Positions 1-28,559 of a DNA stretch of 28,559 nucleotides are shown piece by piece. How positions within the stretch are numbered: position 1 is the first letter of the stretch; every line of letters begins with the position of its first letter. Below the pieces are notes generated by a model. It was not told the DNA's origin, did not search any database, and was given only the letters and a program-made list of their open reading frames with translations. Source of the stretch: a virus; IMG/VR virus record IMGVR_UViG_3300044825_000167, positions 1 to 28,559 of that record; one strand, written 5' to 3'. Made by a program: the position numbers and the translations under genes.

Positions 1-204
1 AGCCTGTAATAAACGCTTCTGCCCATCGCTAACTTTTTCGTTGGGGCGTTTCCATTCCATCACCAAAAACTTGCCCTTACGCTCGGCTATGCCGTCTATA
101 TTGCTAGGCACAAAGTTAGGGTTAGATGGAATTGCGCCTTTTAAACAACCATAATCAATGTGGGTTGCAAAAGCATTGCGCATTATTTTATTGAATGTTT
201 GCAT
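1..204 (-). CDS. PD-(D/E)XK nuclease, VRR-NUC / resolvase-like (partial, C-terminus outside window)
   Basis: The first 68 residues are visible. They contain a conserved acidic residue in SNIDGIAE followed by a beta-strand ending in MEWKRP. This gives the D...ExK-like arrangement (D, then E-W-K) of PD-(D/E)XK nucleases, as in small phage VRR-NUC and Holliday-junction-type enzymes. Such enzymes cut branched or replicating phage DNA. The gene overlaps the upstream small gene by 17 bases, as last visible gene of the leftward operon. The start is uncertain: ATG at 204 has only a poor ribosome site, and an in-frame ATG at 219 would add five residues (MYYKK). The family call is from motifs alone; substrate and exact subfamily cannot be told. 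Confidence 0.6.
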   Translation of the reverse strand, partial: MQTFNKIMRNAFATHIDYGCLKGAIPSNPNFVPSNIDGIAERKGKFLVMEWKRPNEKVSDGQKRLLQA

Positions 205-355
205 CTTTTTGTAATACATCCTCAAGTTCTTGGGATAAATCGGTTACATCGCAACCAATCAAATAAGCTTCCGTATGGTCTTGTTTAAGTTTTGCAGAAT
301 GTAGCTTTTTAATAGCACGATTTAATTCAAGTAATACATCAGCATAATCTCTCAT
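188..355 (-). CDS. Hypothetical 55-residue protein
   Basis: Short reading frame beginning MRDYADVLLELNRAIKK and ending KDANIQ. Its ATG overlaps the stop of the upstream gene in an ATGA arrangement, the same translational coupling used elsewhere in this operon. Its end overlaps the nuclease start. The product is charged and predicted mostly helical, with no membrane segment or recognisable domain. The coupling at both ends and codon use like the neighbours make it likely to be real. No function can be assigned. Confidence 0.6.
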   Translation of the reverse strand: MRDYADVLLELNRAIKKLHSAKLKQDHTEAYLIGCDVTDLSQELEDVLQKDANIQ

Positions 356-681
356 TTGGTTAGCCTTTCAATTTGTCTGTCGTTAGCTTGCTGGGTACGC
401 CATGCCTCGAAACGCATCTTGGCAGCTTCTAATTGCCACCGTAGAGCTTCTTTTTGTTCTACCGCTACCCCTATGGCTTTGCAAAGGTCTTGGTAGTCTT
501 GACTACGGTAAGCTTCTCTTTCTTGTGCGCCAAGCGATTGTTCTTCCGTTTGCGACATTTTGATAGCTTTAAGACTGTGCCTAAAGTTTTCAAGTTGAGC
601 AAGTTCACCTGACGCTTTAGCGTATTGCGGTGCGGTTTTAAATATAAAGTCGATTGCTTCGTGTGGGTCATATTCTTTCAT
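352..681 (-). CDS. Hypothetical helical phage protein, 109 residues
   Basis: Encodes a charged, largely alpha-helical protein without membrane segments. It is rich in Glu, Gln and Lys (for example REAYRSQDYQ and AVEQKEALRWQLEAAK). I choose the ATG at 681 over the in-frame ATG at 687. The ribosome site GGGGGA lies about six bases before 681 but touches the 687 codon, and the 681 start forms an ATGA overlap with the upstream stop. It sits in the leftward early operon between two other unknown genes. I do not recognise the family. Confidence 0.6.
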   Translation of the reverse strand: MKEYDPHEAIDFIFKTAPQYAKASGELAQLENFRHSLKAIKMSQTEEQSLGAQEREAYRSQDYQDLCKAIGVAVEQKEALRWQLEAAKMRFEAWRTQQANDRQIERLTK

Positions 682-875
682 AACCATTCCCCCTTATTAC
701 CTTTGTTACCTTTTTTCCATTGGTCGGCAAAGTCATTTAGTAAATTATTATCAAGTTTGTAATTTGATAGATATTCTCTAAACTTTGCTAACCCCCATTC
801 ATGCCGCCATTTACACAACTGTCGCACAGCACATTCTTTACGCCAATTCAAGTCCTTGTTGAATAAGTCGCTCAT
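678..875 (-). CDS. Hypothetical 65-residue basic/aromatic protein
   Basis: The frame starts inside the 3' end of the methyltransferase gene (38-base overlap) and ends in an ATGA overlap with the next gene. The product, beginning MSDLFNKDLNWRKECAVRQL, is rich in Trp, Lys and Arg and probably helical, with a low-complexity KKGNKGNKGEW tail. The ribosome site is weak (GAAAAGC), so translation may depend on coupling to the methyltransferase. No family is recognised. The long overlap leaves some doubt about the exact start, but without this gene there would be a 150-base hole in an otherwise closely packed operon. Confidence 0.5.
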   Translation of the reverse strand: MSDLFNKDLNWRKECAVRQLCKWRHEWGLAKFREYLSNYKLDNNLLNDFADQWKKGNKGNKGEWL

Positions 876-1923
876 TTTGTAGCTTTTCGTAATTTTTGTT
901 TAATTCGCAACCAATCCATTTTCTACCTAAATTTTGTGCAACTTGACCAGTTGTGCCACTACCAAAAAACGGGTCTAAAACTATATCACCAACACGACTT
1001 CCAGCCAATATACAAGGTTCTATAAGTTCTTCAGGATATGTTGCAAAATGCGCTCCTTTGTATGGTTTTGTATTTACAGTCCAAACAGACCTTTTATTTC
1101 TCATTCCATCATAAATTTTATATTCAGGTGGTCTTGCATTTACACCTTCTTGATTTTGTCGTTCTACGCTTCCTTTTGCTGCTTTTGTTCCTTCAGGATA
1201 AACACCTTCTTCTTTTATTGCTTCATGGTCAAAATAATATTTTTGATTTTTGCTTAACAAAAATATATATTCATGGGCTTTTGTGCATCGGTCTGTAACG
1301 GATTCAGGCATTGGGTTTGGTTTGTGCCAAATGATGTCTTGCCTTAAATACCATCCAAACTTTTGTAAAGCAAATGCTAAACGCCAAGGCATACCCATCA
1401 AGTCTTTTGGTTTTAATCCTTCTGGTATTGTTCTTTTTCCTAACTTCATTGCACCATCTTCATATCTTTTGTTGTGGTTTTTTCCTATGCTTGTTTCTTT
1501 AAATTTAGAATTTTCACCCCTCATAGAGTTCATGCAATAACTATCGCCAAGGTTTACCCAAAGCGTTCCATCATCAGCAAGAATATCCCATACACAAGCA
1601 AAAACTTCTACAAGATTGTCAATAAATTCTTGTGGCGTTTGTTCTAAACCGATTTGACCATCAACGCTAACAGCACCACATTTTTTGCATAAACCTTTAT
1701 ATTTAAATATTTGACTTGTTTGGTCACGGTCTGCTCTTTGACCGCTATGTGATTGTATTTTTTCAATATGGTCACAATTTGCGTCACCGCCTTCCCATTT
1801 AGCAGTTCCATAATCCCTTAAACCGTAATACGGTGGGCTGGTAACGCACATTTGCACCTTCACGCCTTCTTTAGCCATTTGTCGCATAGAATCACGACAA
1901 TCCCCCCAATAGACTTTATTCAA
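838..1923 (-). CDS. DNA methyltransferase, beta-class amino-MTase (N4-cytosine or N6-adenine)
   Basis: A 361-residue modification methylase. The catalytic motif SPPYYGLRDYG (residues about 29-39) comes before the S-adenosylmethionine-binding motif DPFFGSGTTG (about 317-326). That order defines the beta class. A leading GDC near residue 7 also fits the family, so the TTG start at 1923 is preferred: the first internal Met would remove it. SPPY is typical of N4-cytosine enzymes but is also seen in some N6-adenine enzymes. Between residues 50 and 82 there is a C-x-H...C-x-x-C set that could bind zinc. No restriction enzyme gene is adjacent, so this looks like an orphan phage methylase protecting DNA from host restriction or altering phage regulation. 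It overlaps the upstream gene by 8 bases. Confidence 0.9.
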   Translation of the reverse strand: MNKVYWGDCRDSMRQMAKEGVKVQMCVTSPPYYGLRDYGTAKWEGGDANCDHIEKIQSHSGQRADRDQTSQIFKYKGLCKKCGAVSVDGQIGLEQTPQEFIDNLVEVFACVWDILADDGTLWVNLGDSYCMNSMRGENSKFKETSIGKNHNKRYEDGAMKLGKRTIPEGLKPKDLMGMPWRLAFALQKFGWYLRQDIIWHKPNPMPESVTDRCTKAHEYIFLLSKNQKYYFDHEAIKEEGVYPEGTKAAKGSVERQNQEGVNARPPEYKIYDGMRNKRSVWTVNTKPYKGAHFATYPEELIEPCILAGSRVGDIVLDPFFGSGTTGQVAQNLGRKWIGCELNKNYEKLQNERLIQQGLELA

Positions 1924-2290
1924 TTTCCATCCCCAATTTAATCATGCACTTGCGTTTTAAAGTTTCGTAAGTATCGTAGCCATTACCTAAAATGCCAAGT
2001 TCACGGGCCTTTGCTTCGATGCCTTGCTGACTAAACATCCACGACCTGTCTATTTTTTGTTTGGGTGGGGTCATGTCTAACTCATCTTCCCACCGCGCGG
2101 CATTTATCCAAGTCGCAGGGTAAGGAATGTAATCTATTTCGGTTTGCTTAATTTGCCAATGTCTAAGGTGCTTTGGTAAGGCTTCCATCGCTTCTCGCTT
2201 TTCAAGCACGGTGAGTCTAGACCAAGCTGCTTCAGCTTTTTTCTTAGCCACTTTTTTAGGCCACAACATCCAAAATTGCTCAAATTCCAC
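1916..2290 (-). CDS. Phage replication-type protein (C-terminal domain-like, 124 residues)
   Basis: The N-terminal part reads FEQFWMLWPKKVAKKKAEAAW, followed by a segment ending YIPYPATWINAARWEDEL. This pattern, aromatic-WPKK..KK.A..AW and later YPATWLN..RW.DE, is common at the C-terminus of phage replication (O/DnaD-like) and HTH-containing proteins, where it probably aids binding to the helicase or origin DNA. Here it stands alone with no N-terminal winged helix, so the protein may act with a separate partner. The start is GTG at 2290, placed by a GGGGGA ribosome site. A role in phage replication initiation is inferred from the motif and from location in the early operon; biochemical detail is not visible. 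Confidence 0.55.
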   Translation of the reverse strand: MEFEQFWMLWPKKVAKKKAEAAWSRLTVLEKREAMEALPKHLRHWQIKQTEIDYIPYPATWINAARWEDELDMTPPKQKIDRSWMFSQQGIEAKARELGILGNGYDTYETLKRKCMIKLGMEIE

Positions 2291-2291
2291 A

Positions 2292-2528
2292 CTAAATCCC
2301 CCATTTAGTTAAGTTGTTAAAAACATACAAATAAAGACCAAAAAAATACATCAAAACTGCTACTAATTCAACTACAAATAAAGCGTAATCATATTGCCGC
2401 CAACCCGCTACTGCCCACATTGCACTACCGACTAAGCCAAAAACAATATTGGCTGGATATACATTTAGGCTTGTTAATCCAATCCCAATTAAACAAAGAC
2501 CAGTACCAATCCATTTAAAACGGAGCAT
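2292..2528 (-). CDS. Small integral membrane protein, 78 residues
   Basis: The protein is almost entirely hydrophobic, with about three membrane-spanning segments: around residues 6-24, 27-43 and 50-70. Trp and Tyr lie at the probable membrane borders (AVAGWRQYDYA). The first segment starts immediately after a short basic N-terminus (MLRFKW). Its start overlaps the upstream gene by 14 bases, and its stop is followed directly by the GTG of the replication-type gene. Small membrane proteins in phage early operons can alter host membrane processes or superinfection, but nothing in this sequence shows which, and I assign no function. Confidence 0.6.
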   Translation of the reverse strand: MLRFKWIGTGLCLIGIGLTSLNVYPANIVFGLVGSAMWAVAGWRQYDYALFVVELVAVLMYFFGLYLYVFNNLTKWGI

Positions 2529-2709
2529 CGGGCAAATCCAATTTAGGTTTGTCGGCTTTTACAAACTGGTAAGTCCAATCCGTATAAGTCTGTATTAAAT
2601 GCTCGGCTTCGTGTTTAGTTTTTACAGTTCGCATGATTTCACCATGTTCATCATAAATACGGTAATAGCTGTAAGCGTTTATGCGGTCATCAGTAGTAAA
2701 TGTAGTCAT
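2515..2709 (-). CDS. Hypothetical 64-residue protein
   Basis: Small soluble protein beginning MTTFTTDDRINAYSYYRIYD and containing several Tyr, Asp and Lys residues. The segment YYRIYDEHGEIMRTVKTKHEAEHLI resembles a small beta-beta-alpha fold of the type seen in short phage proteins, but I do not recognise a named family. The start forms an ATGA overlap with the upstream secreted-protein gene, and the end overlaps the membrane-protein gene. Its reality is supported by coupling on both sides. Confidence 0.55.
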   Translation of the reverse strand: MTTFTTDDRINAYSYYRIYDEHGEIMRTVKTKHEAEHLIQTYTDWTYQFVKADKPKLDLPDAPF

Positions 2710-2975
2710 TGCAAAACCCTCGGTGACGGTGGGCTTGGTGGTGACATTGGTACTGTATAGCTAGGTGTACCAACTGCCCATCCTTGCGGTGTAACAATTT
2801 GATTTGGGTAAACTGTAATGTTTTGCGTTACAAACCCACGATTGTCAACTATTTGAGCCTGATTACCACGAATTTGTACACTTTGAGAAACATTACCTTG
2901 CGGGTCAGTAATGACATAGGTTTGGGCAAAAACAGTATTCACGCCAAGCGTTAATAGTAATGCGATGTATTTCAT
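2706..2975 (-). CDS. Secreted small protein with signal peptide
   Basis: An 89-residue protein with a clear Sec signal: MKYIALLLTLGVNTVFA followed by Gln, with a likely signal peptidase I cut after VFA. The mature part is rich in Gln, Val, Pro and Thr, with short beta-type repeats (TYVITDPQGN, QIVDNRGFVTQ). It ends in a proline-rich tail (PSPPSPR). The ribosome site AAGGGGG is well spaced from the ATG. It is the first gene of the leftward operon after a long noncoding leader. Secreted early phage proteins may act in the periplasm, for instance in exclusion or envelope change, but no direct evidence is visible here. Confidence 0.6.
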   Translation of the reverse strand: MKYIALLLTLGVNTVFAQTYVITDPQGNVSQSVQIRGNQAQIVDNRGFVTQNITVYPNQIVTPQGWAVGTPSYTVPMSPPSPPSPRVLQ

Positions 2976-3115
2976 ATTTCCCCCTTTAAGTTGGTAATGT
3001 AATCGTAAGGCATTATCAACTTTTGTTTATTAGGACTTACCCTAATGTGACTTATACCACTCCCTTGGGCGGGAGCCCTTGCATGGGAGCCGTGTGCAAA
3101 AATGCGTTTTTTATC

Positions 3116-3151
3116 TATTTTTACTATATTTGTTATATATAAATATAACTT
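3116..3151 (-). promoter_or_regulatory. Possible leftward early promoter
   Basis: On the minus strand the AT-rich segment contains TATAGTAAAAATA. The first six bases are a good -10 element, and the same 13 bases occur at the rightward promoter at 3805-3817. The expected -35 position holds only AAGTTA, a poor match. The transcript would start near 3116 and give a leader of about 140 bases before the first gene of the leftward operon. Confidence 0.35.
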
Positions 3152-3160
3152 TTCCCTTTT

Positions 3161-3350
3161 GGTGAACGGACTTAGCCCATCCTAAATCCGCTTTCGTCTT
3201 TCCCTTTCGGAGCCACTAGACTTTCTCAGTCGTTCAACGCATCGGCACTAAGATTCGCCCACCGATTTGTATGCTATTACAGCGTTTATCCCCCAGTAGC
3301 ACTTGTATCGCAGTCGCTGGTGTCGGTTCCCGCCCAACTGTGACCGCAGA
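3161..3350 (-). ncRNA. Candidate structured RNA or replication-linked element
   Basis: The segment is GC-rich and free of good ORFs. A nine-pair stem at 3167-3175 / 3182-3190 with loop GATGGG pairs completely only as minus-strand RNA, where the single non-Watson-Crick position is U-G (it is C-A on the plus strand). A second minus-strand hairpin forms around 3311-3340, pairing CAGT-TGG with CCA-gcg-ACTG. These suggest a leftward RNA such as a structured leader or small RNA. A replication origin is an alternative, because the neighbouring 3095-3160 is very AT-rich. No known RNA family is recognised. Confidence 0.3.
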
Positions 3351-3354
3351 ATAG

Positions 3355-3442
3355 AAAAACCCATTAAGGTAGCTCTAAGGTGAAGTTGCTTAATAAATGC
3401 CCTTTAATCATTTACTAAACACTCAAAGCTACCCTAATGGGT
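3355..3442 (-). terminator. Terminator-like long hairpin after the HTH gene
   Basis: Two 16-base arms, at 3359-3374 and 3427-3442, are complementary in 15 of 16 positions (acccattaaggtagct against agctaccctaatgggt). In the leftward direction the stem ends in GGG followed by a run of five T, so it can act as an intrinsic terminator for the HTH transcript. The loop is unusually long (about 52 bases) and contains sequence able to pair with a segment outside the stem, which hints at conditional folding. Confidence 0.5.
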
Positions 3443-3486
3443 CTGCTAAAGGGCAAAACTAAACAGACTTCACTCTGCCCTTTTAG
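3398..3486 (-). promoter_or_regulatory. Competing hairpins (attenuator-like)
   Basis: Segment B (3446-3455, minus-strand TGCCCTTTAG) can pair either with A (3476-3486, CTAAAAGGGCA) or with C (3398-3407, TTAAAGGGCA). C lies inside the loop of the terminator-like hairpin. A second possible pair is GTGAAGT at 3467-3473 (minus strand) with ACTTCAC at 3380-3386. Mutually exclusive pairing next to a terminator is the hallmark of an attenuator, though no leader peptide is apparent. Confidence 0.35.
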
Positions 3487-3505
3487 TATAAAACAAAATT
3501 TTGCC

Positions 3506-3739
3506 CTATTGCAACTCAGGCCAAATTAAATGCCAAGTTTGGGGAAACATATCCTTACGGGTAACTAGCCCATGCGATTCTTTCTCGATTTGGGCGGCAA
3601 GTTCCATTAGTTTACTGGCGGGTAAGCCTTCGTTTTGCCATCGATGAACTGCTTGGGTTGTTACCTTGAATCTGCGGGCTATTTTGGCAGGGCCACCGCA
3701 TAAATGAATCATTTGTTTGGGTGTTAATTTGAAGTCCAT
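3506..3739 (-). CDS. Cro/CI-type helix-turn-helix regulator
   Basis: A 77-residue protein. The helix-turn-helix lies at about residues 14-36: CGGPAKIARRFKVTTQAVHRW, with the recognition helix TTQAVHRWQNEG. The following LPASKLMELAAQIEKES and the Trp-rich end (FPQTWHLIWPEL) are as in small Cro/YdaS-like proteins. There is no protease-sensitive or oligomerisation domain, so it is closer to Cro than to full CI. No Shine-Dalgarno precedes the ATG, and a good promoter ends seven bases upstream, so the mRNA is probably leaderless, as known for lambda cI from PRM. It is expected to bind the divergent control region and set early transcription. Whether this reflects lysogeny cannot be judged, as no integrase is visible. 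Confidence 0.8.
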   Translation of the reverse strand: MDFKLTPKQMIHLCGGPAKIARRFKVTTQAVHRWQNEGLPASKLMELAAQIEKESHGLVTRKDMFPQTWHLIWPELQ

Positions 3740-3746
3740 AAAAGTA

Positions 3747-3775
3747 ATTTTATAGTTAAGTGGCTATTTTAACAA
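3747..3775 (-). promoter_or_regulatory. Sigma-70-type promoter for the HTH gene
   Basis: On the minus strand, -35 TTGTTA (3775-3770) and -10 TAAAAT (3752-3747) are separated by exactly 17 bases. They match the consensus in 4/6 and 5/6 positions. Transcription should begin around 3739-3740, at or within a base of the ATG of the HTH gene. Confidence 0.6.
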
Positions 3776-3781
3776 AAAATA

Positions 3782-3810
3782 TTGCACACAGGTAAAAAAA
3801 GGTTTATAGT
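3782..3810 (+). promoter_or_regulatory. Rightward early promoter
   Basis: -35 TTGCAC (3782-3787) and -10 TATAGT (3805-3810) have a 17-base spacer. The -10 matches in 5/6 positions and the -35 in only 3/6, which would suit a regulated promoter. It lies back to back with the HTH promoter and drives the operon beginning at 3851. Transcription would start near 3817. Confidence 0.6.
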
Positions 3811-3817
3811 AAAAATA

Positions 3818-3831
3818 CCTGACTACTCAGG
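3818..3831. promoter_or_regulatory. Operator candidate, perfect palindrome
   Basis: CCTGA-CTAC-TCAGG is a perfect 5-base inverted repeat with a 4-base spacer, placed over the likely start of the rightward transcript. Partly overlapping it, AGGTA (3790-3794) and TACCT (3816-3820) form a wider inverted pair around the -10. Both positions are suitable for repression by the adjacent HTH protein. Confidence 0.45.
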
Positions 3832-3850
3832 CTAACTTATGGAGAAATTT

Positions 3851-4063
3851 ATGGATGACCAACGACAAATGATGGAAGCTCAATCTGAACTGGAATATGA
3901 ATTAACCACGATTTTTGAGGATTTAGAAGAAGGCAATATGCTAACCGTTGCACAGATAGATACGCTACGCTACGCTTGCGGATTCCCTAAAAAAACTAGG
4001 GTTATCCCTTTACTTGCCGAAACTTTTGATGAATTTAGAAACATTTTTGGGGGGAAAAAATGA
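3851..4063 (+). CDS. Hypothetical acidic protein, first gene of the rightward operon
   Basis: A 70-residue acidic protein beginning MDDQRQMMEAQSELEYELTT. An in-frame ATG exists at 3839, but it has no ribosome site, whereas GGAGAAA lies correctly before 3851, so the later start is chosen. The C-terminal half (TVAQIDTLRYACGFPKKTR) looks helical. The stop overlaps the next ATG (ATGA). It is the first gene after the early promoter and thus among the earliest expressed. No family is recognised. Confidence 0.65.
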   Translation: MDDQRQMMEAQSELEYELTTIFEDLEEGNMLTVAQIDTLRYACGFPKKTRVIPLLAETFDEFRNIFGGKK

Positions 4064-4680
4064 TTGTGACAGGCTCAAACGCACCAAAAAAAGAGTTCAA
4101 GATTGCGCCCGTAGGTTCGCATTTAGCTCGTTTATACCGAATTATTGATTTAGGTACACAAACCACCGAATACATGGGGCAGACCAAAATGCTTCGTAAG
4201 GTCAAGTTCTTTTGGGAGTTACACGGTGACGACCTCAAGACTGACGATGGTAAGCCCTTAATCCAAACACGCAATTACACGCTCTCGCTAGGCGATAAGG
4301 CTTCGTTACGGAAGGACTTGGAGAGCTGGCGGGGCAAATCATTTACCGATGATGAGTTGCGTGGCTTTGACATCAGTAACTTACTGGATAAATGGTGCAT
4401 GGTAACGATTCAACATCGCACCGCCAATAACGGCAATACCTACGCAGATGCCGTAGCCGTAACGCCAGTACCAGCCATCGTAGCAAAAGCAGGGCTTCCC
4501 AAAGGCGAAAACCCTTGCTTAATCTTTGATTTACAAAAGTTTGACCAAGCGGTATTTGATGGGTTATCGCAAGGTCTAAAAGACCAAATCATGCAATCAG
4601 CCGAAATGCGTAACAAAAAGGATGTCAACAAGTTATTGCAAGACGCAAAGATTGAAGATGATGAGGACTTGCCGTTCTAG
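4060..4680 (+). CDS. Single-stranded DNA-binding-like protein
   Basis: A 206-residue protein ending in DDEDLPF, very like the acidic tip (DDDIPF) by which bacterial and phage SSBs recruit partner enzymes. The body (residues about 10-140) has alternating beta-strand patterns with conserved aromatic and basic residues (LARLYRIIDLGT, KVKFFWELHGD, CMVTIQHRTANNGN), as expected of an OB-fold. It is the type of phage SSB-like protein commonly encoded beside recombination exonucleases, and here an exonuclease lies two genes downstream. It should coat single-stranded phage DNA during replication and recombination. The length (longer than the E. coli SSB core plus tail) and the lack of clear sequence similarity to SSB outside the tip keep the call tentative. 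Confidence 0.65.
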   Translation: MIVTGSNAPKKEFKIAPVGSHLARLYRIIDLGTQTTEYMGQTKMLRKVKFFWELHGDDLKTDDGKPLIQTRNYTLSLGDKASLRKDLESWRGKSFTDDELRGFDISNLLDKWCMVTIQHRTANNGNTYADAVAVTPVPAIVAKAGLPKGENPCLIFDLQKFDQAVFDGLSQGLKDQIMQSAEMRNKKDVNKLLQDAKIEDDEDLPF

Positions 4681-4706
4681 GGGGAATAACCTTTAGGAGA
4701 AAAGCC

Positions 4707-4907
4707 ATGAACCATGCAATTAAAGATGTAATCGAATGTAAATATACCGTTAAAACCTTTCAGGAAAGGGGCTACGATGAAGAAGTCCCAATCATTGGGT
4801 TTGCGGTAGAGGACTTAGAAACCGTCATTAAAAGCGTGGTCTTGGCTTGTGCTGATAAAGTCAGCGATGAAGAAGAACGCAGAGATATACTATCGTTAGC
4901 TAGTTAA
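4707..4907 (+). CDS. Hypothetical 66-residue protein
   Basis: Starts MNHAIKDVIECKYTVKTFQERG after a strong AGGAGAAAAG ribosome site. The predicted fold is mixed, with a long acidic C-terminal helix (ADKVSDEEERRDILS). Sitting between the SSB-like and exonuclease genes in the same direction, it may take part in DNA metabolism, but no motif supports a specific role. Confidence 0.6.
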   Translation: MNHAIKDVIECKYTVKTFQERGYDEEVPIIGFAVEDLETVIKSVVLACADKVSDEEERRDILSLAS

Positions 4908-4924
4908 TTGTTACAGGGGGAATT

Positions 4925-5689
4925 ATGTTAGTGAAAGAGATAGCAAGCGAGAGTGGCCATTGGTATCGACCAACTGGCGAGCCAGCCTATACCGTTGAGG
5001 GGGCTAATGGCAAAATCCGCAATACAACGGTGCGAGATGCCCGTAAAGAGGGCTTAGTCCCGTCTGTAACTACAATTATTGGATGTGCCGCCAAACCCGC
5101 CCTTGATGTATGGAAACAACAGCAAGCAATCCTAGCCGCGCTGACTTTGCCTCGTATTGAGGGCGAATCAGAAGAATCTTGGTTGGCTCGCGTAGTCGCG
5201 GATTCTAAAGAAACTGCCAAACAAGCTGCCGAGCGTGGCACACAAGTTCACGGGGTCATAGAAGCGTTTTACGAGGGTATTTACATTCCTGAGCTACCTG
5301 CCTATGTTCGAGTAGTCGAAAAGGCTATAAACGAGCATTTTGGGCAACAGATATGGATTTCTGAGAAGTCTTTTGCTAACGGTGGATATGGCGGTAAATG
5401 CGACCTAATTAGCAAACCACATAGCCATCCCAAGACTGAGGGTTTTGTCATTGACTTTAAAACCACCGAAAAAGATGTGGATAAGCTCGACTATTACTTT
5501 GACCACCAAATGCAACTGGCGGCTTATAGGCACGGCTTTGATATGCCTAATGCTCGGTGTGCCATTGTTTATGTCAATGCCTTAAAAAACAAGGCTAAAC
5601 TATTAGAGATACCCGATGCCGACCTGAGAATTGGGTGGGAATGTTTTACACATCTGTTGGCGTTTTATAGGGCTAAAAACCGCCTATAA
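4925..5689 (+). CDS. RecB/Cas4-like PD-(D/E)XK exonuclease
   Basis: A 254-residue nuclease with the full motif set. RGTQVH places a His at residue 109. GGKCDLI gives the first catalytic Asp (160). VIDFKTT gives the D-x-K pair (177, 179). HQMQLAAYR gives the Q-xxx-Y motif (197-201) characteristic of the RecB/Cas4/AddB nuclease family. No iron-sulfur cysteine cluster is visible. Such stand-alone phage nucleases process DNA ends for recombination or degrade host DNA. The SSB-like protein upstream supports a recombination/replication module. The start at 4925 is supported by GGGGGAATT. No annealing protein (RecT, Beta, Erf) is seen in the window. Confidence 0.85.
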   Translation: MLVKEIASESGHWYRPTGEPAYTVEGANGKIRNTTVRDARKEGLVPSVTTIIGCAAKPALDVWKQQQAILAALTLPRIEGESEESWLARVVADSKETAKQAAERGTQVHGVIEAFYEGIYIPELPAYVRVVEKAINEHFGQQIWISEKSFANGGYGGKCDLISKPHSHPKTEGFVIDFKTTEKDVDKLDYYFDHQMQLAAYRHGFDMPNARCAIVYVNALKNKAKLLEIPDADLRIGWECFTHLLAFYRAKNRL

Positions 5690-5937
5690 TGGCTACGGGG
5701 TGGTAGTTGGGCATCCCCCTGCCCTCACTTCTCATTCACGGGCTACCACCCCACCTTTACAGGGCGTTAAGCCGCCCCAAGAGGATGTGGCAAGTAACGA
5801 GTTTTGCGGCTTTCTGCGTTACATGAAACAGTCCACCAAATCTTGCCCTGTCTTTTTATACAGTATAGGGTAAATACTAATAAACTAAAGTTGATTGTTT
5901 GCTAAACTGTAGGTGTTGTTTAACCAAAGGGGGATTT
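5690..5937 (+). other. Hairpin-rich noncoding stretch in the rightward operon
   Basis: No good gene lies in these 248 bases. A 10-base perfect inverted repeat (ggggtggtag at 5697-5706, ctaccacccc at 5743-5752) encloses a smaller hairpin (GGGCA / TGCCC, 5709-5724). It is followed by hairpins at 5762-5777 (GGGCG / CGCCC) and 5794-5822 (GTAACG / CGTTAC). Downstream, an inverted pair AGTAT-7-ATACT (5862-5878) lies in an AT-rich, promoter-like part. The first 90 bases are markedly GC-rich for this region. It may be a structured RNA, a processing site or a regulated terminator without a U-run. Confidence 0.45.
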
Positions 5938-6030
5938 ATGAAACAGTTTTTACTTGGCGTTATTGGCGGCCTTATTGCCTTTGGAATACCCGCAGTTGTC
6001 TATGTGCTATATACAGGGGGTATATCGTGA
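5938..6030 (+). CDS. Single-pass small membrane protein, 30 residues
   Basis: A very short frame with an excellent GGGGG ribosome site. The product begins MKQFLLGVIGGLIAFG and is one hydrophobic segment after a Lys, with a short polar end. Its stop overlaps the next start (GTGA), which argues for true translation. It may be a membrane-anchored regulatory or lysis-related peptide; no function is recognisable. Confidence 0.6.
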   Translation: MKQFLLGVIGGLIAFGIPAVVYVLYTGGIS

Positions 6031-6206
6031 AAGAGCAACTCTTAAATAAGCTTGTACTAGCGTTTGATTTGGTGCGTGAAGTCCAAGACGAATTAGACAA
6101 CTTTCCTAACATCAAGGAAATGGCAGAAAAGCACCATCAAGTTGACCAACACATTATGTCGTTTATTTACGACATTGAAGATACTAATTCTGAGGAGTTT
6201 GAATGA
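6027..6206 (+). CDS. Hypothetical acidic 59-residue protein
   Basis: Starts at GTG 6027, coupled through a GTGA overlap to the small membrane gene and with GGGGG upstream. A longer frame would open at 5913, but it would run through the membrane gene in another frame and has no ribosome site. The product (KEQLLNKLVLAFDLVREVQD... to SEEFE) is a helical, acidic protein, perhaps a coiled coil. The stop overlaps the next gene (ATGA). No family is recognised. Confidence 0.6.
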   Translation: MKEQLLNKLVLAFDLVREVQDELDNFPNIKEMAEKHHQVDQHIMSFIYDIEDTNSEEFE

Positions 6207-6409
6207 ACATACCATACAGAACTAAATCAGGCGTACAGATTGGCATTTATTACCAAAAGCCCAAGTATGTAGAAGAAGATATGGATATGCTACGGCTTCA
6301 GTCGTATCTTATTTACGACCCCGCCCGTTTAAAGCGTCAATATTGGATTAACAAATTTGTTATCTTTTTAAGCGTTACTACTTTGTTGGTCGTTATCATC
6401 AAGAGCTAG
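6203..6409 (+). CDS. Small protein with C-terminal membrane anchor
   Basis: A 68-residue protein with a soluble N-terminal part rich in Tyr (PYRTKSGVQIGIYYQKPKY). It carries one C-terminal membrane segment (KFVIFLSVTTLLVVII) followed by Lys-Ser, giving a tail-anchored layout. It is translationally coupled to the previous gene. Its end overlaps the opposite-strand endolysin gene by 42 bases, so two convergent operons meet here without a terminator. The function is unknown; the location near the lysis genes is across opposite strands and need not mean a lysis role. Confidence 0.6.
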   Translation: MNIPYRTKSGVQIGIYYQKPKYVEEDMDMLRLQSYLIYDPARLKRQYWINKFVIFLSVTTLLVVIIKS

Positions 6410-6904
6410 TTTTCGCGCTTCTTCGACCCGTCTAAGCCAACCTCTAATAAAGCGTTCTTGTTCGGGTCGTCTAGCAACTATGCCTTGGTAAAAGTCGATG
6501 CGTTCGTCTGAATAATCGTTAATAAGTTTTTTATGGTTTGCACCATTAATCGCTGCCCTAGTCCTAGGCCCGATAATTCCATCAGCCACCACTCCGATAG
6601 TCTGTTGTAGCGTCTTAACTGCTCGCCCTGTCCCAGCATTAACGGCAAAATCAAATACCACATAATCTAGCCCTTTTGGTAAGACTTCACAGTAGGCAGC
6701 GTTCCAATACTTTTGTCTATACAGTTTACCGACTTTTTCAGGGGTCAATGCTCGCATATCGGCTTCTGATACGGGGTGTCCTACAAATTCTTCCCAAACC
6801 CGCTTAGTAACGCCTAGGTTGGTCATACCGCCTTTATCTACGGGGTCGTTTACAAAACCGCCTTCATGTTTAAGCACACGGGCTAAACACTCCTCAAATC
6901 TCAT
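6368..6904 (-). CDS. Endolysin, GH108-type muramidase
   Basis: A 178-residue peptidoglycan hydrolase. The catalytic Glu lies in the family motif KHEGGFVNDPVDKGGMTN (Glu at residue 14, followed by GG and the D-xx-GG-T pattern), typical of glycoside hydrolase family 108. The second half contains DGIIGPRTRAAI (108-119), the core of the peptidoglycan-binding domain type 3 usual in this family. No signal peptide or membrane arrest segment is visible, so export should depend on the holin encoded immediately upstream (ATGA overlap). It cuts the beta-1,4 bonds of peptidoglycan to release progeny. Confidence 0.92.
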   Translation of the reverse strand: MRFEECLARVLKHEGGFVNDPVDKGGMTNLGVTKRVWEEFVGHPVSEADMRALTPEKVGKLYRQKYWNAAYCEVLPKGLDYVVFDFAVNAGTGRAVKTLQQTIGVVADGIIGPRTRAAINGANHKKLINDYSDERIDFYQGIVARRPEQERFIRGWLRRVEEARKLALDDNDQQSSNA

Positions 6905-7269
6905 TTTTTAAGGTTTGCCATGATACGGCTACCAAACAAGAATCCAAAGGCGATATTGGCGGCTTCTAATCCAATGCGTTGTACAAATGGGTCAACGGGT
7001 AAGAATAAAGTAGATAGTCCTACAACAATAACTACTAAAGCCCCTATATAACGACTAGAAGCTCTTAAGTCTATAACCCATTGGCTAGGTTGTCCGTATG
7101 GGTTATCAAGCTTTGCAAGGGCTTCTAAACGAGCAATTTCGCTGTTATCAAGCTGAATCTGCTCTGCAATGGTGGTTGGGCGAACTCCACCGTTAAAACG
7201 CCCTATAAGTTGTTTAATGCCTTCTACCCCGACTGGTACTAATGCACCAATAATAGTTTCTAAAATCAT
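6901..7269 (-). CDS. Holin-like protein (3TM gene-transfer-agent holin type)
   Basis: A 122-residue protein. The N-terminal hydrophobic segment (ILETIIGALVPVGVEGI) is followed by a polar loop. Two further hydrophobic segments follow: YIGALVVIVVGLSTLF, then a region centred on ANIAFGFLFGSR. The order and the WVIDLRASSRYIGAL block resemble the 3TM holin family of gene transfer agents. The gene directly precedes the endolysin. The start is set at 7269, where ATGA couples it to the upstream small gene; an in-frame ATG at 7284 would add five residues but lies inside that gene. Confidence 0.75.
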   Translation of the reverse strand: MILETIIGALVPVGVEGIKQLIGRFNGGVRPTTIAEQIQLDNSEIARLEALAKLDNPYGQPSQWVIDLRASSRYIGALVVIVVGLSTLFLPVDPFVQRIGLEAANIAFGFLFGSRIMANLKK

Positions 7270-7433
7270 TTTGGTATTGACCAACCGTGGGTTACTAGGT
7301 AAGCATAACCAAGACCAGCAACAAATACATAGAAAATGGTTCTAATAGAAAACCAGCCGAATTGGGCTACCTTTTCGTTTAACCACTCCTTAATGGCTTC
7401 TTTAACAACCTCTTTTTCAATCTCGTTAGCCAT
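7266..7433 (-). CDS. Small lysis-region membrane protein, 55 residues
   Basis: Not covered by the usual 60-residue length limit but well supported. It begins MANEIEKEVVKEAIKEWLNE, an amphipathic charged helix, then has one membrane segment (TIFYVFVAGLGYAYLV), ending in a short polar tail. It overlaps the holin start by four bases. A single-pass protein immediately before the holin could be an antiholin or part of the lysis control; this is inferred only from location. Confidence 0.6.
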   Translation of the reverse strand: MANEIEKEVVKEAIKEWLNEKVAQFGWFSIRTIFYVFVAGLGYAYLVTHGWSIPK

Positions 7434-7435
7434 AA

Positions 7436-7597
7436 TTAGACCTTTTTACGAACAGTTCTAGTAGTAGCCTTTTTAACGGTTGGCTTGCGTTTAACAGTTT
7501 TCTTGGCTGGCTTTTCTTCCCAAGTAGCAAAGACATCAGCCCAATGCACCTTTCGTGTATAGCCCATTTTGTCAAACATCCAGTCGATAATAAACAT
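7436..7597 (-). CDS. Small basic protein, 53 residues
   Basis: Starts MFIIDWMFDKMGYTRKVHWA and ends in a strongly basic, Ala/Thr/Lys-rich tail with repeated TVK/TVR steps (KKTVKRKPTVKKA). Such tails, like those of histone H1-type proteins, bind nucleic acids. Its ATG shares a base with the upstream stop (TAATG), and only two bases separate its stop from the next start. It may be a minor virion or DNA-associated peptide, but this is inference from composition. Confidence 0.55.
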   Translation of the reverse strand: MFIIDWMFDKMGYTRKVHWADVFATWEEKPAKKTVKRKPTVKKATTRTVRKKV

Positions 7598-7794
7598 TAT
7601 TTAGCCTCTAGTTCAGCAAGTTGAGCTTGTAGCCGAGCAATTTCTTCTTGAAGCAATTTAGGCATTTCAGCCTTACGCTTTTCTTCGTCAGCTTGCCATT
7701 GTGCGTATTGAGCTTGTGCATGTGCTATTTCTTCAGCATTTAGCTCAACTATTTTACGCTCACCAGTAATCACATTAATTTCAATTCTGTTCAT
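7597..7794 (-). CDS. Hypothetical coiled-coil protein, 65 residues
   Basis: Begins MNRIEINVITGERKIVELNAEE and continues as a long Ala/Gln/Glu helix (LLQEEIARLQAQLAELEAK). An N-terminal short beta hairpin followed by a helix is typical of small proteins coded after phage tail-fibre genes, which sometimes help fibre assembly. The gene lies three bases beyond the fibre-tip-like gene, supporting such a context, but no named family is certain. Confidence 0.55.
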   Translation of the reverse strand: MNRIEINVITGERKIVELNAEEIAHAQAQYAQWQADEEKRKAEMPKLLQEEIARLQAQLAELEAK

Positions 7795-7797
7795 GAT

Positions 7798-8295
7798 TTA
7801 CTCGTAAAGAATGTTAATAGTGCCAGCGTCAAATGTATTTGTGCCACCAGTTGTTGTAATACGAATGCGGTCTATTGTCCCAGCACCTGTTAACTTTCCT
7901 GAACAAGTTTTTAATGTTGCCGCACCATCTCTGTTATAAAGTCCAGTTGCATTCCAGCTACTAGAACTGAATTGAGAAATAATATGTTGTCCACATAATG
8001 ATTGGGAATTAGTATCTTCTGAAATAATAAATCCAGCTGTTGAGGTTGAAGAACCGCCACCAACAGAACTAGATACATAACCTGAATTAATAATTCCACT
8101 TGATGTTCCAAGTTGTATTAAAAAATTATCATTTCCTGTTTGTGAAACTGTTTGAAACATTACAGTAATTTGCTTAACCCAACTAGGAATACCAGTAAAG
8201 TCAACGCTTGTTCCGCTTGCAGAAACGGCAGTACCGCTTACAAACGCACCTGAGTTATCTTGTACACCAGTTGTACCATTAAGGACTAAAGGCAT
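7798..8295 (-). CDS. Fibre/tip-type structural protein, 165 residues
   Basis: The start MPLVLNGTTGVQDNSGAFVSG is a common opening of small phage fibre and receptor-binding proteins. The rest is rich in Ser, Thr and Gly, without charged stretches, in alternating short strands (VKQITVMFQTVS, RIRITTTGG), as expected of a beta-sandwich. It lies between fibre-associated genes at the end of the late operon. It probably forms an exposed trimeric tip or capsid decoration. No catalytic motif is seen. Confidence 0.65.
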   Translation of the reverse strand: MPLVLNGTTGVQDNSGAFVSGTAVSASGTSVDFTGIPSWVKQITVMFQTVSQTGNDNFLIQLGTSSGIINSGYVSSSVGGGSSTSTAGFIISEDTNSQSLCGQHIISQFSSSSWNATGLYNRDGAATLKTCSGKLTGAGTIDRIRITTTGGTNTFDAGTINILYE

Positions 8296-8296
8296 A

Positions 8297-8710
8297 TTAC
8301 ACCTCTGCTTTCAAAGCCCGTAATTCTTCAAGCGTTTTATCTTCGGTTGCTAGATTGGTAATATCACGCAATCTTTGTTTCTCAGCAACGATAGCGGATG
8401 TGTCTGCACCGCTTTCTAAAGCTCGCTGAAACGCTACATCTTGTGCGGCTAATAGTGGAGTGCGTTCTGTCCTTAGACGCTTTTTAGTAAGTTCTACAGC
8501 TTTGGTTTTATTAACTGTTACCGAGGTAGCATCCATTTCCCAAGCATCATAAAAATCGTTGTATTGGTTAGGTAGGTCAGAAATATTGACAATCCTTGCC
8601 CCACGACCTTCGGGTACATCTTTAGTCAATACAGCTTCGATTGGCAGTTCGCCTGTGGGGATGCAGGTGGAAACTCCACCGTTATCGTTTGTAAAAATAA
8701 TGACTTGCAT
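8297..8710 (-). CDS. Tail assembly chaperone-like protein
   Basis: A 137-residue protein. The N-terminal part (MQVIIFTNDNGGVSTCIPTG) is a small beta-domain. The C-terminal half is helical (TKKRLRTERTPLLAAQDVAFQRALE ... KQRLRDIT). The pattern of R-TERTPLLA-QDVA-QRALE-G followed by KQ-LRD-T is a familiar feature of phage tail-fibre-associated and chaperone-like proteins. It is encoded between fibre-tip genes with one base before the next gene, fitting a role in folding or attaching fibres. Whether it is in the virion is not visible. Confidence 0.6.
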   Translation of the reverse strand: MQVIIFTNDNGGVSTCIPTGELPIEAVLTKDVPEGRGARIVNISDLPNQYNDFYDAWEMDATSVTVNKTKAVELTKKRLRTERTPLLAAQDVAFQRALESGADTSAIVAEKQRLRDITNLATEDKTLEELRALKAEV

Positions 8711-8726
8711 TTAAATTTCTCCTTAA

Positions 8727-9116
8727 TTAACGGAATACTGAAACGGAAACAAATTCACAATTATTTACTCCACCTGCATCATTACTAGACCGTAAACTTA
8801 AGGCAGTTGTTGTATATACGTTTCCTCTTGGTGCAAGTATTCGAGCAGCTGCTGTTCCGCCAGTATCAAATGTTGCGCTTCCGCTTACAGCATAATTTGC
8901 ATCTGCTAAAGGATTTGTAAAATTTATTGTATATAAACCTGTTCCATCTAAACTAACAGAGCTTACATTATACGAAGCACGGATTGTGGAGCTTGTTCCA
9001 TTAAAGTTTACCCAAGCCTTTGCGGAACCTCTAATACAGTTAGTAGTTGATGTGCTATTTGTACCATCTGTAAGAGTTGCGCCTTGAAGGGTGTCTGTAA
9101 TTAATGTGCCTGCCAT
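8727..9116 (-). CDS. Fibre tip-type protein, tandem paralogue A
   Basis: A 129-residue Ser/Thr/Asn-rich beta protein. It contains the block KAWVNFNG...IRASYNVSSVS..GTGLYTINFTNPL.DANYAV, which recurs in many phage tail fibres and usually forms the distal, probably receptor-contacting domain. The adjacent gene at 9126-9500 has the same block, so the two are paralogues. There is no N-terminal attachment domain, so the protein may bind another fibre subunit. Ribosome site AAGGAG. Confidence 0.7.
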   Translation of the reverse strand: MAGTLITDTLQGATLTDGTNSTSTTNCIRGSAKAWVNFNGTSSTIRASYNVSSVSLDGTGLYTINFTNPLADANYAVSGSATFDTGGTAAARILAPRGNVYTTTALSLRSSNDAGGVNNCEFVSVSVFR

Positions 9117-9125
9117 GATTTATCC

Positions 9126-9500
9126 TTATGAACTAAATACTGCAATGTTTACATAATCAGCATCATATGTAGAAGCATCGGTATTCAACACTCCTGCTAC
9201 CCCTACTGATGTTGTTGTGTAAGTTCCATTAAGAGAATATATATTTACAGACCTAACACCAACATACCCAATATTTCCACAATCAACAACATAGTTTGCA
9301 TTAGGCATAGCAGTTGTAAAATTTACTGTGTAGCGACCTGTGCTTACATAAGTAACAGAACTAACATTAAATGAATTTCTTACGCTTTGTGTAACGGCAT
9401 TGTAATTTAGCCAAGCTTTAGCAATACCAGTCATTCCGTTCTGTGTTGCAAGAACGCCTGAACTGTCGTTTAGTGTTGAGATTGTTAGTGCGCCAGCCAT
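9126..9500 (-). CDS. Fibre tip-type protein, tandem paralogue B
   Basis: A 124-residue protein beginning MAGALTISTLNDSSG. It has KAWLNYNA...VRNSFNVSSVT..STGRYTVNFTTAMPNANYVV, aligning along its middle with paralogue A, while the first 30 and last 45 residues differ more. The start at 9500 is chosen for its AAGGAAAA ribosome site. An in-frame upstream ATG at 9533 would run into the previous gene and lacks one. Divergence of the ends with conservation of the core suggests a shared fold with different surface. Confidence 0.7.
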   Translation of the reverse strand: MAGALTISTLNDSSGVLATQNGMTGIAKAWLNYNAVTQSVRNSFNVSSVTYVSTGRYTVNFTTAMPNANYVVDCGNIGYVGVRSVNIYSLNGTYTTTSVGVAGVLNTDASTYDADYVNIAVFSS

Positions 9501-9510
9501 AATATTTTCC

Positions 9511-10221
9511 TTATACGATAGTCCAAACAGCACCAGTTGATACTGTCACAGTTACGCCTGTGTCGATTGTAATTGGGCCAGCACTCATTGCATTTTTAGT
9601 TGCTGGAATGGTGTAATTAACTGTAACAGTTTGGTCGTTTTGAAAGAAAACTTGGTTTGCACCGCCACCTGTTGCGCCACCACCTAATGAACCCCATGCG
9701 CTACCGTTATAGCCTTCAAATTGGGTATTGCTACTGTTAAAACGAATTTGACCTGTAGCAGGCGTAGGCTGTTCGGCAGTCGTTCCAACAGGAATCTTTA
9801 ATGCGCCAGTTCCGTTAAACGAGCCTAAGCCTGTAAAGGTAGAAGTCCCAGTAACCGATAAAGTACCAGCTAATGCGGTGTTACCTGTGGCATCTAAAGT
9901 AGTAAAGCGACCTGTAGAAGCGGTAGATGCGCCAACAGGAGTACCATTAATAGCACCGCCAGTAATCGCCACATTGGAAGTAGCTTGGGTATATTCAACC
10001 GAATTACCTGCGACTGTGCCTACTGCCAAATTAACAATTTTGTTACTATTTAAATCCAAATTACCCGTCATTGGGGTTTGACCGTCTGCCGCTACCGAAT
10101 CAGTAAGCGCAGAAGCAATATCCGACATGGTGTTATTAGCCCATGTGCTTGCAATAGTTGTGCCTGTAACTACTGGATTACCAGCAGGTAGTGAATATAC
10201 GCCTGACCCGTTTCTACTCAT
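9511..10221 (-). CDS. Tail fibre/appendage protein, 236 residues
   Basis: The N-terminus MSRNGSGVYSLPAGNPVVTG followed by TIASTWANNTMSDIASALT is a frequent phage fibre attachment domain, usually joining a fibre to the tail. Then come a collagen-like/low-complexity linker (MTGNLDLNSNKIVNLAVGT, GGAINGTPVGASTASTG), a short shaft and the phrase GQIRFNSSNTQFEGYNGSAWGSLGG, a standard fibre-end module. The C-terminal 40 residues are beta-rich (VTVSTGAVWTIV). The fibre is short, ending before any enzymatic domain. The start overlaps the preceding gene by four bases. Confidence 0.8.
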   Translation of the reverse strand: MSRNGSGVYSLPAGNPVVTGTTIASTWANNTMSDIASALTDSVAADGQTPMTGNLDLNSNKIVNLAVGTVAGNSVEYTQATSNVAITGGAINGTPVGASTASTGRFTTLDATGNTALAGTLSVTGTSTFTGLGSFNGTGALKIPVGTTAEQPTPATGQIRFNSSNTQFEGYNGSAWGSLGGGATGGGANQVFFQNDQTVTVNYTIPATKNAMSAGPITIDTGVTVTVSTGAVWTIV

Positions 10222-12020
10222 TTTTTGCTTCCTTTTTTCAATTCTTTAGCCATTTTAGTGGGCGAATAATTAATTGATTCTTGAATCTTTTTCTTTAATG
10301 CCTTTTCTTGGGCTTTTTCAAAACTGTATTTGGTAAGGCTGCCAATTACAGGTATTTTACCGATTGGGCTACGATTAATCATGTCTAAGCTACGAATTAA
10401 TGCACTTGCGGTGTTGCTGTAGTTAGCAGCACCTTTTAATGGGGCATTGACCAAAATGGTAGTTTCCATCAAGTCACGAATTTCTTGTGCGCCTTTTTTG
10501 CCAAACAAATAGTCAAGCTTGCCATCTTGGTCTAATTCACGAACTGCCGACTTAAACTTAGCTGGGCTTACAACTGGATTGCCAAACATATCGGTGTCAA
10601 TGGACTGGGTTACGCGGTCTTTTAGATATTCAATGGTTTGACCTTGCAACTCTCTTAATGCCTGTTGACCTTGTGTTCCTGATTTTTTGAGGGCATACCC
10701 TAAGTTTTTAACATCATCCAACGAGCCGTTAATAATTGACTTTTGGAATACATCTTCAAGTGCCACTACTCGGTCATCAGAGTTGGCTTTGGTACTAATT
10801 AAACGGTCAATCGCACCAATGTTTTCAAAGCGTTTAGCGTAATCTTGGCGCAATTTGCGGGCTTGCTGATATAAATCGCCACCTTTGCCTTCGGTAATCT
10901 GATTAATAATGTCACGCATTTCACGCCCATAACTTGCGTTTGGCGTTCCTGCAACATAATTTTTATTTATTACTTTGTAAATATCCTCAAGCGCATTAAT
11001 AGATATTTCGCCTGTATTGTCAGGGTCGTTTTTCTTTAATTGCTCGTAAACAATATTTAGAATTGGCGCATTAGCGGTACGAGTTGTAGGCGTTTCGTTT
11101 TCAATAAACGCTTGCAACTGCGAGTAATTAACAGGAGCTTCAGTTTCGCCTTTTTCTTTAGCCAATGTGTAAGCTTGATTAATTTTAGTTTTAGCGGCTT
11201 CTGCTTCTTTATTAAGCACATCCGTAACGGCTTTTCCAGTAGCCCGTAAACCAAACGACTGTTTGCCAGTAGCATCAACAAAAGCATCAAAGTTTTGCAA
11301 AATAGCGTCATTACGTCTTGCTTGTGCTTCTACTAACGGTTTGCCCAATTCAGGTGCAATTTTAGGAGTTTCAATTTCAAACTGTTGTTGTCCTAAATCA
11401 CGCTCGGCTTGACCTTTGCTTAAAGGTACAGGCACACGCAACTGTTGAGCCATTTGGGTGCGAGTTAGAGCTTCAGGTGTTGCCGCAGAACCCACACCTG
11501 ACATAGTAGGTTGGGGTTGTCTGCGCAATATTTGTGGCATGGTAGGCACATTTTGTACAGTTTGTGCAACTTGTGGTTGTGTAGCACCAACCATACGAGC
11601 ATAGCTTGGCAACATACCTGTAGGAAATACTGGGGGCAATTTAGACGCTTCAAACGCACTACCAATGCTTTGCAATACATCTTGGCTTGCACCGCTTCTA
11701 GGCTGATACATATTGCGTTGTGCCATAGCTGTTGGCCCTTCGCCTGTAACCAAAGCAGATACAGCACTTGGCACAGTTAAAGCTGCACCTGAAAGCATAG
11801 TGGCTGGCACTTCGTATAATGCCATCATTTTTTCACGCATTGAGCGTTTAGGTTCAGGCGTTACAGGTGGATTTGGTACTTGACCAACAACCGTAGGCAC
11901 ATCAGTATTAATAATGTTGCCACGCTTAGATAACCCTAAATAAGCATCAGGGTCAAAACCTTGAGATACAACAGGTGATGATGCTTTAGATGCAAGATAT
12001 TTATCGGGGTCAAACGCCAT
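10218..12020 (-). CDS. Large internal-virion/ejection-type protein
   Basis: A 600-residue, mostly helical protein. Near the N-terminus is a repeated short motif, FDPDKYL (residues 3-9) and FDPDAYL (22-28). A Pro/Gln/Thr-rich and partly hydrophobic segment follows (about 70-160), then long helices (KEAEAAKTKINQAYTLAKEKGE, DLYQQARKLRQDYAKRFE). Size, helix content and location after the tail genes match proteins ejected with the DNA in P22/Bcep22-like phages, but no transglycosylase or protease motif is visible. The start codon overlaps nothing and follows AGGAAGATAAC. Confidence 0.5.
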   Translation of the reverse strand: MAFDPDKYLASKASSPVVSQGFDPDAYLGLSKRGNIINTDVPTVVGQVPNPPVTPEPKRSMREKMMALYEVPATMLSGAALTVPSAVSALVTGEGPTAMAQRNMYQPRSGASQDVLQSIGSAFEASKLPPVFPTGMLPSYARMVGATQPQVAQTVQNVPTMPQILRRQPQPTMSGVGSAATPEALTRTQMAQQLRVPVPLSKGQAERDLGQQQFEIETPKIAPELGKPLVEAQARRNDAILQNFDAFVDATGKQSFGLRATGKAVTDVLNKEAEAAKTKINQAYTLAKEKGETEAPVNYSQLQAFIENETPTTRTANAPILNIVYEQLKKNDPDNTGEISINALEDIYKVINKNYVAGTPNASYGREMRDIINQITEGKGGDLYQQARKLRQDYAKRFENIGAIDRLISTKANSDDRVVALEDVFQKSIINGSLDDVKNLGYALKKSGTQGQQALRELQGQTIEYLKDRVTQSIDTDMFGNPVVSPAKFKSAVRELDQDGKLDYLFGKKGAQEIRDLMETTILVNAPLKGAANYSNTASALIRSLDMINRSPIGKIPVIGSLTKYSFEKAQEKALKKKIQESINYSPTKMAKELKKGSKK

Positions 12021-12021
12021 G

Positions 12022-13281
12022 TTATCTTCCTAAACTCTGTTTAATTTGTGCAGAACGAGGGTCGTTAGGGTTTGCATTAGCCCAAGCTAAAGCTTCTTGG
12101 TCTTGAGCCGAAAGTTGTTGTCCAACATTTTTTTCTATTAAACGCTTTCCACTTGGCCCAGCTTGAGCTTCAAGTGCTTGAATAGCTAATTTACGAGCTT
12201 CTTGTTTTTGTTTAATTACTTTTTCGCTATCGCCTAATTGTGGGAAATACTTGCGTTCTTCGTTTACATATTCTGTTGGCGATATTGCTGCACCTGATTC
12301 TTTACGCAAAACAGCACTAATAAAATTTCTACGAGCTTGGTCGTTTTGTTGCTGTTCGGGGCTTGGGCCGCCTAATGCTTGTGGCAACACATTAAATGTA
12401 GAGCGAACACCTTGTTCTAGTTTTTCACCAACAATAGGCGCAGTTCCAACAGTTCCACCAATTGCTGTGCGAATTACGCCAGTATTAGTAAACCCTTTAT
12501 TTTCCAAATCGGTTGCAATTCTGTTTGCTTCTACTGCTCGCATACCAAACGCCACAGCATTAGATTGTGTTTCTGTTAGTGGTTTTCCACCAACCAAAGC
12601 CTGTCCTTGTGGGCCAACCACAGGTTTTGCTTGACCAGTTCTTGTGTCAACCAAGAAAGTTCCTTCTTCACGCTCAACCACTTGTCCAGCAGTAGGCATC
12701 TGAGATTTAGGTATAACTTGTAATACTTTTGTTGGGTCACGGGGGTCACGAAACTCAATGGTAGTTCCCGTATCAACTTGTAATGGCGGTTTGAACTTTT
12801 CTTCGCCTTGAGCAACAACACGGGTTGTTCCATCAGGCATAACCATAAAACGTTTTTGACCTTCACCAAGAGTAACTTCTTCAGGCATCATTTTCTTAAC
12901 GCCAGTAGCTCTTAATTCAGGCACATAAGATTGTGCGGCTAAACGATAAGCAGCAGCAGGGTCAGTTTTCATTAACTCACCAAACTGCTCAATTTCTTTA
13001 CTTTGTGTTTCACGCAATTTTTGGGCTAATTCAATAGCGGCTTTATCGCCTTTTTCGGCAAGGCGTGTTCCAGCGTATAACTGAGCCAATGGGGCGGCAT
13101 ATTGAAAAAAGCTAGGTGCAACATAACGACCACTAACCATTTGACCTTGTGGTTGATTCATGCCCTGTTGCATAAGCAACTGAGCCATTTGTTGTTGGCG
13201 ATTTAGTGCCTGCTGTTGTTGTAGGATTTCAGGTGGCAAATTACCACCAACATTAATCATCGGTAATTGTCCATTTGCCAT
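12022..13281 (-). CDS. Virion protein with ESGAAISP motif
   Basis: A 419-residue protein. The Gln-rich N-terminus (LQQQQALNRQQQMAQLLMQQG) is followed by a helical and mixed region. The block RKESGAAISPTEY..E.RKYFPQLGDSE...KQ.AR..AI.AL...AG lies at about residues 326-375. This block recurs in structural or ejection proteins of short-tailed phages. The start at 13281 is chosen because the ATG follows AAGGAATGTAATT; an in-frame ATG ten codons earlier would lie in the upstream gene. It is likely an internal or tail-tube-associated virion protein. Confidence 0.55.
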   Translation of the reverse strand: MANGQLPMINVGGNLPPEILQQQQALNRQQQMAQLLMQQGMNQPQGQMVSGRYVAPSFFQYAAPLAQLYAGTRLAEKGDKAAIELAQKLRETQSKEIEQFGELMKTDPAAAYRLAAQSYVPELRATGVKKMMPEEVTLGEGQKRFMVMPDGTTRVVAQGEEKFKPPLQVDTGTTIEFRDPRDPTKVLQVIPKSQMPTAGQVVEREEGTFLVDTRTGQAKPVVGPQGQALVGGKPLTETQSNAVAFGMRAVEANRIATDLENKGFTNTGVIRTAIGGTVGTAPIVGEKLEQGVRSTFNVLPQALGGPSPEQQQNDQARRNFISAVLRKESGAAISPTEYVNEERKYFPQLGDSEKVIKQKQEARKLAIQALEAQAGPSGKRLIEKNVGQQLSAQDQEALAWANANPNDPRSAQIKQSLGR

Positions 13282-13283
13282 AA

Positions 13284-13619
13284 TTACATTCCTTGAGCGT
13301 CTAAATCCCAATTTGCATTGGTTGGGGTTTGACCTTGACCAAAACCACCGTAAACATTACCTGCACCATATTTCATCATGGCAGGAATAGAGGCCAAATA
13401 AGGATTAGCCTTAGTTTGCCCACGCAACATTTGAGCCATCATCATTGGATTCATGCCGCCTTGTGCGGTTTGTCCTGCTTGCTGAGTTAATCCTTGAGCT
13501 TGTTGCATAGCCATATTTTGCATAGCTTGTTGATTAGCAATGTTTTGAAAATACGGTGTAAGCCCACCTAATTCTTGGGTTTGTGGCATTTGCATAATGT
13601 ATGGGTTGTATGCGTTCAT
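13284..13619 (-). CDS. Met/Gln-rich hypothetical virion protein
   Basis: A 111-residue protein with strong bias to Met, Gln, Asn and Ala, such as NIANQQAMQNMAMQQAQGL and MNPMMMAQML. It has a Gly-rich C-terminal part (GAGNVYGGFGQGQ). The start overlaps the previous gene in an ATGA. Its composition resembles that of the N-terminus of the following gene, suggesting a shared assembly role. No family is recognised; a virion component is inferred from its location among internal-virion genes. Confidence 0.5.
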   Translation of the reverse strand: MNAYNPYIMQMPQTQELGGLTPYFQNIANQQAMQNMAMQQAQGLTQQAGQTAQGGMNPMMMAQMLRGQTKANPYLASIPAMMKYGAGNVYGGFGQGQTPTNANWDLDAQGM

Positions 13620-14674
13620 GGTATTAATCCGTAATCTACGACTTTATAGCCGTCATCTAGGGTTCGTACTGCAAATGGGTAAATCTTTTCAACTTCATCA
13701 GCCATAACGCCAACATGAACGCCATGTCCTGCAAATTCATGGTCTTTAAACTCATCTTTGTATTCAAAGCTATATAGGGTCAGTCCGTTTTCCATTACAC
13801 CAATCGCTTTAATATTTTCTTTGGTGCGTGGGTCTGACATTAATGGAATACCAGCACTAGCTAAACTAAACAAACCTTGATTTAAATTAGCTTGTGCGGC
13901 TTGTCCTGCATTAAAGTTACCCATTTGAGCGTTATAGCCCATTTGTGATGCAGCTAATAAATCAGGGCCAGCAGTCGTAGCCTGTTGAGCAGAATTAACA
14001 TACTGTGGGCCTGTAACCTGAGAGCCTGTTCTTAATGCGTTAAGCATATTAAGGGGTTCATTTCGTAAAAACGACAATTCTCTTAATTTTGCATCTCTAG
14101 CGGTTTGGCCAACATTAAATCCTTGTGTGGTTGCACCTAACAATAAATCATTTTCTTTTTGCGCTTGAATACGCATCGCATCTTCATAAGCTTCAGAACC
14201 AAGTGGAATACCTTGATTTGCTAAATCTTGAGCTAATCTTCTACGACTTCTATCAATATTTGGCTGAAGTCTAGCAATGTAGGCATCTTGATAAGTTTGA
14301 CTAGGATTAAACCCTGTGCTTGGTAATTGATTTACATCAAACGGACTTGCAAGAGTATTTTCAAGATAACCAATACCTTTTTTTGCTAATTCACCTGTCT
14401 GCAAACTTAAAACATTTTGAATGTCATAAAGTTTTTGTTGGTCAGGCGAATATTGTTGAGTAGCAGTCCAAGTAGGATTGCCGTACGGGTCTTGACCTGT
14501 AATGTTGTAAGTTAATGTTCCTTGAGGTGTTATTTGATTAACACGGTTAGCCGCAACCGCAGCACGGGCGGCATCCAAATTACCCTGTGCTGTTTCTCTA
14601 GCCGCAGCCGAGTAATCAGGAGCGGCAGGCGCACTTGGCGTAGGCCCTAATCCTAAAAATCCACCACCACCCAT
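13616..14674 (-). CDS. Virion protein with short C-terminal Peptidase_S74-type domain
   Basis: A 352-residue protein. The N-terminal 270 residues are Ala/Gln-rich and mostly helical, with a Gly-rich start (MGGGGFLGLGP). The last 73 residues are like the Peptidase_S74 intramolecular chaperone domain of fibres: SDPRTKENI (from residue 280), then LTLYSFEYKD, then GVMADEVEKIYPFAV and KVVDYGLIP at the end. In complete chaperone domains a helical segment usually follows VDY. Here the protein stops just after it, so the domain is short. The S-D at its start is where autocleavage occurs in the family. It may help trimer assembly of a tail part. Confidence 0.7.
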   Translation of the reverse strand: MGGGGFLGLGPTPSAPAAPDYSAAARETAQGNLDAARAAVAANRVNQITPQGTLTYNITGQDPYGNPTWTATQQYSPDQQKLYDIQNVLSLQTGELAKKGIGYLENTLASPFDVNQLPSTGFNPSQTYQDAYIARLQPNIDRSRRRLAQDLANQGIPLGSEAYEDAMRIQAQKENDLLLGATTQGFNVGQTARDAKLRELSFLRNEPLNMLNALRTGSQVTGPQYVNSAQQATTAGPDLLAASQMGYNAQMGNFNAGQAAQANLNQGLFSLASAGIPLMSDPRTKENIKAIGVMENGLTLYSFEYKDEFKDHEFAGHGVHVGVMADEVEKIYPFAVRTLDDGYKVVDYGLIP

Positions 14675-14675
14675 A

Positions 14676-15116
14676 CTATTCTCCCATCTTTGTTCGTAGA
14701 GGGCATCGGATGTTAAGCCACCGACACTCCTCTTTACGCATTGCCATAATCACCAAATCCCCGCTCATGTGGGCATCAGCTATTTCAGCAACAACCTTAA
14801 AGCCCAAATGTCGGTTTAACTTTAGGGCATCCGTGTTATCAGCACAGATTTGCCCTAGTATAACGCTAAGTCCAAGTTTATTAAAGGGATAGTCAAAGAC
14901 TGCCCACAAAAAATCTTTACTTGCCCAATTCTCGCCTACGCTACCTATATGAATTTCACACGCCTTTGGCATGAAATTGGTATAACCAGCGACAGCGACT
15001 AAATTACCGTCTTTTAATTGCCCAATACATTGGGTGGTTTCAGGTAAGGGAAAGTTAAGAATCCGAACCAGCCATTCCCCCATGTATTGCTGATTCTCAG
15101 TCGTAACTTGTCTCAC
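14676..15116 (-). CDS. GNAT-family acetyltransferase
   Basis: A 146-residue protein. The GNAT core runs from about residue 25 to 125: a beta-strand with GQLKDGNLVAVAGYTNF, a mid part (EIHIGSVGENW, then FLWAVFDYPFNKLGLSVILGQI), and the conserved NTDALKLNRHLGFKVV, in which an asparagine precedes the last helix. After it, ISGDLVIMAMRKEECRW matches phage versions that end with a CRW. It probably transfers an acetyl group from acetyl-CoA to an unknown amine, perhaps on a virion or host protein. It is within the late operon, in short-tailed-phage structural genes. The start is GTG at 15116, one base from the preceding stop. Confidence 0.8.
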   Translation of the reverse strand: MRQVTTENQQYMGEWLVRILNFPLPETTQCIGQLKDGNLVAVAGYTNFMPKACEIHIGSVGENWASKDFLWAVFDYPFNKLGLSVILGQICADNTDALKLNRHLGFKVVAEIADAHMSGDLVIMAMRKEECRWLNIRCPLRTKMGE

Positions 15117-16886
15117 TTACAAGACACCCCCAGCTTCCATTACATAATCCGTACTAGCCCAATGAAAATCAATACCTTGGCTTGCTACATTAAGGCTAAT
15201 TGAACCCGCATAACCGATTCCTGTAACGCCTTGCCAAAACTTCGTTACTACAAGGTTTCCACCCCAGTTTGTATCATCCCATGTGGATACATCCCAAACC
15301 CCAATATCTAGGGTATTTGGGTTAAACGATATTTGATTGGTTAGCGGTACGGTGTCAAAATCGGTTGAAATACCGCATAAAACCGTGGGAATACCGTTAT
15401 CGGTTTGAAGAATAGGGCGCACCATCGTAAAGCGTTTTTGTTGCCCTCTAGTGCCAAAATACGAATAAGCTTGCTGCACAAAGCCGTTAATGTTGGTGGC
15501 GTTATCGGAAAAACTGTCATAAAAACGAGCTACAAAGCCGTTACCACCAAAATAAGCGTCATCGCCACTCATTTCCCAACAATTTGCTGCAATATTGGTA
15601 AATCTAGCCCATGATTTTGTAATGTTGTGCATGACATACTGCTCTTGCCCACCAGTTACAGGAATATTGACAATCAACATATTGTGTTTAGCAAAATACA
15701 GCATTTGCCAGCCAAAATTACTCGCGTATGCGTCTGCGGCACGGCTAATGGCAAAGAAAATCTTGTCGGTAATGTTGACACGGGGGTCTAAACGGGTCGA
15801 TTGCAAGCCTGCCGATAAAGGTACAAGACCATCTTCGGTCAAAATCAGCAAATCTCCACCGTATTTAAAGAAACATTTACGAGCATAAGTCTGTCCAATG
15901 TTCCAAAGACCAATTAAAGCCCAATCGTTAGGGTCGGATGGGTCAGAACCCTTATAAACTGCCACTTCCCCGTTGCTAGTAATGAATACAGCTAAATCAT
16001 CAACCCCGTAACCAGCATCAATAGTCCATGTTCCCATTGCTTGTAGGTAGCCACCACGTTTAAATATGCCCCCAAGCGGAAATTCGGTGACTGCACCACT
16101 AATGGAATCTACGGGTAAATACCAAAAACTTAAACTGTTTTCTTCTACAAAGTAAAGACGCTCTTTAAAAAGGTTAATTTGGGCAAAAGTATTGGAGTTT
16201 TTGCCTGTAATGTAGTAATCAATCGTATAAGTGCCTACAGGGCTTGCATCTGAAGCGGGGGCAGAAGCCATTGTGTATGTAAAAGTGCTTGCGCCTGTAA
16301 CGGTGATACGATAAGTGCCATTAAATTGGCTAGGAGTTGCACCCGCAACCGTAATTGTGTTACCTGTAACAAGATTGTGGGGTGAAGAAGTGGTAACGGT
16401 AGCCGTTAAATTGCCAACACCACCCCTAGTTTGCGTAGAAATAGTCTGCGCTGTGTCTGTCGTTGCAGAAAATTGCCACCGTGTACCGTCATAAACGACC
16501 ATTGGGTTTACTGCGTTGACAGCAGGCATAAAAGTGCCACCCGCAGTTGTAATTAAAGCGTGCATCAATTTGCCGTCAGTAATACCCGTAAATGCGGTAG
16601 TGGCAGTTGATGTAGTTGTATCGTAAATAGCCGCATTTGTACCCGCAAATAACTTTGTAGTCGTTGGGCTTGAATAACTCATTAACGAGAACACTTGTCC
16701 CGTCATACCTTCAGAAATCTTGGTGTAGCCTTTTCTAAGCGTTACATCGGTAGGCGTGGGGAAGAAATTGACCATTTGAACCGCATCTAACTGGTTCATT
16801 TCTGCCAAAGAATCCCTTGCGTTCCAACCCCCAATAGGGGCTGGCAACGATGCGGTCATAGCCCTTCGTTGTTGTGGTACTGCCAT
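15117..16886 (-). CDS. P22 gp10-like tail hub/stabilisation protein
   Basis: A 589-residue protein with the beginning PAPIGGWNARDSLAEMNQLDAVQMVNFFPTPTDVTLRKGY, characteristic of the phage stabilisation (gp10-like) family. Then come repeated beta-propeller-like pieces with aromatic/Gly motifs (GYGVDDLAVFITSNGEVAVYKGSDP, KYGGDLLILTEDGLVPLS). A foreign-looking Ig-like module lies at about residues 155-222 (TATVTTSSPHNLVTGNTITV ... YNG-type FNGTYRITV). In P22, gp10 sits below gp4 in the tail and closes the DNA channel. The preceding gene is gp4-like, as expected. It begins three bases after that stop. Confidence 0.75.
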   Translation of the reverse strand: MAVPQQRRAMTASLPAPIGGWNARDSLAEMNQLDAVQMVNFFPTPTDVTLRKGYTKISEGMTGQVFSLMSYSSPTTTKLFAGTNAAIYDTTTSTATTAFTGITDGKLMHALITTAGGTFMPAVNAVNPMVVYDGTRWQFSATTDTAQTISTQTRGGVGNLTATVTTSSPHNLVTGNTITVAGATPSQFNGTYRITVTGASTFTYTMASAPASDASPVGTYTIDYYITGKNSNTFAQINLFKERLYFVEENSLSFWYLPVDSISGAVTEFPLGGIFKRGGYLQAMGTWTIDAGYGVDDLAVFITSNGEVAVYKGSDPSDPNDWALIGLWNIGQTYARKCFFKYGGDLLILTEDGLVPLSAGLQSTRLDPRVNITDKIFFAISRAADAYASNFGWQMLYFAKHNMLIVNIPVTGGQEQYVMHNITKSWARFTNIAANCWEMSGDDAYFGGNGFVARFYDSFSDNATNINGFVQQAYSYFGTRGQQKRFTMVRPILQTDNGIPTVLCGISTDFDTVPLTNQISFNPNTLDIGVWDVSTWDDTNWGGNLVVTKFWQGVTGIGYAGSISLNVASQGIDFHWASTDYVMEAGGVL

Positions 16887-16888
16887 GT

Positions 16889-17812
16889 TTAAGTCCCGTA
16901 ACCAGTATCGGGAATGTTAGCGTAACCGATAAGCACCTTGGTTGGATATGGTGCAAACGATAGATTATCTGAGCCTTTGTCGTTGGCTTTGGCTACATTT
17001 AAGTAGCGGAAATAATCTTGTTGCAACGCAGTAGTATCAAATCCTTTGATTTGAAAATACTTAAGTTTTGTACCTAGCACCATAACGGTATCGTCTAATA
17101 CAGTCGTGTCGTTATCGGCAGTAAAGCTATTCTTAACCGCGCCTGTCGAGCTTCTAGCCCAACCTTTTGAGCGGTATTCAAAACCTAAATATTCTTGGGT
17201 GTTGTAAGGTGGCCATATTTGGAATTGCTGACCAAGAATACGCCAACGAATGCGTGGGCCAGTCGAAATATAACCCGACTTTAACCATTGCCATTGTTGG
17301 GCATCTTCAGGGCCAAGCATCTGCCAACGCTTAGTTTTATCCCATTGGGTTCTGTCGGTAATAGTTTCAAAATCAGGCGGTAAATCGTATTTGGTTTTAG
17401 AAAAAGTAAAGGTTACGCCTGTGTATGTGCCACTCGCTAATTGGCTCATAACAATAGTGGATAACCCTGATATAGCGTCATAAGTAACGCTTTCAACATA
17501 AGTATCTTGGTTTACGCCTGTGCCTGTAATGGAATAATCGCTATTTAGGGCGGTAGCATCGCCAGTAACAATAAGGTTGTAACTACTGTTACTGACGGTA
17601 TCGCCTACAAAAGTTACGGCATCGGTGTAAAAACGATACTCCAACTCCAAAGCTTGCCAATCGTATTCCTTGACCAAATCGTAGCCCACACGATTCATAA
17701 GGGCTAAAACTTGTTGAACGTCTTGATTGGTATTGCCTGCAACATAAGTCGGAATAGCAAGGTTTAACTCGCTAGTGGTCTGTTGCACAAGTTGGAGCAT
17801 CGTTGATGACAT
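16889..17812 (-). CDS. P22 gp4-like head-to-tail adaptor
   Basis: A 307-residue protein. The N-terminus (MLQLVQQTTSELNLAIPTYVAGNTNQD) and the later KYDLPPDFETITDRTQWD, RIRWRILGQQFQIWPPY and YLGFEYRSKGWA blocks are typical of the tail accessory protein family of short-tailed phages, which binds below the portal. A segment at about residues 66-138, rich in Ser/Thr/Val (VGDTVSNSSYNLIVTGDATALN), interrupts the family pattern and may be an inserted small beta-domain. The adjacent gp10-like gene supports the call. P22 gp4 has peptidoglycan-hydrolase activity, but the catalytic residues are not recognisable here. Confidence 0.7.
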   Translation of the reverse strand: MSSTMLQLVQQTTSELNLAIPTYVAGNTNQDVQQVLALMNRVGYDLVKEYDWQALELEYRFYTDAVTFVGDTVSNSSYNLIVTGDATALNSDYSITGTGVNQDTYVESVTYDAISGLSTIVMSQLASGTYTGVTFTFSKTKYDLPPDFETITDRTQWDKTKRWQMLGPEDAQQWQWLKSGYISTGPRIRWRILGQQFQIWPPYNTQEYLGFEYRSKGWARSSTGAVKNSFTADNDTTVLDDTVMVLGTKLKYFQIKGFDTTALQQDYFRYLNVAKANDKGSDNLSFAPYPTKVLIGYANIPDTGYGT

Positions 17813-17813
17813 A

Positions 17814-18458
17814 TTAAGTTTCCTCTACGGATTCCGCTTTCCTTTTGCGGGTTTTCTTTTCACCAACTGCCGCAAGTATCGCTGCCATTTGCTCTTGCAT
17901 TAGTGCCAGCTTCGCATCAGTTTCAGCCTTTATTCTAGCATTTTCCTCGTCTTTTTTGGCAAGTTCTTGCTTTAACTGATTAATTTCTTCTGCTCGCTTT
18001 GTGGCTTCGGCTGATTCAGTAGCCAAATTTAAGAATGTCCGTGCTTTATCCCTAAAAGCGTGGGGTGACATACCAGCAATCATTCCAATCCGTTGTAGCT
18101 GTAGGTCAGAAGCATTAGCAATGGATTCTACGGTCATAAATTTAACACCCCGTAATTCTTGGGCTTGAGATTGGCTGATTAAAGGCCATTGTTCTACGGG
18201 TGTTCCTAGTATTTCGCTACTAGAATCTTGCGTAGCCTGATACTGTAGCCATTGCTTTGGAAAGCGTTGTTTATGGCTTTCTTGTGCGTAGGTGTCAATT
18301 TCCGTTAGATTATCGCCAGCAACCATGATTCGGACAAAGTCAAAGTCTTTGAATATGGGTCTGCCAGCCTCGTTGGATTCATGCTCTAGTTTGACTGCTC
18401 GCTTATAAAACTTAACTGCCAAACGAGAATCTGCATCTTGGGTATCGCTATCAATCAT
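17814..18458 (-). CDS. Hypothetical helical protein with coiled-coil and basic tail
   Basis: A 214-residue protein. The start at 18458 is fixed by AGAGGAG six bases upstream; a longer frame to 18578 would cross the terminator. The sequence includes MIDSDTQDADSRLAVKFYKRA, a mid part with GVKFMTVESIANASDLQLQRIGMIAGMSP, and a long coiled coil (EEINQLKQELAKKDEENARIKAETDAKL) ending KKTRKRKAESVEET. Phages of this type commonly encode it between capsid and tail genes. A head or head-completion role is inferred from location; the domain itself is not recognised. Confidence 0.6.
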   Translation of the reverse strand: MIDSDTQDADSRLAVKFYKRAVKLEHESNEAGRPIFKDFDFVRIMVAGDNLTEIDTYAQESHKQRFPKQWLQYQATQDSSSEILGTPVEQWPLISQSQAQELRGVKFMTVESIANASDLQLQRIGMIAGMSPHAFRDKARTFLNLATESAEATKRAEEINQLKQELAKKDEENARIKAETDAKLALMQEQMAAILAAVGEKKTRKRKAESVEET

Positions 18459-18494
18459 GTAAAACTCCTCTAAGTGGTTAAAGGTACTGAGGTT

Positions 18495-18536
18495 AAAAGA
18501 AAAAGGGCTACCCCAATTACGAGATAGCCCCTTGTT
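18495..18536. terminator. Intrinsic terminator, works in both directions
   Basis: A stem GGGCTA...TAGCCC (18505-18510 and 18525-18530) closes a 14-base loop. On the minus strand it is followed by TTTTTCTTTT, and on the plus strand by CTTGTTTTTA. Since the flanking genes all read leftward, its role is to end or reduce transcription after the capsid genes. This would lower expression of all tail and lysis genes unless read through or antiterminated. Confidence 0.75.
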
Positions 18537-18553
18537 TTTACTACAATTTTTGG

Positions 18554-18862
18554 TTAGACGCTTGTAACACCAAACCAACCATAGTCACCCGAAACCATGG
18601 ATTCTGCTGGAGCAACATAGCTACCACCACCGCTAGTAGCGGCAAAGGTAGATGCGTTTACTGTTACAGAAGTTGCGTTAGCGGCAATAGTGCCACCAGC
18701 ACGGGCAAATACATAACGCTTACCATCAGAACCAAAAGTTTGTGCGCCTAAAGGGCCAAAACTTGGGATACCGATTAAAGTAGTTCCGTTGGTGTATTCA
18801 AAGCTCTCAGGGGTAATACCGTTGAGGTCAACACCTGAAATGGGGAGAACTGAATAAGGCAT
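18554..18862 (-). CDS. Small capsid-associated protein (decoration/head-cement candidate)
   Basis: A 102-residue protein directly after the major capsid gene (19 bases) with AAAGGAAAA. Sequence: MPYSVLPISGVDLNGITP ... GSDGKRYVFARAGGTIAANA and AESMVSGDYGWFGVTSV at the C-terminus. It is a soluble, Gly/Ser/Thr-rich beta-type protein of a kind regularly found next to the capsid gene in these phages. The position before a strong terminator suggests high expression, as expected for a decoration protein. The function has not been shown by sequence alone. Confidence 0.55.
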   Translation of the reverse strand: MPYSVLPISGVDLNGITPESFEYTNGTTLIGIPSFGPLGAQTFGSDGKRYVFARAGGTIAANATSVTVNASTFAATSGGGSYVAPAESMVSGDYGWFGVTSV

Positions 18863-18881
18863 GATTATTTTCCTTTACTAA

Positions 18882-19856
18882 TTAGACGGTCAAAATACCC
18901 TGCAACTGTGCGTTGCTGGTGGTTAAGTTGCCTGCCCAACCGTAGAGCTTAACAATCGCATCTTGGTTGATGGCTTGACGCTCACCACCGATAGGTACGA
19001 AATTACGCTCTTTGTGTGGGCGGAAGAAAATGTAATTGGTGTTCAAGAGATACATATAGTTTGCGTTCTCTTGGTTACCAATACCACCACCGAGTACGAC
19101 ATCAGCAGATGTACCGCCACCGTAGAACTTGAGGGATGCGAAACCTGCTGCACCACTTTCTTCGGTAGTAATACGCTGAATTGCTTGCAATGCGCCTACA
19201 AAATACTGATATGCGGTGTTACCAGCAATGTACAAGTCAGCCTTGTCTGTGCCACGAATCTGCTTGATAGCGGCTTCGGTCATTTTAGCCAAAGTGTTGG
19301 TCGAAAGCAAACCAGTAGTTACTTGGTTTTGCCAAAAAGACCAGTTTGCACGATTAATACCACCGTAAGTACCTGTGGTTGGGGAAGTAGAAACTGCGGC
19401 AGCTAGACCGTCAATGTTCTTACCACCGTTGCCAGTTCCGTCACCATATAGGTCACCCGAAATGCGGTTCAAAAGGCGAGCTTCAGAAACTTGCATACGA
19501 CCATCTAACAGGTCGATGATAGCTTCTTTGGAGTTGTTTTGGAGCATCTCTAAACCGCTCATCGTTACAGCAGCAGCGTACTGAGCAATCTTGAACTGAG
19601 CAGCAGAAATTGGGCTGTCAGGAGCAATGTTCAATACTTCGTAACCGCTATAAGAATTAGCGTTGTTAGTGTTAGGGTCGTTGTACATGATTTCTTCCAA
19701 AATCACATTACCACCCGAGAATGGGCGCACATTGCCCTTAGAGTTTAAGCGTTGCAGAATTGCATTGTTCTGCGTTAAGTTGTCAGCCAATTCACCGCTA
19801 CGACTTTGAATGGTGGTAGCGATAATATCGGTGATTGCTGAGTTAGCAAATGCCAT
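18882..19856 (-). CDS. Major capsid protein
   Basis: A 324-residue protein beginning MAFANSAITDIIATTIQSRSGELADNL. It has a long N-terminal arm and later segments (ILEEIMYNDPN, FKIAQYAAAVTMSGLEMLQNNSKEAIIDLLDGRMQ, LLNRISGDLYGDGTGNGGKNIDGLAAAVS, IAGNTAYQYFVGALQ, GGIGNQENANYMYLLNTNYIFFRPHKERNF) that fit the HK97-like fold of podovirus capsid proteins. It lies after the scaffold gene, as usual, and before the likely decoration gene. The ribosome site AAGGAAA is strong, fitting its being the most abundant virion protein. Confidence 0.85.
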   Translation of the reverse strand: MAFANSAITDIIATTIQSRSGELADNLTQNNAILQRLNSKGNVRPFSGGNVILEEIMYNDPNTNNANSYSGYEVLNIAPDSPISAAQFKIAQYAAAVTMSGLEMLQNNSKEAIIDLLDGRMQVSEARLLNRISGDLYGDGTGNGGKNIDGLAAAVSTSPTTGTYGGINRANWSFWQNQVTTGLLSTNTLAKMTEAAIKQIRGTDKADLYIAGNTAYQYFVGALQAIQRITTEESGAAGFASLKFYGGGTSADVVLGGGIGNQENANYMYLLNTNYIFFRPHKERNFVPIGGERQAINQDAIVKLYGWAGNLTTSNAQLQGILTV

Positions 19857-19877
19857 GATATTTCCTTTTTAAGTTAA

Positions 19878-20975
19878 TTAAAGCCTACCGCTCTCTGCCT
19901 CGGTCATCTGAGCCATCAGTAGAGAACGCCTGTCCTTTGCTTCGACTTTCGCTTGTGTTCCGCTAGGTGTAACGGATTTTGGGCTAACAGCCGTTGCTTT
20001 AGCTCGTGCTACTTGCTGTGCCTGAGATGCTTGTTTTTTTGCGTCAGATAGGAGTCGTTCCTGTTCCATCGCCCAAACTTCATCGTTTAGCCGTACAGCT
20101 TTCGTATAAGCCGTTTCAAGGTCTTGGGCCTTACCTAGCTCAAGTAGTTGAGCCATTTCTTCCCTAACCATATCAAAGTGCGGAAACCGCTCTTTGTCAC
20201 TTCTTACCCGCTCGATTTCATTGTTCAAGCGAGTTTGTTCTTCCATCTCAAACCTAGACTTTATCGTGCTAACCTCTTGATTAACTTGATAAAGTTGTTG
20301 CATTAACTGTTGAGTGTAAGCATCTTGCGGTGCTTGTTCAGCAGTTGGTTGATTAATTGAATTTAAGTTTACTCCATAATCTTGTGCAAGTCTATGAAAC
20401 ATTTGCACTTTTTGGTCGTATGGGGCTTTAGTCAAAATCATGTGCGCCCGACCTAAATTGTTTATCCAAGCGGCTGGGTGGATTCCTTGTGCTTGGAGTT
20501 CAGGTACGAATGGATTAATCGCTTCCTCAAGAGCCTTTGCTCGTTCCGCTTCCGCTTTATATACGCTAACGCCCTTTTTAAATTCATTTTCTCGTTGGTT
20601 AAGGTATTCAAGGTGTTTCTTACTTTCTTCTTTGGTTAAAGTTTCCCCTTTAGCTATCTTATCCCATAAAGGTAACAAGTCTTTCTTCCAAGTTGTAGGC
20701 TTTGGTATATCGCCAATCTCAGTCTGTTCTTCGGGTTGTTCGGCTTCAGTCGTATCTTCTGCAACAGCCTCAACGCTTGCTTCCTCTGCGCCCGCTTCCT
20801 CTTTAGCGACAAACTGACCCTTTTCATTGCGAGCGGGTTCGTTTTGAGCAATCTCGGTTTGACTTTCCTCATCGGTGTAAACTCCATCATTTTCTGTATC
20901 TACGGGTTTACCCTCATCTTGTGGCTCTAGTGCTTCTTCTAATGCGGATTCCAACATCTCTCTACGGTCTGCCAT
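19878..20975 (-). CDS. Scaffolding protein
   Basis: A 365-residue, highly charged helical protein upstream of the capsid gene. The N-terminus is very acidic (MADRREMLESALEEALEPQD, then EEESQTEIAQNEPARNEKGQF), with low-complexity AGAEEASVEAVAED. The C-terminal half is helical (ARVNNEIERVRSDKERF-type) with KKQASQAQQVARAKA and a basic region near the end. Size, composition and place fit a P22 gp8-like scaffold that binds the capsid protein through its basic C-terminus and leaves before or on DNA packaging. Confidence 0.8.
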   Translation of the reverse strand: MADRREMLESALEEALEPQDEGKPVDTENDGVYTDEESQTEIAQNEPARNEKGQFVAKEEAGAEEASVEAVAEDTTEAEQPEEQTEIGDIPKPTTWKKDLLPLWDKIAKGETLTKEESKKHLEYLNQRENEFKKGVSVYKAEAERAKALEEAINPFVPELQAQGIHPAAWINNLGRAHMILTKAPYDQKVQMFHRLAQDYGVNLNSINQPTAEQAPQDAYTQQLMQQLYQVNQEVSTIKSRFEMEEQTRLNNEIERVRSDKERFPHFDMVREEMAQLLELGKAQDLETAYTKAVRLNDEVWAMEQERLLSDAKKQASQAQQVARAKATAVSPKSVTPSGTQAKVEAKDRRSLLMAQMTEAESGRL

Positions 20976-20984
20976 GATTGCTCC

Positions 20985-21359
20985 TTAACGATAGTTTAGT
21001 TTGGCGTAAGCAAGCTCGGCAATCTTGCGTTTACGGGCTTCTTGGGTCTTGCGGTCAATTTCGATTGGTTTATGTTGCTTAGGTACATCGTTACCAAGCT
21101 CAATCATTCTGTGCTGTTTCAAGTGTTCTCTGTGGTGGCTACGGCTTTTAATCCATGTGCCATCGACTTGAGATATATAGCCATCAATGTCTGACATCAC
21201 CATCGGAGCTTCTTTAGCAGTCATTTCTTGTTTAAGTTTCCATGCTTCTTCGGCTTCGGGTGAACCTAGCGTGTAGCCCCAAAACTCTAAGTATTTGTCC
21301 TTGTCCGTTTTAGCTTCCACATGGTTGCTTTCGGAATAACCGCACTTCGGGCAAATCAT
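20985..21359 (-). CDS. Hypothetical head-region protein with N-terminal CxxC
   Basis: A 124-residue protein with MICPKCGYSESNH at its N-terminus (Cys 3, Cys 6, His 13), which may hold one metal. A conserved block DGYISQVDGTWIKSRSHHREHLKQHRMIELGND is found in many short-tailed phages near the scaffold. The C-terminal end is basic and helical (KTQEARKRKIAELAYAK). The function is unknown; location implies head assembly. Its start overlaps the glycosyltransferase stop (ATGA). Confidence 0.6.
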   Translation of the reverse strand: MICPKCGYSESNHVEAKTDKDKYLEFWGYTLGSPEAEEAWKLKQEMTAKEAPMVMSDIDGYISQVDGTWIKSRSHHREHLKQHRMIELGNDVPKQHKPIEIDRKTQEARKRKIAELAYAKLNYR

Positions 21360-22249
21360 AGCTTCTCCAGTAAATGTGGTAATTTATGCCAGTCTTGTTT
21401 ACGCAATGGCACAACGCTGTCGTACCATACTCCATGCTTCCATCGCCAGCAGATGTAGTTATCTTCAGGCAATAGCAAGAAACACTTGACCCCCAAAGCA
21501 CCAGCAAGGTGAGCCGTAGCTGTATCGGGAGCAACCACCGCTTTCATGGCTTTCATGTGGCAAGCGGTCTTGTAGAAGTTTTCTTTCCACCCGTCAGGTG
21601 GCAAAGGTTGGAATATATCGTCTGTAGCTAGGTTTAGCGAATACACATCGTTGCCTAACATTGTGCGGATTTCGTTGACATCAATGGATTTGACATAATG
21701 TAGTGGCCCTGTACTGGCGTGCCAATTAACTCCGACTTTGCGCTCAATAAGGCTAGGAATGGCGTTTAAATAGCCTTCAGAACCTACAATTTTTTCTTTA
21801 GTAATAGGAAATGATTGGCGTACATACATGGGGGCGTGTAGGGCAAAATGGGGCAAACTCATGCTGCCAATCCAGTAGTCTGCTTCTAGCGGTCTGCCCT
21901 CGTCACGCACACAGGAAATAGTGTCAATACAGTCCATCTGCCCTAAAAGCTGCATGACCGACTTGTGGCACATGACTGATACTTCTCTAGCCCCCCAAGC
22001 CTTAAGCATAGGCAAAAATCTAGCAAACTGAATAATGTCACCAAAGCCTTGTTCCATCTGCACGGTAATGTGTTTATCGTACAGGCGTTCACCGTTCCAT
22101 TTGGGGGCTTTTACCCATTTTTCCCATTTTTCGCCCGATGCTTCACGGGTCTTTGGATGCCACCGAAACTCATAGAGCCGAAACCCCGATTGGTAATGCC
22201 CCATGTGGAGCAAGTCTAAACTCTTTTTATAGTGTGCGTAAGGGGTCAT
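21356..22249 (-). CDS. Glycosyltransferase, GT9/heptosyltransferase-like with N-terminal TPR-type helices
   Basis: A 297-residue enzyme. The first about 30 residues (YAHYKKSLDLLHMGHYQSGFRLYEFRW) are like a TPR hairpin that often precedes this domain. Then EQGFGDIIQFARFLPML (66-82), a Gly-rich loop with GD, and DTATAHLAGALGVKCFLLLPEDN (about 242-264) are the two sites of nucleotide-sugar binding in GT-B fold ADP-heptose-like transferases. No signal or membrane segment is seen, so it acts in the cytoplasm. Coding overlaps both neighbours (ATGA), putting it in the capsid-building operon. It may add sugar to a virion protein, or to host lipopolysaccharide precursors; the acceptor is unknown. Confidence 0.75.
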   Translation of the reverse strand: MTPYAHYKKSLDLLHMGHYQSGFRLYEFRWHPKTREASGEKWEKWVKAPKWNGERLYDKHITVQMEQGFGDIIQFARFLPMLKAWGAREVSVMCHKSVMQLLGQMDCIDTISCVRDEGRPLEADYWIGSMSLPHFALHAPMYVRQSFPITKEKIVGSEGYLNAIPSLIERKVGVNWHASTGPLHYVKSIDVNEIRTMLGNDVYSLNLATDDIFQPLPPDGWKENFYKTACHMKAMKAVVAPDTATAHLAGALGVKCFLLLPEDNYICWRWKHGVWYDSVVPLRKQDWHKLPHLLEKL

Positions 22250-22728
22250 TGAAGCAACAAAACTATAGCGTGTTCGTCATCCAAGTCCGCTAGTCGTTTG
22301 GCTTCAAGTATTTTGAGTTTTGCCCGTAATTGGGCTTGTTCTCGTCTTAACTCTACCGCCTTTAACAACTTACTTCGTTGGTTTTCAAGGTAGGCGATAG
22401 ACTGCTCTAGTTCTGTAGTATCAACTGACGGTATATCAGCCTTAACCTCTTGAATAGATTGTATTTTATTTTGCTTCTGTTTTGCAACAATTTTTGGTTT
22501 TGGGTCAACTAAATCCCGAATTCTAGCTTTACGAGCGTCACGGTCTGCTCGTTGGGCTTTCAGTAATGCTAATTCTTTTTCCCGTATCTTTCGGTCTAGG
22601 TTTTTAGCCCGTCTAATTTCTTCAGGCGTGAAACCATCATGCGTATCAGTGTAAGGATTGGGGGGAAACTGTCCTATCTGAAACGCATTGGTTTGAAACG
22701 CTAAGACCTGAAATGCGGTTTGAAACAA
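22246..22728 (-). CDS. Hypothetical coiled-coil protein with AFQ repeats
   Basis: A 160-residue protein beginning at TTG 22728, directly after the preceding stop. The N-terminus has three AFQ-spaced steps (TAFQVLAFQTNAFQIGQF), then a Pro/Asp segment and two long charged helices (KNLDRKIREKELALLKAQRADRDARKARI; IAYLENQRSKLLKAVELRREQAQLRAKL). Such AFQ-type openings are frequent in phage hypothetical proteins near the scaffold. An assembly role is inferred from context. The TTG start may lower its expression. Confidence 0.6.
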   Translation of the reverse strand: MFQTAFQVLAFQTNAFQIGQFPPNPYTDTHDGFTPEEIRRAKNLDRKIREKELALLKAQRADRDARKARIRDLVDPKPKIVAKQKQNKIQSIQEVKADIPSVDTTELEQSIAYLENQRSKLLKAVELRREQAQLRAKLKILEAKRLADLDDEHAIVLLLQ

Positions 22729-22998
22729 TTAGCAATCCTGTGCGCCAGCGTAGTCGCTAAAAGTCTTCAAAATTGCATAGATAGCAGGGATAATGTCGCC
22801 TTTTAAGTCCTCAATATTGATATAATGAGCGTTTTCCTTGACCGTAGCCATGTTGCCTTGGCGAGCGTCTTCGTTAAAATAAACGGCTACTTGGACTTGA
22901 AGTTGGTCTTTATTACCAAAGAAATTGGTAATTTTAGCGTAGGCTTCGGGTGCAGGCACACCGAACTGGGTTTGAGGTAAGTTAAGTTTTAATGCCAT
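22729..22998 (-). CDS. Conserved-type hypothetical phage protein, 89 residues
   Basis: Begins MALKLNLPQTQFGVPAPEAY and continues with a predicted beta-rich fold (KITNFFGNKDQLQVQVAVYFNEDARQ), followed by a helix (GDIIPAIYAILKTF). The form is familiar from phages that carry a fibre gene next to it, where it may be a small virion-associated or fibre-associated protein. No catalytic or membrane signs are present. AGGAGAAATC is the ribosome site, and it comes ten bases after the large fibre gene. Confidence 0.6.
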   Translation of the reverse strand: MALKLNLPQTQFGVPAPEAYAKITNFFGNKDQLQVQVAVYFNEDARQGNMATVKENAHYINIEDLKGDIIPAIYAILKTFSDYAGAQDC

Positions 22999-23007
22999 GA
23001 TTTCTCC

Positions 23008-26000
23008 TTAGAATGTCATCTCTGTTGTTTCTACCTTGCAAACTGTTCTGATAGTTGTTCCAGCTTGTCCAGTAAAAGTAAATCGTAACCCACCATTAGT
23101 TGTGTCAGCAGTTGCAGCTATTGTCCAAGTAGAAGCACCAGCGTCTTGAGCTAACAAAGTAGTTGTTACTGTGCCTACAATAGTAGTAGATGCTGCGTTA
23201 GCACCACGCTTAATAACGCCTTCTAGTTTCCAACCTGATGTATTACCACCGCCTGTAACTCCTGAAATGACAGTAGCTTTAAATAAATACGCAGAGTTAT
23301 TGGGTAGAATTACTTGGTTTGTTGTTCCTGCGGCTGATGAGTTAGATGCTAATACGGTAGGAGTAGCGTCTGTAGTTTGACGAGCTAAAACTAATATTGC
23401 TGATTGAGTTGCCCCTACAACGCTTGAAAGTGGGTCTGAAGAAGGAAATATTGTATTGGCTGCAATACTTCTAGATGTTCCGTTTTGTCCATTAATGATT
23501 GTTGAAAACGAACCATTTGCTGAACTTCCGCTTCCATTTAAAACTACCGATTGTGAAGCCGAGGCGGTATTAAATTGACCATTTAAAACGGTAGCATAAA
23601 CAGAACTTGAGGTATTTGAATATCCTGCACCAATAAATGCGTTATTTCCACTTGCTGTAGAAGTTACAAATCCGTTGTTCCAGCCACCCCCACAAATTAC
23701 AGAGCTTATTCCTGATGCCACATTTCTTGCGCCACCACCAACAAAGCTCCAATCCCCACTCGCTACATTTCGGTTTCCTGCTGTTCCAGCATCGCCACCA
23801 CCACCGATAAATGAGTAAGCTCCTGTGGCTTGGTTATTACCACCGCCTACTACTACTCCATGAGGCGTGAAGAAGGATAGGGTAGATGTAGATGAACCTG
23901 ATGCGTTTTTACTTAGTGTAAGGGCTGTTCCACTAATGGCTGCAACATAAGTATCACTAGCAATTGAAGTGCCTGTAATGTATTGACCAACACGAATACT
24001 AGCGTTTGAACCTGACAAAGTTACAGCCGTAGTTCCATTCATTGTGCCACTTTGGGTTGTTACTGCGGCTAAAGCTGTTCCTGCGTTTGTAAAGCCACCG
24101 CCTATAAAGTTGAAATAACCATTGGAAGTGTTGGTAGAGCCGCCACCAATAACCGACAAAACACCACCATTTGTATTGCTTGCACCACCGCCAGTAAAAG
24201 ATTGAAAATTATTTGATGTGTTTGAACTTCCACCAACAATTACACCTTCGTATGCAGTACAGTTATTTTGATACCCACCACCAACAAACGCACCAGTACC
24301 AGATGTATTACGCTGACCGCCAACTATTGTTGAATACGAACCACTCGCTACTTGTGAAGCCGCACTTCTTAATGTCTGCCAATCTACCGCATTAGCACCC
24401 CTAGCATTACCACCAGCACTTGTAGATGTAGTAGCTTGTGCTTGTAACGCCCCTGTTCCTGCGGGTTGCAAGAATAACGCACCATTAGACTCTAATCCAA
24501 TAGTAGATACTCCACTAAAGGATAGGGTAGGAGTTCCGTAGACTGCTGAAGCTGTGGTCGCTACATAAGTTCCAACAGAAGATGCTATTTCAAGTTGTGC
24601 GCCCCATACATCCACATTACCAGCGCAAAGTGCATCGCCCGTTCCTGTAGCATCAATAGCGCCAATAATTGCGTAACAAGAAGAATTGCCAGTAATTGTT
24701 CCAGTTACAGAAACTCGTTGCCAACTTGATGTTAAAGCAAAACGAGTAGAAAATCCTGTATTCCAAGCATTTACATTGTTTGTAGTTAAGCGAACATTGG
24801 CTGCACCACCACTAGCAGATGCTTTTACATAACAAGAAAGAGTATATGTAGCACCAGCAGATATAGTTCCAGACGCAGTAATTTGGCGATAATAGCCACC
24901 TGACGCAACAGTTATTGCGCTGGCAGTTGTAGTCGCATCGGGCGCAGAAACAGCATTAGTTACTACAGACGCAGTTCCTACAGATGACCAGTTAGTTCCA
25001 CCAATTAACTGAGAATAGGTAAGTAAGTTCTGCCCAGTACCATTTAACCTAGCTGTTTGTCCTGTAATCGTAGTAGCGTTTACAGTAGATGGGGTAGTAG
25101 CACCAATGGGGGTGTTATTGATTGAGCCACCGACAATCGTAGGCGCATTACTGTTTTGCCATACGCTAGTTGTGCCGTTATAAACAAGGGTTTGTCCTGT
25201 AGTAATTGGTGCAGTTATCTGTACATCATGTAGTTCGTCTAGTTCATAGCCGTTATCAACTTTGACATAAATAGAACCTACATTGTTATCAACTCGTTCT
25301 ACCCAACCCACCACAACTAATTGGTCGGGGGCTTGGGGTTTAGTTGTGGTTAATGCGCCTGCGGTTGTGGGTGATAAATAAACCGTAGCACCCGCCACCA
25401 ATCCTAACGTGTTTAATTTGTATAACGCACCAGAAACAATAATGTAGCCTTCTGCGCCTGCTGTCATGGTTTCAGCAACTAAGCCGATTGTTCCAAAAGA
25501 TGTGGCCTCTACATTGGCTCTAGCTAGTTTGACAGCCACACGATTACCTTGTGCGCCTGAAATATATACCGCTTGACCTTTAGTTAAAGTCGTTCCACTA
25601 TCATTAAATACCCGTGCATATACTTGTGTTCCAACCTGTAGATTGACATTGCCACCTTTTAATAAAACAGTTGGCACTCCATCCCCGTCATCCCATGACA
25701 TTGTGCCTACGGTAGTCGGTACGGTTGCGGGGGTTGTATCTAACCCAAGAGAATTGGCGTTAATAATGTTTCCATTGTCATCAAGGGTTACTGTGCTGTT
25801 TTGAATTAGCTTACCTGTTGTTAAATCAAAACGAGTAATAGCATTGTCTGTAGCGGAAGCAGGGCCTGTTACATCACCTAACCCTGTTACGCCTGTGATT
25901 GACCCGCCAGTAATGTTGACATTGTTAGAGTCTTGCTCTGCCATTGTTCCCAAACCAATTAAGGTATGGTCAGCGTTCCAATCGCTTGGTCTAACTAAAC

Positions 26001-26058
26001 TTGTGTCATCTGTGTCAGGTATTGTGCTGACTTTAGTGTGTTTGACTGTTATAGCCAT
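23008..26058 (-). CDS. Large tail fibre/spike-like protein, 1016 residues
   Basis: The N-terminal part (VRPSDWNADHTLIG; GTTLTKGQAVYISGAQGN; GYELDELHDVQITAP) consists of fibre modules commonly at the base of such proteins. A carbohydrate-binding-like jelly roll appears at about residues 350-500 (NLLTYSQLIGGTNWSS, SAPDATTTASAITV, AGATYTLSCYVKAS). It is followed by a series of Gly-Gly-Gly/Asn-rich head repeats (about 570-870) like those of YadA/Hia-type trimeric adhesins, and by a C-terminal beta domain. A second Ig-like insert (about 663-726) divides the repeats. It probably forms a trimeric receptor-binding fibre. Its place directly after portal, far from other fibre genes, is unusual. The start shares one base with the portal stop. 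Confidence 0.8.
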   Translation of the reverse strand: MAITVKHTKVSTIPDTDDTSLVRPSDWNADHTLIGLGTMAEQDSNNVNITGGSITGVTGLGDVTGPASATDNAITRFDLTTGKLIQNSTVTLDDNGNIINANSLGLDTTPATVPTTVGTMSWDDGDGVPTVLLKGGNVNLQVGTQVYARVFNDSGTTLTKGQAVYISGAQGNRVAVKLARANVEATSFGTIGLVAETMTAGAEGYIIVSGALYKLNTLGLVAGATVYLSPTTAGALTTTKPQAPDQLVVVGWVERVDNNVGSIYVKVDNGYELDELHDVQITAPITTGQTLVYNGTTSVWQNSNAPTIVGGSINNTPIGATTPSTVNATTITGQTARLNGTGQNLLTYSQLIGGTNWSSVGTASVVTNAVSAPDATTTASAITVASGGYYRQITASGTISAGATYTLSCYVKASASGGAANVRLTTNNVNAWNTGFSTRFALTSSWQRVSVTGTITGNSSCYAIIGAIDATGTGDALCAGNVDVWGAQLEIASSVGTYVATTASAVYGTPTLSFSGVSTIGLESNGALFLQPAGTGALQAQATTSTSAGGNARGANAVDWQTLRSAASQVASGSYSTIVGGQRNTSGTGAFVGGGYQNNCTAYEGVIVGGSSNTSNNFQSFTGGGASNTNGGVLSVIGGGSTNTSNGYFNFIGGGFTNAGTALAAVTTQSGTMNGTTAVTLSGSNASIRVGQYITGTSIASDTYVAAISGTALTLSKNASGSSTSTLSFFTPHGVVVGGGNNQATGAYSFIGGGGDAGTAGNRNVASGDWSFVGGGARNVASGISSVICGGGWNNGFVTSTASGNNAFIGAGYSNTSSSVYATVLNGQFNTASASQSVVLNGSGSSANGSFSTIINGQNGTSRSIAANTIFPSSDPLSSVVGATQSAILVLARQTTDATPTVLASNSSAAGTTNQVILPNNSAYLFKATVISGVTGGGNTSGWKLEGVIKRGANAASTTIVGTVTTTLLAQDAGASTWTIAATADTTNGGLRFTFTGQAGTTIRTVCKVETTEMTF
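23400..24345 (-). repeat. YadA/Hep_Hag-like head repeats within the fibre gene
   Basis: In protein terms, units of about 14-20 residues with GGG-x-N-T/x-S/A-G...-S-F/V/I-(I/V) are repeated (VGGQRNTSG, VGGGYQNNC, VGGSSNTSN, TGGGASNTN, IGGGSTNTSN, IGGGFTNAG, VGGGNNQATG, VGGGARNVASG, IGAGYSNTSS and others). Each folds as one turn of a left-handed trimeric beta-roll in the adhesin families. Repeats differ in DNA sequence, so they are old rather than freshly expanded. A Ser/Thr Ig-like insert (about 23880-24070) lies between the sixth and seventh. Confidence 0.7.
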
Positions 26059-28337
26059 TATTGAACCCCGATAATTTTGCCTGCTTCATCCCGAACCACT
26101 TGCTTGGGTTGGCTTAGTCTGTCAATTAACGCCGCTAGTGTAGCCGACATTTCTTGATTGCCTTGCGTAATTGCTTGGGCTATTGGGGCTAATGGATGCT
26201 CAAGATTCTGAATCATGTTCTCGTCTTGGTCGTATTGTTCGGCAATTCCTTCGCCTGAATCCACGCCTGCGCTAATCCGAGCCGTTTCAATCTTAGCCCC
26301 GTTGTTAATGTAAGCCAATAGGAGTTGGGTGTTACGCTCAGTCATCATCTTCATTTGAGCTAACTTCATCTCCATCTCACGGTCTTGAGCATTACGCTGT
26401 TCTTCCAGTTGGAATTTAAGCTGATTCTCTTGTGCCTGATACTCTTGTTTAGCTTTCTCCAATTCAATCTGAGCTGCCATCTTCTGCTGTTCAAGTTGGA
26501 CTGACATCTGCATTTCTTGCATCTTGGCTTGGGTTTGAGCCTGAATCTTTTGCACCTCAACAGGCGGTGGTTTGGGTTGGCCTTCCATCGCTTTAGCTTG
26601 ATTTCTAAATTGGTCGGCAGTTTCATCAATAAGCCCTTCCATACCTTTACCAGCCTTAAATGCAGTAACACCAAACTTTAACATTTCCATCAGTAATGGA
26701 GTTAGTTCAGGTGCAGTTGTAGCAATCGGTAAAGCTTGGTTCATAAACTGGCTGACTGCGGCTAAGAACTCCACACGGTCTTGTTTTTCTTGTTGCTCAT
26801 CTTGGTAAATCATGGAATCGCTAGTCACTTCAATACGGAAGTTCTTAGCGGGTTCGTCTTTGAGCAACATCAACGCTTGCGGAATCAACGCTTGGTCTTG
26901 CGGGCTTAGTTGCATTGCACCACTAATTTTGACAATCGTATCGTCAGTAAAGTGTTTGCAAATAATCTGTGCCTTAATTTTGAGCAACTCGGTAGCAAAG
27001 TCCACCACCGAGTGCTGTAAATACTTAAGCCTTCCTGCGGCATTATTAGACTTAATAATCTGTGCGCCAAGGGTTTCATTGGGGTCAGTTTGACCACGCT
27101 GAATATCGGCAATACCCATGATTTCATAGATTTGCCCTTTAACTTGTTCCATTGCTTGATAAGCCATTTGTAAGGCTTGGGCAAACGGGGCTAAATCAAC
27201 AAGGTCAATCGCACCTTTCATACCTTGTTTCTCAGCAAATGCCTGCCAGTTCTTGACTGGAATCAAGGCGTTGTTTTCGCCTTCAGAGAATAAGCGTTGT
27301 AGGGCAGATTCAGAAGCGTCATATACACCACGAACTCGTAAGGCGTTGACAAGCCCATCAATGCGGTCTGCAAGGGTGTCTAATTGTTTGGCTTGGTCTT
27401 GATATAAAACAAAGTCAGGGATTGGCTCAAGGTTGTCTGTGGTTAGCGTGGCATACAACGGTTTAGGGCATGGGAAAAAGCCTTCTAACTGTAGCGGGTC
27501 ATCTTTTTCATCAAGAATCTCGCCCATCGACTTGCTAATCCAAAAGACCTTGCCTTGCTCTTTGTCCCAAATCTCGTATATACACGCTTGGTAATGCTCG
27601 GCAGTCATTTGCTTAGTAGCCCATTTATCGGTTTCGGGCTTGGTGTCTAGCGGAATACGGCTACCAACTTCCTCACCAAAGCGGTCAATTAGGGCTTGTC
27701 TGCCCATATAAACTTTACGCCATACGGCAGTTACTTCTTCCCAAGTACGACCAACAGTATGACCAAAGTCGCGCCAATGCACATAATCAACTGGGGCGCA
27801 CTCATACTCAATGCGTTCTTGCGATTCCAATAATTCAGCGTTTTCCGTTTCGGCTTCATCGGCATCCTCTGTAATTTGTATTCCATTACCTACATCTTGA
27901 CCAGCTACGCCTGTGTTTAGGTCGCTTTGTTCAGCAACGATATGGGGTTCATAACGCACCCATGCAGTACCGCGCCCACCCAATAGGCGGTCAAGGACTG
28001 CGTTATCCATCGCAGAACGATAGTCGTTGTAATGCTCAATCTCATATTCCAACGCGCGTTCAAGCATCATTGACGCAACCCTAGCAATCGGGTCGTTATC
28101 GCGGAATCTACGGCTTACATCGGGGCGGGGTAAACGGGCAAAAATAGCAGGTTTAATAACTTGAACATTTGACCAAAGGATATTAAAACGGGCATTAGGG
28201 TTATTACGGGTACGGCTATCATCACGGTAACGCTTAATAATACGGGGTACTCTTGCTTCCCACTCCCTAAATGCTTTGTCATACTGGGCAATGGTGTTGT
28301 ACCAATCTGTATAAGTCTTATTTAGCGTATCGTTCAT
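26058..28337 (-). CDS. Portal protein, P22-like
   Basis: A 759-residue protein, in the range of P22 gp1 (725). The N-terminal region (WYNTIAQYDKAFREWEARVPRIIKRYRDDS, FNILWSNVQVIKPAIFARLPRPDVSRRF) and DYVHWRDFGHTVGRTWEEVTAVW and GRQALIDRFG are shared by podovirus portals. The C-terminal part, at about residues 590-670, is a long Gln/Glu/Met coiled coil (KIQAQTQAKMQEMQMSVQLEQ), matching the alpha-helical barrel of P22-type portals. It forms the dodecameric ring at a capsid vertex where DNA enters and leaves. It lies two bases from the terminase, as expected. Confidence 0.88.
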   Translation of the reverse strand: MNDTLNKTYTDWYNTIAQYDKAFREWEARVPRIIKRYRDDSRTRNNPNARFNILWSNVQVIKPAIFARLPRPDVSRRFRDNDPIARVASMMLERALEYEIEHYNDYRSAMDNAVLDRLLGGRGTAWVRYEPHIVAEQSDLNTGVAGQDVGNGIQITEDADEAETENAELLESQERIEYECAPVDYVHWRDFGHTVGRTWEEVTAVWRKVYMGRQALIDRFGEEVGSRIPLDTKPETDKWATKQMTAEHYQACIYEIWDKEQGKVFWISKSMGEILDEKDDPLQLEGFFPCPKPLYATLTTDNLEPIPDFVLYQDQAKQLDTLADRIDGLVNALRVRGVYDASESALQRLFSEGENNALIPVKNWQAFAEKQGMKGAIDLVDLAPFAQALQMAYQAMEQVKGQIYEIMGIADIQRGQTDPNETLGAQIIKSNNAAGRLKYLQHSVVDFATELLKIKAQIICKHFTDDTIVKISGAMQLSPQDQALIPQALMLLKDEPAKNFRIEVTSDSMIYQDEQQEKQDRVEFLAAVSQFMNQALPIATTAPELTPLLMEMLKFGVTAFKAGKGMEGLIDETADQFRNQAKAMEGQPKPPPVEVQKIQAQTQAKMQEMQMSVQLEQQKMAAQIELEKAKQEYQAQENQLKFQLEEQRNAQDREMEMKLAQMKMMTERNTQLLLAYINNGAKIETARISAGVDSGEGIAEQYDQDENMIQNLEHPLAPIAQAITQGNQEMSATLAALIDRLSQPKQVVRDEAGKIIGVQ

Positions 28338-28339
28338 AC

Positions 28340-28558
28340 CTAATACCTTTGATATTTAGTTGTTGGTGTGCTTCGCCACATTTCTTCAAGAGTTACTTCG
28401 TTTTGCCCGACAGTAATGCCACGAATCGGTGCATTTTGTTTTGCAATTTCCGATTCATCCTGCCACGCAACGGACATCATTCGAAACGCGTCTGCCCCGT
28501 GACTTGTCCAGTCGTGCCTTGGCTTATCGCGAAACACCTTTTTGTCCTCATCGTACTC
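28340..28558 (-). CDS. Terminase large subunit, C-terminal fragment (partial, 5' end outside window)
   Basis: The last 72 residues of the gene are seen, running to the window edge without a start. The block PRHDWTSHGADAFRMM is the hallmark of the C-terminal end of the RNase H-fold nuclease in large terminases; the D and H contribute to DNA cutting for packaging. After it the chain continues SVAWQDESEIAKQNAP and a less conserved tail. Only two bases separate it from the portal start. An internal GTG inside this fragment is not a real start because the frame stays open through EYDEDKK to the edge. The ATPase domain is not in this window. Confidence 0.85.
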   Translation of the reverse strand, partial: EYDEDKKVFRDKPRHDWTSHGADAFRMMSVAWQDESEIAKQNAPIRGITVGQNEVTLEEMWRSTPTTKYQRY

Positions 28559-28559
28559 C

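Follow-up and report, generated by a model that had tools for sequence, protein, structure and literature searches.

A double-pseudoknot RNA with the shape of an intrinsic terminator as the apparent front part of noncoding RNAs in many freshwater phages

Results

The window analysed in this work is a whole virus stretch of 28,559 nucleotides (IMG/VR record IMGVR_UViG_3300044825_000167). A segment on its minus strand at 3346-3484, herein called RNA1, is, as far as sequence comparison tells, the front part of a fast-changing pseudoknotted noncoding RNA found in many freshwater phages. We favour, with evenly balanced confidence, the reading in which RNA1 is a promoter-proximal intrinsic terminator carrying a double pseudoknot and serves a phage noncoding RNA as its exchangeable head. 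The domain is delimited by an alignment of its relatives, named A1 below, and scores 137.8 bits with model R1, a value that follows by construction.

The original prediction had placed a structured leftward RNA with the shape of an intrinsic terminator behind an HTH gene, and both folding and covariation support it. In fact the minus strand from 3500 to 3340 folds at -62.2 kcal/mol, far more stable than shuffled sequences at -35 +/- 3.5 kcal/mol (z -7.84; 0 of 200 shuffles), while the plus strand folds more weakly (z -3.70) and its stem has no T-run behind it. All elements of RNA1 lie on the minus strand. Its rod consists of P3, with 22 pairs between a 5' arm at 3443-3422 and a 3' arm at 3379-3358, and of P4, with 12 pairs between 3421-3410 and 3398-3387, and it ends in UUUUU at 3359-3355; the stem of 16 bases followed by a T-run that had been described from the letters does exist, but its length was taken too short. 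Two segments of the 5' strand find their partners within this rod. S1 (3467-3473) is exactly complementary to S1' (3380-3386), the bulge that separates P4 from P3 on the 3' side, which is the additional 7-base pair recognised from the beginning, and S2 (3446-3455) pairs with S2' (3398-3407), which is the apical loop of P4 and therefore lies in the terminator loop as had been said. Since the helices use separate bases with a single overlap at 3398, S1/S1', S2/S2', P3 and P4 are compatible with each other as pseudoknots. One more short helix, P0, is formed between GCAGA (3478-3474) and UCUGC (3350-3346) behind the U-run.

Relatives were taken from two sources, namely 37 loci with a relative of the HTH gene and the occurrences of a 17-base pattern in viral contigs (at least 120 stretches). 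After motif filters there were at least 106 copies and at least 84 distinct cores, 82 of which were aligned as A1, the omissions being L149, whose 5' part is missing, and one core taken as a duplicate after trimming. All counts of loci and relatives given here are samples from among the matches listed. A1 was selected by a pattern fixing the end GGTTTTTCTATTTCTGC and by scripted motif filters, hence A1 overstates the conservation of the U-run and of P0; the divergent members L004, L010, L013, L024 and L026, and the divergent copies obtained with a separate pattern, stand outside A1.

Across the 82 aligned relatives among the matches listed, the sequence of RNA1 is highly variable while the layout is constant, running from a -10-like box through GCAG, S1, S2, the 5' arms of P3 and P4, S2', the 3' arm of P4, S1' and the 3' arm of P3 to UUUUU, which is followed by UCUGC in most of the relatives listed. 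When crossing brackets are allowed, 90.1% of the cells of A1 are paired, as against 38-55% with the partners slid by 1-3 columns, and the covariation score is 0.324 as against 0.132 after shuffling (0 of 500). Moreover, for S1, S2, P3 and P4 alike, pairing within a sequence exceeds pairing between sequences, and in each case none of 5000 permutations reaches the own value. S1 is paired in 96.7% of the cells with double changes in 7/7 pairs, P3 in 97.9% with double changes in 9 of 22 pairs, and P4 in 98.0% with double changes in 7 of 12; for S2, which A1 does not align correctly (45.4% of cells paired), a best-helix search was used instead. S1/S1' comes to 6 bp or more in 81 of the 82 relatives listed, in the form of 25 distinct helices, and S2/S2' does so in 76 of 82, with 50 distinct helices. 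The covariation controls preserve the column make-up and model relatedness only partly, and the counts of distinct helices are a stronger argument for the pairings than these controls. By such covariation, S1, S2, P3 and P4 go beyond chance, and RNA1 has the crossing and covarying helices of a pseudoknotted RNA. Near the base of P3, CCC/GGG is invariant (82/82 among the matches listed). A repeat acting as DNA only was rejected, since it is the RNA pairing that covaries. The permutations gave no support for a P1 hairpin around S1 (613 of 5000) and are uninformative for P0 (2584 of 5000), which has no testable variation in A1: 98.5% of its cells are paired with zero double changes, and its 3' end is fixed by the pattern. 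As a separate observation, the 44-kb contig IMGVR_UViG_3300047557_000594 carries two copies of the HTH gene with RNA1 (L005 and L006), which differ in their S1 strands.

Downstream of RNA1 on the same strand, the window has a copy of RF02932, the Betaproteobacteria-1 RNA (3220-3344; 71.5 bits with a gathering cut-off of 49.4; E 1.6e-11), which is the single match of the whole window to Rfam 15 at gathering level. It starts at 3344, 11 positions past the last base of the U-run, and RNA1 lies outside the 120-position model. RNA1 itself does not match this covariance model and has no Rfam family above gathering, the only hit being MIR1523 with 26.1 bits (gathering 96). In the portions of the literature that were accessible, we found neither an account of the RNA1 head nor a role for RF02932. 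RNA1-like heads precede RF02932 in many phage loci, and the same head is also found before other modules. Among the matches listed, the modules behind the 84 cores are 20 RF02932-like, 18 of type B, 32 of type C, 10 of type D and 4 of an HNH type; types were assigned by the first six bases and by eye, and of the 20 RF02932-like cases cmscan verified two, those of the window and of L042, while the remaining 18 were assigned by sequence. All these unlike modules join the head at one point, right after CTGC. In a comparison of eight relatives with Rfam at gathering level, L042 alone had a match, again RF02932; types B and D entered at gathering level only (L071 and L081), and one type C region gave sub-gathering matches only. 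A known ribozyme or intron was rejected as a candidate, with no such Rfam match at gathering level in the window and the eight relatives.

The other modules show some signs of structure as well. Compensated changes occur in 8 of 50 predicted pairs of type B (13 sequences) and in 14 of 26 of type C (32 sequences), both counted with no shuffle control, and single-sequence folds of the two modules are no more stable than shuffles (z -0.25 and -0.41), so that it is the compensated pairs that carry the claim of structure. An example of type D has a moderately stable fold (z -2.35). Further, in L029, L089 and L099 the second RNA is replaced by a gene for an HNH endonuclease (208-223 aa), joined after the same CTGC; one of the three copies matches Pfam HNH (2.9e-8), and a fourth locus, L011, shows only the start of the module on a contig that is too short. 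This gene may be a homing element targeting the RNA1 locus.

RF02932 is also found without an RNA1-like head. Of the 79 RF02932-core loci among the matches listed that fail a lax test for the head (given below), 45 have a TANRNT box before the body, although the motif is loose and the count uncontrolled. RF02932 occurs in 59 of 398 sampled genomes from the family of Paraburkholderia ferrariae. The RNA1 model gave 0 in 398 genomes of this family, which is weak evidence of absence under strict filters with few candidates per genome. Some Burkholderiaceae genomes hold RF02932 in several copies (L326-L345; L346, L347 and L350), and some of the Burkholderiaceae copies lie, by eye, near transposase-like or metal-transport-like genes and not near phage genes. 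The Rfam model of RF02932 looks too short by eye, as similarity continues past its 3' end and a closed hairpin is often present ahead of it.

RNA1 has a candidate promoter of its own. A sigma70-like pattern on the minus strand (-35 TTGCAA at 3514-3509, -10 TATACT at 3490-3485, spacer of 18 nt) scores 9/12 in a pattern scan, whose matches are no commoner than in shuffles and whose -35 match is at chance frequency. A -10-like hexamer, by comparison, is present in the 13 nt that precede GCRG in all 83 cores tested among the matches listed (83 of 83), being TATACT in 55 and TATAAT in 18 of them.

At the other end, the base of P3 is ACCC/GGGU and is followed by UUUUU, namely a GC-based hairpin with a U-run as in intrinsic terminators. 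Because the rod of P3 and P4 ends in five U, its shape is that of an intrinsic terminator, and most likely transcription terminates there. Five U follow P3 in 83 of the 84 distinct cores among the matches listed, a number that is largely fixed by the search pattern. An independent pattern within P3 and the divergent-class pattern yielded 40 distinct copies of RNA1; those long enough have, by eye, a T-run behind the stem, including the dissimilar stems of L004, L024, L314 and L319, and the end TATTTCTGC is kept in 28 of the 40, with 3 of the other 12 cut off. Among the matches listed, a stem of at least 20 pairs with a well-spaced T-run was found in 52 of 140 RF02932-core loci (0, 1 and 0 in dinucleotide shuffles), and one with a T-run in 52 of 52 type B loci (shuffles 0, 1, 0) and in 40 of 83 type D loci (shuffles 0, 0, 1), many of the remaining type D loci being chance pattern matches. 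A laxer test, with a stem of at least 12 pairs and an S1 score of at least 14, was passed by 61 of the 140 RF02932-core loci among the matches listed; we rely on the 20-pair figures, because the S1 cut-off of 14 is below the cross-locus mean of 14.5 and 12-pair stems appear in 5-11 of 140 shuffles. In the terminator-bearing RF02932 loci the S1 pairing has a mean of 18.2 for own partners versus 14.5 across loci and exceeds all 2000 permutations, and for types B and D the own pairing likewise exceeds the cross-locus pairing in all permutations (1000 each), again among the matches listed. A local hairpin ACCC-N4-GGGU in the 5' arm of P3 was rejected as a general antiterminator: the permutations gave it no support (689 of 5000), and by eye it is missing from relatives with other stems. 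Further downstream, a terminator scan restricted to loops of 3-8 returned no minus-strand site between 3344 and 2500; a later terminator may still exist, since this loop range misses RNA1 too.

The neighbourhood of RNA1 is that of an early phage region. Upstream lies a Cro/YdaS-like HTH gene (3506-3739, minus strand; Pfam YdaS 8.6e-10; PHROG transcriptional repressor 1e-11), whose match to P22_Cro (9.3e-6) is below the cut-off of that family; among the matches listed, 66 of the 89 loci looked at carry its protein cluster. The conserved gene order comprises an opposite-facing exonuclease operon, the HTH gene, RNA1, the module, small genes and a 124-aa gene, and in lambda the equivalent is presumably the stretch between cro and O. 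The exonuclease gene is of PDDEXK type with a PHROG exonuclease match, its operon also holding genes with no assigned function, and the 124-aa gene matches a PHROG replication initiation protein (4.2e-18). Protein cluster 0 has no Pfam match and a PHROG of unknown function, so a label as single-stranded DNA-binding protein is unsupported. In some phages, for instance L082, L059, L015, L046 and others, a lone extra gene stands between the HTH gene and RNA1, with a PAPS-reductase domain (5.3e-5), DUF5672 (3.1e-20) or no Pfam match. Among 50,697 phage records, no DNA similarity was found to 2950-3850 or to a module each of types B and C. Relatives of the exonuclease gene are present in 9 records of named phages; in one of them, MW202674, the early region showed, by eye, open frames and no RNA1-like RNA. 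A 17-base pattern in genome contigs gave 118 stretches, which look like chance.

Discussion

From the layout observed, we infer the following course of events. RNA1 would be transcribed leftward from its own promoter at around 3490 and would fold as the rod of P3 and P4, onto which the 5' strand docks twice, with S1 in the bulge between P4 and P3 and with S2 in the apical loop of P4. Most transcripts would then stop around 3355 and leave a compact RNA of about 125 nt, while a read-through fraction would enter the RNA body, which is RF02932 here, and P0 (GCAGA/UCUGC) would close the head. On this reading it is the RNA body that termination would gate, and a two-state switch on the protein operon would not be involved. 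Against this reading, a real terminator ahead of the RNA body would silence this body unless it is leaky or regulated, and we know of no regulator of RNA1 termination.

The main rival explanation, which is serious though unlikely in our judgement, takes RNA1 as the structural 5' domain of one long RNA, where the U-run is a linker from P3 to P0 and no functional termination takes place. P0 spans the U-run, and since it links the 5' end to sequence past this run, it suggests that the full-length RNA matters; by eye, matching changes occur in both of its strands in L026, L314 and L004. Moreover, in about 15 of 20 Burkholderiaceae copies of RF02932 a -10-like box is, by eye, directly followed by a short closed hairpin at the corresponding position, and the closing pairs vary (GCUGC/GCAGC, GCAACCC/GGGUUGC, GCAGUUC/GGACUGC), although the best hairpin found by script was of 22-27 nt and adjoined the body in 7 of the 20, being longer or elsewhere in the rest. 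As these hairpins beside a -10-like box precede RF02932 copies, they suggest that a closed head normally opens the body, RNA1 being the expanded phage form of this head. Some type D loci (L524, L545, L579, L582 and, less clearly, L551) also have, by eye, a head stem that is long and closed but lacks a U-run. However, a mere linker needs no T-run, whereas T-runs stand behind dissimilar stems far above the level of shuffles, and the body is also found without any such head.

It is improbable that RNA1 works by itself as a small trans-acting RNA, similar to short terminated phage RNAs such as the lambda 6S RNA, with RF02932 as a separate gene. The -10-like box of its own, the terminator shape, the constant layout and the fast change in sequence would all suit such an RNA, but the variable strands are paired internally and therefore offer no free target sites, and in the window the body follows the U-run after only 10 nt, too short a gap for another promoter.

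Originally it had been proposed that the segment 3446-3455 swaps partners as in an attenuator and thereby sets the read-through of leftward transcription into the operon at 1-2975, a proposal we find very doubtful. In the window this segment does pair exactly both with 3476-3486 and with 3398-3407, and the former, rival pairing is strong and present in the nested minimum-energy fold, in which pseudoknots cannot appear. Among the matches listed, however, the rival pairing reaches at least 7 bp in only 6 of 82 sequences (the window, L001, L014, L018, L102 and L154), four of which are the window and its close group, while it is S2/S2' that is kept (76/82); the two exclusive pairings are not both conserved, and the two-state switch is not supported in the relatives at large. 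The own value of the rival pairing is 5.0 bp as compared with 4.7 bp across sequences, and this slight excess, reached by 18 of 5000 permutations, can be explained by the close group of the window itself. In the family as a whole the rival pairing may well be due to chance. The partner switch is at most a trait of the nearest relatives of the window. As for the control of the operon, read-through into it is conceivable, but such a role is doubtful because RNA1 has its own -10-like box, because RF02932 or another module comes next, and because the operon has a palindrome of its own, TTAGG-N6-CCTAA (3030-3045), before the first gene of the leftward protein operon, exact in 18 of 26 regions, 22 of which are at least 700 nt long. 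Between RF02932 and the protein operon the minus strand also shows a further GC-rich inverted repeat, CTCCC..GGGAG (3060-3094), with a similar one in L013.

Finally, that RNA1 is a cis-acting antitermination RNA like put of HK022, or a recombination point at the level of DNA where modules are swapped, is hardly credible, for although it follows a cro-like gene and the modules, including the HNH one, change at one point after CTGC, the covariation of the pairings argues for selection on RNA, and the shape of a terminator is just what put does not have.

Several known systems resemble the favoured double-pseudoknot terminator head in part. The lambda 6S RNA, from the leader between pR' and tR', is short, has its own promoter and ends at an intrinsic terminator before further transcription; RNA1 is likewise a short phage RNA with a candidate promoter of its own and a terminator shape upstream of further sequence. 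However, lambda 6S RNA belongs to a late promoter and feeds protein genes, whereas RNA1 has a Cro-like gene before it and an RNA behind it; we know of no double pseudoknot in lambda 6S RNA. The put RNA of HK022 consists of two simple stem-loops and lets polymerase pass terminators; as a structured nascent RNA of a phage early operon near cro it is similar to RNA1, from which it differs by the terminator shape and the pseudoknots of the latter. Pseudoknot riboswitch attenuators are leader RNAs that combine a pseudoknot with a terminator shape, as RNA1 does; unlike in those, the conserved helices of RNA1 are compatible with the terminator stem, we know of no ligand, and the next unit in most types is an RNA instead of a protein gene.

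More broadly, and as a tentative suggestion in which we place less than even confidence, RNA1 could be a common form of the exchangeable head in a large and undescribed class of composite phage noncoding RNAs, in which four or more unlike bodies (RF02932 and types B, C and D) are attached, always at precisely the same point, to a hypervariable double-pseudoknot terminator head, and termination decides whether the body is made. If this is right, it would provide a handle on RF02932 at the level of mechanism, and many freshwater phages would carry tandem structured RNAs in their early regions that standard annotation has overlooked. Moreover, a pseudoknot-bearing terminator that persists while its sequence changes would offer a clean test case from nature for how tertiary contacts act on intrinsic termination.
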